From the NCBI GenBank assembly GCA_016183985.1, contig JACPDN010000006.1:1302001-1366000 (forward strand): 64,000 nucleotides of DNA. The letters run 5' to 3'. How positions within the stretch are numbered: position 1 is the first letter of the stretch; every line of letters begins with the position of its first letter. Positions 1 through 64,000 of the stretch are shown here, one piece after another. The notes below the pieces were generated by a model. That model did no database searches, was not told the origin of the DNA, and saw nothing but the letters and a program-made list of their open reading frames with translations. The position numbers and the translations under genes were made by a program. The stretch comes from Pseudomonadota bacterium (GTDB taxonomy: Bacteria > Pseudomonadota > Alphaproteobacteria > Dongiales > Dongiaceae).

Positions 1-60
1 CCGCTCGATGCCGGCATTTTCCGGCACCATTTGGAGCGCCGCTACCTCGGAATCCAGTAA
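1..60 (+). CDS. Possible 3' end of an upstream gene (partial)
   Basis: Reading frame 1 is open from the window edge to a TAA at 58-60 and encodes 19 residues ending in LGIQ. The codons end mostly in G or C, as in the neighbouring real genes. The product cannot be identified from so few residues, and a chance open stretch is quite possible. The following 114 bases up to the histidine kinase hold a loose bulged hairpin around 89-117 and nothing else I can recognise. Confidence 0.25.
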   Translation, partial: PLDAGIFRHHLERRYLGIQ

Positions 61-174
61 AATCGGGGGCTTTACCCGGACAGCGCACACCTGCATCTGT
101 AAGGTGTCCGAGAAATCACTTAATCGCTTGAGTCACCCGTCCCGCCTTGGCAGCATGGCGCGCGGACGGGATAA

Positions 175-2262
175 ATGAAGAAAAACGGCGGCAAATCTTG
201 GCAGACGATTGAACCGGCACGGCGCCTTTACGTGGCGCTGCTGGTGCTTGTCAGCATCGCCTTCGCTTACCGCACCGCCTATGACATCGCCGCCTGCTGG
301 CCGGGTATCGCACCGGTCCTTTGGGGAGCGCCGGCCTTCCTCCTGGCACCGCTGCTGCTCTTTGGCTGGCGCATGGTGCCGTTGCTGCTCGTGGCCGGTA
401 TCCTGGCGCAATACCTCATCCAAGGTGATTGGCGCCTGGCGATCGTCGCCGGGGTGGCAGATCTTGCCGGCGCCGCCCTGGCCAGCCTTGCCTTGACGCG
501 CTGGTCGCCCATCGATCTGCGCCTGCGCCGCCAGCGCGATTTATGGCAGTTCCTGCTCTTTGCCGCCTTGGTGGTGCCGATCGGCATCGCGGCCGCCACT
601 GCCTTTATCGCCCCGCTGTTCGAAATCGAACTCGATCCCGTCTCCGGCTCGATGCTGCTGCTGGCCACCAATGCCGTGGCACTCCTCGCCGCTGCGCCTT
701 TCATGCTGATCTGGACGACACAGGTGCAGGTGCGGGCACCCTATCCGGCCGAATATGCCTGGGTGATCGCAGCCGCCCTTTTCTTCCTGTGGCTCACCCT
801 GTGGCCGCCGCTTCCCGTCATCGGCGAGTTGGTCTTTTTCTGCGCCATCGGCCTGCCTGCCGTGTTCTACGTGCTGACCCGCTATGGACGGCGCGGCGCC
901 AGCCTGGCGGCCCTCGCCTTCGCGCTGGTGCTGGCGACCGGCGCCAATCAGGGCGCGGTGCTGTTTCACCATGTGACGGCCACCTACGAGCATGCAGCCC
1001 TGGTCATGTTCCTGCTGAGCTGCGAACTCGGCCTCATCGCCGTGGCCGTGGCGCGTTCCGAACATGACCGCCAGCAGGACCGCATCGCCGAGAATGAATC
1101 GCGCCTCAAGATCCTGATCGATAACAACAAGGTCTCGCCCTACGCGATGCCGGGGCCGGATTTCATCACCTATAGCTTCATCAGCGACCGCATCGAATCC
1201 ATGACCGGCTATTCCGTCAACGAATGGCGCCGGCCCAAGGCCTGGTTCGGTTTCATGGCGCCGGAAGACCGCATCCGCATGGAGCAGATCACCGGCCGTG
1301 ACCTGAAGTCCGAGCAGGATTACGAATGGGAATACCGCCTGATCCATCGCGATGGGTCGACCGTGTGGATCCGCGATCTGTTCCGCATCGATCGCAAGGT
1401 CGACGGCTCGATGGAGCTGCGCGGCATGATGACAGACGTCACCGTCCTGAAGAGCCGCGAACTGGCGCTGGCCCAGCGCGAACACGAATTGCAGGACGCG
1501 CGCCGCCATGCCGAACAGGCCAACCGCGCCAAATCGAGCTTCCTTGCCTCGATGAGTCACGAGCTCCGCACGCCGATGAACTCCATCATCGGCTTTGCCG
1601 AGGTGTTGAGCGCCGAGGCCTTCGGCGCGCTCACCCCGAAGCAGCGCGAGTATATCGAGGACATTGCCGAATCCGGTCAGCACCTGCTGGCCCTCATCAA
1701 CGACATTCTGGATATGTCGAAGATCGAGGCCGGCCGGTTCGAGCTCAACGAAGAACTGGGCGAATTGGGACCGCTCATTTCCGGTTCGGTCCGCCTCAAC
1801 GAACGCCAGGCCGCCAAGCGCGGCGTCACCATCGCGATCGACAATCCGGTGCGCGGCCTCGGCGTTTTCGCCGACCAGCGCAGCATCCGCCAGATCCTTA
1901 TCAACCTCATCTCCAACGCGGTGAAATTCAGCCATCCCGGTGGTGTCGTGCATGTCAGCGTCAAGCGCCCCCCGGCCGGTGCGCCGGATGGCCTTGCCAT
2001 CGCCGTTACCGACGATGGCATCGGCATGGCGCCGGAAACGTTGGCCCGTATCTTCGAGCCCTTCTTCCAGGGATCCGATGCCGACTTCCACCACAAGCGC
2101 GAGGGCACGGGTCTGGGCCTTGCCATTTCGCAGAAGCTTGCGGAAATGCATGGCGGCCGGATCGGCATCGAAAGCGCACTCGGCGAAGGTACGACGGTCA
2201 CCCTGACCCTGCCGGAAACCCGCCTCCACCAGCTGGAAACCGCCCTGCAGGCCACAAGTTAG
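175..2262 (+). CDS. Membrane-bound MASE1-like/PAS sensor histidine kinase
   Basis: The 695-residue protein has about eight hydrophobic segments in residues 15-295, resembling the MASE1 integral-membrane sensor. A PAS/PAC region follows at about 303-425, then a short coiled linker, a HisKA dimerisation domain with phospho-acceptor His462 in SHELRTPM, and a HATPase domain. The N box is near Asn581, followed by a DDGIGM G1 box and a GTGLGL G2 box. It should autophosphorylate at the membrane in response to an unknown cue. No receiver domain is fused and no response regulator lies nearby, so it is an orphan kinase. The ribosome-binding site before ATG 175 is weak. The kinase call is firm; the MASE1 label rests on topology only. 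Confidence 0.88.
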   Translation: MKKNGGKSWQTIEPARRLYVALLVLVSIAFAYRTAYDIAACWPGIAPVLWGAPAFLLAPLLLFGWRMVPLLLVAGILAQYLIQGDWRLAIVAGVADLAGAALASLALTRWSPIDLRLRRQRDLWQFLLFAALVVPIGIAAATAFIAPLFEIELDPVSGSMLLLATNAVALLAAAPFMLIWTTQVQVRAPYPAEYAWVIAAALFFLWLTLWPPLPVIGELVFFCAIGLPAVFYVLTRYGRRGASLAALAFALVLATGANQGAVLFHHVTATYEHAALVMFLLSCELGLIAVAVARSEHDRQQDRIAENESRLKILIDNNKVSPYAMPGPDFITYSFISDRIESMTGYSVNEWRRPKAWFGFMAPEDRIRMEQITGRDLKSEQDYEWEYRLIHRDGSTVWIRDLFRIDRKVDGSMELRGMMTDVTVLKSRELALAQREHELQDARRHAEQANRAKSSFLASMSHELRTPMNSIIGFAEVLSAEAFGALTPKQREYIEDIAESGQHLLALINDILDMSKIEAGRFELNEELGELGPLISGSVRLNERQAAKRGVTIAIDNPVRGLGVFADQRSIRQILINLISNAVKFSHPGGVVHVSVKRPPAGAPDGLAIAVTDDGIGMAPETLARIFEPFFQGSDADFHHKREGTGLGLAISQKLAEMHGGRIGIESALGEGTTVTLTLPETRLHQLETALQATS

Positions 2263-2406
2263 GATCTGTTGCCGCCAGGGTCCGGCCCGCATGATAATTT
2301 CGCAAGGCCCATGCCCGCCTGCGTGTGCCGGCTTTGCTTGTCAGCGGCGCTTCACCCCCCTAATTTGAGCCCGGTTTCGCCCGCTTTTCCGTCAAACGAG
2401 GTTCCC

Positions 2407-3834
2407 TTGCGTTACATCAGCACCCGCGGCCAGGCGCCCAAGCTCAATTTCGAGGCTGCACTGCTCACGGGCCTTGCCCGCGATGGCGGGCTCTATGTGC
2501 CCGAAGCCTGGCCGCAATGGAGCGCCTCGCAGTTCAAGAAACTGGCCGGCAGGCCTTACGCGGACGTCGCGGCGGCCGTGACCAGGCCTTTCGTGGGTAG
2601 CAGCCTCAAATCGGCGCAGCTCGACAAGGCGATTGCCGCGGCCTATGGCACCTTCCGCCATCAGGCGGTGGCGCCGCTGGTGCAGGTCGATGAAAGCCTG
2701 TGGCTGATGGAACTGTTCCACGGTCCAACGCTTGCCTTCAAGGACGTGGCGCTACAGCTCCTCGGCCAGCTCTACGACATCGTGCTCAAGGAACGCGGCG
2801 AGCGCATCACGGTGGTCGGCGCTACCTCGGGCGATACCGGCTCGGCAGCGCTCGAGGCCTGCAAGAACCGCCAATCGATCGACATCTTCATCCTGCACCC
2901 CAAGGGCCGCGTCTCCGAGGTGCAGCGTCGGCAGATGACGACGATCGAGGCCGACAACATCCACAATATCGCCATCGATGGATCGTTCGACGATTGCCAG
3001 GACATGGTGAAGGCCATGTTCAACGACCCGAAATTCCGCGACCGCGTCAACATGTCGGCCGTGAACTCGATCAACTGGGCGCGCGTGATGGCGCAGATCG
3101 TCTATTACGTGACCGGTGCCCTGGCACTGGGCGCACCTGATCGTGCCGTCAATTTCGCCGTACCGTCGGGAAATTTCGGCAATGTCTTTGCCGGCTACGC
3201 CGCGCGGGCCATGGGCCTGCCCATCGACCGGCTGATCGTGGGATCGAACCGCAATGACATTCTGACCCGCTTCTTCAATTCGGGACAAATGAAGATGAGC
3301 AAGGTGGCGCCGTCGCTGTCACCCTCGATGGACATCCAGGTTTCCAGCAATCTCGAACGGCTGCTGTTCGACCTCTTCGACCGCAAGGGCAAGAAGCTCG
3401 GAGAGGCCATGACCGCCTTCCGCGAGACCGGCAGCTTTGCGGCCCCGAAAAAGGGCTGGGCATCCACGGCAAAACTCTTCAAGGCCCATAGGCTCGACGA
3501 CCGCGAAACGCTTGCCGCCATGCGCGACATCTACAAGCGCACCGGCATGCTGGTCGATCCGCATTCGGCAATCGGCATCGCGGCGGCGCTCGAAGCACGC
3601 AAGGCCGGCAAGGCCAATGGTCGGTCGGTCGCCACCCCGACCGTCGCCTTGGCGACCGCGCATCCGGCGAAATTCCCCGACGCCGTCGAGAAGGCAACCG
3701 GCATTCGCCCGGCGTTGCCAGCGCATCTCGCCGACCTCCTGGCCCGCAAGGAGCGGCTTTCGGAGCTACCCAACGACCTCGGGAAAGTGCAAGACTATGT
3801 GCTGGCCCATACCCGGCTTGGCCACAACCGATAG
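2407..3834 (+). CDS. thrC: Threonine synthase
   Basis: A PLP enzyme that converts O-phosphohomoserine to threonine and phosphate in the cytoplasm. The start is placed at TTG 2407, six bases after a GAGG ribosome-binding site. This gives 475 residues beginning MRYISTRG, the usual N-terminus of the family; the frame is open further upstream but without family similarity. The PLP-binding lysine is Lys112 in the LAFKDVALQ motif, and the phosphate-binding loop GATSGDTGSAA is intact. Homoserine kinase, the preceding step, is encoded about 8 kb away on the other strand. The M16 peptidase gene follows after 12 bases, so the two are probably cotranscribed. Confidence 0.95.
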   Translation: MRYISTRGQAPKLNFEAALLTGLARDGGLYVPEAWPQWSASQFKKLAGRPYADVAAAVTRPFVGSSLKSAQLDKAIAAAYGTFRHQAVAPLVQVDESLWLMELFHGPTLAFKDVALQLLGQLYDIVLKERGERITVVGATSGDTGSAALEACKNRQSIDIFILHPKGRVSEVQRRQMTTIEADNIHNIAIDGSFDDCQDMVKAMFNDPKFRDRVNMSAVNSINWARVMAQIVYYVTGALALGAPDRAVNFAVPSGNFGNVFAGYAARAMGLPIDRLIVGSNRNDILTRFFNSGQMKMSKVAPSLSPSMDIQVSSNLERLLFDLFDRKGKKLGEAMTAFRETGSFAAPKKGWASTAKLFKAHRLDDRETLAAMRDIYKRTGMLVDPHSAIGIAAALEARKAGKANGRSVATPTVALATAHPAKFPDAVEKATGIRPALPAHLADLLARKERLSELPNDLGKVQDYVLAHTRLGHNR

Positions 3835-3846
3835 GACTCACCCGCA

Positions 3847-5133
3847 TTGGACATGATCACCAACAAAGTGGACACCAGCGTCGAGATCACCACTCTCGAT
3901 AACGGTTTCCGCATTGCCAGCGACCGCATGGAATCGGTCGAGACAGTTTCCCTCGGCGTCTGGGTCGGTATCGGCACCCGGCATGAAGAGGCCAAGGAGA
4001 ACGGCGTTTCGCATCTCCTCGAACACATGGCCTTCAAGGGTACCAAGCGCCGGTCGGCCCGCGACATCGCCGTTGAGATCGAGAATGTCGGTGGCGTTCT
4101 CAACGCCTATACCGGGCGCGAACAGACCGCCTATTACGCCAAAGTACTGGCGCACGACCTGCCGCTGGCCGTCGATATCATCGCCGACATCCTGCAGCAT
4201 TCGACCTATGACGCGACCGAGCTGGAACGCGAGCGCGGCGTCATCCTGCAGGAGATCGGCCAGGCCGAAGACACGCCGGACGACATCGTCTTCGACTATT
4301 TCCAGGAAGCAGCCTTTCCGAACCAGAGCATGGGCCGGCCGGTCCTGGGCCGCGCCGAGATCATCGAAGGCTTGAACGCCGATGAGATCGCCGCCTATCA
4401 GAGCAGCCGCTATCGCCCCGGCAATATGGTGCTGGCTGCAGCCGGCAATCTTGAGCACACGCGCCTGGTCGACCTTGCGTTGAGGGCCTTCGACAGCCTG
4501 CCACGCGGCACCACCGGCGCACCCGAGGCGGCGCGTTATGCAGGCGGCGAGTCACGCTACGACCGCGATCTCGAGCAGGCCCATATCCTGCTGGGTTTCG
4601 AAGGCATCGGCATTCACGACCCCGATTACTATGCCAGCGCCGTGCTCTCGCAGCTTTTCGGCGGCGGCATGTCGTCGCGGCTTTTCCAGGAAGTGCGCGA
4701 GAAGCGCGGGCTGGTCTATGGCATCCACAGCTTCGCCAGCGCCTGGAATGATGCCGGCCTGTTCGGCATCTATGCCGGCACCGGCGAGAAGGAGGCGGCC
4801 GACCTGCTGCCCATCGTCTGCGACGAATTGCTGAAGCTGCCTGACGACATGTCGGAAGAGGAATTGCGTCGAGCGGCGGCGCAGCTCAAGGCCGGTATCC
4901 TGATGGCCCGGGAAAAAACCAGCGCGCGCTGCGAGCATCTGGCGGCGCAAATCCTGATCCACGACCGCGTCATGACCCCGGCCGAGATCGTCGCCAAGGT
5001 CGATGCGGTTGGCATCGCTGACCTTGCCCGCGTGGCCAGGCGCCTCATCGCCAGCAAGCCCACGCTGACTGCCATGGGGCCCATCGGCCGGGTCATGGAT
5101 CTTGCATCTTTGCGCGGCCGCCTGCAGGGTTGA
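3847..5133 (+). CDS. M16 family zinc metallopeptidase (processing-peptidase-like)
   Basis: The 428-residue protein belongs to the pitrilysin/mitochondrial processing peptidase beta family. The inverted zinc-binding motif HLLEH is at residues 56-60, with the downstream family glutamates in the ERGVILQEI stretch. A second, inactive-type M16 half follows from about residue 190. No signal peptide is seen, so it should be cytoplasmic. The start is TTG 3847 with an AGGA about ten bases upstream; ATG 3853 is the alternative. It sits directly after thrC. Its physiological substrate is not evident from the sequence. Confidence 0.92.
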   Translation: MDMITNKVDTSVEITTLDNGFRIASDRMESVETVSLGVWVGIGTRHEEAKENGVSHLLEHMAFKGTKRRSARDIAVEIENVGGVLNAYTGREQTAYYAKVLAHDLPLAVDIIADILQHSTYDATELERERGVILQEIGQAEDTPDDIVFDYFQEAAFPNQSMGRPVLGRAEIIEGLNADEIAAYQSSRYRPGNMVLAAAGNLEHTRLVDLALRAFDSLPRGTTGAPEAARYAGGESRYDRDLEQAHILLGFEGIGIHDPDYYASAVLSQLFGGGMSSRLFQEVREKRGLVYGIHSFASAWNDAGLFGIYAGTGEKEAADLLPIVCDELLKLPDDMSEEELRRAAAQLKAGILMAREKTSARCEHLAAQILIHDRVMTPAEIVAKVDAVGIADLARVARRLIASKPTLTAMGPIGRVMDLASLRGRLQG

Positions 5134-5187
5134 GCGGGGGTCCGGTGTCGCCAGCACGACGGCACCGGTCGAGGTCAAGGAAAGCGT

Positions 5188-5823
5188 ATGTTCCTGTTTG
5201 AACCGACCTACCGGCCGCAGCCGCCGGTGCTGGCCGGACATCGTGTCTATCTGCGCCCGCCTTTGATGGCGGATTACCGCGCCTGGTCTGCGCTGCGCGA
5301 GAAGAGTCGCGCCTTTCTGGAGCCCTGGGAGCCGCTCTGGGGCGACAACGCCACATCGCGCGGCACCTTTCGCGGCCGCGTCCACCGCGTGGTGCGTGAG
5401 TGGAACGCCGATCAGGGCTATTCCTTTCATATCTTCGCCACCGGCCGTGACGACCTGCCGCGCGATACTTTGCTGGGCGGCGTCAATCTCAACAATGTGC
5501 GGCGCCTCTCCGCGCAATGCTGCAATCTGGGCTATTGGATGGGTGAAGTCTATGCTGGCCGCGGCCTGATGCGCGCCGCCTTGGAGGTGCTTCTACCCTT
5601 CGCCTTTGCGACACCCAATGACGATCATCCGGGTCTGGGCTTGCACCGCATCGACGCCGCCTGCATTCCCGACAATACCCCCAGCCGGCAATTGCTGCGC
5701 CGCTGCGGCTTTCAAGAGATCGGCCTCGCCCCCGCCTATCTCAAGATCAACGGCGAGTGGCGCGACCATGTCTGCCATCAATTGCTGGCGGAGGATTTGG
5801 GGAACATGGCTCGAGCCATTTAA
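5188..5823 (+). CDS. GNAT family N-acetyltransferase (RimJ/RimL-like)
   Basis: The 211-residue protein has the layout of the RimJ/RimL branch of GNAT enzymes. The N-terminus reads RVYLRPPLMADYRAW, a central strand contains LGGVNLNN, and the acetyl-CoA loop region contains GYWMGEVYAGRGLM. The C-terminal part carries HRIDAACIPDN followed by LLRRCGFQEIGLA, typical of acetyltransferases that modify N-terminal or small-molecule amines. In many alphaproteobacteria this gene follows the M16 peptidase, as here with a 54-base gap. Ribosomal protein alanine acetylation is the favoured role by family, but the substrate cannot be deduced. Confidence 0.88.
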   Translation: MFLFEPTYRPQPPVLAGHRVYLRPPLMADYRAWSALREKSRAFLEPWEPLWGDNATSRGTFRGRVHRVVREWNADQGYSFHIFATGRDDLPRDTLLGGVNLNNVRRLSAQCCNLGYWMGEVYAGRGLMRAALEVLLPFAFATPNDDHPGLGLHRIDAACIPDNTPSRQLLRRCGFQEIGLAPAYLKINGEWRDHVCHQLLAEDLGNMARAI

Positions 5824-5868
5824 ACGCCATGGTCGGCGCAGGCGGGACCATGATGTGCGGTAAATGGA

Positions 5869-6444
5869 CTAGGCGTGACCGATATCGCCCGAAAGCGCCG
5901 TGATGCTGGCACCGATCTTGCCGATGCAGCGTTCCCACTTCTCGTTGAGATCGTCGTCGAAGATGAGTTCTTCATCTGCCGGCACGTTGAGCCAGGCATT
6001 GGCCTGCATTTCGGCGTCGAGTTGGCCGGGGCCCCAACCGGCATAACCCAGGGCAAGCACGGATCGGCGTGGGCCATTGCCGGCGGCGATATCACGCAGG
6101 ATGTCGAGCGTCGCGGTCAGGCCGATATTCGAACCGACCTTCAGCGTGGCATCCTCGATATAATCGGAAGAATGCAATACGAAGCCACGACCGGTCTCAA
6201 CCGGTCCACCCGAACGAATGCGAATGTGCTCGGCGTTCTGTACCGAGTCGATGCCGAGCTGGCTCAAAAGATCCGGAAAACTCAGCGCACCCACCAGGCG
6301 ATTGAGGATCAGCCCCATGGCGCCATCGCTGGTATGAGCGCAAAGATAGATCACGGTCCGGGTGAATCGGGCATCGCGCATCTGCGGCATCGCGACGAGC
6401 AGTTGCCCCGTCATAAAGCCTTGATGTAAAAGCCCTTTATGCAT
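5869..6444 (-). CDS. YqgE/AlgH family protein (UPF0301)
   Basis: A conserved cytoplasmic protein of about 191 residues. The family hallmarks are the start MTGQLLVAMPQM, the segment RTVIYLCAHTSDGAMGLILNR, a central GGPVE stretch and the later LALGYAGWGPGQL segment. ATG 6444 is preferred because a GGA lies nine bases upstream; TTG 6453 is an alternative start. The biochemical function of the family is unsettled; AlgH in Pseudomonas affects alginate and other regulons. It converges with the GNAT gene and is divergent from the thiol reductase gene, with which it shares a roughly 100-base promoter region. Confidence 0.92.
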   Translation of the reverse strand: MHKGLLHQGFMTGQLLVAMPQMRDARFTRTVIYLCAHTSDGAMGLILNRLVGALSFPDLLSQLGIDSVQNAEHIRIRSGGPVETGRGFVLHSSDYIEDATLKVGSNIGLTATLDILRDIAAGNGPRRSVLALGYAGWGPGQLDAEMQANAWLNVPADEELIFDDDLNEKWERCIGKIGASITALSGDIGHA

Positions 6445-6525
6445 GGCGATCAATCCGGTTGAAGCGGCAAAATGACGCGCCGCAAGTGAAACAAGCCAAG
6501 AGCGCCATCCGTACTAGCTTAAGGG

Positions 6526-6531
6526 TATAAT
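6526..6531 (+). promoter_or_regulatory. Candidate -10 box for the dsbD-like gene
   Basis: A perfect TATAAT lies 22 bases before the GTG start at 6554. No convincing -35 hexamer is placed 16-18 bases upstream, so this is only a -10 candidate in the divergent yqgE/dsbD-like intergenic region. Confidence 0.35.
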
Positions 6532-6553
6532 TGCGCTGGAAAGTTGGCAAATA

Positions 6554-8518
6554 GTGAATCCCTTGGCACACATCAACACTTCGCGACCGCGCCGCTCCAT
6601 CACCTGGCACATCATGGTGGTAAGCGCGCTAGCGCTCTTCGCTTTTCTTGCGCCCGCATCGGCGGAGGAAACCGCCAAGACGGACCAGACGGAGGTGCGG
6701 TTGATGGCGGCCGTAACCGCCACGGGCGATCTTGCCAATGTACCGCTCGGTTTGTCGATCACGATGAAGCCCGGCTGGAAGACTTATTGGCGCAGCCCCG
6801 GCGATGCTGGCTTTGCCCCGAGCATCGATACCACCGGTTCCAGCAATGTCGCGGCCCTCGATGTCGCCTATCCCGTGCCGCATCGCTTCGAGCTCTTCGG
6901 CCTGCAGACCTTCGGTTATGGCGACGAAGTTGTTTTTCCGCTGACGTTGAAGGTTGAGACGCCTGGCGCGCCAGTCACCTTGCGCGCCAAGCTGCGTTAT
7001 CTGGTGTGCGAACAAATCTGCATACCCTATGAGCATGACCTGTCGCTCGATTTGCCCGCCGGCCCGGCGCTGGTGAGCGATGACGCCGCCCTTATCAGCC
7101 GCTTTCAGGCACTGGTACCGGATGCCGGTGCACGCGCGCGTTTCAGCCTGACCGGCGTGGCGGTCGCCGGCCATCAGCTTGTCGTCACCCTGCGTTCCGA
7201 CGGGCAGCCGCTGGTGCAGCCGGATGCGATCGTCGAAGCACCGAGCGGGCTCTATTTCGACAAGCCGCAAGTCGAATTGCTGGGGGACGGCCATGAGGCG
7301 AAGCTCTCGCTGCCGATCCAGCGCGACGAAGGCGGGCCGGATCCCGCGGCCACGGCGCTGACACTCACGGTCTTCGACGGCATGCGGGCACTGGAACAGA
7401 AGATCGTACCTGACGTCTTTGCGGCACCAGCGGGCAGCGCATCCGGCGAGGGGCCCGCGCCACGCCTATGGCCGATGCTGTTGGTGGCATTGCTGGGCGG
7501 CCTCGTCCTCAACGTCATGCCCTGCGTACTGCCCGTGCTGCTGCTCAAATTGAGCCACGTACTGGAATCGGCGGGGGCCGCGCGCAATCACTTGCGCGCC
7601 AGTTTCGTCGCCAGCGCCGCGGGCATCATTTCGGCTTTCGGCGCCTTGGCCGCCATTCTCATCGCTGTGAAGGCGGGCGGCGCCAGCATCGGCTGGGGCA
7701 TCCAGTTCCAGCAGCCCATATTCCTTGGCGCCTTGGCACTGCTCTGTTTGGCGCTCGCCGCCAATACCTGGGGCTGGTTTCAGATTCCGGTGCCAGCGAT
7801 TGCCGGTGCGCTCGGCAATCTCACCGATCATGCCGAACCGCGCCGGCCGCTGCTCGCCAGCTTTCTCTCCGGTGTGTTGGCGACTGTTCTGGCGACGCCC
7901 TGCTCGGCGCCTTTTGTCGGCACGGCGGTGGGCTTTGCCCTCGCCCGCGGACCGCAGGAGATCGCCCTTATTTTCGTCACGCTCGGCATCGGCCTCGCTT
8001 CCCCCTATCTCGCTATCGCCGCCATGCCGCGCCTCGTGGCCTGGCTGCCACGGCCCGGTGCCTGGATGCTGTGGCTGAAGCGCGCGCTGGGACTCTCTCT
8101 TGCAGCGACGGGTCTTTGGCTGGGCCTGATCCTGGCACAACAGACCGGCGTGCTCACTGCCGCGCCACGCGCCGACGGCATCGCCTGGACCAAATTCGAT
8201 GCGGAGGCGATCCCCGGTCTTGTCAAACAAGGCAAAGTGATCTTCGTCGACGTGACGGCGGAATGGTGCCTGACCTGCAAGGCCAATAAGGAATTCGTGC
8301 TCACCAAGGCGCCGGTCGCAGGCGCCCTGGGCGAGACGATTGCGATGCGGGCCGACTGGACCAATCCGGACCCGGCGATCAGCGCCTATCTGGCAAGCTT
8401 CGGCCGCTTCGGCATTCCGATGAATGTCATCTATGGGCCCAAAGCACCGCTGGGCATTCTGCTGCCCGAATTGCTGTCCAGTGACGATGTCATGACGGCG
8501 CTGCGGCAGGCGAAATAA
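6554..8518 (+). CDS. ScsB/DsbD-like transmembrane protein-disulfide reductase
   Basis: The 654-residue protein carries electrons from cytoplasmic thioredoxin to the periplasm. An N-terminal signal segment ends near ASAEE. It is followed by a periplasmic DsbD-alpha-like domain with cysteines 152 and 156 in CEQIC. An eight-helix DsbD-beta-type membrane domain starts near residue 305, with the signature cysteines Cys324 (MPCVLP) and Cys450 (TPCSAPF). A C-terminal thioredoxin-like gamma domain has the motif WCLTC (Cys572/Cys575). The long alpha domain and CxxxC pair resemble ScsB more than enteric DsbD. The start is GTG 6554; ATG 6614 would shorten the signal's N-region. The downstream peroxiredoxin has its own promoter candidate. 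Confidence 0.9.
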   Translation: MNPLAHINTSRPRRSITWHIMVVSALALFAFLAPASAEETAKTDQTEVRLMAAVTATGDLANVPLGLSITMKPGWKTYWRSPGDAGFAPSIDTTGSSNVAALDVAYPVPHRFELFGLQTFGYGDEVVFPLTLKVETPGAPVTLRAKLRYLVCEQICIPYEHDLSLDLPAGPALVSDDAALISRFQALVPDAGARARFSLTGVAVAGHQLVVTLRSDGQPLVQPDAIVEAPSGLYFDKPQVELLGDGHEAKLSLPIQRDEGGPDPAATALTLTVFDGMRALEQKIVPDVFAAPAGSASGEGPAPRLWPMLLVALLGGLVLNVMPCVLPVLLLKLSHVLESAGAARNHLRASFVASAAGIISAFGALAAILIAVKAGGASIGWGIQFQQPIFLGALALLCLALAANTWGWFQIPVPAIAGALGNLTDHAEPRRPLLASFLSGVLATVLATPCSAPFVGTAVGFALARGPQEIALIFVTLGIGLASPYLAIAAMPRLVAWLPRPGAWMLWLKRALGLSLAATGLWLGLILAQQTGVLTAAPRADGIAWTKFDAEAIPGLVKQGKVIFVDVTAEWCLTCKANKEFVLTKAPVAGALGETIAMRADWTNPDPAISAYLASFGRFGIPMNVIYGPKAPLGILLPELLSSDDVMTALRQAK

Positions 8519-8546
8519 CCGCACCCTTTCGATTGGCTTTGCACGC

Positions 8547-8576
8547 TTGGCAATGGGCGCCCGACGGGCCTATATC
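8547..8576 (+). promoter_or_regulatory. Candidate sigma70 promoter for the peroxiredoxin gene
   Basis: TTGGCA at 8547-8552 and TATATC at 8571-8576 are separated by 18 bases and lie about 80 bases before the peroxiredoxin start. Fit to the consensus is good, but the call is by eye only. Confidence 0.45.
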
Positions 8577-8653
8577 TAGACCCGTATCGACCTGCACCGG
8601 CAATGCCATGACGACGGTCACGCAGGCTTGGAAATTTGGGAAAGGACGCACTC

Positions 8654-9136
8654 ATGACGATCAAGATTGGCGACAAGATCCCCACGGTCTCATTGAAGAC
8701 CATGGACAAGGACGGCATGCAGACGCTTTCCACCGACGATATCTTCAAGGGCAAGAAAGTCGTTCTCTTCGCGCTGCCGGGCGCCTTCACGCCGACCTGC
8801 TCGGCCAAGCATCTGCCGGGTTTCGTCACCAATGCGGGGACGATCAAGGGCAAAGGGATCGACACCATCGCCTGCCTTTCCGTCAATGACGCCTTCGTCA
8901 TGGACGCCTGGAGCAAGGCCCAGAATGCCGGCGACAAGGTGCTGATGCTGGCCGATGGCAATGCCGATTTCTCGAAGGCCGTGGGCCTCACCATGGACGG
9001 CACGGGCTATGGCATGGGCCTGCGCGCCAGCCGCTATGCCATGGTGGTCGATGACGGCGTGGTGAAGGCGCTGAATGTCGAAGCGCCCGGTGCTTTTGAA
9101 GTCTCCAGCGCCGAAGCGATCATGAAGGCGCTCTGA
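8654..9136 (+). CDS. Peroxiredoxin, Prx5/AhpE-like redoxin family
   Basis: The 160-residue thiol peroxidase begins at ATG 8654, which follows a GGGAAAGGA ribosome-binding site; an earlier in-frame start is ignored. The peroxidatic cysteine is Cys49 in the motif PGAFTPTCSAKHLP, with the conserved Pro and Thr of the active site. The C-terminal Prx5 features (a GLRASRYAMVVDDG stretch followed by a VEAPGAFEVSSAE segment) are present. It should reduce hydrogen peroxide and alkyl peroxides in the cytoplasm, since there is no signal peptide. A rho-independent terminator follows immediately, so the gene is likely monocistronic or the last of its unit. Confidence 0.93.
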   Translation: MTIKIGDKIPTVSLKTMDKDGMQTLSTDDIFKGKKVVLFALPGAFTPTCSAKHLPGFVTNAGTIKGKGIDTIACLSVNDAFVMDAWSKAQNAGDKVLMLADGNADFSKAVGLTMDGTGYGMGLRASRYAMVVDDGVVKALNVEAPGAFEVSSAEAIMKAL

Positions 9137-9160
9137 GCCGGATAACTGCTTGCTTGAGTT

Positions 9161-9195
9161 GGGGCGGTGGCGCAAGCTGCCGCCCCTTCTCTTTG
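9161..9195 (+). terminator. Rho-independent terminator after the peroxiredoxin gene
   Basis: An 11-bp GC-rich stem (9161-9171 with 9176-9186, including two G-U wobbles) with a GCAA tetraloop is followed by the T-rich run TTCTCTTTG. It lies 24 bases after the peroxiredoxin stop and just ahead of recQ. Confidence 0.7.
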
Positions 9196-9208
9196 CCATT
9201 TGGACTTC

Positions 9209-11068
9209 ATGACGGCCGATTCGCCGCACATTTCCGTTTCCCCTGCGGCCCCAGATTCTGCATTGGGCATTCTGCAGCGCGTCCATGGCCATGAACGCTT
9301 TCGCGGCCGCCAGGCCGAGATCATCGCGCATGTGGCTGAGGGTGGCGACGCCCTGGTGCTGATGCCGACCGGCGGCGGCAAATCGGTCTGCTATCAGATC
9401 CCCGCCATGCTGCGTGAGGGCGTCGGTATCGTCGTCTCGCCGCTGATCGCCCTGATGCAGGATCAGGTCGCGGCCCTGCAGCAGATGGGGGTCGCAGCGG
9501 CGGTCCTCAATTCCAGCCTCAGCCTCGATGAAATGCGCGAGGTCGAAGGGCAATTGCGCCGCGGCGCACTGCAGCTTCTCTATGTGGCACCGGAGCGGCT
9601 GCTCACCTCCCGCTTCCTCGATCTGCTGCGAGGTCTGAAGATCGCCCTCTTCGCTATCGACGAGGCGCATTGCGTTTCGCAATGGGGGCATGATTTCCGC
9701 CCCGAATACATCCAGCTCTCCGTCCTGCACGAGCAGTTTCCGGCCGTGCCCCGGATAGCCCTTACCGCAACGGCGGACCGCGAAACGCGCGAGGAGATTC
9801 GCCAGCGTTTGGCGTTGCAGGAGGCCGAGGTCTATCTCACTTCCTTCGACCGGCCGAACATCCGCTACCGCGTCACCGAGCGCACCGATGCCAAGCGACA
9901 ATTACTGGTGCTGATCGAGGGCGAACATAAGGGCGAAGCCGGGATCGTCTATTGCCAGTCCCGCAAGAAGGTCGAGGAGATTGCCGCCTGGCTAGCGGGT
10001 AAGGGCATCAAGGCGCTTCCCTATCATGCGGGCATGGAGGCGGGCACGCGGCGACGGAACCAGGAGCGGTTCCTGCGCGAAGACGGCATCGTCATGGTGG
10101 CGACCATCGCCTTCGGCATGGGGATCGATAAGCCCGATGTGCGCTTTGTGGCGCATCTCGATCTCCCCGGTTCCATTGAGGCCTATTACCAGGAAACCGG
10201 CCGGGCCGGGCGCGATGGCGCCGCCGCCGAGGCCTGGCTGGCCTTCGGTCTTGCCGATGTCGTGCTGCTGAGGAGGCGGATCGAGGAATCGGAGCTTTCC
10301 GATCAGCGCAAGGTGGTCAGCCGGCGCAAGCTCGACGCACTTTTGGCCTTCTGCGAGGCGACGACCTGCCGCCGCGTGGCGCTGCTCGCTTATCTTGGCG
10401 AAGACTCGCTGCCCTGCGGCAATTGCGACATCTGCCTGGAACCGGGCGAGACCTGGGATGCGACGGTGCCGGCGCAGAAGCTGCTTTCGGCCTGCTGGCG
10501 CACCGGCCAGCGTTTCGGCATCGGCCATCTCATCGACGTGCTGCGGGGGGAGATAACGGAGAAGGTCAGCCGTTTTGCACATGAGCAATTGCCGGTCTTC
10601 GGGATTGGCCGCGACGTCGACACGCAGGTCTGGAAAACGCTGGGGCGACAGTTGGTGTCACTCGGCTACCTCATCGTCGATAGCGAGCAGTTCAATACGC
10701 TGGCGGTGAGCGAATCCGCTCGTCCGCTGCTCAAAGGTGAAACGACGCTGACGATGCGTCGTCCGACGGTGAAAATGGGCCGCGGCAACCGGCGCCAGCG
10801 CGGCTCGACCGAAGCCACGGTTGCAGCCGCCCTCACCCGCGCCGATGTAGAACCGGATCTCTGGGAAGCCTTGCGCAACCGCCGTCGCGACCTGGCGACG
10901 GCGCAGAACCTGCCGCCTTACGTGATCTTCCACGACGCGACATTGCTGGCTATCGCGCAGGCAAAGCCGGCAAGGCTGGAGGATTTCCTCCGCATTCCCG
11001 GCGTCGGCGAACGCAAGATGAAGCGCTACGGCGCCGATTTCCTGGAAGTTCTGGCGGCCTTTCGCTGA
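9209..11068 (+). CDS. recQ: ATP-dependent DNA helicase RecQ
   Basis: A 3'-5' superfamily 2 DNA helicase acting in recombination and replication-fork repair. With ATG 9209 as start the protein has 619 residues. Motif I carries Lys58 in TGGGKS, motif II is DEAH at 151-154, and the RecQ-specific SQWGHDFRPEY motif follows. The arginine-finger region QETGRAGRDG is present. The zinc-binding cysteines are seen in the ATTCRR and CGNCDIC segments, then an RQC winged helix. A C-terminal HRDC domain at about 540-619 ends in LRIPGVGERKMKRYG. Length and order match standard RecQ. It abuts the convergent hydrolase gene with four bases between stops. Confidence 0.97.
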   Translation: MTADSPHISVSPAAPDSALGILQRVHGHERFRGRQAEIIAHVAEGGDALVLMPTGGGKSVCYQIPAMLREGVGIVVSPLIALMQDQVAALQQMGVAAAVLNSSLSLDEMREVEGQLRRGALQLLYVAPERLLTSRFLDLLRGLKIALFAIDEAHCVSQWGHDFRPEYIQLSVLHEQFPAVPRIALTATADRETREEIRQRLALQEAEVYLTSFDRPNIRYRVTERTDAKRQLLVLIEGEHKGEAGIVYCQSRKKVEEIAAWLAGKGIKALPYHAGMEAGTRRRNQERFLREDGIVMVATIAFGMGIDKPDVRFVAHLDLPGSIEAYYQETGRAGRDGAAAEAWLAFGLADVVLLRRRIEESELSDQRKVVSRRKLDALLAFCEATTCRRVALLAYLGEDSLPCGNCDICLEPGETWDATVPAQKLLSACWRTGQRFGIGHLIDVLRGEITEKVSRFAHEQLPVFGIGRDVDTQVWKTLGRQLVSLGYLIVDSEQFNTLAVSESARPLLKGETTLTMRRPTVKMGRGNRRQRGSTEATVAAALTRADVEPDLWEALRNRRRDLATAQNLPPYVIFHDATLLAIAQAKPARLEDFLRIPGVGERKMKRYGADFLEVLAAFR

Positions 11069-11072
11069 CGCT

Positions 11073-11630
11073 TTAGAACGAGATTTCGGTCGCCCGCTTC
11101 ACGCTGATCACCTTCGGCCCGGCGTCAAAGCCGTCCAGCAGCGTGTTGTGATGGGCGATGATCTGGTCGTAAGTGAGCGCGCCTCTGTCGCCGGTCATGT
11201 GGCCGTCGCCGATCAGCGTTACATCATAGCCCATGGTAACCGCGCGGCGCGTGGTGGTGTCGACGCAATACTGGGTCATGCAGCCACCGACCACGAGATG
11301 GGTGATGCCGCGCTTCTTCAACTCATCCTGCAGATTAGTTTCGTAGAAGGAATCGCAGGCGGTCTTGTGGACCAGCGTCTCGCCAGGCAATGGCGCGATC
11401 TCGGGACGCAGCTCCCAGCCAGGCCGGCCTTTGGCCAGACGATGATCGCCCTGATCGTCGTGCTGCACGACGACCACCGGCACACCGGATTGCCGCGCCT
11501 TCACCTGCAGATCGTGAAGGCGATCGACCACGACATCCAATGCGTGATCGAGAACGAACTGGCGCTCAGGCGTGCTGGCCCCGGCAAGAATCGCCTTCTG
11601 CACGTCGATGATCAGCAAGGCGGTCGTCAT
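11073..11630 (-). CDS. Isochorismatase-like cysteine hydrolase
   Basis: The 185-residue cytoplasmic hydrolase has the catalytic triad pattern of the isochorismatase/nicotinamidase superfamily. An Asp is in LLIDVQKA, a Lys in LVHKTACD, and the nucleophilic Cys in GGCMTQYCVDTT. Related enzymes act on nicotinamide, pyrazinamide, carbamoyl compounds or isochorismate; the substrate cannot be read from sequence. It is the last gene of the minus-strand group ispH-thrB-rnhA, starting 18 bases after the rnhA stop. Confidence 0.9.
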   Translation of the reverse strand: MTTALLIIDVQKAILAGASTPERQFVLDHALDVVVDRLHDLQVKARQSGVPVVVVQHDDQGDHRLAKGRPGWELRPEIAPLPGETLVHKTACDSFYETNLQDELKKRGITHLVVGGCMTQYCVDTTTRRAVTMGYDVTLIGDGHMTGDRGALTYDQIIAHHNTLLDGFDAGPKVISVKRATEISF

Positions 11631-11648
11631 CGGCAGCTCCTCAGTTTG

Positions 11649-12086
11649 TCAGCGCGGAACGGCACCGCGCGCGAGTGCATCGGCGCGTTCGTTCTCGTCA
11701 TGGCCGGCATGGCCCTTGACCCAGATCCACTCGATCTTATGACCTTTGAGCGCCGCGTCCAGACGCTGCCACAGATCGACATTCTTCACGGGTTTTTTGT
11801 CGGCCGTCTTCCAACCGTTTTTCTTCCAGCCGTGGATCCAGCTGGTAATGCCGTTCTTCACATATTGACTGTCGGTATGGATGCGCACGTTGACGGCACT
11901 TTTCAGAGCCTCAAGCGCCGCGATCGCCGCCATCAGCTCCATGCGGTTGTTGGTCGTGGCCGCTTCGCCGCCCGAAAGCTCCTTCTCGACCGAGCCGTAG
12001 CGCAGAATGGCGCCCCAGCCGCCCGGGCCGGGATTGCCGCTGCAGGCACCGTCGGTGAAGACATCAACCGTCTTGAGATCGGTCAT
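11649..12086 (-). CDS. rnhA: Ribonuclease HI
   Basis: A 145-residue endonuclease that degrades the RNA strand of RNA-DNA hybrids. The four acidic catalytic residues appear in [31 protein letters not shown] and the C-terminal [12 protein letters not shown] segment, and the WVKGHAGH basic/His motif is present. Length and order match E. coli-type RNase HI. The start overlaps the thrB stop by four bases, which indicates translational coupling. This thrB-rnhA arrangement is common in alphaproteobacteria. Confidence 0.97.
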
Positions 12087-13042
12087 AGGCCGTAGGCGGC
12101 GACACTTTTCGCCTGCTGATGGAAGCGGAGTTTTTTCAAGTATTCGAGCGGATCCTTGGGCTGCACGAAGGCCCCCGGCGGATGGTTGAGCCAGTCATAG
12201 AGCCGCGTCAGCAGAAAGCGCAGCGCACTGCCGCGAGCAAGGATCGGCATGGCCGCCAGTTCAGCCTCCGACAGCGGCCGGAGCTTGGCATAGCTTTCGA
12301 TCATCAGTCTCGCCTTGGTGACATTGAACTCGCTCTTCTGTTCGAAGCACCAGGCGTTGAGGCAGATGGCGACGTCATAGGCGAGGAAATCGGTGCAGGC
12401 GAAATAGAAATCGATGAGGCCCGAGAGGCGGTCGCCCAGGAAGAACACATTGTCCGGGAAAAGATCGGCATGGATGACGCCGATTTCGAGCCCCTGTGGC
12501 CAGTTCTTTTCCAGGAAGGCGAGCTCTTCCTCTATCGTTGCGGCAAGGCCCGGCACCACTTCATCAGCACGATCCTTGGTATTGGCCACCAATGTCTGCC
12601 AGCCGGAAAGGGAAAGGTTGTTCGGGCGCTTCAACGCAAAATCGCGCCCCTTGATGTGAAGATCGGCGATGGCACTGCCGAGCAACTGGCAATGCCGTTC
12701 CGTCGGGCGGCGCGGCCACATGCCTTCGAGGAAGGAGATGATCGCCGCCGGACGACCACACAGCTCACGCAAGGCTTCGCCGTCGCTGGCCTTGATCGGC
12801 GTCGGGCAACTCAATCCCTTGGCAGCGAGATGCTCCATGAGCCCCAAGAAGAACGGCAAATCCGAGCGGTTCACGCGCTTTTCATAAAGCGTCAGAATAT
12901 AACTGCCCTTGGTCGTGCGAATGAGGAAGTTCGAATTCTCGACACCCTCGGCGATGCCCTTGCAGGAAACAACCTCACCGATGTCATAGGCTTTGACGAA
13001 GGCTGCAAGATCTCCATCCGGCACTTCGGTATAGACGGCCAT
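12083..13042 (-). CDS. thrB: Homoserine kinase (ThrB2 type)
   Basis: Phosphorylates homoserine to O-phosphohomoserine, the substrate of the threonine synthase encoded at 2.4 kb. The 319-residue protein belongs to the aminoglycoside phosphotransferase fold rather than the GHMP kinase fold. It starts [12 protein letters not shown], has the glycine-poor nucleotide region around [10 protein letters not shown], the catalytic loop [11 protein letters not shown] and the metal-binding GLIDFYFA. It is flanked by ispH (19-base gap) and overlaps rnhA by four bases, so the three form one operon. Confidence 0.95.
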
Positions 13043-13060
13043 GTCGAAGTTCCAGATCAG

Positions 13061-14005
13061 TTATGCGGTGAGGGCGCGCGGCAGCTTGAAATGCGTGGTC
13101 TCGGTAGTGACCGAGACTTCGTCGGTATCGATGTCGTAATGATCGCGCAAGGCGCCGATCACTTCCTGGACCAGGATTTCCGGTGCCGACGCGCCGGCCG
13201 TAATGCCGACCGTCTTGACGCCGTTGAACCAGGACCAGTCGATCTCTGCCGCCTTCTGCACCAGATGGGCCTCCGGGCAACCGGCGACGCGTGCCACTTC
13301 GACCAGGCGGCGCGAGTTCGAGGAATTGGGCGCACCGATCACCAGCATCAGGTCGCAATTCTCGGCAATCGCCTTCACGGCCTGCTGGCGGTTGGTCGTG
13401 GCGTAGCAAATATCTTCCTTGCGCGGCCCATGGATTTCCGGGAAACGCCGCTTCAGCACGGCGATGATGCCAATCGTGTCATCGATCGAGAGCGTCGTCT
13501 GGGTAATGAAGGCGAGGTTCCGCGAATCCTTTACCTCGATCTTCTCGGCGTCCTCGGCGGTTTCAACAAGCGACACCGCGCCTTCGGGAAGTTGCCCGAT
13601 GGTGCCGATCACCTCCGGATGGCCAGCATGGCCGATGAGGATGATGTGCTGGCCGGCGGCGTGATGCCCTTCCGCCTCGCGATGCACCTTGGAGACCAGC
13701 GGGCAGGTGGCGTCGAGATACATAAGCTCGCGCCGCTCGGCATCTTCCGGCACCGATTTCGGCACGCCATGGGCCGAAAACACCACCGGATACTTGCCGG
13801 GAATTTCATCGAGCTCTTCGACGAAGACGGCACCCTTCTTCTCCAGCGCCTCAACCACATGGCGATTGTGGACGATCTCGTGGCGCACATAGACCGGAGC
13901 GCCATAGCGTTCCAGCGCTCGCTCGACGATCTGGATGGCACGATCCACCCCGGCGCAAAAACCGCGGGGGGCGGCCAGATAGACGGTCAGCTTGCTCTTG
14001 CTCAT
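13061..14005 (-). CDS. ispH: 4-hydroxy-3-methylbut-2-enyl diphosphate reductase
   Basis: The last enzyme of the MEP isoprenoid pathway, a [4Fe-4S] protein that makes isopentenyl and dimethylallyl diphosphate. Three conserved cluster cysteines lie in [13 protein letters not shown] near the N-terminus, [12 protein letters not shown], and [13 protein letters not shown] preceded by the later Cys segment. The [10 protein letters not shown] and [10 protein letters not shown] substrate motifs are present. The start is set at ATG 14005, giving 314 residues; a TTG four codons earlier is possible. It heads the ispH-thrB-rnhA operon. The roughly 240 bases upstream are shared with the divergent CDGSH gene. 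Confidence 0.96.
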
Positions 14006-14144
14006 CGAGGGGCCCAATGCCGGGTGGATTTGGCGGACGAATGTGCCTGGAATATAGGGTTTTCAGTTCCCGAGGCAATGCCAAAGGGCGGAATATCTTG
14101 ATCGAATTCTTGCAACCCCGACAATGACCTGCCCGGTACCCGTC

Positions 14145-14173
14145 TTGTCGAAGTGGAACCGCTCAACTAAAGT
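14145..14173 (+). promoter_or_regulatory. Candidate promoter for the CDGSH gene
   Basis: TTGTCG (14145-14150) and TAAAGT (14168-14173) are spaced by 17 bases, about 75 bases before the CDGSH start. Only moderate similarity to the sigma70 consensus; judged by eye. Confidence 0.3.
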
Positions 14174-14247
14174 CGGCGAATAGGGTTAATTCGGTCAAGA
14201 TTCGGCAATCCCATCCGGGCTTACCGAGCCCAACCGATTGAGGGGAA

Positions 14248-14496
14248 ATGGCGACGATGACGGATCCACAGATTGCGCAGAAGGCGCCGTTCAAGATCGA
14301 TGTCGAAGCTGGCAAATCTTACTTCTGGTGCGCCTGTGGGCGCAGCCAGAAGCAGCCCTTTTGCGACGGCTCGCATAAGGGCACAGGTTTCAGCCCCGTT
14401 AAATTCGATGCCACAGCGACCAAGGCCGTGTTCTTCTGCGGCTGCAAACATTCCCAAAAAGCACCGCTTTGCGACGGCACGCACGCGAATCTCTGA
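14248..14496 (+). CDS. Double CDGSH iron-sulfur protein
   Basis: An 82-residue protein with two CDGSH-type [2Fe-2S] sites in tandem. The first reads CACGRSQKQPFCDGSHKG and the second CGCKHSQKAPLCDGTH, each with the three-Cys one-His ligand pattern of mitoNEET-like proteins. A GAGGGGAA ribosome-binding site lies just before ATG 14248. It is predicted to be a cytoplasmic electron- or cluster-transfer protein. No membrane anchor is seen, unlike eukaryotic mitoNEET. The following lipoprotein gene starts about 30 bases later on the same strand. Confidence 0.93.
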   Translation: MATMTDPQIAQKAPFKIDVEAGKSYFWCACGRSQKQPFCDGSHKGTGFSPVKFDATATKAVFFCGCKHSQKAPLCDGTHANL

Positions 14497-14525
14497 AGAG
14501 TGGCTCCCGTCGCGCGGAAAGGATG

Positions 14526-15083
14526 ATGATGAACTCGATGACCACCTTGGGGCGCAATCTTCTCGGCCTCATCGGCGCCGGCTTGTTGCTGGGTGCCTGT
14601 ACGGACCCGATCGCGCAGCAATCGCGCCCCTGCCCTGCGGTCAAGGTGGTGCAGGACGCCGCCTATCTCACCCGCTTTGCCGGTGAGGCGGAAGATCTCG
14701 CCGAGACATCATTCGAGGCGCGCGTCGCGCGCTCGCAGTCGATGTGCACCTATGTGACGAACACGGAAACGGGCAATACTGCGATTCGCAGTGAGCTCAG
14801 CATTGAATTCGCCGCCTCGCGCGGCCCGAAGAACCCGGACAGCGCCGCGAAATTCAATTACTGGGTCCGCGTCGTCGGCCCAGGCAACAGCCAGCTCTCC
14901 AGCCAGATTCTCGATGTCGAAATTCCATTCACATCGGCCAAGGTCCAGGGGACGATTCAGGATCAGGTCAATGTGGTGACGCCGCTTAAACAGGGCGAAA
15001 CGGGCGACTTCTACCGCATCTATATCGGCCTCGCGGTGAATGAGAAGGAACTCGACTACAACCGGCGCAATCCTCAGTTCTGA
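14526..15083 (+). CDS. Small predicted lipoprotein of unknown function
   Basis: With a start in the ATGATGATG run at 14523-14531 (14526 chosen; GGAAAGG precedes it) the product is about 185 residues. It has a hydrophobic signal and a lipobox LLGAC, with lipidation expected at Cys25. The mature part is mostly beta-strand-like, with segments such as AYLTRFAGEAEDLAETSFEA and an even spread of polar residues, and a C-terminus ending DYNRRNPQF. I recognise no catalytic motif. Its position directly before the glycine riboswitch is probably incidental. It may be an outer-membrane lipoprotein facing the periplasm. Confidence 0.8.
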   Translation: MMNSMTTLGRNLLGLIGAGLLLGACTDPIAQQSRPCPAVKVVQDAAYLTRFAGEAEDLAETSFEARVARSQSMCTYVTNTETGNTAIRSELSIEFAASRGPKNPDSAAKFNYWVRVVGPGNSQLSSQILDVEIPFTSAKVQGTIQDQVNVVTPLKQGETGDFYRIYIGLAVNEKELDYNRRNPQF

Positions 15084-15195
15084 GCCGCCTCCTTCACGAC
15101 CCGGCGCCACCGGCGGGCATGCCGCATCTGCACATAAAAATGCCGCTTGACGGATAGTCGCCCGGCGGCCCATGTTGCGCGCGGCAAAACCCGTT

Positions 15196-15430
15196 GTCGG
15201 GAGAGACCTCGCCCCAGCCAGAGTGACTGGGGCCAGGCGCCGAAGGAGCAACCGCCCCCGGAAACTCTCAGGCAAAAGGACCGACGCGGGGAAAAACTCT
15301 GGAAAGCGGATGGCCCCACACCTGGGCTTCATCCCACCGAAGGAGTAAACCGCCGGCTTTGGTTTAGCGCCCTGTGGCGCTTTTGAAGCGGACGGCCAAT
15401 CTCTCAGGTCCCGAAGACAGAGGGGGGTCG
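15196..15430 (+). promoter_or_regulatory. Tandem glycine riboswitch upstream of the gcv operon
   Basis: The leader contains two glycine aptamers in series. Aptamer 1 (about 15196-15284) has GGGAGAGAC, then GCCGAAGGAGCAA, then CTCTCAGGCAAAAGGACC. Aptamer 2 (about 15296-15430) has ACTCTGGAAAG, CACCGAAGGAGTAAA, CTCTCAGGTCCC and GACAGAGGGG. These are the conserved strands of the known tandem glycine riboswitch, which normally switches glycine-cleavage genes on. A hairpin at 15434-15452 between aptamer 2 and the gcvT ribosome-binding site may belong to the expression platform. A possible promoter is TTGACG at 15147 with CATGTT at 15171. The rest of the 403-base gap (15084-15195) shows nothing else I can name. 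Confidence 0.95.
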
Positions 15431-15486
15431 CGCGGGTAACGGAAACGTTCCCGGACGCGGTCGCCATTCGTCGGAGGGTTCGTTTC

Positions 15487-16629
15487 TTGAGTAGCAATCC
15501 CGGGGCCGATGCGCCCCTCAAATCTACCGCATTGTATGATCTGCATGTCGAACTCGGCGCCAAGATGGTGCCCTTCGCCGGCTACGACATGCCCGTGCAA
15601 TATCCGGCGGGAATCCTCGCCGAGCATCTCCATACCCGTGCCGCCGCCGGCCTGTTCGATGTCTCGCATATGGGCCAGGTCCGCATCCGCGCGGAAAGCT
15701 TCGCGGCGGCCGCTGCCGCGGTCGAACGCCTGTGCCCGGCGGATTTCCAGGCGCTGAAGCCCGGCCAGCAGCGCTACAGCTTCTTCACCGACAATGGCGG
15801 CGGCATCCTCGATGACCTGATGGTCACGCGCATGGGTGCGGGCGATGATCGCGACCACCTGTTCATGGTCGTGAATGCCGGCTGCAAGGATGCCGATATC
15901 GCGCATCTCAAGGCCAATCTCGGTGCTCGCTGCGAGATCGAGGTTCTTGCCGACCGCTCGCTGGTGGCCCTGCAGGGGCCGCAGGCTGCCGCCGTCTTCG
16001 CACGCCTCGCGCCGGACAGCGCCAAGCTCAAATTCATGAACGGTGCGGCCCTGAAGGCGGGCGGCATCGACGTCATTGCCACCCGCTCGGGCTATACCGG
16101 CGAAGACGGATTCGAGATCTCGGTCGCCGATGCCGATATTGTCGCCTTCACAAAGAAGGTGCTGGCCGAACCGGAAGTGAAGCCGATCGGCCTGGGCGCC
16201 CGCGATTCGCTGCGCCTTGAAGCCGGGCTTTGCCTCTATGGCAACGACATCACCGAAAAGACCAATCCGGTCGAAGCATCCCTCGTCTGGGCGATGCAGA
16301 AGCGCCGCCGCGAAGAAGGCGGTTTCCCTGGCGCCGGCATTATCCAGCGGCAATTGGCGGATGGTCCGTCGCGCCTGCGCGTCGGCATCCTGCCGGAAGG
16401 CAAGGCGCCGGCCCGCGCGCATACCGAGATTACGGATGCAACTGGCCGCGTGATCGGCGAAGTCACCTCAGGCGGTTTTGGCCCATCGCTCGGTGCCCCG
16501 CTCGCCATGGGTTATGTCGAGAAAGCTCATTCGACCGTCGGCACGTCCGTCAACCTGATGGTCCGCGGCAAGGCATTGCCGGCAAAGACCGCCGCCATGC
16601 CGTTTGTGCCGCACCGTTATCAACGCTGA
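15487..16629 (+). CDS. gcvT: Aminomethyltransferase (glycine cleavage T protein)
   Basis: Transfers the methylene carbon from aminomethyl-lipoyl GcvH to tetrahydrofolate and releases ammonia. The 380-residue protein starts with TTG 15487, seven bases after GGAGGG. It opens with [21 protein letters not shown], has the [10 protein letters not shown] segment, the folate-site [11 protein letters not shown] region and [16 protein letters not shown], all typical of GcvT. It is the first gene of the riboswitch-controlled operon gcvT-gcvH-gcvPA-gcvPB, with gcvH starting 74 bases downstream. Confidence 0.97.
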
Positions 16630-16703
16630 CCGGCATGGTCAGCTTCACTGGGGAAAGGCGCGACGATCCATCGAAGCGCCGCAACAAAAATGAGGAGAAT
16701 TCC

Positions 16704-17081
16704 ATGAGCGGTATCCGCTTTGCCAAGGATCATGAATGGGTGAAGGTCGAGGGCGACATCGCCACCGTCGGCATCAGCCCCTATGCCCAGGAACAGCTGG
16801 GTGATGTCGTCTTCGTCGACCTCCCGGCCATCGGCAAGAAGGTCGAAAAGGGCAAGGAATTGGCCGTGGTCGAATCCGTGAAAGCCGCCAGCGAAGTCTA
16901 CGCGCCGGTTTCGGGCGAAGTGGTCGGGGTCAACGAGGCACTCGGCGATGCACCGGGTACCGTCAATGAAGACGCACTCGGCAAAGGCTGGTTCGCCAAG
17001 GTGAAGATGTCGAACAAGGCCGAGCTTGACGCCCTCATGGACGAAGCCGCCTACAAGACCTTCTGCGAGGGGCTGCATTGA
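16704..17081 (+). CDS. gcvH: Glycine cleavage system H protein
   Basis: A lipoyl carrier that shuttles the aminomethyl group between P, T and L proteins. From ATG 16704 (after GAGGAG) it has 125 residues beginning [17 protein letters not shown]. The lipoylated residue is Lys60 in [15 protein letters not shown]. The length is normal for the family. The frame is open well upstream into gcvT, but only the part from 16704 resembles GcvH. The gcvPA start lies one base after the stop. Confidence 0.97.
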
Positions 17082-17082
17082 T

Positions 17083-18429
17083 ATGCGCTATCTGCCACTG
17101 ACCGAGGCCGACCGCCAGGCGATGCTGGCGAAGATCGGCGCGCCCTCGGTTGAAAGCCTTTATGCCGACGTGCCGAATGGCGCACTGCAAAAGGCACCCA
17201 TCGCCGGTCTCTCCAACCACATGGCGGAGATGGAAGTCGAACGTTTCATCGGTGCCATGGCCCGAAAGAATATTGGCACCAATGAGGCGCCGAGTTTCCT
17301 CGGTGCCGGCGCCTATCGCCATCATGTGCCAGCCTCGGTCGATCACCTGATCCAGCGCGGCGAGTTCCTCACCTCCTACACGCCCTATCAGCCGGAAGTG
17401 GCCCAGGGCACGCTGCAATATTTGTTCGAATTCCAGACCCAGGTCGCCTTGCTCACCGGCATGGATGTGGCGAACGCATCGATGTATGACGGCGCCACCT
17501 CGACCACCGAGGCGGTCGCCATGGCGAACCGTGTCACGCGCCGCAAGAAGGCGATCCTCTCCGGTGGCCTCCACCCGCATTACCGCGAAGTCGTCGAGAC
17601 CCATGGCCGCCACACCGGCTTCGAGACCGTCTCTGCGCCGCTCGACGCCACCGGCAAGGAAGACCTTGCAAAGCTTCTGGGCCCGGACGCCTCCTGCGTC
17701 GTCGTGCAGAATCCCAGCTTCTTCGGTCATGTGCATGATCTCAAGGCCCTGGCCGATGCCGTCCACGCTGCGGGCGCGCTGCTCATCGTCGTGGTGACCG
17801 AGATCGTGTCGCTAGGCCTCATCACGCCACCGGGCGAAATGGGCGCCGATATCGTGACGGCCGAGGGCCAGTCGATCGGCAATCCGCTCGGCTTTGGCGG
17901 GCCCTATGTGGGCCTCTTCGCCGCACGCGAGAAGTTCCTGCGCCAGATGCCGGGCCGCCTCGTCGGCCAGACCGCCGATGTCGATGGGCGCCGCGGCTGG
18001 GTGCTGACCCTTTCCACCCGGGAGCAGCATATCCGGCGCGAGAAAGCGACCAGCAATATCTGCACCAATTCGGGACTCTGCGCCCTCGCTTTCACGATCC
18101 ACATGTCTCTGCTAGGCGAGAGCGGGCTCAATCACCTGGCGCGACTCAACCACGCCAATGCCAGCGTTCTCGCCGACCGCCTCGCGGGGCTCCCTGGCGT
18201 GAAGCTCATCAACGACAGCTTCTTCAACGAATTCACGCTGCAATTGCCGAAACCTGCGATCGGCGTGGTCGAGGAACTGGCGAAGCGCCGAATCCTGGGC
18301 GGCGTCCCGGTGGCGCGCCTCGTCAAGGACAAGGCCGCGGAAAACCTGCTGCTAGTCGCGGCAACCGAACTCACCACCGAGGCCGAGATGGATGCTTTGG
18401 AATCCGGCCTCAAAGAGGTGCTGAAATGA
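17083..18429 (+). CDS. gcvPA: Glycine dehydrogenase (decarboxylating) subunit 1
   Basis: The N-terminal half of the split P protein, 448 residues, beginning [15 protein letters not shown]. With GcvPB it decarboxylates glycine and loads the aminomethyl group on lipoyl-GcvH. Family features include [18 protein letters not shown], the [13 protein letters not shown] motif, the [10 protein letters not shown] motif and [15 protein letters not shown] towards the end. It lacks the PLP lysine, which resides in subunit 2. Its stop overlaps the gcvPB start by four bases, consistent with stoichiometric coupled translation. Confidence 0.97.
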
Positions 18430-19943
18430 CCACACCCAATCCCCTCACGAATACCATCTCCGGCAATCGCGGCCTGCAGATCGAAGAGCCTTTGATTTTC
18501 GAGATGGACGCGCCGGGCCGTTCGGGCGTCGATCTGCCCGCCGTGCCGCAACACAAGGAACGTCTGGGCGGCCTCAAGCGCAAAAGCGAGGTCGGCCTGC
18601 CGGGCCTCGGCGAAAGCCAGGTCGTGCGCCACTACACCAAGCTCAGCCAGAAGAACTACGCGATCGACATGTCGGTCTACCCGCTGGGCTCGTGCACCAT
18701 GAAGCATAACCCGCGCCTCAACGAAAAGATCGCGCGCCTCAATGGCATTGCCGATCTCCACCCGATGCAGCCGGTTTCGACCGTGCAGGGGGCGCTCGAA
18801 GTCATCGATACGCTGGCGCATTGGCTGAAGACGCTCACCGGCATGCCAGCCGTCGCCATGTCGCCCGCCGCCGGTGCCCATGGCGAGCTTTGCGGCATGC
18901 TGACGATCCGCGCGGCACATCTGGCCAAGGGCAATGCCCGCAAGCGCATCCTGGTACCGGAATCGGCCCACGGCACCAACCCGGCGACCGCTGCCAGCAT
19001 TGGCTACGAAGTCGATCCCGTACCGGCGGATGATCGCGGCCGCGTCGATCTTGCGGCCTTCAAGGCGAAGCTGGGGCCGGATGTCGCCGGCACCATGATC
19101 ACCAACCCCAATACCTGCGGCCTGTTCGAGAACGACATCATCGACATCGCCGACGCGGTCCATGGAGCAGGTGGTTACTTCTATTGCGACGGTGCCAATT
19201 TCAACGCCATCGTCGGTCGCGTGCGGCCGGGCGACCTTGGTGTCGATGCGATGCATATCAACCTGCACAAGACCTTCTCGACGCCCCATGGCGGCGGCGG
19301 TCCGGGTGCGGGCCCGGTTGTCCTTTCCGAGGCGCTCGCGCCCTATGCGCCACTCCCTTATGTGACGCATGGCAAGAACGGCTTCGATCTGGTCGAGCAG
19401 GACGACAGCGGCAAGGCTTTCGGCCGCCTCAAAGGCTTCCATGGTCAGATGGGCATGTTCACCCGCGCCCTCTCCTATATCCTCAGCCACGGTGCCGATG
19501 GGCTGCGGCAGGTGTCGGGCGACGCGGTCTTGAACGCCAATTATCTGCAGGCCAGCCTGCGCGGCGACCTTTCCGCCGCCTTCCCCGGCACCTGCATGCA
19601 TGAGGCGCTGTTCAACGACGACTTCCTGGAAGGAACGAATGTCACCACGCTCGATTTCGCCAAGGCGATGATCGACGAGGGCTATCACCCGATGACCATG
19701 TATTTCCCCCTGGTCGTGCATGGGGCGCTGCTGATGGAGCCCACCGAGACCGAAAGCAAGACCGATCTCGATCGTTACATCGAGGTGGTTCAGGGCCTCG
19801 CGCGCCGTGCCAAGGGTGGGGATGCCACCTATTTCCAGGGGGCTCCCTATCACACCCCGCGCCGGCGCCTGGACGAGACGCTGGCGGCCCGGCAACCGAT
19901 CCTGCGCTGGAAGCCGGAGCAGGCGAAGAAAGCGGCGGAATAG
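18426..19943 (+). CDS. gcvPB: Glycine dehydrogenase (decarboxylating) subunit 2
   Basis: The C-terminal, PLP-binding half of the split P protein, 505 residues. The Schiff-base lysine is Lys282 in [18 protein letters not shown]. The sequence also shows [16 protein letters not shown], the [10 protein letters not shown] segment and [13 protein letters not shown], all typical of the family. It is the last gene of the gcv operon. A 12-bp perfect inverted repeat lies just downstream. The lipoamide dehydrogenase (L protein) is not in this window and is presumably shared with the 2-oxoacid dehydrogenases. Confidence 0.97.
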
Positions 19944-19960
19944 AAGGCCACTCACCTCAA

Positions 19961-20002
19961 CCCCTCGCCCCGCGACAGCGGGGAGAGGGCCGGGGCGAGG
20001 GG
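19961..20002. repeat. GC-rich inverted repeat after gcvPB
   Basis: CCCCTCGCCCCG at 19961-19972 is perfectly complementary to 19991-20002, with an 18-base loop that itself contains CGGGGAGAGGG. There is no T-run, so it is not an ordinary intrinsic terminator. It looks like the CCTCGCCCC/GGGGAGAGG palindromic intergenic elements widespread in proteobacterial genomes. It could still stop or protect the gcv transcript. Confidence 0.55.
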
Positions 20003-20068
20003 AACTTGCCTCGAACGGATAAGCTCGGTTACATGCCGCACCTCCATCCCTCGAATTGAGTTGCCGCC

Positions 20069-20431
20069 ATGTCCGCAGCATTCGAACCCATCGCCGCCGA
20101 AATCACCTATGACGACTTCCGCAAGATCGACATTCGCGTCGGGACGATCATCGCTGCCGAGCCCTACCCGGAAGCGCGGCGGCCGGCCTACAAGCTCACC
20201 ATCGATTTCGGACCAAAGATTGGCCAGAAGCGCTCTTCGGCACAGATCACCAAGCGTTACAGTCTTGAGGAACTGGTCGGCCGACAGGTGGCGGCGGTCG
20301 CCAATTTCCCCAAAAAGCAGATCGGCAAGTTCATGTCGGAGGTTCTGGTATTGGGTTTTCCGGATGAAAATGGCGAGGTGGTGCTGATCAGCCCTACATT
20401 GGGCATCCCCGATGGCGGCCGGCTCTACTAA
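20069..20431 (+). CDS. csaA: CsaA-like tRNA-binding domain protein
   Basis: A 120-residue single-domain protein of the EMAPII/Arc1p-type OB fold. Hallmarks are the start DFRKIDIRVGTI, the segment KLTIDFGPKIGQKRSSAQIT, the AVANFPKKQIGKFMSEVLVLGF core and the C-terminal LISPTLGIPDGGRLY. CsaA of Bacillus has been described as a secretion-related chaperone, and the fold binds tRNA; which applies here is unknown. It stands alone between the gcv operon and the Rieske gene. Confidence 0.92.
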   Translation: MSAAFEPIAAEITYDDFRKIDIRVGTIIAAEPYPEARRPAYKLTIDFGPKIGQKRSSAQITKRYSLEELVGRQVAAVANFPKKQIGKFMSEVLVLGFPDENGEVVLISPTLGIPDGGRLY

Positions 20432-20496
20432 CTTTAACAAGTATTTACTTTTCTAATTCCTGGCGGGAGCATGGCCTTCTTTGAGGAGGGTGTGCA

Positions 20497-22074
20497 ATGG
20501 CGTGGATCGATGTGGCGGCGGCCGAAGAACTGGCCGCAGCTGGCAAACTGGTGGTGCGGCATGAGGGGCGACAGATCCTCCTGCTCGACACGCCGGCCGG
20601 CATCTTTGCCACCGTCAATCGCTGTCCGCATGAAGGCTATCCCTTGCGCGAAGGCAGCTTGAGCGGCGATGCCAAGAGCTGCGTACTGACCTGCAACTGG
20701 CATAATTGGAAATTCGACCTCACGACCGGCGAGACATTGGTCGGCGGCGACAGACTGCGCCGCTTTCCGATCCGGCGCAAAGAGGGCCGCATCGAGATCG
20801 ACATCGTGCCGGATGACATCCAGGAACGAAGATCAGCCATTCTCGTCGGGTTGGAAAAGGCCCTTTACGACGATGATGCCCAGCGCCAGTGCCGCGAGGC
20901 CGCGCGACTGATGCAGTTGAAGCTCGACCCGCTCGACGCCGTGCGCCGGGCGATTGCCTGGTCGAGCGATCGGTTGGAATTCGGCACCACGCATGCGATC
21001 GGCGCGGCGCCGGATTGGCTGGCACTGGCCCAGAATGTGCCGGCGGAGGATTGCCTGGTGGCGCTGGGCGAGATCCTGGCGCATCTCTCGGACGATGCGC
21101 GGGACCGGACGCGCTATCCCTTTGCGCCCGGCGAAGCGCCCTGGAACGAAGAGCAGTTTGCCGCCGCCATCGAAGCACAGGATGAGCCAAGCGCCATCCG
21201 CCTGTTGCGCGGTGGGCTTTCCCAGCCGCTGTCGTCGGATAATTGGCGGCGCGTGCTGGCCAAGGCGGCACTCAGCCATTATGCCGATTTCGGCCATGCG
21301 CTGATCTATGCCGTGAAGGTTGTCGACCTCATCGATACACTGGGGCGTGACGTGGCGGAGCCCTTGCTCTGCGCCTATGTCCGCGCCCTTTGTTACAGCA
21401 CGCGCGAAGACCTCTTGCCCGAATTCCGCAGCTATGCCGACGAATTGCGGCGCTGGGGCCAGGCCGATGAAGGCCTCGCCTCGATCGGTGCCGACATGCT
21501 GCGCCGGGGTTCCGCCAAATCGACCATGGCCATGATCCGGGGCTGGTCGGCCTATGCCGGGCGCCAGGTGATTTGGCCGGCCTTGCTCGAGGCCGCGGCC
21601 TGGCAGTTGCTGCATGCGGACGAGGCGCGGTTCTGGAGTATCGACCAGCGCCTGGCCGACAACGCCAACTGGCTGGACCTCACCCACGCGCTGACCTTCG
21701 CCGATGCAGGCAGGCAGGCTGCGGCCTTGTCGCCGGAATTGTGGCCGGCGATCCTGCTGCAACTCGCCTGCTTCATCGGCCGCAACAGCGCGTTCATCGA
21801 TGCGGAATGTGACGTGGCGCACTACCAGGTCGCCGATCCCGGCACCTTCTGGCGCGAAGCGCGGGCCGGGCTGCTCGACCACGGGCGCGGCCGTTTCATC
21901 ATTTCGGCCCATCTGGCCAAGACCTTACTGGCGGCCGAGCGCCTGGCGGCAACCCAGCCCAACCTAGCGCCACTCCTTGCCAGCGCACTCAACCGCTTCA
22001 CGACGGCGCCGATCAAGGAGCGTCATACCCGCAGGACCGCGCGGCAGATGCTGGATCTGGTGGCACAGGAATAA
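20497..22074 (+). CDS. Rieske [2Fe-2S] protein with long uncharacterised C-terminal region
   Basis: The 525-residue protein starts at ATG 20497 after GGAGGG. Residues 1-105 form a Rieske domain, with cluster ligands Cys43 and His45 in NRCPHEGYPL and Cys66 and His69 in LTCNWHNWKFD. The remaining 420 residues are rich in Ala, Leu, Arg and Trp and look alpha-helical. They carry no motif I recognise; a Phe/Trp/His-rich stretch around YFHALIYAVKVVD-type sequence lies mid-protein. There is no signal peptide or obvious membrane helix. This is not a ring-hydroxylating oxygenase alpha subunit, because the mononuclear iron motif is not seen. It may be an electron carrier fused to a binding or scaffold domain. 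Confidence 0.82.
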   Translation: MAWIDVAAAEELAAAGKLVVRHEGRQILLLDTPAGIFATVNRCPHEGYPLREGSLSGDAKSCVLTCNWHNWKFDLTTGETLVGGDRLRRFPIRRKEGRIEIDIVPDDIQERRSAILVGLEKALYDDDAQRQCREAARLMQLKLDPLDAVRRAIAWSSDRLEFGTTHAIGAAPDWLALAQNVPAEDCLVALGEILAHLSDDARDRTRYPFAPGEAPWNEEQFAAAIEAQDEPSAIRLLRGGLSQPLSSDNWRRVLAKAALSHYADFGHALIYAVKVVDLIDTLGRDVAEPLLCAYVRALCYSTREDLLPEFRSYADELRRWGQADEGLASIGADMLRRGSAKSTMAMIRGWSAYAGRQVIWPALLEAAAWQLLHADEARFWSIDQRLADNANWLDLTHALTFADAGRQAAALSPELWPAILLQLACFIGRNSAFIDAECDVAHYQVADPGTFWREARAGLLDHGRGRFIISAHLAKTLLAAERLAATQPNLAPLLASALNRFTTAPIKERHTRRTARQMLDLVAQE

Positions 22075-22196
22075 GGCTCTAAAGCGCCGCCCCGGGAAAG
22101 GTTCATGACATAATCGGTGGCGCGTGATGGCGCGCACTGGACGGTCTTACGGCTCCCGCCTATCTTTTCGGGCAGGGACAACATCGTTCATCCATC

Positions 22197-22700
22197 ATGA
22201 TCACTGACCCATCACTCCTTGCCTTGCTGGCAGGACCGATCGCCATATCGGCCGCCAGCCGCGATGCCGGCTTGCGCCCCAGCGTCGCGCATGCCTATGG
22301 TTGCCGCGTCGTTAGCGGCGGCAGGCAGCTGCGCGTCTTCATCTTGCGCGATGAAGCACGCCAGCTCCTCGCCGACATCACCGCGAGCGGCGAGGTGGCG
22401 ACTGTCTATAGCGATGTACGCTCATTCCGCTCCCTGCAGATCAAAGGCCGGGATGCCACGATCGTGTCGTTCGATGCCGAGGATGCTGCCGCGCAATTGG
22501 TGCACCATCGCATCACGGCCGAGGAATTGGTGGCATTGGGATATGCGGCGCCGCTCGCGCACGGTTATTTCAGCGTGCCGCACAAGGCTGATTTCGCGAC
22601 CGTCATCTTCACGCCGCATGACATCTTCCAGCAGACACCTGGACCAGGTGCCGGCGACCGATTGAATGCCGCCAGCGCAACGGGCGGGGCCCGGAAATGA
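22197..22700 (+). CDS. PNPOx-like flavin split-barrel protein
   Basis: A 167-residue protein whose N-terminal half follows the split-barrel fold of the pyridoxamine-phosphate-oxidase/general stress protein family. The strands read GPIAISAASRDAGLRPSVA, RQLRVFILRDEARQLL and GEVATVYSDVRSFRSLQIKG. The C-terminal half carries a helical pair containing ITAEELVALGY. The ligand may be FMN, F420-like or heme; the sequence does not decide. Its last codons overlap the next gene by four bases, and that gene encodes another protein of the same fold, so they are translationally coupled and may form a heterodimer. Confidence 0.72.
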   Translation: MITDPSLLALLAGPIAISAASRDAGLRPSVAHAYGCRVVSGGRQLRVFILRDEARQLLADITASGEVATVYSDVRSFRSLQIKGRDATIVSFDAEDAAAQLVHHRITAEELVALGYAAPLAHGYFSVPHKADFATVIFTPHDIFQQTPGPGAGDRLNAASATGGARK

Positions 22701-24037
22701 CCCGTATCGCCCTTGCCACTCTTAGAGCCTCGCTCGAAGGTGCCATTCCATCCGAGATCGCAACCTGCGACGCGACCGGCGTGCCGAATGTCAGCGTCAT
22801 TTCCGACGTGCATTACGTCGACGCCAATCACGTCGCCATTTCGTACCAGTTCTTCAGCAAGACCCGCGCCAATATCCTGGCCAATCCGCGCGCCACGGTC
22901 CTGCTGAAGCATCCCGCCACTTGCGCGCAATACCGGCTGTATCTCAGCTATCTGCGCACAGAGACGGAAGGGGCGTTGTTCGAAACCATGCGCGCAAAAC
23001 TCGCCGGCATAGCGTCGCATGAAGGCATGTCCGGCATTTTCAGACTATTGGGGGCTGACATCTATCACGTCGAAGAGGCTGAAATCGTGCGTGCCGACAT
23101 GCTGCCTTTGCCGTCGCCACACGCACCGCTCCTGGCTGCCTTGCGCCAGACCCTGCCGCGCCTGCGCGCGGCGCGCGATCTCGACAGTCTGGTCGCGACC
23201 CTGCTTTCATCCCTGCGCGGCGACTTCCGCCTGCCGCATGTCATGCTGCTGATGGCCGATGCGGCTTGCGGCAAGCTTTATACGGTCGCCAGCCAAGGTT
23301 ATGAGGAATCCGGTGTCGGCGCCGAGATCCTGCCCGGCCAAGGTGTCATCGGCGTCGCCGCCCGCGAGCAGACGCCCATCCGCATCGCCCATGCCACACG
23401 CGAATATCTGTACGGCCGCGCCATCCGCGATGCCCTGCGCGCAAGCCCCATGGCAGCGCGGCTGGAAACGGAAATTCCCCTGCCAGGCCTCACCGACAGC
23501 GGCAGCCAGATTGCGGTGCCGATCCTCAATGGCACCGAACTGATGGGCGTCATCTATGCCGAAAGCCCCGAAGCTGGCCGTTTCGGCTATGACGAGGAAG
23601 ACGCGCTGATGATCCTCGCCAGTGCCGCCGGCATCGCCATCCAGGAATTGCAAGGCGATGTCGAGGAAATCGCTGCCCCGGCCGCGCCTGAGATCGCGGC
23701 AGAGTCAGGCGCACCTCTCGTCATTCGTCATTACGGCACCGACGATAGCGTCTTCATTGACGACGAATACGTGATCAAAGGCGTCGCCGGCTCCATCCTC
23801 TGGTTCCTGCTGGGCGAATATGCCCGGACCGGACGGGTCGAATTCAGCAACAAGGAATTGCGGCTCGCCCCGCAAATCCGTCTGCCGGAATTCTCGGAGA
23901 ACCTTGAGGCACGCCTCATCCTGCTGCGCCGGCGCCTTGCCGAACGCAGCCAGCAATTGACCCTCGACAAGGCCGGGCGCGGCCGTTTCCGCCTGACCTT
24001 GGCCCGGCCGATACAACTGATCGAAGCCGAGAGCTGA
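22697..24037 (+). CDS. PNPOx-like + GAF protein with possible winged-helix C-terminus
   Basis: The 446-residue protein combines three parts. Residues 1-140 form a split-barrel domain (EIATCDATGVPNVSVIS, HVAISYQFFSKTRANI). Residues about 160-315 form a GAF domain (LLMADAACGKLYTVASQGYE, with GQGVIGVAAREQTPIRI). The last 110 residues resemble an OmpR-type winged helix, with LWFLLGEYARTGRVEFSNKEL, NLEARLILLRRRLAE and GRGRFRLTLARP. The combination suggests a soluble redox- or ligand-sensing regulator partnered with the preceding gene. DNA binding is inference only. It precedes the CACHE-receptor gene by 158 bases. Confidence 0.75.
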   Translation: MTRIALATLRASLEGAIPSEIATCDATGVPNVSVISDVHYVDANHVAISYQFFSKTRANILANPRATVLLKHPATCAQYRLYLSYLRTETEGALFETMRAKLAGIASHEGMSGIFRLLGADIYHVEEAEIVRADMLPLPSPHAPLLAALRQTLPRLRAARDLDSLVATLLSSLRGDFRLPHVMLLMADAACGKLYTVASQGYEESGVGAEILPGQGVIGVAAREQTPIRIAHATREYLYGRAIRDALRASPMAARLETEIPLPGLTDSGSQIAVPILNGTELMGVIYAESPEAGRFGYDEEDALMILASAAGIAIQELQGDVEEIAAPAAPEIAAESGAPLVIRHYGTDDSVFIDDEYVIKGVAGSILWFLLGEYARTGRVEFSNKELRLAPQIRLPEFSENLEARLILLRRRLAERSQQLTLDKAGRGRFRLTLARPIQLIEAES

Positions 24038-24195
24038 ACGATATTTCGTCATAGCCGGGCCGAACATCTTAACGGCCGGCTTTCGGAACTGCTCCTTCCC
24101 CTGATGCGTTTCACCCGCGCTTGCCACCGCTGCGCGCCGACGCCTAGTATGCAACCGGCAGCTGCGTTGCGGGTGAACCATCACGGGGAATCGCC

Positions 24196-26580
24196 ATGAC
24201 CGCCAATGCCGCGAGACCTGGCAACATCAGGGCCGACGAGGAAATCGTCGATATTTCCCCGTCCCAGACGAGCAGCCGGCAGCGACGGCAAGTCTTGATC
24301 CGGATGGGCGTGCCCATCCTTGCCTTGGCATTGGTCATAGCCGCCATTCTCGGCATCGCCCTCTATTCCCATCATGCCAATCGCCAGGGCGCTCTCGCCC
24401 TCTCCGACGACCTTCTGGCAACGCTGGACGCACAGATCGCCCAGCGCGTCTCGGCATTCCTGGATCCTTGCGCGCGCACGCTCAGAATCATGACCGAGAT
24501 CGCGGCAAAGACGCCGCCCAGCGAGCGAGGCTCCGTTGCCGAACGCTTCGCCGGCAGCGTGCTTGACGAGATTCCGCAAATGGCCGCCTTCTATTTCGGC
24601 GATGACGACGGCAACTTCCTGATGATGCGTCGCGACAAGAACGGCACCGAGACCAAGGAGATCATGAACGCGGCAGATGCGCGCCGCGTCATTCTGACCT
24701 TTCATGACACGAATGGTCGCCTTCTGTCGCAGCGCGAGGATCCCGCCGACACTTTCGACCCGCGCACCCGGCCGTGGTACAAGGGTGCCCTGGCCAGTGA
24801 CGGCATCCATTGGACGGGCGTCTACATTTTCTTCACGGACAAGAAGCCGGGGATTACGGTCTCCGACCGGGTCAAGGATACGGACGGGCGGCAACGCGTC
24901 TTCGGCGTCGACATCACGCTGGAGCAATTGTCCCAGTTCCTCTCATCGCTGGAGATCGGTGCGACCGGCCGCGCCATCATCATCGACAATGACGGGCGCC
25001 TCATCGCCGTGCCGGATGCAGAGAACATGCTGCATCCCACGGGCGACGATTTCGTCCCGCCGCGGCTCGACGAAATCGGCGACCCTGTCCTCACCGGCGC
25101 CTATGATCGTTTCCGTGTCGAAGGCCAGGGCAAGCGCGTCATCGACATTGACGGCGTGCGCTATGTGACCAGCGTTTCGCCGCTGAAAGGCGATGGGCGC
25201 CAGTGGTGGGTCATGATCGTGGTGCCGGAGGAGGACTTCACCGGCTTTGTGATGAGCAATAGCCGCAAGGGCCTCGCCATGTCGCTCGTCATCGTGCTGT
25301 CGGTCGCAGCGCTTGCCGGATTGCTTGTCTTTCAGGGATTGAAATCCGATCGCGCCGTGCGCCGCTTGATGGCGGAAAGCGGCACGATTTCTCATTACGG
25401 AGCCATCTATGCCGAGATCACGCATCAGACGAGTCTCAGCGACAAAGCTGATCACCTGTTCCCGCCGATTCTCACCGAATCCATTGTCGAGGTAGCGCGG
25501 GCGGCGCGCGCCAGTATCTGGCATGCGGGGCCGGACTTCCTGACCCTGCGGTGTGACGACAGCTTCGAACGCGCGGGCCGGGGCCATGCCGGTGGCTTCC
25601 AATTGCATCAGCGGGAAGTGCCGACCTTTTTCGCCGCTTTGCGCGCCGGCGATGAAGTCGACGTCGCGGACGCCGGCATGGATGCGCGCACCCAGCAGTT
25701 CCACGGCATGATCATGCGGCCGCTCGGGACGAAATCCCTGATCGTCCTGCCCTTGCGCAATCACGCTGGCACCGTCGGCGTCATCTGTATCGAGAACGCC
25801 AAACCACAACCCGGCACGCGGGCCTTTCTGCGTACCGTCGCCGGCATTGCCGCCTTGCGCCTCGATGACCTCGACGAGGCGGCCGCGGAAGATCGCATAC
25901 CGACGGAAATTCGTGGCGCCCGGGCCGCCAGCCCCACCAGGCTGGCGGTGGCGGATCTTGGCGAACCGGATGTGCTACCGGCCAATCTGGCGACGGCGCG
26001 TTACCGTCAGGTTGCCGCGATGATGCTGCAATTGACCGATCCCAGCATGCTGGCGACCGGCGACAGCGCCACTGGCAATTGCGTGCTCGATAACGTCGTC
26101 CAGCTGGTGCGCGAGGAGGCGGCGCGACATGGCATCACCTACCTGAAGCTCGCCGGGCAACAGATCGTCGCCGCCACAGGGTATGAAGGCGATGCCGAAG
26201 ATGCCATGCCGCGCATGGCCGCCTTCGCCATTGCCTTGCGTGAAAGCTGCAGTGAGATTTTTGACGATTTGAGCCGCAAGCGGCAGGGGCAACGGCTCGA
26301 TTTCTTCATCGGCCTCGATTTTGGCAATTGCTTTGGCGGCAATCTCGGCAGTGACCAGCCTGCGGCATCCGAATCATTCGACCAGCGCCCATTCAATCTC
26401 TGGGGCGGTTGCATCGAAACGGCCGGGATCATGGCGAACAGCGCACCGCCGGCCGGCATCCAGGCCAGCGAGGCCGCCTATGCCGGCTTGCGCCTCGATT
26501 TCCTCTTCCGGCCGCGCGGCAGCTTCTATCAGCCCGGCGTCGGCGACGCGCGCACCTATGTTCTGGCCGGTCAGTTGTGA
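24196..26580 (+). CDS. dCACHE-GAF receptor with degenerate class III cyclase domain
   Basis: The 794-residue membrane receptor has a first transmembrane helix at about 35-58, a periplasmic double-CACHE-like domain to about 345 (with FDPRTRPWYKGALA and VFGVDITLEQLSQFL), and a second helix at about 352-375. A GAF domain spans about 395-560, and residues 600-794 resemble an adenylate/guanylate cyclase domain. In that domain the GD of the second metal site reads GQ (YLKLAGQQ). The segment WGGCIETAGIMANS stands where WGDxVNxAxRxxS is expected, so the Asn and Arg that stabilise the transition state are missing. It is probably catalytically inactive and works by binding. It leads the MCE operon, with mlaE starting 13 bases later. 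Confidence 0.82.
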   Translation: MTANAARPGNIRADEEIVDISPSQTSSRQRRQVLIRMGVPILALALVIAAILGIALYSHHANRQGALALSDDLLATLDAQIAQRVSAFLDPCARTLRIMTEIAAKTPPSERGSVAERFAGSVLDEIPQMAAFYFGDDDGNFLMMRRDKNGTETKEIMNAADARRVILTFHDTNGRLLSQREDPADTFDPRTRPWYKGALASDGIHWTGVYIFFTDKKPGITVSDRVKDTDGRQRVFGVDITLEQLSQFLSSLEIGATGRAIIIDNDGRLIAVPDAENMLHPTGDDFVPPRLDEIGDPVLTGAYDRFRVEGQGKRVIDIDGVRYVTSVSPLKGDGRQWWVMIVVPEEDFTGFVMSNSRKGLAMSLVIVLSVAALAGLLVFQGLKSDRAVRRLMAESGTISHYGAIYAEITHQTSLSDKADHLFPPILTESIVEVARAARASIWHAGPDFLTLRCDDSFERAGRGHAGGFQLHQREVPTFFAALRAGDEVDVADAGMDARTQQFHGMIMRPLGTKSLIVLPLRNHAGTVGVICIENAKPQPGTRAFLRTVAGIAALRLDDLDEAAAEDRIPTEIRGARAASPTRLAVADLGEPDVLPANLATARYRQVAAMMLQLTDPSMLATGDSATGNCVLDNVVQLVREEAARHGITYLKLAGQQIVAATGYEGDAEDAMPRMAAFAIALRESCSEIFDDLSRKRQGQRLDFFIGLDFGNCFGGNLGSDQPAASESFDQRPFNLWGGCIETAGIMANSAPPAGIQASEAAYAGLRLDFLFRPRGSFYQPGVGDARTYVLAGQL

Positions 26581-26593
26581 GAGGGCACCTTAG

Positions 26594-27433
26594 ATGAGCC
26601 GTGCCGGCACCGAAGAATCCGCCCTGCCGACGCATGCCGCCTGGCGCTGGTTCCGTTTGGGGCTGGCATGGCTCGGCCGTTCGACGCGGCGGCGCCTGCA
26701 CTTCGCCTTGACCTTGGCCTCGCTATCCGGCGGCGTCATTCTGGAAGCGTTCCGTTGGCACGGCTGGCGCCGGCCGGTCCGATCGGAGTTCTGGCGCAGC
26801 CTTCGTATCGCTCTTGCCGGCGGCCTCATCGCCACGACTTTCGTCGCCGGCCTCATCGGCATCGGCATGGTGTTTCAGGCGCTCTACTGGCTGCGGATTG
26901 CCGGTCAGGAGGATATTGCAGGCACCATCCTCGTAACCGTGCTCCTGCGGGAGGTGACGCCACTGCTCATCGGCGTCATTCTGCTAGGGCGCAGCGGCAC
27001 GGTCATTCTCTCGGAACTGGGCCATCTGCGGATTTCCGGGCAGAGCCGTGCCGTTCGTGCGCAGGGCCTCGATCCCTTTCTGCTTCTGGTCATGCCGCGC
27101 GGGATTGCCGGCGCCTTTGCCGCCTATACGCTCGGCGTCGTGTTCCTGCTGGTTGCCCTGCTGATCGGCTTCGCCACGGCAAGCTTGCTGGGCGGCCTCA
27201 GCGGATCACTCTGGGCCTTTCTTGACCGGTTCCTCAGGGCAACTGCGCCGATCGATTTCATCATCTTTCCGGTGAAGATGTTGATGATCGGCCTGACCGT
27301 CACCACCACCACCGCGCTTACCGCCTTGTCCGCACACGAATCCGACAGCAGTGGCCGGCTGATCGCGCGCGGCTTCATGCGCGGCATGCTCGTCATCATG
27401 GTGGTGAGCGGCCTGCTGAGCCTGGCTGCGTGA
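26594..27433 (+). CDS. MlaE-like ABC permease of an MCE lipid-transport system
   Basis: A 279-residue inner-membrane permease of the MlaE family, which pairs with MCE proteins in phospholipid trafficking. It has an N-terminal interfacial segment and then about five hydrophobic stretches, with GLIGIGMVFQALYWL, a TPLLIGVILLGRSGTVILSEL stretch and SRAVRAQGLDPFLLLVMPR in the usual order. It is preceded by the pseudo-cyclase receptor and followed seven bases later by the ATPase-like gene. Family membership is good; the direction and identity of any transported lipid are unknown. Confidence 0.88.
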   Translation: MSRAGTEESALPTHAAWRWFRLGLAWLGRSTRRRLHFALTLASLSGGVILEAFRWHGWRRPVRSEFWRSLRIALAGGLIATTFVAGLIGIGMVFQALYWLRIAGQEDIAGTILVTVLLREVTPLLIGVILLGRSGTVILSELGHLRISGQSRAVRAQGLDPFLLLVMPRGIAGAFAAYTLGVVFLLVALLIGFATASLLGGLSGSLWAFLDRFLRATAPIDFIIFPVKMLMIGLTVTTTTALTALSAHESDSSGRLIARGFMRGMLVIMVVSGLLSLAA

Positions 27434-27440
27434 GGGCACC

Positions 27441-28121
27441 ATGACATCGATCCTCACCCTCACCAATGTGATCCCTACCGCGCTTTTCGGAGCTGCGGGC
27501 CGGACGGGCATCGATTTCAACCTTGAGCCCGGCGAACTGGCGCTGGTCAATGCACGCGATCTGGGGCTGGTGGGCGCGTTGGGCGATCTTTGCTGCGGCC
27601 TGAAGGCGATCGATACCGGCACCGTGCGATTCCTCGATCAGGACTGGACGACCCAGCCGCGCGATCGCGCCGATGCCTTGCGCGGCCATATCGGCCGCGT
27701 CCTGGCGCATCCCGCCTGGCTCGATTTTCTCAGTGCCGCCGAGAACATTCTGCTGGGGAGGCTCTATCATACCCGCCGCGCCACCGAGACCTTGCGGACC
27801 GAGGCGGCCGAACTTGCCCGCCATTTCGGCATGCCCGGGCTGCCGACCGGGCAGATATCCGATTTGTCGCCCGACGATCTCACACGCGCCGGCCTGGTGC
27901 GCGCTTTTCTTGGCGCGCCCAGGCTGGTCATTCTGGAAAGTCCGGTGCAGGGAGCCTTCAGCGCCATCGTACCGGCGCTGCTCAACCGTCTTGCCATGCT
28001 GCGGGATTCGGGTGGCGCGGCGCTTTGGGTGACGCGCAGCCGGCTGGTCTGGGACAACCGGACACTTCCCGCCAGCCATCGCTGGCGGCTCGACCATACC
28101 GGCTTGACGCGGATAGGATGA
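27441..28121 (+). CDS. MlaF-like ABC ATPase homologue lacking all nucleotide-binding motifs
   Basis: The 226-residue protein aligns by order and length with MlaF-type ATPases, but each catalytic motif is lost. The Walker A position (36-46) reads VNARDLGLVGA with no GKS/T. The Q-loop Gln is replaced by Ala89 in GRVLAHPAW. The signature reads LSPDD at 142-146 instead of LSGGQ. Walker B ends LVILESP (Glu166-Ser167) instead of LLDEP, and the H-loop His is Arg199 in LWVTRS. The frame is intact and codon use matches its neighbours, so it looks selected for rather than decaying. It sits between the permease and MCE genes, five bases before the latter. Confidence 0.8.
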   Translation: MTSILTLTNVIPTALFGAAGRTGIDFNLEPGELALVNARDLGLVGALGDLCCGLKAIDTGTVRFLDQDWTTQPRDRADALRGHIGRVLAHPAWLDFLSAAENILLGRLYHTRRATETLRTEAAELARHFGMPGLPTGQISDLSPDDLTRAGLVRAFLGAPRLVILESPVQGAFSAIVPALLNRLAMLRDSGGAALWVTRSRLVWDNRTLPASHRWRLDHTGLTRIG

Positions 28122-28125
28122 ATTA

Positions 28126-29127
28126 ATGCGGGGATTGCGCCACACGGATGAGTGGGTCGGGCTTCTGGTCCTCGCGGCCTTTGGCGTGCTGCTGGCCGCG
28201 ATCCTACAGGCCGGCGTCTTGCGCGATTGGTTCAAGCCGACAGAAGAGCTGCGCCTCATTCTACCGGAAAGTGGTGTCGCCGGGCTGGTGGCCGGCGCCG
28301 ACGTCGAAGTGCTGGGTACCAAGGCCGGCACCGTCGAGCGCATCGTGATCGACCCGCGGCAGCAGATGAACGCCATCATCCGCCTCGACGAGCAAGCCAC
28401 GGCTTTCATCCGCCGCGACAGCACCGCTATCATCCGCCGCCGCTTCGGTGTTGCCGGTGCGGCCTTTGTCGACATCTCCCGCGGCAACGAGGACGAGCTC
28501 GACTGGTCCTACGCCGTCATCACCGCCACCACCGAACGTGCCCCCACCGACAGCGTCAGCGCGCTGATCGATGAGGTGCGCGAGAAAGTCTTTCCGATCC
28601 TCGACAATACCGGCCGTGCCACCAAGGCCCTCGCTGAGATCGTCGAACGCGTCAATCGCGGTGAGGGCAATCTCGGCGAATTGCTGGTCGATGACAGCAT
28701 GATGCGCGAGGTCGACAAGACCGTCGCCGATGCCGGCGAGGTCGTCAATTCGTTGAATGCACTGATGGTCGAGCTACAGGCCGCCGCCGGAGACGCACGG
28801 GCGCTCACGGGCAAGCTCAATGCCGAGAATGGCGTACCCTCCGTCGTCGCCAAGGGACGCGATACGCTGCAGCAGGCTGAGGCCGTGCTCGCGGATATGC
28901 ATGGCATGATGGCGAGCCTCCAGGAAACCGCCAAGCATGCGCCAGGTATCGCCAGCAATCTTGAAGGCAGCACGGCCAACCTCCCGGCATTGCTCTCGCA
29001 GGTGCAGGTGACCCTCTCAAAGCTCGATCAATTGATCGTACAGCTGCGCAGTTCCTGGCTGTTCGGGGGCGGCAACGCGCCAATCCAGCAGCCCAAGCAA
29101 TTTTCTCCCTCGCAGGTACTGCCATGA
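28126..29127 (+). CDS. MCE-domain (MlaD-like) substrate-binding protein
   Basis: The 333-residue protein is anchored by one N-terminal helix (residues 8-28, LLVLAAFGVLLAAIL). It has a single MCE domain at about 38-125 (SGVAGLVAGADVEVLGTKAG, RFGVAGAAFVDISRG) and then a long helical region rich in Ala, Leu, Asp and Glu to about 310. The tail contains LRSSWLFGGG. MCE proteins form periplasmic hexamers that carry lipids between membranes. The stop overlaps the TPR lipoprotein start by four bases. Confidence 0.9.
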   Translation: MRGLRHTDEWVGLLVLAAFGVLLAAILQAGVLRDWFKPTEELRLILPESGVAGLVAGADVEVLGTKAGTVERIVIDPRQQMNAIIRLDEQATAFIRRDSTAIIRRRFGVAGAAFVDISRGNEDELDWSYAVITATTERAPTDSVSALIDEVREKVFPILDNTGRATKALAEIVERVNRGEGNLGELLVDDSMMREVDKTVADAGEVVNSLNALMVELQAAAGDARALTGKLNAENGVPSVVAKGRDTLQQAEAVLADMHGMMASLQETAKHAPGIASNLEGSTANLPALLSQVQVTLSKLDQLIVQLRSSWLFGGGNAPIQQPKQFSPSQVLP

Positions 29128-30008
29128 GGAACGCTGCATGCGGATTGCTTCTGGCTCTCGCCGCCTGCGGCGGCAATGCGCCGCCCCCAAGCCCGCCGCA
29201 GGATCAGACGCTGGTCCGCTATCAGGAGGCTGGCCATATCGCCTATGACCTCGACCGTCCCCAGGAGGCCGTGCGGCAATTCGAGGAGGCGCTTCGTCAG
29301 GCGGAGGCGCGCGATGATCTCCCCGCCATTGCCGAACTCAGCTTCAATCTGGCCGTGGCGCAGTTGCGGGCGAACGTCCCACAAGATGCCCTCGCCACCA
29401 CGACGCGCATCCGCGCTGAGCTCGAGCGTCGCGGTGCCCCACCCTCGCCGGCCCTGCTTCTTGCCGAAGCCACGGCCCTCTATCGGACAGGCGATGCAAA
29501 GGCGGCGGATGCCTTGGCGGGCGAGATCGAGACCGCTGCCGACCGGGATGTGGCCGCAGGGGCCAGCTTCCTGCGCGGCCTCATTGGCGACGAGACCGAG
29601 AATACCGATGCGCTGCAGGCCGCCTATCAGCGTTTGGGCGCCACCAATACACCGATCCGGACCGCCGACCGTCAGGAATTGGAGGCCCGTCTCGCCTTGC
29701 GCCAGGGCGATCCAGCTCGGGCCCGCAGCGCGGCGCTGCAATCCGCCACGACGCGCCAGGAGCTTCTCGATTACCGCGGCATGGCTCGGTCCTTGTCGGT
29801 GGCTGGCAAGGCGGCGGAGCAGGCCGGTGACAAAGAGGTTGCAGCCGATTTCTATTTGCGCGCGGGGCGCAGCGCGGCGGCGCAAGGAGATCCGGCAACG
29901 GCGCGACCCTGGCTGGAAAAGACACGGCTGCTGTCGCACGATCCAGCCATCGACGAAGCCGCCGAGCGCGCGCTTGCGACGCTCGGCGATCCGTCCCCGA
30001 CGCCTTAG
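29124..30008 (+). CDS. TPR-repeat lipoprotein of the MCE operon
   Basis: The 294-residue protein starts with a lipoprotein signal whose lipobox LAAC puts the lipidated residue at Cys15, followed by a Pro-rich linker. The rest is helical with TPR-like repeats (GHIAYDLDRPQEAVRQFEEA, LALRQGDPARARSAAL, and a C-terminal repeat containing AAAQGDPATARPW). It is coupled by a four-base overlap to the MCE gene, where other MCE operons often carry a different auxiliary lipoprotein. It is probably a periplasmic or outer-membrane partner of the complex. It is the last gene of the operon, which converges with the hemerythrin gene. Confidence 0.83.
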   Translation: MRNAACGLLLALAACGGNAPPPSPPQDQTLVRYQEAGHIAYDLDRPQEAVRQFEEALRQAEARDDLPAIAELSFNLAVAQLRANVPQDALATTTRIRAELERRGAPPSPALLLAEATALYRTGDAKAADALAGEIETAADRDVAAGASFLRGLIGDETENTDALQAAYQRLGATNTPIRTADRQELEARLALRQGDPARARSAALQSATTRQELLDYRGMARSLSVAGKAAEQAGDKEVAADFYLRAGRSAAAQGDPATARPWLEKTRLLSHDPAIDEAAERALATLGDPSPTP

Positions 30009-30018
30009 GCGTAGTAGC

Positions 30019-30810
30019 TTAGGCGAGATCGGCCACGAGCGCTGCCCGTTCGACCTCGCTCAAATGCGGCTTCACCATTTCCAGCACGCCGCCGAAGAGT
30101 TCGGCCGGCATCGCCGCCTGCATGCCGCGCATCATGACGGCGCGCTGTTGCCGGGTGACATTGGGCAGAATCCAGCGCAGCCAGGTCATCATGCGCTCCG
30201 GCTTGATATGTGCGTGGATCTGGTGCTCGACCGCCAGGAGATCGGCATCGGAATAATGCCGCCACAGCAGCTCCGTATTGGCGCTTTCCTCGATCTCCAT
30301 ATGGGCGAAATTCTCGGCGACGAAGCTGGCGAGCAGGCGGTAGAGCACCTTGAAGGCACGCTCCCGCATCAGCGGTTCGGCCGTCGCCGCTTCATCGAGG
30401 CGCGTCTTCAGATCGGCAATCGTCTTGACGTGATGCATATGATCGTCGGCACAGGCATGTGACGAACCGGGAACGACCTTCTCCATCGCGGTGTGGAGAA
30501 AGTTGTTCTCGTGCTCGAGATGCTCGCGGCAGAGCTGGAGCAAATCGGCGACGGCAGCCGGCACTTCCGTGCGATCGACGGCACTGTCGAGATCGACCCG
30601 GCCAAGGCGCACCAGGGCGTCACTCATCGCCGCGCGCAGCCCCTTATGGACAAAGTGATAGATTTCGTGCCGCTCAGGCGCGGCGGCGGCATCATTTGCC
30701 GCCATGCGGGAGATGAAATCGGGGGCGAACGCGGCCTGGGTGACAGCGCGGGGCTGATAGCCCGGAACCTCTGGGAGGGCCTTGGCTTCGGCCTGGGTGC
30801 GAGCGTTCAT
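30019..30810 (-). CDS. Hemerythrin-like HHE domain protein
   Basis: The 263-residue protein has a central four-helix hemerythrin/HHE domain at about 60-190. The di-iron-type ligands appear in REIYHFVHKGLRAAM-like sequence, CREHLEHENNFLHTAME, DDHMHHVKTIADL and FVAENFAHMEIEES. The C-terminal 70 residues are an added helical region. Start ATG 30810 is preferred to 30849 because an AAGGA sits eight bases upstream. Proteins of this class bind oxygen or nitric oxide, or serve in iron-sulfur repair. A CRP-like palindrome lies about 140 bases upstream, between this gene and the kinase gene. Confidence 0.85.
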   Translation of the reverse strand: MNARTQAEAKALPEVPGYQPRAVTQAAFAPDFISRMAANDAAAAPERHEIYHFVHKGLRAAMSDALVRLGRVDLDSAVDRTEVPAAVADLLQLCREHLEHENNFLHTAMEKVVPGSSHACADDHMHHVKTIADLKTRLDEAATAEPLMRERAFKVLYRLLASFVAENFAHMEIEESANTELLWRHYSDADLLAVEHQIHAHIKPERMMTWLRWILPNVTRQQRAVMMRGMQAAMPAELFGGVLEMVKPHLSEVERAALVADLA

Positions 30811-30945
30811 GTCGATATCCTTGCGTTGGGGAGCCGGCTGGTTTTCCATGCCGGGAACGCCCAGAAACTGCGCCTGAGCGAGGCTCAGCGCATGCTAATT
30901 TCCCGCTCAGGAACCGTAAGTTTTCGCTAAGACAGCGCGATCAGC

Positions 30946-30959
30946 GTGACGATCGTCAC
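30946..30959. promoter_or_regulatory. CRP-like palindrome (GTGA-N6-TCAC)
   Basis: GTGACGATCGTCAC is a perfect 14-base palindrome matching the core of CRP-type sites. It lies between the end of the PetR-linked kinase gene and the hemerythrin gene, roughly 137-150 bases before the latter's start. It could control the hemerythrin gene; no matching promoter was pinned down. Confidence 0.4.
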
Positions 30960-30969
30960 AGCGCAAAGG

Positions 30970-32325
30970 TTAAAGCGGCAGGCGCAGTACCGCGCGCAGA
31001 CCGCCGCCCGGCGCATCCGAGAGAACCAGATCGCCACCGTGGCCACGGATGATGTCGCGGGCGATGGTCAGGCCAAGACCCGTTCCACCGGTTTCCTGAT
31101 TGCGCGATTGCTCCAGGCGGAAGAAGGGCTTGAAGACATCTTCGCGCGCATCGGCCGGTATGCCCGGGCCGTCGTCATCGACCATGACTTCGACATGGCG
31201 GGGTTTGAGCGCCATGGTGACGCCAATGGCACCGGCATAGCGATGGGCATTGCCGATCACATTGTCGAGCGCACGGCGGAAGGCGTCGCGCCGCAAGGGC
31301 ACTACGACGCTTCGTTCCGGCAGCCTGAGGTTGATCTTGGCACCCTGCCGGCGCGCATCGCCCGCGACATCGGCCACGACCTCGGCAAGATCCGTGGGCG
31401 CCGGCTGCTCCATGCCTTCGCCGCGTGCAAAGGCCAGATAGGCGCCGATCATGCGCTCCATATCGGCGACATCTTTCTTGAGATCCGCAATCTCAGGATT
31501 GTCGCCCATCATGGCAAGCTGCAACTTCATGCGCGTGAGCGGCGTCCTGAGATCGTGGCTGACACCGGCCAGCATCTCGGTGCGCTGCACGATCTGGCGG
31601 CGGATGCGGTTGCGCATCTGGTTGAAAGCCTGACCTGCCAGCACGACTTCTGTGGCGCCGTCTGTGCGAAAATCCTGCACCTCGCGCCCCTTGCCGAAAT
31701 CGTCGGCCGCTTGCGCCAGCCGCTTGATCGGCTTCACCTGGTTGCGCATGAACAGCGTGGCGACGGCCAGCAGCGCCAAGGATGTCCCTACCATCCACAG
31801 CAGAAAGACATAAGTGGTGGAACTGAAGAGGCGCCGGCGCAGCACGACCACATGCAGCACGCCATCGGCCAGCTGGACATGGATCTCGATGTATTTCTCG
31901 AGGCTGCGGCTATCGATAATGAAGGGGCGTTCCACCAGATCCTCCAGCGCCTTGGCAAGCTGCCGGTCGACCAGGTTCTGGCGCATGATGGTGGGATCGT
32001 TGGGCAGGATCTCGCCCGGCTTGAACTCCAGCTGCAGGCCCATATCGTTCTTGGCGGTCTGGAAAAGGGCTTTGATGGCCACTTCGTCTTCGCCCGGCGC
32101 GCTGCCCGGGCGCGGCATCAGGCGCGTGACGGCACCGATCTCGCCGGCCACCGATTGCGCCAGGCGCTTGGTGACTGTGTTCCAATGGCTGTCATAGAAG
32201 ACCCAAGCAGAGATCACCTGCAGCAGCACGATGGGTGTCACAATGATCAGGATCGAACGGCCGAGCAGCGAGCGCGGCAACACGCGCTCGATCCCGACCA
32301 GCCATTCCTGCAGCACTGCATTCAT
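30970..32325 (-). CDS. EnvZ-type sensor histidine kinase, partner of PetR-like regulator
   Basis: The 451-residue inner-membrane kinase has an N-terminal transmembrane helix (IIVTPIVLLQVISAWVFY), a periplasmic domain to about 160, a second helix, and a HAMP domain (QVKPIKRLAQAADDFGKG). The HisKA domain carries His257 in GVSHDLRTPLTRMK. The HATPase domain contains NVIGNAHRYAG, DDDGPGIP and GGTGLGLTIARD. It starts six bases after the stop of the response-regulator gene, so the two form a cognate pair at the end of the petP-petR operon. The signal is unknown. Confidence 0.93.
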   Translation of the reverse strand: MNAVLQEWLVGIERVLPRSLLGRSILIIVTPIVLLQVISAWVFYDSHWNTVTKRLAQSVAGEIGAVTRLMPRPGSAPGEDEVAIKALFQTAKNDMGLQLEFKPGEILPNDPTIMRQNLVDRQLAKALEDLVERPFIIDSRSLEKYIEIHVQLADGVLHVVVLRRRLFSSTTYVFLLWMVGTSLALLAVATLFMRNQVKPIKRLAQAADDFGKGREVQDFRTDGATEVVLAGQAFNQMRNRIRRQIVQRTEMLAGVSHDLRTPLTRMKLQLAMMGDNPEIADLKKDVADMERMIGAYLAFARGEGMEQPAPTDLAEVVADVAGDARRQGAKINLRLPERSVVVPLRRDAFRRALDNVIGNAHRYAGAIGVTMALKPRHVEVMVDDDGPGIPADAREDVFKPFFRLEQSRNQETGGTGLGLTIARDIIRGHGGDLVLSDAPGGGLRAVLRLPL

Positions 32326-32331
32326 CGGCGA

Positions 32332-33072
32332 TCAATCCGGCCTGAGGACATAACCAATGCCGCGCACGGTCTGCAGGTAGCGCGGAAAGCGCGGGTCGTC
32401 CTCGATCTTGCGCCGCAGACGCGTCACCTGAACATCAATGAGGCGCGAAGCACCTGTTTCGACCGCATTGCCTTCTGGCACTTCCGATGCGAGGTCGTCG
32501 CCTTCACCGCTCGTGCGGGTCTGCAGCTCATCGCGGCTGACCGGCTGGCCAGCGCGGCGCGCCAGCATGGTGAGAAGCTCGCTTTCGCCTTCCGTGAGAT
32601 GCACGATCTCGCCGGCCTTATAAAGACGCCGCCGTTCCAGCTCGAAGGCAAAGGTGCCGAATTTGACCGTGCTCGCCGCCATCGGCACCGGCACGCTGCG
32701 CGGCTGCGCGCGTTTCAGAATCGCGTTGATGCGCAGCACCAGTTCCTTCGGCTCGAACGGCTTGGCAAGATAGTCGTCGGCCCCCGTCTCCAAACCATTG
32801 ATGCGGTCCTGCACTTCACCCATGGCGGTGAGCAGCAGGATCGGCACGTTGTTTTCCTGGCGCAGAGACAGGGTGAGGTCGAGGCCGCTTTCCCCCGGCA
32901 TCATGATGTCGAGAACCAGAAGATCGAACGAGATGCTCTTCAGCTTGAGTCGCGCATCAGCCGCATCCGTCGCCACGGTCACGCGAAATCCCTGCTCGCC
33001 CAGATAGCGTGCGATGAGGTCGCGCAGGCGCTTGTCGTCATCGACGACCAGGATATGGGCATGGGCGCTCAT
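32332..33072 (-). CDS. petR: OmpR-family response regulator, PetR-like
   Basis: With ATG 33072 as start the protein has 246 residues: a receiver domain with phospho-acceptor Asp55 in LVLDIMMPGESG and a winged-helix DNA-binding domain ending RGIGYVLRPD. The open frame extends upstream into the MarR gene, but without receiver similarity. It starts four bases after the MarR-like stop, the arrangement described for petP-petR of Rhodobacter capsulatus, where PetR is needed for cytochrome bc1 expression. That role is inferred here; the bc1 genes are not in the window. Confidence 0.9.
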   Translation of the reverse strand: MSAHAHILVVDDDKRLRDLIARYLGEQGFRVTVATDAADARLKLKSISFDLLVLDIMMPGESGLDLTLSLRQENNVPILLLTAMGEVQDRINGLETGADDYLAKPFEPKELVLRINAILKRAQPRSVPVPMAASTVKFGTFAFELERRRLYKAGEIVHLTEGESELLTMLARRAGQPVSRDELQTRTSGEGDDLASEVPEGNAVETGASRLIDVQVTRLRRKIEDDPRFPRYLQTVRGIGYVLRPD

Positions 33073-33076
33073 GGCT

Positions 33077-33643
33077 TTAGCGCGATCCGCCAGAACCTGC
33101 GCCACCCGCCCCGCCACCGCTTCCAGATGTGGTTCCCGGCGAGGAGCCGGGCCCGCCTGGGTTCTGCATGCGGAAACGACCCCGGTCCTCTTCGTTGATG
33201 AGCCCGAGAAGAACCTTTTTGAAGCCTTCCACGGCCTCGGCTCCCGCTGCCTTATAGGCGCGGGCGACAAGGGCGCGCTGATCCTCGGTCAATCGCCGTT
33301 CCAGCTCCGCACCCTTGTCGGTGAGGCTCAAGAGCCGCTGCCGCCGGTCGGTGGTGCCGGGCCGCTGGACGATGAAGCCTTCCCGCACCAATTGGGACAG
33401 GACACGGCTGAGGCTCTGCTTGGTGATCTTCAGAATGTCGAGGAGATCCGAAACGGTCATGCCCGGATTCCGTCCAACGAAATAAATCACCCTGTGATGG
33501 GCGCGGCCGAAATTATAGGCAGCCAATGTCTGGTCGGCCCGGGCGGTAAAATCGCGATAGCCGAAAAACAGCAACTCGATTCCCTGCCGCAATTCATCGT
33601 CTCGCAGGAACAAGGGGTTAGGTACTGATTTCAAATCAGGCAT
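33077..33643 (-). CDS. petP: MarR-family regulator, PetP-like
   Basis: The 188-residue winged-helix regulator has the stretch IELLFFGYRDFTARAD, then GRAHHRVIYFVGRNPGMTV, and a recognition region ITKQSLSRVLSQLVREGF. This combination is typical of PetP-like proteins that precede an OmpR-type regulator. The last 30 residues are a Gly/Ser-rich low-complexity tail. It heads a three-gene operon with the PetR-like regulator and kinase. Upstream is an AT-rich 100-base gap shared with ilvE, where autoregulatory sites could lie. Confidence 0.88.
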   Translation of the reverse strand: MPDLKSVPNPLFLRDDELRQGIELLFFGYRDFTARADQTLAAYNFGRAHHRVIYFVGRNPGMTVSDLLDILKITKQSLSRVLSQLVREGFIVQRPGTTDRRQRLLSLTDKGAELERRLTEDQRALVARAYKAAGAEAVEGFKKVLLGLINEEDRGRFRMQNPGGPGSSPGTTSGSGGGAGGAGSGGSR

Positions 33644-33660
33644 TTTTTATGTCAGCCATG

Positions 33661-33689
33661 TTGACTTATCTAACCAAATATTTTAAAAC
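33661..33689 (+). promoter_or_regulatory. Candidate promoter for ilvE
   Basis: TTGACT (33661-33666) and TAAAAC (33684-33689) are spaced by 17 bases in the AT-rich divergent region. The distance to the ilvE start is about 50 bases. A second TATAAC occurs at 33710-33715. Confidence 0.45.
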
Positions 33690-33742
33690 GAGCTCATTCC
33701 GGGTTCCTTTATAACCCGATGTGAAGCCCTGTGGAGGAATTC

Positions 33743-34618
33743 ATGAGTTTAGTGCCTTTCGACGACCGTAACGGTGAGATCTGGATGGACGGCAAATTCG
33801 TGCCCTGGCGGGAAGCGAAGCTGCACGTCCTCACCCATGCCCTCCATTATGCCTCAGCCGTGTTCGAAGGCGAGCGCTCGTATAACGGCAAGGTTTTCAA
33901 GTCCCGGGCCCATACCGAGCGCCTGCATCGTTCGGCGGAGATCGTCGGCTACAAGATCCCCTATTCGGTCGACGAGCTGGAAGCGGCCAAGACCGAGCTG
34001 GTGCGCCGGACCGGCTTCAAGAACTGCTATGTCCGGGCGATCGCTTGGCGCGGCAGCGAGATGATGGGCGTTTCGGCCCAGAACAACACCATCCACGTCG
34101 CCATCGCCGCCTGGGAATGGCCGTCCTATTTCTCGCCGGAACTGCTGGCCAATGGTATCCGCCTGAAATGGGCCAAGTACCGCCGCCCGGCCCCGGACAC
34201 GGCACCGACCGCCGCCAAGGCCTCAGGTCTCTATCAGATCTGCACGATCTCGAAGCACGAGGCTGAGCGCGAGGGCTTCCAGGACGCCATGATGCTGGAC
34301 TACCGCGGCTTGCTCGCCGAGGCGACCGGCGCCAACGTCTTCCTGGTCCAGAACGGCGAGTTGCATACGCCGATGCCGGATTGCTTCTTGAATGGCCTCA
34401 CCCGCCAGACCGTGATCGAGCTCGCCCAGCGCCGCCAGATCAAGGTTGTCGAGCGCGCCATTCAGCCGGAAGAACTGGCCAAGACCGATGAGGTCTTCTT
34501 GGTAGGTTCGGCTGCGGAAGTGACCCCGGTCGGCCAGATCGGCGATTACAAATTCACGCCCGGCCCGGTGACCAAGCTGATGCGTGAAGACTATCTGAAG
34601 GAAGTCGGCGCGGCCTAA
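33743..34618 (+). CDS. ilvE: Branched-chain amino acid aminotransferase
   Basis: A fold-type IV PLP aminotransferase for leucine, isoleucine and valine. From ATG 33743 (GGAGG seven bases upstream) it has 291 residues. The PLP lysine is Lys159 in AAKASGLYQ, the same position as in E. coli IlvE. LHYASAVFEGER and GTEVFLVGSAAEVTPVG-like C-terminal sequence support the branched-chain group over D-amino-acid transaminases. The gene is monocistronic, with a strong terminator 25 bases after the stop. Confidence 0.94.
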   Translation: MSLVPFDDRNGEIWMDGKFVPWREAKLHVLTHALHYASAVFEGERSYNGKVFKSRAHTERLHRSAEIVGYKIPYSVDELEAAKTELVRRTGFKNCYVRAIAWRGSEMMGVSAQNNTIHVAIAAWEWPSYFSPELLANGIRLKWAKYRRPAPDTAPTAAKASGLYQICTISKHEAEREGFQDAMMLDYRGLLAEATGANVFLVQNGELHTPMPDCFLNGLTRQTVIELAQRRQIKVVERAIQPEELAKTDEVFLVGSAAEVTPVGQIGDYKFTPGPVTKLMREDYLKEVGAA

Positions 34619-34643
34619 GCCCGGCTCTTCAGCCAATGGATCA

Positions 34644-34672
34644 ACGCGGGAGAGAAATCTCCCGCGTTTTTT
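34644..34672 (+). terminator. Rho-independent terminator after ilvE
   Basis: A perfect 10-bp stem, ACGCGGGAGA (34644-34653) with TCTCCCGCGT (34658-34667), has a GAAA tetraloop and is followed by six Ts. It lies 25 bases after the ilvE stop. Confidence 0.92.
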
Positions 34673-34688
34673 CATTTGTGGCGAAGGC

Positions 34689-35072
34689 TCACCACCGCCC
34701 GTGCCGCTTGTTCCAGGCGAAGAGCCGGTCGGCAAATCGGTCGTAAAGCCAGCGGCTGACCGGGCGGAAAGGCCGCCACATCATCAGCCGTCCCAGCCAG
34801 GCCTGTCCTGGCGTCTCCATCATCAACCGCGCAATCGCATCGGCACCGACGAAGATTGTGCCGCTCTCATCGCGCACATGCAGGCTGTGCCGCACCATGT
34901 CGAGCTCGGCGCCGATTTCGCAGACCAGATTATTGTCGGTGGCGATGTCCTTCCAATCGGCATCGGATTGCAGACGCTCCATCCGGTCCCGCTGGCTGTC
35001 GATGCCAGCCTTACAGACTGGACAGGCACTGTTGTAATAGACCGCGAGCTTGGCCAATCGTCCCTCCCCCAT
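34689..35072 (-). CDS. DCC-family thiol-disulfide oxidoreductase (DUF393)
   Basis: A 127-residue protein from ATG 35072, with the family motif reading YYNSACPVCKAGIDSQ (CPVC pair). The tail of conserved aromatic and basic residues (WMWRPFRPVSRWLYDRFADRLF-like) is also present. DCC proteins are predicted thioredoxin-like membrane-associated reductases of unknown substrate. The frame is open upstream of 35072, but that part overlaps the degP terminator and has no family similarity. It converges with ilvE across the terminator at 34644. Confidence 0.87.
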   Translation of the reverse strand: MGEGRLAKLAVYYNSACPVCKAGIDSQRDRMERLQSDADWKDIATDNNLVCEIGAELDMVRHSLHVRDESGTIFVGADAIARLMMETPGQAWLGRLMMWRPFRPVSRWLYDRFADRLFAWNKRHGRW

Positions 35073-35094
35073 GCGATCGCAGCCTAGCACAAAG

Positions 35095-35123
35095 AAAAAC
35101 GGGGTGCCGCAAGCGGCACCCCG
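35095..35123 (-). terminator. Rho-independent terminator downstream of degP
   Basis: A 10-bp stem, CGGGGTGCCG (35100-35109) with CGGCACCCCG (35114-35123), is followed on the minus strand by five Ts (35099-35095). It separates the degP transcription unit from the DCC gene. Confidence 0.88.
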
Positions 35124-35275
35124 GTCAAGTCGGAGGAACAACAGGGAAGTCTCGGAGGTAAAAGAGGGGTGGCCGACGTCAGTGGGGGATGGGGTACCAA
35201 CGTCGGCCTGACTGGGCGCCGCTGCAGGAGGCAGTTCCTGCGGGGACAGGGGACGGTGACGGCGCCCAGTCGTGA
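35095..35275 (-). ncRNA. Candidate structured small RNA / degP 3' UTR
   Basis: Downstream of degP the minus-strand transcript would contain, in order, a 12-bp perfect hairpin (35260-35271 with 35210-35221, with a 6-bp inner stem), a 9-bp perfect hairpin (35200-35208 with 35171-35179), a short unpaired pyrimidine-rich stretch and a terminator. Three CCTCC anti-Shine-Dalgarno motifs occur (complements of 35227-35231, 35154-35158 and 35132-35136). No protein is encoded. This layout fits a trans-acting small RNA, either processed from degP mRNA or with its own promoter, which I could not locate. Confidence 0.45.
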
Positions 35276-35317
35276 AAAGTTCAGACTTTTAATCGTTCGG
35301 CATCGATGATGCCGTTG

Positions 35318-36859
35318 TTACGCCTTCAGATTGACGGCGATGAAATGATCGCGGCCGTCGCGGTTGACCAGCATGACCAGCACCGGCTTGTCGCTCTTCT
35401 TCGCGGCCTCCGCGAGACGCGTGATTTCGGCCGGTTCCGTCACTTCGCTATTGCCGATGCGCTCGATGACATCGCCGGGCTTCAAGCCTTGATCGACCAG
35501 CGGCGAGTCCTCCGTCAAATCGACGATGACGACGCCTTTGGCATTGTCATCAAGGTTAAAGGCCTGGCGCGCTTCCGGCGTCAGCGCCGCAAGCTTGGCA
35601 CCCAGCACGGCGCTTTCCGAACCGTCGCCGGCATTGCTGTCGCCGCCATTGTCATTGGCAGCGACCTTCTCCGGCCTCAGCTTGCCGATCTCCACCGCGA
35701 TTTCCTTCTCATGGCCGTCGCGCAGGATGTCGAGCGTCGCTTTTGAGCCCGGCTCCGAATCAGCTACCAAGCGCGGCAGATCGCGCATTTCCTTGACCTT
35801 GCTGCCGTTGAAGGCAAGCACCACATCGCCTGGCTTCAAATCGGCTTTCGCAGCCGGTGAGCTGGGATCGATATTGGCAACCAATGCGCCCTTGGCTTCA
35901 TCGAGCCCGATACCTTGCGCGAGATCCGGCGTCACCTGCTGGATTTCAACGCCGAGCCAGCCGCGTTCGATCGAACCCTTCTCGCGCAATTCGGCCACCA
36001 CGGTCTTGGCTAGATTGCTGGGAATGGCAAAGCCGATGCCGACCGAACCGCCCGAGGGCGAGACGATCGCCGTGTTGATGCCGACCACATGGCCGCTCAT
36101 ATCGAAGGTCGGGCCGCCGGAATTGCCCTGGTTGATGGCGGCGTCGATCTGCAGGAAATCGTCGAATGGGCCCTCATGGATGTCGCGGCTCCGCGCCGAG
36201 ACGATGCCGGTCGTGACCGAGCCGCCGAGGCCGAACGGGTTGCCGACGGCCATGACCCAATCGCCCACGCGCGCCTTGTCGGAATCGCCCCAGGGAACCG
36301 AGGGCAGCGGCTTCTTCGCCTCGACCTTGAGGAGCGCCAGATCGGTCTTGGGATCGGTGCCGATGAGCTTGGCCGGGTATTCGGTACCGTCGGGCAAGGT
36401 TGCGGTGATGTCGGTCGAGTCTTCAATCACATGATTGTTGGTGACGATATAGCCCGTGGGATCGATGACGAAGCCGGAGCCCAGCGACATCGCCTTATGC
36501 ATCTGCTTGTGGCCGCCGCCCTGCTGTTCTTCGAACTGCTTGAACAGATCCTCGAACGGCGAGCCCTTGGGGAAGTTGAACGGCATCTCGGCACCGTCGC
36601 TCTCGGCGACCTTGCGCGAGGACGAGATGTTGACCACCGCCGGCGTCACCTTGGCCGCAAGGTCGGCAAAGCTCGCCGGGCGCGTCTGGTCGACCAGGCT
36701 CTGATCGGCCTTGGCCTCGGCGATATGGGCGAGACTGAGGGCTGGCGGGACGAAGGCCAATGCGCCCATAAACAGGGCTGCACGGCCAACCGTCGCGAAC
36801 AACCGGCTGCGGCTGCTTTCGGGCGCGGTGGGCGCGCTCACGGAAACTCTCTCGGTCAT
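35318..36859 (-). CDS. degP: Periplasmic Do-type serine protease/chaperone
   Basis: With ATG 36859 (GGAG six bases upstream) the protein has 513 residues. An N-terminal hydrophobic export segment (ATVGRAALFMGALAFVPPALS) precedes the trypsin-like domain. The triad is His143 (NNHVIED), Asp173 (KTDLALLKV) and Ser247 (GNSGGPTFD), followed by two PDZ domains. It degrades and refolds misfolded envelope proteins. It is divergently transcribed from a response regulator/kinase pair, with a GTTAC-N5-GTTAC direct repeat in the 194-base intergenic region. A long structured 3' region ends at a terminator. Confidence 0.95.
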   Translation of the reverse strand: MTERVSVSAPTAPESSRSRLFATVGRAALFMGALAFVPPALSLAHIAEAKADQSLVDQTRPASFADLAAKVTPAVVNISSSRKVAESDGAEMPFNFPKGSPFEDLFKQFEEQQGGGHKQMHKAMSLGSGFVIDPTGYIVTNNHVIEDSTDITATLPDGTEYPAKLIGTDPKTDLALLKVEAKKPLPSVPWGDSDKARVGDWVMAVGNPFGLGGSVTTGIVSARSRDIHEGPFDDFLQIDAAINQGNSGGPTFDMSGHVVGINTAIVSPSGGSVGIGFAIPSNLAKTVVAELREKGSIERGWLGVEIQQVTPDLAQGIGLDEAKGALVANIDPSSPAAKADLKPGDVVLAFNGSKVKEMRDLPRLVADSEPGSKATLDILRDGHEKEIAVEIGKLRPEKVAANDNGGDSNAGDGSESAVLGAKLAALTPEARQAFNLDDNAKGVVIVDLTEDSPLVDQGLKPGDVIERIGNSEVTEPAEITRLAEAAKKSDKPVLVMLVNRDGRDHFIAVNLKA

Positions 36860-36994
36860 TTCTTTCTCCATTCTCCGGCGCCCCATTGCGATCTTTGGGA
36901 GGGCCGCGTTGGAGAGGATATTGTTCTTGCCGTGTCACAGCGCCATGTCGGCCGGCATGGTATTTGGCAACGCTTTGCGACCAGGGCGGCAACT

Positions 36995-37014
36995 GTTACA
37001 AAACGTTACCAAAT
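36995..37014. promoter_or_regulatory. Direct repeat GTTAC-N5-GTTAC, candidate response-regulator operator
   Basis: GTTACAAAAC and GTTACCAAAT are tandem 10-base units in the intergenic region between degP and the divergent OmpR-type regulator gene. One-turn direct repeats of this kind are the usual binding sites of OmpR-family dimers. The site lies 45-60 bases before the regulator start and about 140 before degP. Confidence 0.5.
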
Positions 37015-37053
37015 AGGCTGGCGCGGGCAGGAATCCGCGGATAAATCTCATTC

Positions 37054-37797
37054 ATGAGCGAAAAAGCGCCCCACATCCTCATCACGGACGACGACCGCGA
37101 AATCCGCGATCTCCTGTCGCGATTTCTGGAGAAGCACGGTTTCCGTTGCAGCCAGGCGGCGGACGGGCGCGATATGCGCCGGCTCCTTGCCGATGCCAAG
37201 ATCGACCTCCTGGTGCTCGACGTCATGATGCCGGGCGAGACCGGGCTGCAGCTCTGCGCCCAGCTCCGCGCCGATCGCAATACGACCCTTTCCCGCCTGC
37301 CCATCATCATGCTGACGGCTGCTGGTGAAGAAACCGACCGCATTATCGGCCTGGAAATGGGTGCCGACGACTATCTGCCCAAGCCCTTTTCCCCGCGCGA
37401 ATTGTTGGCCCGCATCCGTGCCGTCCTGCGCCGTGGCGCCCACGAGGCGCCGATGGGCGGCGAAGAGCTGGATTTCCTCGTCTTCGAAGATTGGCGGGTC
37501 GACCTTTCCGGTCGGCGCGTGAGCGGCCCGGCGGGCGAGGTCGAGCTGTCGACCGGTGAATTCGATCTTCTAGTGGCCCTGGCCGAACGGCCGCAGCGCG
37601 TGCTGTCGCGCGACCAGCTGCTCGATCTCACCAAGGGACGAACGGCTCAACCCTTCGACCGCAGCATCGATGTGCAGATCGGGCGCCTCAGGCGCAAGAT
37701 CGAGAGCGATCCGGCGCAACCGCGCTTCATCACCACGGTGCGCGGCGGCGGCTATATGTTCGCCGCCAAGGTGACGCGGGAGACCGGCACGGCATGA
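37054..37797 (+). CDS. OmpR-family response regulator
   Basis: The 247-residue regulator has a receiver domain with Asp56 in LVLDVMMPGETG, the conserved Lys in YLPKPFSPREL, and a winged-helix output domain with the typical VRGGGYMFAAK end. The stop overlaps the kinase start by four bases, so it is part of a two-component operon. Divergence from degP suggests an envelope-stress role comparable to CpxR control of degP in enterics or the rhizobial FeuP/FeuQ region. That link is inference from position and the adjacent direct repeat. Confidence 0.93.
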   Translation: MSEKAPHILITDDDREIRDLLSRFLEKHGFRCSQAADGRDMRRLLADAKIDLLVLDVMMPGETGLQLCAQLRADRNTTLSRLPIIMLTAAGEETDRIIGLEMGADDYLPKPFSPRELLARIRAVLRRGAHEAPMGGEELDFLVFEDWRVDLSGRRVSGPAGEVELSTGEFDLLVALAERPQRVLSRDQLLDLTKGRTAQPFDRSIDVQIGRLRRKIESDPAQPRFITTVRGGGYMFAAKVTRETGTA

Positions 37798-39149
37798 ACC
37801 GGCGCCTCATTCCCGACAGTATTCTGGCCTGGCTGCTGCTGATCCTGGTGACGGGCGTACTGGCGAGCCAGGCCGTTACGGTGCTGCTCCACAACCTCAA
37901 CCGCAATGAAGTCCTGCTGCATCTCGAGGATCAACGTGCCGCCGAGCGGATTGCGGCCCTGGCCGTGTTCCTCGACCATACGTCGCCCGCCTTGCGCCAT
38001 GGCGTTGCCGAGGCCATGAGCGGCCCGTCGCTCGACGCCCGGACCTCCGACCGGCCGCTGGTGGCGACCACCCAGGCACCGCGGGAATTGGCGCCGCTTG
38101 CTGCCGCCATTGCGGACCGGCTGAAGAGCGTCAACTGGCGCGAGATCCGCGTCGGCACCGGGCAGCCCAGCGAAAAGGAACAGGCGAACGATCTCGTGCC
38201 GGTCCGGGTCGCCATCGGTCTTTTTGACGGCTCCTGGCTCAATTTCGAATTCCCGATGGTCGCTAGCCTACCTTGGGCATCGCCGCAATTCCTCGGCCTC
38301 ACGGCAGGTTCGGTCGTCGCCGTCCTCGGCCTTTGCCTCTATGCCCTGCTCCGCCTCATGCGGCCGCTCGAGCGCCTGACACAGGCCGCAGAATCGCTCG
38401 GCCGCTCTGGCACGACGCAGCAATTGCCGGAAACTGGCGTCGGCGAGGTACGCCGCGCCGCCAGCGCCTTTAACAAGATGCAGGCGCGTATCGGTCGCTT
38501 GATCGAAGACCGGCTGCAGATGATCGCCGCCATTTCGCATGACTTGAAGACCCCCATCACGCGCCTGCGCCTGCGCGCCGAGTTGATGGATGACGAGGAA
38601 ATGCGCGGCAAGCTCCTCAAGGATCTCGATGAGATGGAGGCGATGATCGGCTCGACCCTCGCTTTCGCCCGCGAGGAAGGCAATCCGGAGCCGGCGCGCC
38701 GTATCGATCTGCGTTCCTTGGTCAAGGAAGCCGGCGAGCATCAACCGGCCATGCGGTTCGGGATTGCCGGCACGGGACCGTGGGAAACGGAAGTCCAGGC
38801 CTTGGCTCTCAAGCGTGCCATCGCCAATCTCATCGACAATGCCGTCAAATATGGCGGTGAGGCAGCGGTCAGCCTGGCCCGCGGCCAGGATGGCGACGGT
38901 CATGCCCGCTTCGAGATTCGCGTCGACGATCGCGGCCCCGGCATTCCAACGGAGGAAATGGACCGGGTCTTTCGCCCCTTCTATCGGATCGAAGGATCCC
39001 GAAACCGCGATTCGGGTGGCACCGGATTGGGCCTCGCCATTGCACGCAGTGCGGTTCTCGCCCAGGGCGGAGAGATTGAGCTACACAATCGTATGATGCC
39101 GGATGGCCGGATCGGCGGTCTCACGGCTCGTGTCTTCCTTCCGGCCTGA
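37794..39149 (+). CDS. EnvZ-type sensor histidine kinase
   Basis: A 451-residue inner-membrane kinase with a first transmembrane helix at about 8-27 and a periplasmic domain to about 160. A second helix (FLGLTAGSVVAVLGLCLYALL) precedes HAMP (RPLERLTQAAESLG). HisKA carries His249 in ISHDLKTPITRLRLRAEL. The HATPase domain has NLIDNAVKYGG, DDRGPGIP and SGGTGLGLAIARS. It is coupled to the response-regulator gene by a four-base overlap and is its expected partner. The signal is not known. Confidence 0.93.
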   Translation: MNRRLIPDSILAWLLLILVTGVLASQAVTVLLHNLNRNEVLLHLEDQRAAERIAALAVFLDHTSPALRHGVAEAMSGPSLDARTSDRPLVATTQAPRELAPLAAAIADRLKSVNWREIRVGTGQPSEKEQANDLVPVRVAIGLFDGSWLNFEFPMVASLPWASPQFLGLTAGSVVAVLGLCLYALLRLMRPLERLTQAAESLGRSGTTQQLPETGVGEVRRAASAFNKMQARIGRLIEDRLQMIAAISHDLKTPITRLRLRAELMDDEEMRGKLLKDLDEMEAMIGSTLAFAREEGNPEPARRIDLRSLVKEAGEHQPAMRFGIAGTGPWETEVQALALKRAIANLIDNAVKYGGEAAVSLARGQDGDGHARFEIRVDDRGPGIPTEEMDRVFRPFYRIEGSRNRDSGGTGLGLAIARSAVLAQGGEIELHNRMMPDGRIGGLTARVFLPA

Positions 39150-39410
39150 TATTTCAATTCGTTAATACCCACCACCCTTCATTTACGATTTTTTCACCAT
39201 TCACTACGCTTGTTGATTGCGGCGACATGCTTTAGTGAGTTCTGCAACCAGAGAATAGCGAGACTGACGCGGCTCGTCTGACGATCATGAGCCTGCGTAA
39301 CGTCGAAGCTGTCGCAAGATCGGAACCGTCAAAAATTAAGAACGTTCATCCAGCGGTGGCTCCACACAGGAGCCGGCGGCGGTGTGATGGTGCAACAGGG
39401 CGGCAGGGGC

Positions 39411-40712
39411 ATGGCGTCGAGTACCGAGCTCATCGAGCTGATGGCGGAGCGCAGGCAGGAAGATGCGCTCAAAGACGCCGAACAGCGTATCCTGCGGGCA
39501 ATCGTCGAAGACGTGCCCCTCGGTGATATTCTCGACCTCGCCTGCCGGGCCTTGGAGAGCGTGCTGAACCACGCCCTTTGCTCCGTCTTGCTGCTCTCAG
39601 CTGACGGCAAGCGTCTCGCCCATGGTGCCGCCCCGCATCTCCCCAAAGCTTATTCCGCTGCGATCGACGGCGTGGCGATCGGCCCCAGCGTGGGCTCCTG
39701 CGGGACCGCCGCCTATACCGGCGAGCTGGTCGTGGTCGAGGATATCCAGACCGACCCGCTCTGGGCGGATTACAAGCATGTCGCCGCCGCGCATGACCTG
39801 CGCGCCTGTTGGTCGATTCCGTTGAAGTCGAAGGGCGGCGCCGTCCTCGGCACCTTCGCCACCTATCATCGGGCACCCTATCGCCCCAACCAGCGCGACC
39901 TCAATATCGCCTGGCGCCTCGCCGCCTCGGCAGCGATCGCGATCCAGCGTAAGCTACTCGACGAGGCGCTGATCGCCGAGAAGGAAAAGGCCGAGGCCGC
40001 AAGCCGGGCCAAATCCGAATTCCTTGCCAATATGAGTCACGAATTGCGCACGCCGCTGAATGCCATCCTGGGCTTTTCGGAAGCGATCGACCGCATCCTG
40101 CTGGACCCGGACAAGACGCGCGAATACGCCCGCGACATTCATCGCAGCGGTCGCCAGCTCCTGGAGCTTATCAACGATCTTCTCGATGTCGGCCGCATTG
40201 AATCAGGCACCACCAGGCTCAACCGGCAGCGTTTCCATTTAGGCAGCAATCTTGCTGAACAGATCGACCTGGTCCGTCATGCCTTCCCCGACGCGGCACC
40301 CATCTACATCAATGTGGCACCTGACTGCCCCGATATCCTGGTTGATACGCGCAGCTTCCGGCAGGTCATTCTCAACATCGTCGGCAACGCGGCGAAATTC
40401 ACGCCGGCCGACGGCCGCATTGATATCGCTGCAGATTGCACCGGGGCCGGGCTGCGTCTCACCGTCAGCGATACCGGCCCTGGCATTCCGCCGGAAATTA
40501 TGCGCGATCTCGGTCAGCCCTTCCGTTCAGGGGAGGCTGCCTACAGCCGCAAATACGGCGGCAGCGGCCTCGGCCTCTATATCAGCCGTAAGCTGATCCA
40601 GGGTCATAACGGATCGCTTGAAGTGGCCAGCGAGGTGGGCAAGGGTACCCGCATCATCATCAGCCTGCCGGAGAATGCCGTCCTGCGCGCCGGAGCGCAC
40701 GGCCCCGGCTGA
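39411..40712 (+). CDS. Cytoplasmic GAF-domain histidine kinase
   Basis: The soluble 433-residue kinase has an N-terminal helix, a GAF domain at about 35-180 (CSVLLLSADGKRLAHG, GPSVGSCGTAAYTGE), and HisKA with His210 in NMSHELRTPLNAILG. The HATPase domain has NIVGNAAKF, SDTGPGIP and GSGLGLYISRKL. The GAF sequence with CGTAAY resembles those in phytochrome-like and FhlA-type sensors; no chromophore cysteine is assigned. Start ATG 39411 follows CAGGGGC; 39387 is an alternative. The 260-base gap upstream contains a small GGCTCC/GGAGCC hairpin and nothing else identified. Confidence 0.9.
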   Translation: MASSTELIELMAERRQEDALKDAEQRILRAIVEDVPLGDILDLACRALESVLNHALCSVLLLSADGKRLAHGAAPHLPKAYSAAIDGVAIGPSVGSCGTAAYTGELVVVEDIQTDPLWADYKHVAAAHDLRACWSIPLKSKGGAVLGTFATYHRAPYRPNQRDLNIAWRLAASAAIAIQRKLLDEALIAEKEKAEAASRAKSEFLANMSHELRTPLNAILGFSEAIDRILLDPDKTREYARDIHRSGRQLLELINDLLDVGRIESGTTRLNRQRFHLGSNLAEQIDLVRHAFPDAAPIYINVAPDCPDILVDTRSFRQVILNIVGNAAKFTPADGRIDIAADCTGAGLRLTVSDTGPGIPPEIMRDLGQPFRSGEAAYSRKYGGSGLGLYISRKLIQGHNGSLEVASEVGKGTRIIISLPENAVLRAGAHGPG

Positions 40713-40735
40713 CGCACGACGCCTGTTCCGCCGAC

Positions 40736-41986
40736 CTACTCAGCAGCCTGGCCGTTGTTCCAGATCATTTGTGTCTTGGGCCGCGCCGCTTCCGCCCGCT
40801 CCCAATCGAACATGTAGTCGCGCGTTATCGGCACCGCCTGGATGCCGCGCGACAATTGCATCTGGAAGACCATGTTGTAGTCATAGCGGAAGGAAAGCTC
40901 GCTGCCGATCAGGTAGAATTCCCACATGCGGCAGAACCGCTCGTCATAAAGCGCGCGGATGGCGGCTCGGTTCTTCTCGAAATTTGCCCGCCAGGCCTTC
41001 AGCGTCTCGGCATAGTGAAGACGGAGAATTTCGATATCCGTCACCCAGAGGCCCGTCCGTTCGACCACGGGCAGAACCTCCGACAGAGCCGGCGAATAGC
41101 CACCTGGGAAAATATACTTTCTCAACCACGGATTGGTGTGACCGGGCCCGTCGCGACGGCCGATCGCGTGCAGCAGGGCGACACCGCCCGGCACCAGCAA
41201 TTCCTCGATCTTGGCAAAGAATTCGGAGAAATGCTTCAAGCCCACATGCTCGAACATGCCGACCGAGACGATACGGTCGAAACGGCCCGGCTCCAGCCGA
41301 TAATCCTGCAGCTTGAACTCGACCTCGCCTTCGAGGCCTGCCGCCTTGACGCGCGCGCAAGCAACCTCGTGCTGTTCCTTGGAAAGCGTCACCCCGATGA
41401 CTTTCACGCCAGCGGTCTTGGCCAAATAGATTCCAAGGGCGCCCCAGCCGCAGCCGATGTCGAGCAGCTTCATGCCCGGCTTCAAAATCAGCTTCGAAGC
41501 GATATGGCGCATCTTGGCCTGCTGCGCTTCAGCAAGCGACGTCATGGCCGTCGGGAAGTAGGCGCAGGAATACTGCATGCTCTCGTCGAGGAAGAGCTCG
41601 AACAGCTTGCGGCTGAGATCGTAGTGATGGGCGACATTCTGCTGCGCGGCGCCGATCGGATTGTGCTGATGCCACCAGCGCAGCAGACGATTGATGATCT
41701 TGAATGCCTTCTGCGATTTGAGGCTCGTCAGATCGTCGGTATTCTTCATCACGATATCGATGAAGTCATAGAGCGATCCATTTTCGATGGTAAGGGCACC
41801 ATCCATATAGGCCTCGCCGACCTTGAGCCACGGATTGAGGCCGAGTCGCCAGCCGAGTGATCGATCGCGCAGCCGCAATGTCACGGAAGGTACGCCGCTG
41901 CCAAAGTCCTGGCGTCGGCCCTGATGATCAATGACCGCGATATGTCCTTGTCGGATCCCGGCCCGTAAGAGTCTGGCAAACAACAT
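40736..41986 (-). CDS. cfa: Cyclopropane-fatty-acyl-phospholipid synthase
   Basis: Methylates the double bonds of membrane phospholipid acyl chains using S-adenosylmethionine. The 416-residue protein has an N-terminal domain with the sequence GLNPWLKVGEAYMDG. The SAM-binding core has LDIGCGWGALGIYLAK, and the substrate segment includes QYSCAYF and FDRIVSVGMFEHVG. The gene is monocistronic, with a promoter candidate about 60 bases upstream. It is convergent with the GAF kinase gene with 23 bases between stops. Confidence 0.95.
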   Translation of the reverse strand: MLFARLLRAGIRQGHIAVIDHQGRRQDFGSGVPSVTLRLRDRSLGWRLGLNPWLKVGEAYMDGALTIENGSLYDFIDIVMKNTDDLTSLKSQKAFKIINRLLRWWHQHNPIGAAQQNVAHHYDLSRKLFELFLDESMQYSCAYFPTAMTSLAEAQQAKMRHIASKLILKPGMKLLDIGCGWGALGIYLAKTAGVKVIGVTLSKEQHEVACARVKAAGLEGEVEFKLQDYRLEPGRFDRIVSVGMFEHVGLKHFSEFFAKIEELLVPGGVALLHAIGRRDGPGHTNPWLRKYIFPGGYSPALSEVLPVVERTGLWVTDIEILRLHYAETLKAWRANFEKNRAAIRALYDERFCRMWEFYLIGSELSFRYDYNMVFQMQLSRGIQAVPITRDYMFDWERAEAARPKTQMIWNNGQAAE

Positions 41987-42043
41987 CGCCTACCCCCTTC
42001 TATGCCGGTACCCATCCCAAGACCGGCACTGTCATCTTGATTA

Positions 42044-42073
42044 AGAATAGGTAAGGAATCTTTCGGGCGTCAA
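42044..42073 (-). promoter_or_regulatory. Candidate promoter for cfa
   Basis: On the minus strand TTGACG (42073-42068) and TATTCT (42049-42044) are spaced by 18 bases, ending about 58 bases before the cfa start. The rest of the 178-base gap shows no other structure I can support. Confidence 0.42.
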
Positions 42074-42164
42074 TTGCTTGAGACGCATACAGCCTTGCAT
42101 CAAGGGCAACGCTGTCATCGAATGACCGCGCTGCAACAAGGGGATCGAGGCCTTTCTGGAAAAC

Positions 42165-43298
42165 CTACAAAGTAAGGAGGGACACTTCCGCAGCCCATTC
42201 GACGCGGACGCCTGGGTCACTCTCGCTTGCCGCATCGCGCTGCCGGCGCATCGCGAATTGCCGCGGATCGAGCCGCGCCAGCGCCCAGATGGCGGCGCCA
42301 CGGACGACCGGCGCTGCATCCGATAGCAAACCCTCGACCACGGTCAAAAGTTCCCGCCGGCCGCTATTGCCGATGGCGATGAGTACATTGCGCACGAAGC
42401 GGTCCCGGCCGATGCGCTTCACAGGCGAGCCGGAGAAGAGCGCCCGGAAGCCGGCATCATCGAGTGCCGCGAGATCGGCAAGGCGCGGGGCGGTGAGATC
42501 ATCGCGCGCCGCCAACGGCGCATGCGGCGTCATTTGTGCGAATTTGTTCCAGGGGCAAACACTCAAGCAATCGTCGCAGCCATAGATGCGATTGCCCATG
42601 AGCTCCCGCAATTCCCGCGGAATGGGGCCGGCATGTTCGATCGTGAGGTATGAAATGCAGCGCCGTGCGTCGAGCTGGTAGGGCGCCGGGAAGGCTGCGG
42701 TCGGGCAGATGTCGAGACAGCGATGGCATCCACCGCAATGATCCGCTTCCGCGCCGTCGGCTTCAAGATCAAGCGCCAGATAGATTTCGCCCAGGAATAG
42801 CCAGGAGCCGAAGTCGCGCGAGACCAGATTGGTGTGCTTGCCCTGCCAGCCGATGCCACCAAGGGCAGCGAGCGGCTTTTCCATTACCGGCGCCGTGTCG
42901 ACAAAAACCTTGATCTCGCAGGCATAGGTTTGCGCGATCCAGCGCCCGACCTGCTTCAGCTTCTTTTTCACCAGGTCATGATAGTCGCGGTTCTGCGCGT
43001 AGACGGAGATGGCACCCGCATCGCGCCGGTCGAGCACTGCCAACGGATCGTGCTCGGGTCCGTAATTGAGACCGAGCACGACAACGCTCCTCGCCTCCGG
43101 CCACAGCACGCGGGGATCGCCGCGGCGATCCACCTTCAGGGCCATCCAGCCCATATCGCCATGGCGACCAGCGCCGAGGAAATCCTGCAGATGCTCCTTG
43201 GCACCGGCGGCAAGAGCCGCTGGCGCGAAGCCCACGGCGTCGAAACCGACAGCCAGCGCCTGCGCCCGGATGACGGCTTTTATTTCCGCCGCGCCCAT
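42165..43298 (-). CDS. queG: Epoxyqueuosine reductase
   Basis: Cobalamin and [4Fe-4S] enzyme that converts epoxyqueuosine to queuosine in tRNA. The 377-residue protein carries two ferredoxin-type cysteine runs, [13 protein letters not shown] and [10 protein letters not shown], each also donating to the second cluster. The C-terminal part has HEAT-like repeats ([19 protein letters not shown]), which is common in QueG. It is the last gene of the minus-strand queuosine group, starting three bases after the queF stop. The 178-base stretch to cfa follows. Confidence 0.95.
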
Positions 43299-43301
43299 AC
43301 C

Positions 43302-43769
43302 TTAGCCACGGCCGCGATAGGGGGCGACACCCTGGTCTGGCACGACCAGATCCTTTGGCCGCTTGCCGTGCTCGAAGAAGACATCGATCGGAATGCCGCC
43401 GCGCGGATACCAATAGCCGCCGATGCGCAGCCATGTCGGCTTCGCGACCTCAACGAATTTCTTCGCGATATCGATGGTGGTGCCTTCGTGGAAACCGCCG
43501 TGATTGCGGAAGGAGGTGAGATAGAGCTTCAGCGACTTCGATTCAACGAGCCATTTGTCCGGCACATAATCGATGACGAGATGTGCGAAGTCCGGCTGGC
43601 CGGTCACGGGACACAGACAGGTGAATTCCGGCGCCGTATAACGCGCTATATACGTCGTCCCCGGATGCGGATTGGGCACACGTTCCAGCTCCGCCACTTC
43701 CGGCGAGGCCGCCGTCTCGACCTTGGCGCCAAGCTGCGTGAGCCCGGCATAAGCTGCTTTCTTGGCCAT
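43302..43769 (-). CDS. queF: NADPH-dependent 7-cyano-7-deazaguanine reductase
   Basis: Reduces preQ0 to preQ1, the precursor for tRNA modification. The 155-residue protein is the short, single-domain type. The active-site cysteine is in [15 protein letters not shown]. The QueF signature [20 protein letters not shown] supplies the NADPH-binding and substrate residues. It is 12 bases after tgt and three before queG, so the enzymes for base reduction, insertion and completion are neighbours. Confidence 0.96.
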
Positions 43770-43781
43770 ATCGCCCTCCCG

Positions 43782-44903
43782 TCAGTTCGGAATGTCGCCC
43801 AGTGCCTGCTGGCGATGGAATTCGTCGGTAAAGGCCGCAAGGCCGCCTTGTTCGATGGCGCGCCGCATGCCCTGCATCAGTTCCTGATAATAATGGAGAT
43901 TGTGCCAGGTCAGCAGCATCGCGCCCAGGATCTCCTTGGTCTTCATCAGGTGATGGATATAGCCGCGCACATAGGATGTGCAGGCCGGACATTTGCACGA
44001 AGGATCGATCGGCCGGTCATCCGTCGCGTGTTTGGCATTGCGCATATTGAGATCGCCATAGCGCGTATGCGCCAGGCCCGTGCGGCCCGAACGTGTCGGC
44101 ATCACGCAATCGAACATGTCGATACCGCGCGCTACCGACCCCACCAGATCGCTGGGCCTGCCGACACCCATCAGGTAGCGCGGGCGATCCGCCGGCAGAA
44201 AATCCGGGGTGTAATCCAGCACGCTGAACATCTGCTGCTGGCCCTCGCCGATGGCAAGGCCCCCGATGGCATAGCCATCAAAACCAATAGAAGTAAGGGT
44301 TTTCGCCGATTCCTCGCGGAGATGCGGATAGATGCCGCCCTGCACGATACCGAACAGCAGATAGCCGTCGCGGTCGCGGAAGGCCTTGCGGCAGCGTTCC
44401 GCCCAGCGCATCGAGCGACGCATCGATGACGCCGCCTCATCCGGTGTCGCGGGAAAGGCGGTGCATTCATCGAGCACCATGGTGATATTGGAATCGAGGA
44501 GATCCTGGATCTCAATCGAGCGCTCGGGCGTCAGCATGTGTTTCGAGCCGTCGATATGCGAACGGAACTCGACACCGTTCTCATTGATCTTCCGTAAGTC
44601 CGACAGGCTCATCGCCTGGAAGCCGCCGCTATCGGTGAGGATCGGCCCCGGCCAATTCATGAACTTGTGCAGCCCACCGAAGGAGGCGACGCGCTCGGCG
44701 CCCGGGCGCAGCATCAGATGATAAGTATTGCCGAGCACGATCTCGGCCCCTGTCGCCTTCACCGATTCTGGCAGCATCGCCTTCACCGTGCCGGCGGTCC
44801 CCACCGGCATGAAAGCCGGTGTGTTGACGATTCCATGTGCCGTGTGGATACGTCCGCGCCGGGCCTTGCCGTCGGTCGTGATGAGATCGAATTTGCCGCT
44901 CAT
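43782..44903 (-). CDS. tgt: tRNA-guanine transglycosylase
   Basis: Exchanges guanine 34 of GUN-anticodon tRNAs for preQ1. The 373-residue protein has the catalytic-site segment [12 protein letters not shown], the [15 protein letters not shown] motif and the RNA-binding GDLNMRNA stretch. The zinc site is the CKCPACTSY cysteine group with a His further on. Its first codons overlap the queA stop by four bases. All features and length fit bacterial Tgt. Confidence 0.97.
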
Positions 44904-45952
44904 GCCGCGCGCTCCAAGAGGCTCGCATCGCCATAGGAGAAGAAGCGATAGCCCGAAGCGATCGCGTGGTCATAGGCCTTCTTCATGCGGTCGGTTCCGG
45001 CGAAGGCCGATACCAGCATGAAAAGGGTCGATTTCGGTAAATGGAAATTGGTCATCAGCATATCGACAATCTGAAACTTGAAGCCCGGCGTGATGAAGAT
45101 ATCGGTGGGAGCGGCGAAGGGCAAAAGCCGGCCATCCTGCGCGGCACTCTCCAGCAGACGCAAGCTTGTGGTGCCGATTGCGACGATGCGGCGCCCTTCC
45201 GCCTTGGCGTGGTTCACGGCTGCCGCGGTTTCGGCATGCACCTCACCATATTCGGCATGCATCTTGTGTTCGGCGATATCGTCGACCTTCACCGGCAGGA
45301 AGGTGCCAGCGCCGACATGGAGTGTCACGCGGTGCTGCTCGATCCCCTTGGCCTGCAATCGCGCCAGCAGATCCGGCGTGAAATGGAGGCCCGCCGTCGG
45401 GGCGGCGACAGCGCCTTCGCGCGTCGCAAAGATGGTCTGGTAATCGGTATCGTCGCGCCGCTCGACGGCACGGGACTTGCGGATATAGGGCGGCAGCGGC
45501 ATCCAGCCATGCTGGGCAAGGCTCACCCGGAATGTCGGCTCATCGGTGCCGAAATCGAGCCGAATCTGCCCGTCTTCGGTCTTTTCCCGGACGGTCGCCG
45601 CAAAACCCGGCGCGAACTCCACCAGCTCTCCTAAGCGCAATTTCTTGCCCGGCCGGGCGAAGGCCCACCAATTAACCGTATTTTCCCCGGCGCTCTCCCC
45701 GGGGGTCCGCTCCAGCAGGGTCACCTCGATCCGCGCCTGGCCCCGGCGGCCCGCCAGCTGGGCGGGGATCACCTTGGTGTCATTGCTGACCAGCAGGTCA
45801 CCTTCCTGCAGCAAATCAGGAAGATCGCGCACGATCCTGTCGGAAAAGCCATGCTTGCCGACATGAAGCAACCGGGCCGCCTCGCGCGGCTCCATGGGAT
45901 GGAGGGCGATGCGGTCGGGGGGCAGGTCAAAGTCGAAATCGGAAAGGCGCAT
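44900..45952 (-). CDS. queA: S-adenosylmethionine:tRNA ribosyltransferase-isomerase
   Basis: Adds the epoxycyclopentane ring to preQ1 in tRNA using the ribosyl part of S-adenosylmethionine. From ATG 45952 the protein has 350 residues, starting [17 protein letters not shown], with [15 protein letters not shown], the [13 protein letters not shown] motif, [22 protein letters not shown] and the MLVSAFAG C-terminal motif. The frame extends upstream to about 46060, but that segment overlaps the yhhQ promoter and shows no QueA similarity. It heads the queA-tgt-queF-queG operon. Confidence 0.96.
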
Positions 45953-46001
45953 GGGCCGGTTTTTAGCCAGCGCAAGGCCGGCCCGCCACTGAAATCGCCG
46001 C

Positions 46002-46030
46002 TTGGCGCTGGGCGAGGGCGGCGCTATAAC
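46002..46030 (+). promoter_or_regulatory. Promoter for the queuosine-precursor transporter gene
   Basis: TTGGCG (46002-46007) and TATAAC (46025-46030) are spaced by exactly 17 bases, 35 bases before ATG 46066. It lies in the 113-base gap between divergent queA and the transporter gene. No preQ1 riboswitch was recognised in the short leader. Confidence 0.55.
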
Positions 46031-46065
46031 CCCGGAAAATCCAGCATTTTCGAAAGACAAACGCG

Positions 46066-46767
46066 ATGAACGCCACCACCCCCGGCGCGCTTTCCGGCCG
46101 TCACTCGACCCTGTTCGTGGTCGTGGTCGCCTTGTTCGTGACCGACCTCATCATCTCGAATGTGATCGCCGTGAAGGCGATCAACATCTTCGGCTATTCA
46201 CTGCAGGCAGCCGATCTCATCTTCCCTATCACCTATATCCTCGGCGACGTCTTGACCGAGGTTTACGGCTATGCCCGGGCGCGCCGCGCGATCTGGATCG
46301 GCTTCGGCTGCAATCTCTTCGCCGTGGCGGCCATCACGCTCGGCCAGGCATTGCCGTCCGATGCCAGCTGGGGCGATCAAGCTGCCTACGAGGCCATTCT
46401 CGGCTCGCAATCCCGCATCCTCGCCGCCTCTTTCGCCGCCTATCTGGTCGGTGAGTTCGTCAATTCCTACATCCTTGCCAAGATGAAGATCTGGACAAAG
46501 GGCCGCTTCCTCTGGGCGCGCACCATCGGCTCGACACTTTTTGGTCAGGGCTGCGACACGGCGATCTTCCTCACCATCGCCTTTTATGGCGACTGGCCGA
46601 ACGAACTCCTCGCCGCCATCATCCTCAACCAATGGCTCTTCAAGGTCGGCTACGAAACCCTGGCCACACCGCTCACCTATCTCGTCGTCAACAAGCTGAA
46701 GCGTGCCGAAGGCATCGACGTCTACGACACCAACACCCGCTTCAGTCCGTTCGCGGTCAAGGAATAG
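46066..46767 (+). CDS. yhhQ: YhhQ-type queuosine precursor transporter
   Basis: A 233-residue membrane protein with six hydrophobic segments. It carries the family motifs NVIAVKAINIFGYSLQAAD, ITYILGDVLTEVYGYARAR and SFAAYLVGEFVNSYILAK, and it ends with a soluble NTRFSPF tail. YhhQ proteins import preQ0 or preQ1. Its position divergent from the queA-tgt-queF-queG operon supports that role. It converges with the TPR gene, and the last 11 bases of the two coding regions overlap. Confidence 0.94.
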   Translation: MNATTPGALSGRHSTLFVVVVALFVTDLIISNVIAVKAINIFGYSLQAADLIFPITYILGDVLTEVYGYARARRAIWIGFGCNLFAVAAITLGQALPSDASWGDQAAYEAILGSQSRILAASFAAYLVGEFVNSYILAKMKIWTKGRFLWARTIGSTLFGQGCDTAIFLTIAFYGDWPNELLAAIILNQWLFKVGYETLATPLTYLVVNKLKRAEGIDVYDTNTRFSPFAVKE

Positions 46768-47761
46768 GCGCCAGCCGCGCCACGTCCAGCGCTGCGATGT
46801 GCCAATCGGCGCACCAGCGGATATGCGGATCGGTGAGTGCACGCCGATAAGCCGCGCCGGCAGCGGGAAGATCGCCTGCGGCCTCGAAAAGCAGGCCTTG
46901 CAGGCGATCGATGATGGCCTGGTTCTCGGCCCGGCGCGTGATCGACATGGCTGCAAACGCATCGACCAGCGCCTTGGCTGCAGCGGTATCACCGCTAAGT
47001 TGGCGCCAGGCGAGGCTTGCCCATTCCGTCGTTTCAGCGGCGAAGGCCGCCTCGACATCCGCACGCGGGTCTTTCCGCCCGAAATGCCGGTCGAGCGCCG
47101 CCAGCCATAGGGCGAGTTCCGCCGTAAGGCCATCCTCACCCGCCATCGCGGCGGCCAAATCGAGGTTTGCCAAGGCAGCGGCACGATTGCCGCTGAGGCG
47201 ATACAGCTCGGCCCGCAAAAGGAACAGCCGGCAGCGATATTCCGCCTGAGCTGCATTGAGACCCTGCGCTGCCTCGGCCCATGCCAGGGCTGCTGCAAGG
47301 CCCTTTGCTGCCAGCACAAGAATGAGCGTGTATTGCGCGACGAAAGCAGCGTCTTCACCGCCCTTGCCTGCCGCCGTCATGGCAATGCCCGCCGGTTCAT
47401 ATTGGCCTTGCGCGGCGCGTGCAAAGCTCAGCCGCCGCTCCGCCTCATAAGGATAGGTACAGCCACCGGCGAGCGCCGCGCGAAATTCCGCCTCGGCCGT
47501 GGCGGCATCGCCGATATCGAACAACAGCGAGCCAAGCACGATCTGGAAATTGCCGCGCTCATCGCATGGCGGGCACATCTCGATCGCGCGCCGATAGGCA
47601 TGAAGGGCACCGTCGATATCACCGCCCTCCGCCATCTCCTCGGCCGCATGCGCAGTCATGACGGCGCTGATGAAGCGTCGTTTCGCCGAATGCGGCGCGC
47701 CGAGATCGCAGCTCTGCCCCGCGCGCGTATCTTCGCCATTGCTGTTGGCCGCCTGCCGCAT
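46757..47761 (-). CDS. TPR-like protein of unknown function
   Basis: The 334-residue soluble protein is built of alpha-helical pairs with TPR-like spacing (EMAEGGDIDGALHAYRRAIE, FDIGDAATAEAEFRAAL, FEAAGDLPAAGAAYRRALT). The repeats continue over most of its length, ending in a Trp-rich tail (WCADWHIAALDVARL). No signal peptide or enzymatic motif is seen, so a scaffolding role is likely. A GTTC-N7-GTTC SOS-type box lies 17-31 bases before the start. The following gene on the same strand is upstream, a small secreted protein. Confidence 0.75.
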   Translation of the reverse strand: MRQAANSNGEDTRAGQSCDLGAPHSAKRRFISAVMTAHAAEEMAEGGDIDGALHAYRRAIEMCPPCDERGNFQIVLGSLLFDIGDAATAEAEFRAALAGGCTYPYEAERRLSFARAAQGQYEPAGIAMTAAGKGGEDAAFVAQYTLILVLAAKGLAAALAWAEAAQGLNAAQAEYRCRLFLLRAELYRLSGNRAAALANLDLAAAMAGEDGLTAELALWLAALDRHFGRKDPRADVEAAFAAETTEWASLAWRQLSGDTAAAKALVDAFAAMSITRRAENQAIIDRLQGLLFEAAGDLPAAGAAYRRALTDPHIRWCADWHIAALDVARLAPIP

Positions 47762-47777
47762 GATCCCCCTCGCTCAA

Positions 47778-47792
47778 GTTCGCTGAATGTTC
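47778..47792. promoter_or_regulatory. LexA-type box GTTC-N7-GTTC
   Basis: GTTC at 47778-47781 and GTTC at 47789-47792 are separated by seven bases, the direct-repeat form of the alphaproteobacterial SOS box. It overlaps the expected promoter of the TPR gene, ending 17 bases from its start. Only eight bases are fixed in this motif, so a chance match is possible. Confidence 0.4.
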
Positions 47793-47875
47793 CGAACTAT
47801 TGCTCAGCATCTTTTGATTGTAAATACTAAAATTATGACATTCGATGCTGGTATCTCCGCAGGGCGCGGCCGCGG

Positions 47876-48430
47876 TCAGGGCTGGGCCTTGAGAGCTGCC
47901 TCCTCGGCGGTCGTGAGGGTGGCAAAAGCGCTCCCCGTTTCGCAAATGCCAGCTGCCTTCTCTAACAACTTTCCGGCAAAGCGCTTTTCGCCATCGCTGG
48001 CGGCGAAAGCGCCGGCATAGAAGGAAAGCTCGCAGATGCGCTGGCGCTTCTCGTCATGCGATAGACCGGCGCGCTGCACACCATCGGCAACCTGTTGCAA
48101 TTTCTGCTCGCCCAGCAGATAGCCGATGATCGGTCGTGGCCAGGCGTTGCTCTGATGCGCGGCCATCGCCGCCCCCATCAGGCTGCGCCCATCGCTGCCC
48201 ATGCGCATGGCGACGAAACCCTGCAGAAGAGCTAGGCGAATGAAGGTGTCGTTATCGGCAAGCGCGATTGCCGCGCGGATTTTCTCATCGGCCGGCCCAT
48301 AGTGGCCGGCAGCGAGATCGGCAACTGCCTGCTTCTCCAGCGCGCTCACCGATTGCGCATCGTCGGCTTCCGCGGCGGTGGCCAGCCACAACGCCGTGGC
48401 CAGCGCATAACAAACGAACCTGATTCCCAT
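47876..48430 (-). CDS. Secreted or periplasmic protein of unknown function
   Basis: The 184-residue protein from ATG 48430 has a good Sec signal peptide (residues 1-22, ending WLATAAEA) preceded by GGGGGAG as ribosome-binding site. The mature part looks helical, with repeats resembling SEL1/TPR spacing (LAAGHYGPADEKIRAAI, LLGEQKLQQVADGV). A single Cys pair near the C-terminus (RICELSF, AAGICETGS) could form a disulfide. There is no motif I recognise. It may share a transcript with the TPR gene 114 bases downstream, though the SOS-type box suggests otherwise. Confidence 0.7.
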   Translation of the reverse strand: MGIRFVCYALATALWLATAAEADDAQSVSALEKQAVADLAAGHYGPADEKIRAAIALADNDTFIRLALLQGFVAMRMGSDGRSLMGAAMAAHQSNAWPRPIIGYLLGEQKLQQVADGVQRAGLSHDEKRQRICELSFYAGAFAASDGEKRFAGKLLEKAAGICETGSAFATLTTAEEAALKAQP

Positions 48431-48468
48431 CTCACTCCCCCGCAATGCCGCGTGGGGCTTACCGGATC

Positions 48469-49401
48469 CTAGCTGGCGCGGGCCTTCCGCGCCTGCTTTC
48501 CGCTGATCCAGCCCAACCCGGCAATCGCCAATAGGATAAGCCCCATCCCCACCCCTTCGACAAGCCCCGGCCGCTCACCCAATTGCAAGGTCGAGAGCAC
48601 TAGGCCCAGAAGAGGCGTCAGCAGAATGCCGAGCGAGGCGAGCCCCGCATCGAGCCGGTTGAGCAGCGTGAACCAGATGACATAGGCCAAGGGCGTTGCC
48701 GGGCCGATATTGTAGAGCAGTGCCGCGATGAAGCCCGGGGACCAATCGATCGGCCCTTCCGGCACGACGAGTGCCACGACGCACATCATGACGGCGCCGG
48801 CCAGCATCTGCCAGGCCGTGAGTGCCAGGGGGTCAATCGGTGCCACGCGTGTCGCCCGCTTGGTGACGACGACACCGAGCCCCCAGGCGAGCCCTGCCCC
48901 CAAGGCCAGCATCACTGCCGGCAGCGATCCGGAGCGCCCGCCTGCCACTGAGATGAGCACGATGCCGATAAGGGCAATGCCGGCCGCTCCCCATTGCGCC
49001 CCCGGCACCCTCTCCTTGAGGATGAGGACCGAGAAGACCAGCACCCAGAGCGGCATGGTATAATTGAGCACGGCGCTCCGGCCGGCTGCACCGGTCGAGA
49101 GCGCCCAGGTGACAAGGCCGAAGCACAACGCCGTCTGCAGCAGGCCGATAAGCGTGATGACGCGCCAGCGCGACCGCAGCTCGCGCGCCCTTAGCGAGCG
49201 GCCCATCAGCTTCAATGTCGCCATCAAAACAATGGCACCGCCGAGAAAACGCAAAGCGGCAAAGGCAAATGGCGGCGCATAAGTCACCGCGACCTTCATC
49301 ATCACCCAGTTATAGCCCCAGATGAGCGACAAGGTGGCAATGAGCGCAAGAGCCTGCCAGCGCGGCAAGGATTTGGGAGGAAGGGGAGACGTCTCAGTCA
49401 T
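48469..49401 (-). CDS. EamA/DMT-family transporter
   Basis: A 310-residue membrane protein with ten predicted helices in two homologous EamA halves (LSLIWGYNWVMMKVAV near the start, LGAGLAWGLGVVVTKRA at the second half). Members export amino acids, purines or other metabolites, and the substrate cannot be told from sequence. The gene precedes the secreted-protein gene by 38 bases on the same strand. Upstream is a 201-base gap with a dispersed repeat. Confidence 0.9.
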   Translation of the reverse strand: MTETSPLPPKSLPRWQALALIATLSLIWGYNWVMMKVAVTYAPPFAFAALRFLGGAIVLMATLKLMGRSLRARELRSRWRVITLIGLLQTALCFGLVTWALSTGAAGRSAVLNYTMPLWVLVFSVLILKERVPGAQWGAAGIALIGIVLISVAGGRSGSLPAVMLALGAGLAWGLGVVVTKRATRVAPIDPLALTAWQMLAGAVMMCVVALVVPEGPIDWSPGFIAALLYNIGPATPLAYVIWFTLLNRLDAGLASLGILLTPLLGLVLSTLQLGERPGLVEGVGMGLILLAIAGLGWISGKQARKARAS

Positions 49402-49491
49402 GCGAACGGAAGACTAACCGCTCCCGCCGCGAATTGCGTTCCCCAATTTCAACCGCAAGCGTTGCGTAAGACGCATCGCTGACTTCTTTCG

Positions 49492-49585
49492 CGTCATCCC
49501 CGGGGCTTGTCCCGGGGATCCAGTCTATCCGCCGCCCTGGCGGATGCCCGGCCCGTGGAATCAACGCTGGGCCCGGGCATGACCG
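49492..49585. repeat. Dispersed inverted intergenic repeat, copy 1
   Basis: A unit CGTCATCCCCGGGG...CCCGGGGATCCA (49492-49522) is followed about 35 bases later by a related unit in opposite orientation (about 49555-49585, with GCCCGGGCATGAC). Each unit is itself a palindrome. The same pair of elements occurs at 55973-56067. They match the general pattern of short interspersed GTCATxCCCGGG elements seen in many alphaproteobacteria. Confidence 0.75.
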
Positions 49586-49602
49586 CACATAAAAACTTGA
49601 AC

Positions 49603-51006
49603 TCAATCCCCAGTGACGAGGCGCTCGACCAGTTGCTTCACCGTCGGCACGAAGCCATTCGCATAGAACGGATCGTCGCGGAAGCGATAGGCGTTGTGGC
49701 CGGCAAACATCAGCTGATCCTCGAACCTGTCGGAATGGCTGATTTCCTGCAGCGTCTTCTGGATGCAGAAGCTCCTGGGGTCGGCCTTGTGACCCGTCGT
49801 CCCGGCCTCGTTCTGGGCCCAGTTCGAGAAATTGCAGGCAGACAGGCAGCCCATGCAATCGATCTGGTCCTTCAAAATCTCGTCGGCCTTTTCGCGGGTG
49901 ACGAAAATCAAGGTCGATTCCGGCGTGCGCAGGGCTTCGCGGAAACCTTCGGCAATCCACCCTTCCGCGCGCAGCTTGTCAGCCGCCGTCACGAAGACTT
50001 CGCGGCCGCGCGCGCCGATGGCAAGCGGCCAGTCGTGCTCGCCCACCTTGTGCTGCGAATAGGCAATCTGACGGTCGGAGCGGTCGCGCAGTTCCTGGAT
50101 GAAATCGTTATTCACGGCCGACGAATAGAAGCCGGTCGGGCTGAAGCGATTGAGGAACACGTCGCCTTTCTTCAGGGTCACGAGCCGCTTCTTCCAGGCA
50201 TCCGAAATCGGACTTTCCTGGGTGAGCAGCGGGCGCGTACCGAACTGGAAGCCGATGGGGCCAAGCTCCGGATTGCCGATCCAGTCTTCCCATTCGCGCA
50301 AGTTCCAGACGCCACCCGCCATGATGATCGGCGTCTCGGCGAGGCCGCATTCATCCTTCATCGTCTGCCGAAGCTCGCGGACCCGCTCATAGGGTGGCTG
50401 CGGCTTGGTCGGGTCTTCGACATTGGAAAGGCCGTTATGGCCGCCCGCCAGCCACGGGTCTTCGTAGACCACGCCGCCCAGCAGATGGCTGAATTTGTGA
50501 TAGGCGCGCTTCCACAAGGCGCGGAAGGCGCGGGCCGAAGAGACGATCGGATAATAGTGAATGTTGTACTGCGCGCAGATCTCGGCGATGCGATAGGGCA
50601 TGCCGGCGCCGCAGGTGACGCCGTGGATGAGACCCTTGGCACCTTCGAGCACGCCATGCAGCACCCGCTCGGCACCGCCCATCTCCCACAGCACATTCAT
50701 GTGCAGGCGGCCGTTATCGCCGCTCATGCAGTCATGGGCGATCTTCGCCTGGGCGATACCGCCCTTGATGGCATAGTTCAGCAATTCCTCATGGCGCTCG
50801 CGCCGCGTCTTGCCGTGATAAAGCTGCGGGATGGGCTTGCCGTTCTCGTCATAGGAATCGGCATTGACGCCGGAGAAGGTGCCGACGCCGCCGGCAAGCG
50901 CCCAGGCGCCCGAGGATTGACCGTTCGAGACGGAAATACCCTTGCCGCCTTCAATCAGCGGCAGGACTTCGCGACCCGAAATCAGCAGCGGCTTCAGTGC
51001 TTTCAC
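49603..51006 (-). CDS. Nitronate monooxygenase-family flavoprotein with C-terminal cysteine cluster
   Basis: A 467-residue FMN TIM-barrel protein of the 2-nitropropane dioxygenase family, with GGVGTFSGVNAD near the N-terminus, the HGVTCGAGMP segment and PIIMAGGVWN phosphate-binding region. It is about 130 residues longer than the usual enzymes. The added part carries Cys384, Cys387 and Cys391 (CMGCLSAC) and Cys414, resembling the 4Fe-4S motif of dienoyl-CoA reductase-type flavoenzymes. The usual nitronate role is therefore doubtful; electron transfer to an enoyl-type substrate is possible. It follows the phosphodiesterase gene by 54 bases. Confidence 0.83.
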   Translation of the reverse strand: MKALKPLLISGREVLPLIEGGKGISVSNGQSSGAWALAGGVGTFSGVNADSYDENGKPIPQLYHGKTRRERHEELLNYAIKGGIAQAKIAHDCMSGDNGRLHMNVLWEMGGAERVLHGVLEGAKGLIHGVTCGAGMPYRIAEICAQYNIHYYPIVSSARAFRALWKRAYHKFSHLLGGVVYEDPWLAGGHNGLSNVEDPTKPQPPYERVRELRQTMKDECGLAETPIIMAGGVWNLREWEDWIGNPELGPIGFQFGTRPLLTQESPISDAWKKRLVTLKKGDVFLNRFSPTGFYSSAVNNDFIQELRDRSDRQIAYSQHKVGEHDWPLAIGARGREVFVTAADKLRAEGWIAEGFREALRTPESTLIFVTREKADEILKDQIDCMGCLSACNFSNWAQNEAGTTGHKADPRSFCIQKTLQEISHSDRFEDQLMFAGHNAYRFRDDPFYANGFVPTVKQLVERLVTGD

Positions 51007-51060
51007 CCAACCCTCCCATGACCGCTGGCCCAGCCTGCGGCGATATCCTGATTTATATAA

Positions 51061-51810
51061 TTATTGGCCGACCGCCGCCAAGATGCGGGCCGGCGCATCG
51101 GTGAAAACTCCGTCAACGCCCCATTCGATCAGCTGCTTGGCACGTGCCGCGTCATTAACCGTATAGACGAGAAGGCCGTAGCCCGCCCCCTTGATCTCCG
51201 AAACCCATTCCGGGGTCGCCATCTGGTCCCAGATATTGACCGTATCGACTTTAAGATTCTGCGCCAGATCCAGCCAATTGGCCGGGTGATCCTCCAGCAG
51301 CAGGCCGCGGAGATAGTCGGGCGCCGTGTCGCGGGCAATTTCCAGGCATTCGAGAACGAAGCTCGAAATCAGCGGCCTGGGCTTTGCGGCCGGCCACAGA
51401 TGGCCGAGCTCGTCCAGAATGATCCTGGCTGTCTCGCGCGCCCGGCCCGGGCAGGGCTTCAATTCGAGATTGAACTGGATGCCTTCCTGGGCAAAGAGAG
51501 ACAGCGCCTCGGCCAGGAGCGGCATCTTCTCGCCCGCAAACTGGCTGCCTTTCCAGCTGCCGGAATCGAGCTGGCGGATCTCGTCATAGGAAAGCGCCCG
51601 CGCGGGCCCGGCTGAATTGCTGGTGCGGTCGATATTATCGTCATGAAGCAGAAAGGCGCGATCATCCGCCGAGAGCTTGGCGTCGAATTCGACCCACAGC
51701 GCACCCTGGCGCTTGGCTTCGCGGAAACTTGCCAACGTGTTCTCGGGCGCCGCCTCGGCAGCACCGCGATGGCCGATCACCTTTGGCAGTGACAGAGCGC
51801 GTATTGGCAT
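51061..51810 (-). CDS. Glycerophosphodiester phosphodiesterase
   Basis: A 249-residue TIM-barrel enzyme that hydrolyses deacylated phospholipids to glycerol-3-phosphate and alcohols. Catalytic and calcium-binding residues are in VIGHRGAAEAAPENT (His and Arg), VEFDAKLSADD (Glu, Asp) and LLHDDNIDRTSN (second His). It has no signal peptide, so it is a cytoplasmic UgpQ-like form. It begins 62 bases after pnp on the same strand and is followed by the flavoprotein gene, possibly as read-through from the pnp operon. Confidence 0.92.
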   Translation of the reverse strand: MPIRALSLPKVIGHRGAAEAAPENTLASFREAKRQGALWVEFDAKLSADDRAFLLHDDNIDRTSNSAGPARALSYDEIRQLDSGSWKGSQFAGEKMPLLAEALSLFAQEGIQFNLELKPCPGRARETARIILDELGHLWPAAKPRPLISSFVLECLEIARDTAPDYLRGLLLEDHPANWLDLAQNLKVDTVNIWDQMATPEWVSEIKGAGYGLLVYTVNDAARAKQLIEWGVDGVFTDAPARILAAVGQ

Positions 51811-51872
51811 CTGGCTAGTCTATCAGAAGCGAAGGCGGGGACGGCGGCAGACACCGCCATCCCCTTATGGCC

Positions 51873-54056
51873 TTACGATTCTGCACGCTCAGTGCGCGGG
51901 CCGCGCTCGGCATCGCGCTGGGCGCGGCGCTCGGCATCGGCTTTGGCGATCTCTTCCGAGATGTCCGCACCAGTGGCCTGGTCGACGACGCGCATGGAGA
52001 GCTTCACCTTGCCGCGATCGTCCATGCCCAGCACCTTCACCTTCACGGCCTGGCCGACTTCGACGACGTCGGAAGTCTGCTTCACGCGGTGCGCGGCGAG
52101 TTCGCTGATATGGACGAGACCGTCCTTCGAACCCAGGAAATTCACGAAGGCACCGAAATCCATCAGCTTGACGACCTTGCCGTCATAGATGACGCCGGCT
52201 TCCGGCTCGGCGACGATGCCCTTGATCCAGTTGATGGCGGCTTCGCCGGCCTTGGCGTCGACCGCCGCGACCTTGATGGTGCCATCGTCCTCGATGTCGA
52301 CCTTGGCGCCGGTCACTTCGCAGATTTCGCGGATGACCTTGCCGCCCTGGCCGATGACTTCGCGGATCTTATCCTTCGGGATGTTGATCACGGTGATGCG
52401 CGGGGCGTTCTCGTTGACGCCTTCGCGAGCGCCGGTCAGGCCCTTGGCCATCTCGCCGAGGATATGGAGACGACCGTCCTTCGCCTGGCCGAGCGCGATC
52501 TTCATGATCTCGGCCGTGATCGAGGTGATCTTGATGTCCATCTGCAGGGCGGTGATGCCCTCACTGGTACCGGCCACCTTGAAGTCCATGTCGCCGAGGT
52601 GATCTTCATCGCCGAGAATGTCGGAGAGAACGGCGAAACCTTCCTTCTCTTTGATGAGGCCCATGGCGATACCGGCGATCGGACGGCTGAGCGGCACGCC
52701 GGCATCCATCATGGCGAGCGACGAACCGCAAACGGTCGCCATCGACGACGAGCCGTTCGATTCCGTGATCTCGGAGACGACGCGGATCGTGTAGGGGAAG
52801 CCTTCCTTGCCCGGGAGCAGCGGATGCACCGCGCGCCAGGCGAGCTTGCCATGGCCGATTTCGCGGCGGCCCGGCGAACCCATGCGGCCGGCTTCACCGG
52901 TCGAATAGGGCGGGAAGTTGTAATGCAACATGAAGGTCTCGCGGAACTCGCCGTCCAGCGCGTCGATGATCTGCTCATCGTCGCCGGTGCCGAGCGTCGT
53001 CACGACGAGGGCCTGGGTTTCGCCGCGGGTGAAGAGCGCCGAACCATGGGCGCGCGGCAGGACGCCGACTTCCGCCGTGATCGGGCGGACGGTCTTCGTG
53101 TCGCGGCCGTCGATGCGCAGGCCCGTCTTCAGGATGTTGCCGCGGACGATGTCCTTCTCGAGTTCCTTGAAAAGCTTGCCGACGAGCTCGGCCTTCTTGT
53201 CGTCGGTGCCGATGGCTGCCTTCGCTTCCGTCTTCACCAGGGCGACCTTGTCGGTGCGCGCCTGCTTGGCGGTCTCGCGATAGGCTTCAGCGAGCTTGTC
53301 GCTGAACTGGGCCTTGAGGGCGTCGAACACTTCAACCGCAGCCGCGTCGGCCGGGGTGAGCTCGCGCGGATCCTTCGCACATTGCTCGGCCAGTTCGATG
53401 ATCGCGTTGATGACGTGCTGGAATTCCTTATGGCCGTAATTCACGGCACCCAGCATGACGTCTTCGGAAAGCTCCTGCGCTTCCGACTCAACCATCAGCA
53501 CGCCTTCGGCGGTGCCGGCGACGACCAGGTCGAGCTTCGAGTTCGGGAGGTCCGAACGCTTCGGATTGAGCACATATTCGCCGTTGACGTAGCCGACGCG
53601 CGCCGCACCGATCGGGCCCAGGAAGGGGATGCCGGAGATGGTGAGGGCAGCCGAGGCACCGATCAAAGCGACGATGTCGGGATCGTTCTCGAGATCATGG
53701 GACAAGGTCGTGCAGACGACCTGCGTCTCGTTGCGATAGGTCTCGTGGAACAGCGGGCGGATCGGGCGGTCGATCAGGCGGCTGGTCAGCACTTCCTTCT
53801 CGGTCGGACGGCCTTCGCGCTTGAAGAAGCCGCCCGGGATCTTGCCGGCGGCGAACGCCTTTTCCTGGTAGTTCACGGTGAGCGGGAAGAAGTCGACACC
53901 GGGCTTGGGGGCCTTGGCGCCGACGGCGGTGCACAGAACGACGGTTTCGCCATAGGTGGCGAGCACGGCACCGTCAGCCTGGCGCGCGATGCGGCCGGTC
54001 TCGAGCGTCAGCTTGCGCCCGCCCCACATCAGTTCCTTGCGATAGATCTTAAACAT
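51873..54056 (-). CDS. pnp: Polyribonucleotide nucleotidyltransferase
   Basis: The 727-residue phosphorolytic 3'-5' exoribonuclease starts at ATG 54056 ([13 protein letters not shown]). It has two RNase PH-like domains separated by a helical domain, with [10 protein letters not shown] and the catalytic-site segment [16 protein letters not shown] in the second. A KH domain ([16 protein letters not shown]) and an S1 domain ([21 protein letters not shown]) follow. The C-terminal tail is charged. It is the last gene of the rimP operon. The leader between rpsO and pnp contains two mutually exclusive hairpins. Confidence 0.98.
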
Positions 54057-54249
54057 ATCAATGGTCCTTTCCGGCCCCGCCTTCATTTGGCGGCGGCCAC
54101 ACATCTTCGACCGATGGGATGCCGGACCCGCGAAAGCAACGCGATCTTGTCAAAGGATGGCGTTGCTTGCGTCGGCCCGGCGCGTTGCGGCTGATGGCGT
54201 GGTGGTCGATGAACCGCGCCGGCCGTTGGGATGGATGGGGATTGCGTAT

Positions 54250-54311
54250 CGGGATTGTAACAATGGCCCCAATACGACAATCCCGCCCCGGGCATCAGCC
54301 CTGGGCGGGAT
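54250..54311 (-). promoter_or_regulatory. Structured rpsO-pnp intergenic RNA with two mutually exclusive hairpins
   Basis: Hairpin A pairs 54298-54311 with 54280-54293 (14 bp, one mismatch, ATCA loop), immediately after the rpsO stop. Hairpin B pairs 54277-54285 with 54250-54258 (9 bp, perfect). They share bases 54280-54285, so only one can form. The gap to pnp is about 266 bases and otherwise holds no motif I recognise. In E. coli the same interval carries a terminator and an RNase III site used for pnp autoregulation. Confidence 0.55.
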
Positions 54312-54322
54312 CCCCGGTGGGG

Positions 54323-54592
54323 TTAGCGGCGCAGACCCAGCTTAGCGACGATTTCCGTGTAGCGCTTATTGCTCTTCTTCTTGAGATAGTCGAGCAGTCG
54401 GCGACGCTGGCCGACCATGACCAGCAGGCCGCGACGCGAATGGAAATCCTTGTCATGGCTCTGCAGATGCTCGGTCAGATTCTTGATCCGCTCGGTGAGG
54501 AGCGCGACCTGTACCTCGGGCGAGCCGGTGTCGTTGGCGGCCTGGGCGAATTCCTTCAAAACTTCCTGCTTACGATCGGCAGTGATCGACAT
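54323..54592 (-). CDS. rpsO: 30S ribosomal protein S15
   Basis: The 89-residue ribosomal protein binds 16S rRNA near helix 22. The sequence starts [18 protein letters not shown] and ends with [13 protein letters not shown], with the conserved [15 protein letters not shown] and [12 protein letters not shown] segments. It lies 20 bases after truB in the same operon. In E. coli S15 represses its own translation through a leader pseudoknot; nothing equivalent was checked here. Confidence 0.98.
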
Positions 54593-54612
54593 CGACCTTC
54601 TCCTTTATGGTC

Positions 54613-55539
54613 CTAATGGTTGATGACGCGCACCGGGACGAGTTCACCTGCCTCATAACGCGTGAGAGCCAGGAGCTTGCCTTCCGACATGGCGCAAACC
54701 ATGCCGCCGGGAGTGAACTCCCGAAATCGATCGCGGTCTTGGCGGTGGAGTAATCCAACCGGTTGCCCGGACCGAAGGCGTATCGCCTCGGTGGCCGATA
54801 AGGCCAGCGCCGGGATGTCGTCCAGCGCGGTCTCTATCGGCAGTAAATGCTCAAAAGCGGCCGGAATATGCCCCAATGCCTTCAGGGCGTCCAGCGAAAT
54901 CGCTTGTTTTTCCGTGAAACCCCCAACAGATAGACGCCGGAGGGCCGAAATATGGCCTTGGGACCCAAGATGTTGAGCCAGATCGCGCCCCAGGCTCCGC
55001 ATATAGGCGCCCTTGCCCGAGCGGACCTCGAAAACGGCCTCGTCGGCGCTGAGGATTTCGGTCAGGCGGAAGTCGTCGATGCGGATCTGCCGCGGGGCGA
55101 GGTCGACCTTTTCACCGTCGCGCGCCAGATCATAGGCCCGCTCGCCGGCGACCTTGATCGCCGAGAACTGCGGCGGGACTTGGCTGATGTCGCCGATGAA
55201 AGTGGGCAGCGCCGCCTCGATCTCAGCAGCACTCGGACGCTTGTCGGAACGGGCGATGACCTCGCCCTCGGCATCGTCGGTCGTGCGCGCCTCGCCGAAT
55301 TTCAGCGTGAAGCGATAGGTCTTGGCGCCGTCCATGACGTAAGGCACGGTCTTCGTCGCCTCGCCAAGGGCAATCGGCAGGATGCCGGTCGCCAGCGGAT
55401 CGAGCGTCCCGCCATGTCCGGCCTTCTGCGCGTCGAAGATGCGCCGCACCACGTTGACCGCTTGCGTCGAGGTGATGTCGAGTGGCTTGTCGAGGATCAG
55501 CCAGCCATCGACCTTCTGGCCTTTTTTGCGCCGGCTCAT
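54613..55539 (-). CDS. truB: tRNA pseudouridine(55) synthase
   Basis: Makes pseudouridine 55 in the T-loop of tRNAs. The 308-residue protein has the catalytic Asp in GGTLDPLATGILP, an N-terminal start GWLILDKPLDITS, and the C-terminal PUA-like region with a basic stretch. Its start overlaps the rbfA stop by four bases. The order rbfA-truB-rpsO is the standard one. Confidence 0.97.
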   Translation of the reverse strand: MSRRKKGQKVDGWLILDKPLDITSTQAVNVVRRIFDAQKAGHGGTLDPLATGILPIALGEATKTVPYVMDGAKTYRFTLKFGEARTTDDAEGEVIARSDKRPSAAEIEAALPTFIGDISQVPPQFSAIKVAGERAYDLARDGEKVDLAPRQIRIDDFRLTEILSADEAVFEVRSGKGAYMRSLGRDLAQHLGSQGHISALRRLSVGGFTEKQAISLDALKALGHIPAAFEHLLPIETALDDIPALALSATEAIRLRSGQPVGLLHRQDRDRFREFTPGGMVCAMSEGKLLALTRYEAGELVPVRVINH

Positions 55540-55952
55540 TCTTCGGTTTCAGGTTCCGGCTTCTTCGCAATATCGCTGCGCACGACCGGATCATGCAGCA
55601 ATTCCTCGATGCGGCTCGCTTCGTCGAAGCTGTCGTCGATCTTGAAGCGGAGCTGCGGGCTGACGCGCATGTCGACCGCGCGGGCGATCTCGCCACGGAA
55701 ATAGCCGGCGGCACGATTGAGGGCGCGCACGACCGTTTCTGCGTCGCCCCCGCCAAAGGGCAGGATGAAGATCGTGGCGTTGCGCAGGTCCGGACTGATC
55801 TTGACCGACGTCACCGTGACCATCCGGCCGGCAAGGTCCGGATCGGACAGGCTGTTATCGGCAATAATCTCGGCCAGCGCATGGCGGAGTTCCTCGCCAA
55901 TGCGCAATTGCCGCTGACCGGCCTTGGGTGTGATGGTTTTCTTGCGTGGCAT
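55536..55952 (-). CDS. rbfA: 30S ribosome-binding factor A
   Basis: A 138-residue KH-type maturation factor of the small ribosomal subunit, active in cold adaptation and 16S processing. Conserved segments include QRQLRIGEELRHALAEII, MVTVTSVKISPDLRNATIFI and the RAVDMRVSPQLRFKID stretch. The roughly 137-base gap to infB upstream holds a dispersed repeat, but the gene is still expected to be read from the operon. Confidence 0.97.
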   Translation of the reverse strand: MPRKKTITPKAGQRQLRIGEELRHALAEIIADNSLSDPDLAGRMVTVTSVKISPDLRNATIFILPFGGGDAETVVRALNRAAGYFRGEIARAVDMRVSPQLRFKIDDSFDEASRIEELLHDPVVRSDIAKKPEPETEE

Positions 55953-55972
55953 AGCGTCTTACGATCAAAAAG

Positions 55973-56067
55973 TGGATGCCCGGGTCAAGCCCGGGCATGA
56001 CGGCGTGAGAAGCGAGCAATGCCGAACGGGAAATAGCGTCATCCCCGGGCAACGACCCGGGGATCCA
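55973..56067. repeat. Dispersed inverted intergenic repeat, copy 2, within the infB-rbfA gap
   Basis: Two back-to-back units of the element found at 49492 occur here: one at about 55973-56003 (TGGATGCCCGGGTC...GCATGACG) and one at about 56037-56067 (GCGTCATCCCCGGG...GGGGATCCA). Each can fold into a hairpin in RNA. They lie inside an otherwise compact translation operon. Confidence 0.75.
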
Positions 56068-56089
56068 CTGTCGGCCGGCAAAAGACGCC

Positions 56090-58681
56090 TTACGCCAATT
56101 CGCGCGCGATCTCTTCCATCTCGAAGCACTCGATCACATCGCCCGCGGCGATGTTGTCGTAATTCTCGAAGGCCATGCCGCATTCGAAACCTTCCTTCAC
56201 TTCGCGGACTTCGTCCTTGAAGCGGCGGAGGGTCTTCAGCGTGCCCTCGTGGATCACCACGTTGTCGCGCAACAGGCGAACCTTGCCGCCGCGCTTGACC
56301 ATGCCTTCCGTGACCATGCAACCGGCGACCTTGCCGGTCTTGGTGATGTTGAAGATCTCGCGGATCTCGGCATTGCCCAGGAACTTTTCGCGCAAGGTCG
56401 GCGCCAGCATGCCCGACATCGCCGCCTTAATGTCGTCGACCACATTGTAGATGATCGAGTAGTAGCGGATGTCGACATGGTCGCGCCGCGCCATCTCGCG
56501 CGCCTGCGGGTTGGCACGAACGTTGAAGCCGATGATCATGCCGCCCGAGGCACGGGCCAGCGTGATATCGCTTTCGTTGATACCGCCCACCGCCGCGTGA
56601 AGGATGCGGACCTTGACCTCTTCGTTGCCGAGCTGGCGGAGGCTGCCGGAAATGGCTTCCACCGAGCCCTGCACGTCGGCCTTGATGACCACGGGCACTT
56701 CCTTGGCTTCGCCGGCCTGGATCTTCGAGAACATCTGCTCCAGCGTCGAGCGGCCGGCGGCGGCCGCCAGCTTCTCGCGCTGACGATGCAGGCGGAACTC
56801 GGTGATCTCGCGGGCACGCGCTTCACTGTCGACGACGACGAAGACGTCACCGGCGAGCGGTGTTCCTTGGAGACCCAGCACTTCGACCGGGGTCGCGGGG
56901 CCAGCACTGTCGATGGTCCGGCCGCGATCGTCGAGGAGCGCACGGACGCGGCCCCATTCGGCGCCGGCCACAAAGATGTCGCCGACCTTCAGCGTGCCCT
57001 TCTGGACCAGCAATGTGGCGACGGTGCCGCGGCCGCGCTCGACCTTGGCCTCGACGACGGCACCGGCCGCCTGACGGTCCGGATTGGCCTTGAGGTCGAG
57101 GATTTCAGCCTGCAGCAGCAGCGTTTCCTCGAGCTTGTCGAGATTGGTCTTGGCCTTGGCCGAGACTTCCACCGCCAGGATATCGCCGCCGAGATCTTCG
57201 GTGACGAGTTCGTGGTTCAAGAGCTCGCGGCGCACGCGGGCAGAATCCGCACCCGGCTTGTCCATCTTGTTGATGGCCACGATGATCGGCACCTTCGCCG
57301 CTTTGGCGTGATGGATGGCTTCGATCGTCTGCGGCATGATGCCGTCATCCGCCGCCACCACCAGCACGACGATATCGGTCACGTTGGCACCGCGCGCGCG
57401 CATCTCGGTGAAGGCGGCGTGGCCCGGCGTGTCGATGAAGGTGATCTTCTTGCCCGTGGGCAGGTTCACCTGATAGGCGCCGATATGCTGCGTAATGCCG
57501 CCGGCTTCATGGGCCGCAACGTCGGTCTGACGCAGGGCATCGAGCAGCGATGTCTTGCCGTGGTCGACATGGCCCATGATGGTGACGACCGGCGGGCGCG
57601 ACACCAAGGTCTCGTCCGTATCGGTATCGCCTTCGAGACCCACTTCGACGTCCGCCGCCGACACGCGGCGCACGGTGTGACCGAATTCGCCGATGATCAG
57701 CTCGGCCGTGTCGGCATCGATGGTCTGGTTGATGGTCGCCATGACGCCCATCTTCATCAGCGTCTTGATCACATCGGCGCCGCGCTCGGCCATACGGCTG
57801 GCAAGTTCCTGGACGGTAATGGCTTCGGGTAGTGTTACTTCGCGCAAGACTTTTGCCTGTGACTGAGCGCTGCCCATCATGGCGCGCTTTTCTTTTTCGG
57901 TACGACGACGGAAGGCTGCGACCGAACGCTGGCGCTCGGCTCCCTCGGTATCGAGCGCCTGGGTCACCGACATCTTGCCGCCACCGCGGCGCTGGTCGCC
58001 GCGACCGCGGGTCGTGGTGGGCTTCGGTGCCGGAGGCCGATGGCCAGTCGTGGCACGACGACGGCTCTCTTCGCTTTCCTCGGCCTCGTTCGTCGCTGCC
58101 TTGGAAAGATGCATCCGGCCGGTATGCGGCACGGCGGCAGCCGGCGTTGCCTCGGCCTTCGGCGCAGCTTCGGGCTGAGCCTTGGCGGCAACCTCGACGG
58201 TTTCGCGCACCTTCTTGGCGGCTTCCTCGGCGACCTTGCGCTCTTCTTCTTCACGACGGCGGCGTTCGACCTCGGCCTTTTCGCGCTCGGCACGTTCGGC
58301 GGCGCGGCGGGCTTCCTCGGCTTCCGAGAGCTTGCGGACGTCCTCGTCCTTCTTGGCCTGCTCCAGCACCTTTAGGCGGTTCTGGCGCTCCTGATCGGTC
58401 AGCGTGTGATGGGGTGCGCGCTCGTCGACCTCAACCACGGGCGGCGGCGGGGCCGGGGTATGAACCTTCGGCTCCACTTCGGGTGGCATCTCGGCCAGCT
58501 TGCCGCTGGCACCGGCGGTGTAGGTGCGCTTCTTCTTCACCTCGACCGCGACCGTCTTCGAACGGCCATGCGGGAAGCTCTGGCGCACCTGGCCGCCATC
58601 CACTGTCTTCTTCAGCTCGAGCTTGCCGGGCGAAGAAAGCTTCAGCGGTTTGCGGGTCGGCGTATCGGTATCACTGGACAT
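56090..58681 (-). CDS. infB: Translation initiation factor IF-2
   Basis: An 863-residue GTPase that places initiator tRNA on the 30S subunit. An N-terminal IF2-associated region is followed by an Arg/Glu/Ala-rich coiled linker at about 100-190, then an IF2-N domain. The G domain starts near residue 365 with [12 protein letters not shown], then DTPGHAAF and NKMDKPGAD. Domains II-IV follow, ending [13 protein letters not shown]. It is part of the nusA-ylxR-infB-rbfA operon, 36 bases after ylxR. Confidence 0.98.
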
Positions 58682-58717
58682 GCTGCGCGTGTTTCCGTTC
58701 GTAAAGTCGTCGTCTGT

Positions 58718-59398
58718 CTATAGCTTTTGGCCGCTTTGGGCAATTCCCGCCCCGGTAAATCCAGCAAGGCGTCGCAAGGTGACGCTCAAGCGCTCGGCCA
58801 TGCCGCCAGGCTTCACCGCCACATGGATCGCATGCTGCCGGCCAAGAGCCGGCGCCAGCGCCTCCGAAGGCAGCGGGGACCATATCTCTACTCCAGGACC
58901 GGCCAGTCTGGCCAGCTTGCCCCGCCCATCGGCGGTGCCGTCACTGGCCTCGAGCAGGAATTTCACCTGTCCCGCCCGAAGCGCCGCCTCGACCTTGTCG
59001 AAACCTGCGACCAGATGGCCCGATTTCTTGGCGAGGCCCAGCTGGTCGAGGAGCTGCTTTTCCAGCAATTCCGCCACCCGGTCCGTCAATCCCGCATCGG
59101 CCTTGGCCTTGCCCTTCGTGACCTTGGTGAAGGCGTGTCGTCTGATCGCCTCGTCCAAAATCGCGCGCTCGGCCGTGACCCAGAGGCCCCGCCCCGGCAG
59201 ATCGCCCTTGAGATCGGGGACGATCGCGCCATCAGGCGCCGCCACGAAGCGGATCATCCGCTCCTTGTCGCGGATCTGCCTTGTGACAATGCAGGTCCGC
59301 TCGGGCGCTTTCGTGCCCGCGAGGCCGTCTTCAGCCGCCATCGGATCGATATCGTCCGAGGATGCCATGACGCTGTCCTGCCGTCCCGCGAGATCCAT
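58718..59398 (-). CDS. ylxR: YlxR-domain RNA-binding protein with L7Ae-like C-terminus
   Basis: The 226-residue protein starts at ATG 59398, preceded by ACGAGG. It begins with a YlxR/DUF448 domain (RTCIVTRQIRDKERMIRFV, GRGLWVTAERAILDEAI). It continues into an L7Ae-like fold, with LLDQLGLAKKSGHLVAGFDKVEAALRAG, which suggests RNA binding. This fused form is common in alphaproteobacteria. It is placed between nusA and infB with 10- and 36-base gaps. YlxR has been linked to RNase P and rRNA regulation; the exact role here is uncertain. Confidence 0.92.
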   Translation of the reverse strand: MDLAGRQDSVMASSDDIDPMAAEDGLAGTKAPERTCIVTRQIRDKERMIRFVAAPDGAIVPDLKGDLPGRGLWVTAERAILDEAIRRHAFTKVTKGKAKADAGLTDRVAELLEKQLLDQLGLAKKSGHLVAGFDKVEAALRAGQVKFLLEASDGTADGRGKLARLAGPGVEIWSPLPSEALAPALGRQHAIHVAVKPGGMAERLSVTLRRLAGFTGAGIAQSGQKL

Positions 59399-59408
59399 GC
59401 GACCTCGT

Positions 59409-60929
59409 TTACTTCCCGTCCTCGAACCAATGCGCGCGCGCCGCCATGATGATGGCGTTGGCGTCATCGGCCGTGAGGTCGAATTCCTTGAGGATGCCGT
59501 CCTTCGGGTCGACCAACTCGTCGGCCGCGAGGTCGGCGAGGTCGTCGAGGGTCTTGACGCCCTTTTCACCCAGAGCCACCAGCATCGGCGGCGTCAGCTT
59601 GTCGATGGCGGCCACCTCGTCGGTGACACCCATTTCCTTACGCTTGGCGGTCGAACGCTCCGATTCCGCCTCGATCCAGGCCTGGGCGCGGGCTTTCAGC
59701 TCTTCCGCCACGTCGGCGTCGAAGCCTTCGATCCCGGCCAGATCCTCGGTCGGCACGAAAGCGACTTCCTCGACCGACGCGAAGCCTTCGGTCACCAGCA
59801 GGTGGGCGATGACGTCGTCGACGTCGAGCGCATCCATGAAGGTCTGCGAGCGCGACTTGAACTCTTCCTGGCGACGCTCCGATTCCTGCGCGTCGGTGAG
59901 GATGTCGATGTCGAAGCCGGTGAGCTGGGAAGCTAGGCGCACGTTCTGGCCGCGACGGCCGATCGCCAGGCTTAATTGGTCATCCGGTACCACAACTTCA
60001 ATACGGCCGGTGTCTTCGTCGATGACGACCTTGGAGACTTCGGCCGGAGCCAGCGCGTTCACCACGAACGTCGCCTGGTCCTGGCTCCAGGGAATAATGT
60101 CGATCTTTTCGCCCTGGAGTTCCTGGACGACCGCCTGGACGCGGCTGCCGCGCATACCGACGCAGGCGCCGACCGGGTCGATGCCGCTGTCATTCGACAT
60201 GACGGCGATCTTGGCGCGGCTGCCGGGGTCGCGGGCGACCGATTTGATCTCGATGATGCCGTCATAGACTTCCGGGACTTCCTGGGCAAACAGCTTCGCC
60301 ATGAAGTCAGGATGGGTACGGCTGAGGAAAATCTGGGGCCCGCGCTGCTCTTCGCGCACGTCGAAGATGATGGCGCGCACACGGTCGCCGGTGCGGAAGG
60401 TTTCGCGCGGCAGCAATTCGTCACGGCGCAGCATGGCTTCGCCGCGGCCGAGATCGACCGTGATGTTGCCGAATTCGACGCGCTTCACCAGGCCGTTGAT
60501 GACCTCGCCCTTCCTATCCTTGAACTCGTCGAACTGGCGCTTGCGCTCGGATTCACGGACTTTCTGGACGATGACCTGCTTGGCGGTCTGGGCGGCGATG
60601 CGGCCGAAATCGATCGGCGGCAATTCGTCGATCAGGAAATCGCCGGCCTTGGCGTCGGGCTTGCGGCGGGCCGCGGCCTTCACCGGAATCTGCGTCACTT
60701 CGTTCTCGACCACGTCGACCACTTCCTGGACGCGGATCAGCTTGATCTCGCCGGTCTTGCGGTCGATCTGGGCGCGGATGTCATGCTCATGACCGTATTT
60801 CGAGCGGCCGGCCTTTTGAATGGCCTGCTCCATGGCCGTCAGCACGTCGTCGCGGTCGATGCCCTTTTCGCGGGCGACCGCGTCGGCGACTTGCAGGAGC
60901 TCCATACGGGGAATGGCGATCGTTTCCAT
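59409..60929 (-). CDS. nusA: Transcription elongation/antitermination factor NusA
   Basis: The 506-residue RNA-polymerase-binding factor has an N-terminal domain starting METIAIPRMELLQVADAVA, an S1 domain, and KH1/KH2 with GACVGMRGSRVQAVVQELQGEKIDII and IEVVVPDDQLSLAIGRRGQNV. Its C-terminal acidic repeats fall at about 355-500. It acts in pausing, termination and rRNA antitermination. It follows rimP by 21 bases and precedes ylxR by 10, in the canonical order. Confidence 0.98.
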   Translation of the reverse strand: METIAIPRMELLQVADAVAREKGIDRDDVLTAMEQAIQKAGRSKYGHEHDIRAQIDRKTGEIKLIRVQEVVDVVENEVTQIPVKAAARRKPDAKAGDFLIDELPPIDFGRIAAQTAKQVIVQKVRESERKRQFDEFKDRKGEVINGLVKRVEFGNITVDLGRGEAMLRRDELLPRETFRTGDRVRAIIFDVREEQRGPQIFLSRTHPDFMAKLFAQEVPEVYDGIIEIKSVARDPGSRAKIAVMSNDSGIDPVGACVGMRGSRVQAVVQELQGEKIDIIPWSQDQATFVVNALAPAEVSKVVIDEDTGRIEVVVPDDQLSLAIGRRGQNVRLASQLTGFDIDILTDAQESERRQEEFKSRSQTFMDALDVDDVIAHLLVTEGFASVEEVAFVPTEDLAGIEGFDADVAEELKARAQAWIEAESERSTAKRKEMGVTDEVAAIDKLTPPMLVALGEKGVKTLDDLADLAADELVDPKDGILKEFDLTADDANAIIMAARAHWFEDGK

Positions 60930-60950
60930 GTTGTCCTCGGTTGGCGGAAA

Positions 60951-61451
60951 TCAATTCTGTTCGGTGTCGAGCGCCGCCTCATGCGCCGCAATGAGCGCAT
61001 CGGTCAGCACCAGTTTGGCCTTGGCAATCTGCGAGAGCGGCAGGGCAATTTCGGCCCCTTCGCTGTCGATCTTCACGGCTTCGTCCGCGACGCCCTTCAG
61101 GATGCCCTTGAAGCGCTTGCGGCCCTCGACCGGTTCATGCGTTTCGATCTTCGCTTCGTGACCCTTGAAGCGGTCGTAATCCTTGGGTCGCGTCAGCGGC
61201 CGGTCGATACCGGGCGACGAAACCTCCAGCGAATAGGCGCCGGAAATCGGGTCCTCGACATCGAGGATCGCGGAAACGGCGCGGGAAACGCGCGCGCAAT
61301 CCTCGACCGCCATCACGCGCCCATCCTTGGGCTCGGCCATGATCTGCAGCACCTTGCGCTGCGACCCGGCAAGAGTCACGCGCACCACTTCATAGCCCAG
61401 CGCATCGATGCTGGGGGCGATCAAATCGGCGATGTTATCGGTCAGACTCAT
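60951..61451 (-). CDS. rimP: Ribosome maturation factor RimP
   Basis: A 166-residue factor for 30S subunit assembly. It starts SLTDNIADLIAPSIDALGYEVVRV, has the SGAYSLEVSSPGIDRPL motif and a C-terminal SH3-like half containing GILKGVADEAVKIDSEG. It is the first gene of the operon that ends with pnp. The leader is short, about 80 bases from the terminator at 61533, with a GGCGA-GAAA-TCGCC hairpin at 61504-61517. Confidence 0.96.
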   Translation of the reverse strand: MSLTDNIADLIAPSIDALGYEVVRVTLAGSQRKVLQIMAEPKDGRVMAVEDCARVSRAVSAILDVEDPISGAYSLEVSSPGIDRPLTRPKDYDRFKGHEAKIETHEPVEGRKRFKGILKGVADEAVKIDSEGAEIALPLSQIAKAKLVLTDALIAAHEAALDTEQN

Positions 61452-61532
61452 GCGTTCGGGCGGCGGCGTATCTTATGATCGAAGGTTGCAATCCAGTGGC
61501 CCCGGCGAGAAATCGCCCTAAGCCCGCCCAAC

Positions 61533-61558
61533 AAAAAAGGCGGGCCGTTGGGCCCACC
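61533..61558 (-). terminator. Rho-independent terminator between tetR and rimP
   Basis: On the minus strand an 8-bp stem (61551-61558 with 61539-61546, one G-U pair) with a four-base loop is followed by six Ts (61538-61533). It lies about 140 bases after the tetR stop and 82 before rimP, so it insulates the rimP operon from tetR or acts in its leader. Confidence 0.8.
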
Positions 61559-61699
61559 CTTTTGAATTGGGTCTCATTGGACCCTGGGATTTGCCCGGAA
61601 TATAGGGATTTCAAGGATGGATGCAAGGAGATTCGCCGCATCGCGGAGGATCGCCCTTTGTGCCGCCGGCCGATCCAGGCCATTGATGCGACAGCCTTA

Positions 61700-62341
61700 T
61701 TACTGCTGGACCGCTACCGGCCACGCCCGAAGCGCCGCCGCTGCGACACCTTTCAATTCCGCCGCCGCGACCTTATCGCGCGCCTGGATGGTCATTCCCT
61801 GCAATACGGTCCCGAAAAAGCGCGCCAGGGCGCAGGTATCCGTGCCGGCAGGGAGCTCCCCTTCCGCAATAGCGCGATCGAAGCGCTGCTTGATGAGGCC
61901 AAGCGACATGAACCGCCGCTCGGCGATGAGCTGCTGCAGATGCTCGGCCTGGGGCGCGCAATGGGTCACCGCATTGGCCAGCATGCAGCCCGTGGGGCGC
62001 CCCTCGCGGGTCAGTTCATCGGCCGCCGTCATCAAAACTTCTTCGATGGCCGCATAGGCTGAGGGCGCACGGTCGAGAATCGCCGCCGTATAGGCGCCGG
62101 GCCCATCGCGATACCGGTCGATCGCCGCCTGGAACAGGCGCTGTTTGTCGCCATAGGTCGCATAGATGCTGGATGGATTGAGGTCCATGGCGGCGCTGAG
62201 GTCGTCCATCGACGCGCCCTCATAGCCGCGCTCCCAGAACAGCATCATCGCTTTCTCAAGCGCCGCCTCCGGATCGAAGCATTTCGGCCGGCCCCGGCCC
62301 CGCTTCGGCATCTGCTCAAGTGACCCTTGAGTTTTTTCCAT
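61700..62341 (-). CDS. TetR-family repressor
   Basis: The 213-residue regulator from ATG 62341 has an N-terminal helix-turn-helix (EKAMMLFWERGYEGASMDDLSAAM, then SSIYATYGDKQRLFQAAIDRY) and a C-terminal TetR ligand domain. A basic stretch, KRGRGRPKCFDPEAAL, precedes the HTH. It is divergent from an MFS efflux gene, and two AACGGTCGTT sites sit in the intergenic region, one overlapping the tetR start. It probably represses both. The inducer is unknown. Confidence 0.9.
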   Translation of the reverse strand: MEKTQGSLEQMPKRGRGRPKCFDPEAALEKAMMLFWERGYEGASMDDLSAAMDLNPSSIYATYGDKQRLFQAAIDRYRDGPGAYTAAILDRAPSAYAAIEEVLMTAADELTREGRPTGCMLANAVTHCAPQAEHLQQLIAERRFMSLGLIKQRFDRAIAEGELPAGTDTCALARFFGTVLQGMTIQARDKVAAAELKGVAAAALRAWPVAVQQ

Positions 62342-62418
62342 AACGGTCGTTCCAAAAATACCTTGACGCACGACAGGCCGCCGATTAACTCTCAGCGAAT
62401 TATCGGAACGGTCGTTCC
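62342..62418. promoter_or_regulatory. Operator pair of the TetR regulator
   Basis: The core AACGGTCGTT occurs at 62342-62351 and at 62407-62416. The second copy expands to GGAACG-GT-CGTTCC (62405-62418), a near-perfect 14-base palindrome. The two cores lie 65 bases apart, about six helical turns, between tetR and the MFS gene. A TTGACG at 62363-62368 may be the -35 element of the MFS promoter. Confidence 0.6.
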
Positions 62419-62449
62419 ATAATCACAAACTTAGTGTGGGAAACAAGAA

Positions 62450-63697
62450 ATGGCAAGCCTCACCCCATCCACCGCCGGCCATGACCCGGCGGGAAAGCCC
62501 GCCTCCACCCTCGCGGCCTGGCTCGCCGTCCTCTCCGTCGCCATCGGCGCCTTCGCGCTCGTCACCACCGAATTCCTGCCCGTAGGCCTGCTGCCCGCCA
62601 TCGCCGCCGATCTCGGCATCACCGATGGGCAGGCAGGGCTGATGGTCACCATGCCCGGCATCCTCGCCGCCTTCGCCGCCCCGGCCGTGACCGTCGCCGC
62701 CGGCAGGCTCGACCGGCGCTATGTGCTGCTCGGCTTCATGACGCTGCTCTTCATCTCCAATATCGCCGTCGCCTTCGCCGACAGTTTCCTAGCCCTCCTC
62801 ATCGGCCGTCTGCTGCTCGGCATCGGTGTCGGCGGCTTCTGGGTCATCGGTGTCGCGGTGGGGCCGCGCCTGATGCCCTGGGCGGCGGTGCGCGCGACCT
62901 CGCTCATTTTCGCCGGCGTCTCACTCGGCACCGTCGCCGGTGTGCCGGCGGGGTCGCTGGTGGGTGAGTTGATGGGCTGGCGCACGGCCTTCCAGGCGGC
63001 AGCGGGAATCGCGGTCCTGGTCTTCGCCGCGCAATTCTTCTTCCTGCCGCAACTCCCCACCGCGAAGGCGACGCGCATGCGCGACCTGCCGGTCCTCATC
63101 AAGGTGCCCAAGGCGCGCATCGGTCTCATCGCTACCTTGCTGCTCTTCACCGGGCAATTCGCGGCCTATACCTATATCTCGCCCTTCCTGATCGATATTT
63201 CCGGCATCAGCATCGGCAACGTCACTGCCCTGCTGCTGGTCTATGGCCTCACCGGCTTCATCGGCAATATCGGCGGTGGCTGGGTGGCGGCGCGCGACGT
63301 ACGCCTCGGGCTGATCGGCACTTCCGCTTTGCTGGGTCTTGCCATCCTCTCGCTGCCGCTCTTCGGCGCCGACAAGATTGCAGCCTCCGTCACAGTTGCC
63401 GTCTGGGGCCTCGCTTTCGGCGCCCTCCCCATCAGCATCCAGACCTGGATGTTCCGTGCAGCGCCTGAAGAACTCGAGACCGGCGCCGCCATCTTCGTCT
63501 CGGCGGCACAGGTAGCCCTGGCCGGCGGCGCGCTGGTCGGTGGTCTCTTCGTCGATCACCTCGGCGTGCCAAGCGCCATGTGGCTGGGCGCCGTCCTGTT
63601 CTTCGCCAATGTGCTGCTCATCGCCACCTTCGGCCGCGGCCCGATGGTGGTGCCCAGCCTTGCCCAACAGGGCCGCATCAAACAACCGGCGGAATAG
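62450..63697 (+). CDS. MFS efflux transporter
   Basis: A 415-residue membrane protein with twelve predicted helices. Features of the drug/arabinose-efflux branch are the segment GAFALVTTEFLPVGLLPAIA in helix 1 and the conserved loop motif GRLDRRYVLLGFM after helix 2. The second half has a similar repeat starting AYTYISPFLIDISG. It probably exports a drug or sugar-like compound recognised by the adjacent TetR regulator. Its stop directly abuts the stop of the convergent kinase gene. Confidence 0.92.
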   Translation: MASLTPSTAGHDPAGKPASTLAAWLAVLSVAIGAFALVTTEFLPVGLLPAIAADLGITDGQAGLMVTMPGILAAFAAPAVTVAAGRLDRRYVLLGFMTLLFISNIAVAFADSFLALLIGRLLLGIGVGGFWVIGVAVGPRLMPWAAVRATSLIFAGVSLGTVAGVPAGSLVGELMGWRTAFQAAAGIAVLVFAAQFFFLPQLPTAKATRMRDLPVLIKVPKARIGLIATLLLFTGQFAAYTYISPFLIDISGISIGNVTALLLVYGLTGFIGNIGGGWVAARDVRLGLIGTSALLGLAILSLPLFGADKIAASVTVAVWGLAFGALPISIQTWMFRAAPEELETGAAIFVSAAQVALAGGALVGGLFVDHLGVPSAMWLGAVLFFANVLLIATFGRGPMVVPSLAQQGRIKQPAE

Positions 63698-64000
63698 TCA
63701 GGCAATCCTCAAGCGGATCTCGGCGCGAAAGCCACCTGTGTCGCGGTTGGCCAGTGTCAGAGATCCGCCATAGGCCTCGATAAGTTCCCGCACGATCGCA
63801 AGGCCCAGACCTGTTCCAGCGACGCGTTCGTCGAGCCGCACGCCGCGCTTTCCCAATTCGGCGAGCGCTTCCGGCGGCACGCCTGGACCGTCATCCTCCA
63901 CCGTGACCAACGCCATGGCGCCGTCCTGTGCTGCGCGAATGCGCACGTCGCCCGACGCCCATTTCGCCGCATTGTCGACGAGATTGCCCAGCAGTTCGGC
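63698..64000 (-). CDS. Sensor histidine kinase, C-terminal fragment (partial)
   Basis: Reading from the window edge, 100 residues of a HATPase domain are visible. They show the N box ELLGNLVDNAAKWA, the G1 box DDGPGVP and the G2 box AGTGLGLAIVRELIEAYGG, and end FRAEIRLRIA. The GVRLDERVAGTGLG stretch is typical of PhoQ/EnvZ-like kinases. The start and sensor part lie beyond 64000. The stop codon is immediately next to that of the MFS gene. Confidence 0.9.
   Translation of the reverse strand, partial: AELLGNLVDNAAKWASGDVRIRAAQDGAMALVTVEDDGPGVPPEALAELGKRGVRLDERVAGTGLGLAIVRELIEAYGGSLTLANRDTGGFRAEIRLRIA

Follow-up and report, generated by a model that had tools for sequence, protein, structure and literature searches.

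Can a lipid transporter of ABC architecture operate when the ATPase homologue encoded with it lacks the catalytic motifs and the receptor encoded ahead of it carries a degenerate cyclase domain? The question is raised by five co-directional genes on the + strand at positions 24196-30008 of the window, which is the whole 64,000-nucleotide stretch of DNA analysed here. They form one operon and encode, in order, a dCACHE-GAF-pseudocyclase receptor, an MlaE-type permease, an ABC-ATPase homologue, an MCE protein and a TPR lipoprotein, with intergenic spacings of 13, 7, 4 and -4 bases; all features of the operon given below lie on this strand. The receptor (24196..26580, 794 aa) matches Pfam dCache_1 (3.4e-20), GAF (1.4e-9) and Guanylate_cyc (7e-8). 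The divergent permease (26594..27433, 279 aa) matches the MlaE family (PF02405, 2.3e-32), and the ATPase homologue (27441..28121, 226 aa) gives a weak ABC_tran match (1.6e-5). The MCE protein (28126..29127, 333 aa), which has one TM segment and one MCE barrel, matches MlaD/MCE (PF02470, 1.4e-8), and the lipoprotein (29124..30008, 294 aa) matches TPR_12 (8.7e-10). The layout and spacings claimed in the earlier note agree exactly with these ORF coordinates, and the Pfam matches bear out the gene identities that it had assigned. Its description of the receptor as "fused genetically" to the transporter stands in the sense of a single operon; no fused ORF was noticed.

The five-gene arrangement recurs in about 60 named loci, from Dongia, Rhodospirillaceae-type relatives, Acetobacter, Komagataeibacter, Asaia, Commensalibacter and Rubritepida. 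The scan with an MCE alignment, in which each species was represented by one genome, returned 60 loci from Dongia deserti, Rhodospirillaceae-type MAGs and the Acetobacteraceae, the last including Acetobacter, Komagataeibacter, Gluconacetobacter, Asaia, Commensalibacter, Rubritepida and Plastoroseomonas. Wherever contig ends allow the order to be read, the receptor gene always comes first, followed by those for the permease, the ATPase, the MCE protein and the TPR protein; a few draft loci have broken frames. The earlier proposal had been made to depend on a conserved gene order, and such an order is what these roughly 60 loci display. The gene trees are congruent, with 24 of 27 supported MCE splits also present in the ATPase tree, and of the 385 genomes of the class, the ATPase and MCE profiles each match 5, which are the same for both. 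In the Acetobacteraceae-type family, the MCE gene was found in 92 of 299 genomes, and comparison of the two lists by hand places the ATPase in 91 of these (90 clear matches and a 91st that is truncated beside the MCE gene). The sole MCE-bearing genome with no ATPase match, G662, is 77% complete, and its MCE match is partial. Because the same order and the same losses occur in dozens of genomes, the observation is not a product of chance. Split or stop-containing MCE genes were seen at G535:C1:302182-303606 and G673:C48:29412-31065; these operons are apparently in decay, each in a single lineage.

Six congeners of the window's genus lack the operon. In the alignment with the closest congener (G006, locus L220), blastn jumps from window position 24037 to 30020, with 31 bp between the flanks; the corresponding jumps are 23994 to 30021 in L221 and 24030 to 30989 in L222. 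The segment that is present or absent as a whole is 24038..30019, which comprises the five genes and 158 bp upstream and forms the gap in the closest congener alignment. No flanking gene is common across the clades. The clean empty site in congeners and the lack of a shared flanking gene together indicate that the five genes are the unit. The GC content of the operon is 64.6%, compared with 62.8% for the rest of the window. This value lies at the top of the local range and is not clearly foreign, and a foreign origin argued from base composition was set aside. The repeat search returned nothing resembling a mobile element, and promoter-like and terminator-like matches were no commoner than in shuffled sequence.

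The neighbouring genes have features of their own. In the product of the gene directly upstream (22697-24037), Pfam assigns a PNPOx-type flavin domain joined to a GAF domain, with about 110 residues besides; the gene is present in five of six congeners (one partial), independently of the operon. Two genes precede it (20497-22700). The first encodes a protein of 525 aa that begins with a Rieske [2Fe-2S] domain and has more than 400 residues with no Pfam match; the second, of 167 aa and with no match of any kind, overlaps the PNPOx-GAF gene by 4 bases. Directly 3´ of the operon lies a convergent gene (30019-30849) whose product looks hemerythrin-like by eye and has no Pfam match over the cut-off; this gene seems to be absent, along with the operon, from congener G005. 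Farther downstream, an open frame of 750 codons (30946-33198) runs antisense to histidine kinase and response regulator genes and is probably a high-GC shadow frame.

The ATPase homologue of the window has lost each of the motifs on which ABC catalysis is usually recognised. In the degenerate P-loop (aa 38-46, ARDLGLVGA; 27552..27578), the Walker A Lys is replaced with Val44, and the Q-loop Gln is replaced with Ala89. The ABC signature LSGGQ reads LSPDD (aa 142-146; 27864..27878), the Asp and Glu of Walker B (aa 162-167, LVILES; 27924..27941) are replaced with Glu166 and Ser167, and the H-loop His is replaced with Arg199 (28035..28037). The same losses extend through the family in an alignment of 62 homologues: the Walker A Lys and LSGGQ are kept in none, the Walker B Asp position is Glu in all 62, and the H-loop position is never His and is Arg in 51. 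Thus, the catalytic set of Walker A GxxxxGK[ST], LSGGQ, Walker B Asp-Glu and H-loop His is absent from the family. New residues recur at some of these sites. The fifth signature position (146), which is Met in canonical MlaF, is Asp or Glu in 62/62, and the P-loop carries R39 in 52/62 and D40 in 50/62. A pattern search of 37 further loci found no Walker A, signature or Walker B pattern in any of them. The earlier note had described a motif-less ATPase from the window protein and had allowed that orthologues might keep Walker A/B; neither motif survives in the window protein or in any of the 62 homologues and 37 further loci.

Loss of the motifs has not been accompanied by loss of the fold. The AF2 model of the ATPase homologue has a mean pLDDT of 92.3 and shows a complete NBD, in which both the RecA-like and the helical subdomain are present (Foldseek TM-scores reach 0.85; VIA Z 25.4). 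Its fold matches include LolD (Z 25.4 over 219 residues) and MlaF (Z 23.6 over about 218 residues). MlaF and LolD/FtsE are both candidate origins of the NBD. LolD, FtsE and MacB rank slightly above MlaF in both sequence and fold; the median scores are 49.0 bits to MlaF and 50.2 bits to other NBDs, in a comparison in which the LolD set is incomplete and one "other" entry adjoins MlaE. The median dN/dS of the ATPase homologue is 0.096 over 63 close pairs, to which the estimate is confined since distant pairs are saturated. As the protein is under purifying selection (about 0.1) and is predicted to fold as an NBD, it is, on this sequence evidence, a conserved pseudoenzyme and not a gene in decay.

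The permease scores well over the curated PF02405 cut-off (112.7 bits against 22.5), and the closest solved structures are those of MlaE-type permeases in MlaFEDB complexes (7ch8, 6ic4, 6z5u and 6xbd among them). The coupling helix of MlaE is located between TM2 and TM3 (PMC7790496). We take the motif at aa 141-161 (27014..27076) as the putative coupling helix of the window permease, in which R152 stands in place of the canonical Asp. At this site, 46 of 46 canonical MlaE proteins have Asp, whereas Arg, Lys or His is found in 59 of 60 operon permeases. Changes are also found on the side of the ATPase homologue. Position 93, near the Q-loop (27717..27719), is Trp in 62/62 homologues and Leu in 45/45 canonical MlaF proteins, position 148, an invariant Lys after the signature of canonical MlaF, is mostly Ala or Leu, and the acidic residue at 146 noted above belongs to the same set of changes. 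These substitutions suggest a re-wired, dedicated permease-NBD pair, in which the two subunits would be in contact. The charge-reversed permease motif and the distinctive residues of its own NBD argue against a simple use of canonical MlaF.

The receptor comprises an N-terminal TM segment, a periplasmic dCACHE domain, a second TM segment, a cytoplasmic GAF domain and a C-terminal class III cyclase-like domain. The dCache_1 domain is over its cut-off (73.1 bits against 45), and the flanking TM segments were placed by eye. Orthologues are 47-51% identical to the window receptor in the Dongia relatives and 28% identical in the Commensalibacter type. The C-terminal domain (about aa 597-793; 25984..26574) matches the adenylate cyclase structures 4p2f, 7yz9 and 1yk9, and it is related to the class III adenylate cyclases (4p2f, 7yz9) at the level of the sequence family. 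Unlike in these enzymes, the transition-state residues are lost in every receptor examined. In the window protein, the second metal Asp is replaced with Gln, the substrate Asp with Gly, and the transition-state Asn and Arg with Glu and Ile, respectively. Among 57 aligned receptors, the Asn and the Arg are each kept in none and the second metal Asp in two, so the residue set of class III cyclases is not found. The first metal site is Asp in 47 of 57 receptors by MAFFT, although a profile alignment puts that Asp a few residues away. The absence of the transition-state pair from 57/57 sequences supports the earlier view of a receptor whose output is probably inactive. In two receptors, L045 and L050, the second metal site still has a GD motif and the transition-state pair is missing, a pattern that suggests stepwise loss of the cyclase residues.

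The MCE protein exceeds the curated PF02470 cut-off (35.3 bits against 25.1), and its model contains the MCE barrel. The AF2 model, whose overall confidence is low and in particular is low outside the barrel and the TM segment, places a helix at 7-28, strands at 41-136 and helices at 140-313. About 195 residues follow the barrel and are mostly predicted to be helical. Published criteria for true Mla systems are MlaC and MlaA homologues in the genome and an MlaD whose helical C-terminal part is shorter than about 50 residues (PMC7790496). By the criterion for MlaD, the window system would not be a true Mla because of its long predicted helical C-terminus. The TPR protein has a lipobox (LAAC-G) and is predicted to be lipidated at C15, a cysteine that is invariant in 19 aligned sequences.

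How might such a set of proteins work? The earlier note inferred that energy must come from another ATPase, or that the complex is a passive or signal-gated conduit. On balance, we favour a conserved MCE-type complex of an MlaE permease, a long-stalk MCE protein and a pseudoenzyme ABC NBD, which would act as a receptor-gated lipid conduit in which the pseudo-ATPase has a structural or allosteric role. The complex probably works without burning ATP of its own, although an NBD that lacks the motifs may still bind nucleotide, as some pseudoenzymes do. In this model, the pseudo-ATPase would fill its role by docking on the permease, and the dCACHE-GAF receptor would sense a periplasmic ligand or the state of the envelope. 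The pseudo-cyclase domain would relay the signal by protein contact and not by a cyclic nucleotide, and the relayed signal would gate the passage of lipids between the membranes. The cargo is presumed to be lipid from the homology to MCE and MlaE proteins. The predicted stalk of the MCE protein may bridge the periplasm (compare PMC10665443 and PMC12436622), and the TPR lipoprotein would organise the outer end of the complex. Receptor and transporter may be in contact, as conservation of the operon suggests. The lipids would follow a gradient or depend on a driving force other than the NBD of the operon. A more specific version, in which an ABC-architecture lipid transporter dispenses with ATP altogether as a receptor-gated passive bridge, with the former ATPase and the former class III cyclase both serving as allosteric parts, is plausible but is proposed tentatively, at somewhat less than an even chance.

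Among the alternatives, the one that survives best is that a canonical MlaF from another MCE operon drives the permease, with the pseudo-ATPase as a regulator or as the degenerate half of a mixed pair. A partial parallel exists in mycobacteria, where one MceG serves several Mce complexes. The search for a second intact MlaF that the earlier note had called for found three in the window genome (G000), so energy could in principle be supplied in trans. All 16 operon genomes tested hold 2-3 further MlaE copies, and the adjoining MlaF keeps its motifs in most cases with a readable neighbour, the loci being short; motifs are likewise intact in the MlaF proteins encoded beside those MlaE proteins of the class that come closest to the operon permeases. 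However, each intact MlaF of the window genome adjoins an MlaE permease of its own, and a canonical MlaF should fit poorly to a permease with a charge reversal at a canonically invariant site and a partner NBD with invariants of its own. These closest MlaE proteins from outside the operon reach no more than 97 bits, compared with 360-390 bits for the operon permeases, and no intermediate between the two was found in the class sample scored. We regard powering in trans as unlikely, though as the most serious competitor of the receptor-gated conduit.

Somewhat less probable still is a complex that transports nothing, in which permease, NBD and MCE protein are a static scaffold or tether between the membranes and the receptor reports on its state. 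The loss of both catalytic outputs and the conservation of the long MCE stalk and the lipoprotein would agree with such a role. Nevertheless, the permease and the MCE protein are the most constrained components (median dN/dS 0.060 and 0.058 over the same 63 close pairs), which fits transport better than a bare tether.

That the NBD still uses nucleotide at a site so far unrecognised, such as one around R39-D40, E166 and R199, is very improbable. E166 is present in 62/62 homologues, and R39 (in the codons for aa 38-40, 27552-27560) and R199 (28035-28037) tend to co-occur, with both in 50 homologues, neither in 9 and a mixed state in 3. But the family has lost the Walker A Lys, the signature and the H-loop His, and some of its members lack R39, D40 or R199, whereas the residues of an active site should be shared by all. 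The two Arg residues may form a salt-bridge network in an empty nucleotide pocket; shared ancestry may also explain their co-occurrence. Plasmid sequences that matched the ATPase in tblastn were rejected: in the two contexts read, they proved to be common ABC ATPases, about 500 aa long, from operons for solute uptake. The least credible reading, a non-functional operon in the course of loss, can appeal to the absence from six congeners and to the broken genes of a few loci, those of G535 and G673 among them, but is largely refuted by the motif alignment and dN/dS, with open frames under purifying selection and a motif loss that is old and uniform across two families and not scattered.

Compared with known systems, the operon most resembles MlaFEDB of E. 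coli, A. baumannii and P. aeruginosa in encoding an MlaE-family permease, an MCE protein and an ABC NBD together. It differs from MlaFEDB by the absence of the ATPase motifs and of a STAS (MlaB) gene and by the addition of a long helical MCE C-terminus, a receptor and a TPR lipoprotein. In the ABC exporters TmrAB and TM287/288, one site is degenerate, with altered catalytic residues in an NBD; these proteins still bind ATP, and the altered NBD has an active partner. The NBD of the window, in contrast, lacks every motif, and the operon encodes no active partner. PqiABC and LetAB use the membrane proteins PqiA and LetA and not an MlaE permease with an NBD, and their units are not known to include a receptor. 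They have no NBD subunit, whereas the window operon keeps one. In the consulted sections of PMC12436622, PqiABC and LetAB are cited as cases of MCE transport without an ABC ATPase. The elongated Mla of Veillonella parvula (PMC10665443) and Mpc of Brucella abortus (PMC12436622) likewise combine an MlaE-type permease with an MCE protein of extended length, which is proposed to span the envelope. The sections consulted term the V. parvula MlaF conserved and present Brucella MpcF as an MlaF homologue, the ABC ATPase of a transporter that is well conserved (PMC12436622); they describe neither a pseudo-ATPase nor a dCACHE receptor, unlike what is found in the window operon.

A search of open-licence papers turned up no MCE operon described as having a pseudo-ATPase and no prior account of an inactive-output receptor joined to an inactive-motor transporter, a combination that the earlier note had thought undescribed. 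To our knowledge, no MCE transporter has previously been shown to have a conserved pseudoenzyme as its NBD, and this one would be the first. The arrangement of the genes would also link a sensor to lipid traffic. How MCE and Mla systems energise lipid transport, and in which direction the lipids flow, has long been debated, and a motor-dead MlaE/MCE system in cultivable Acetobacter and Komagataeibacter offers a natural experiment on ATP-free MCE transport.
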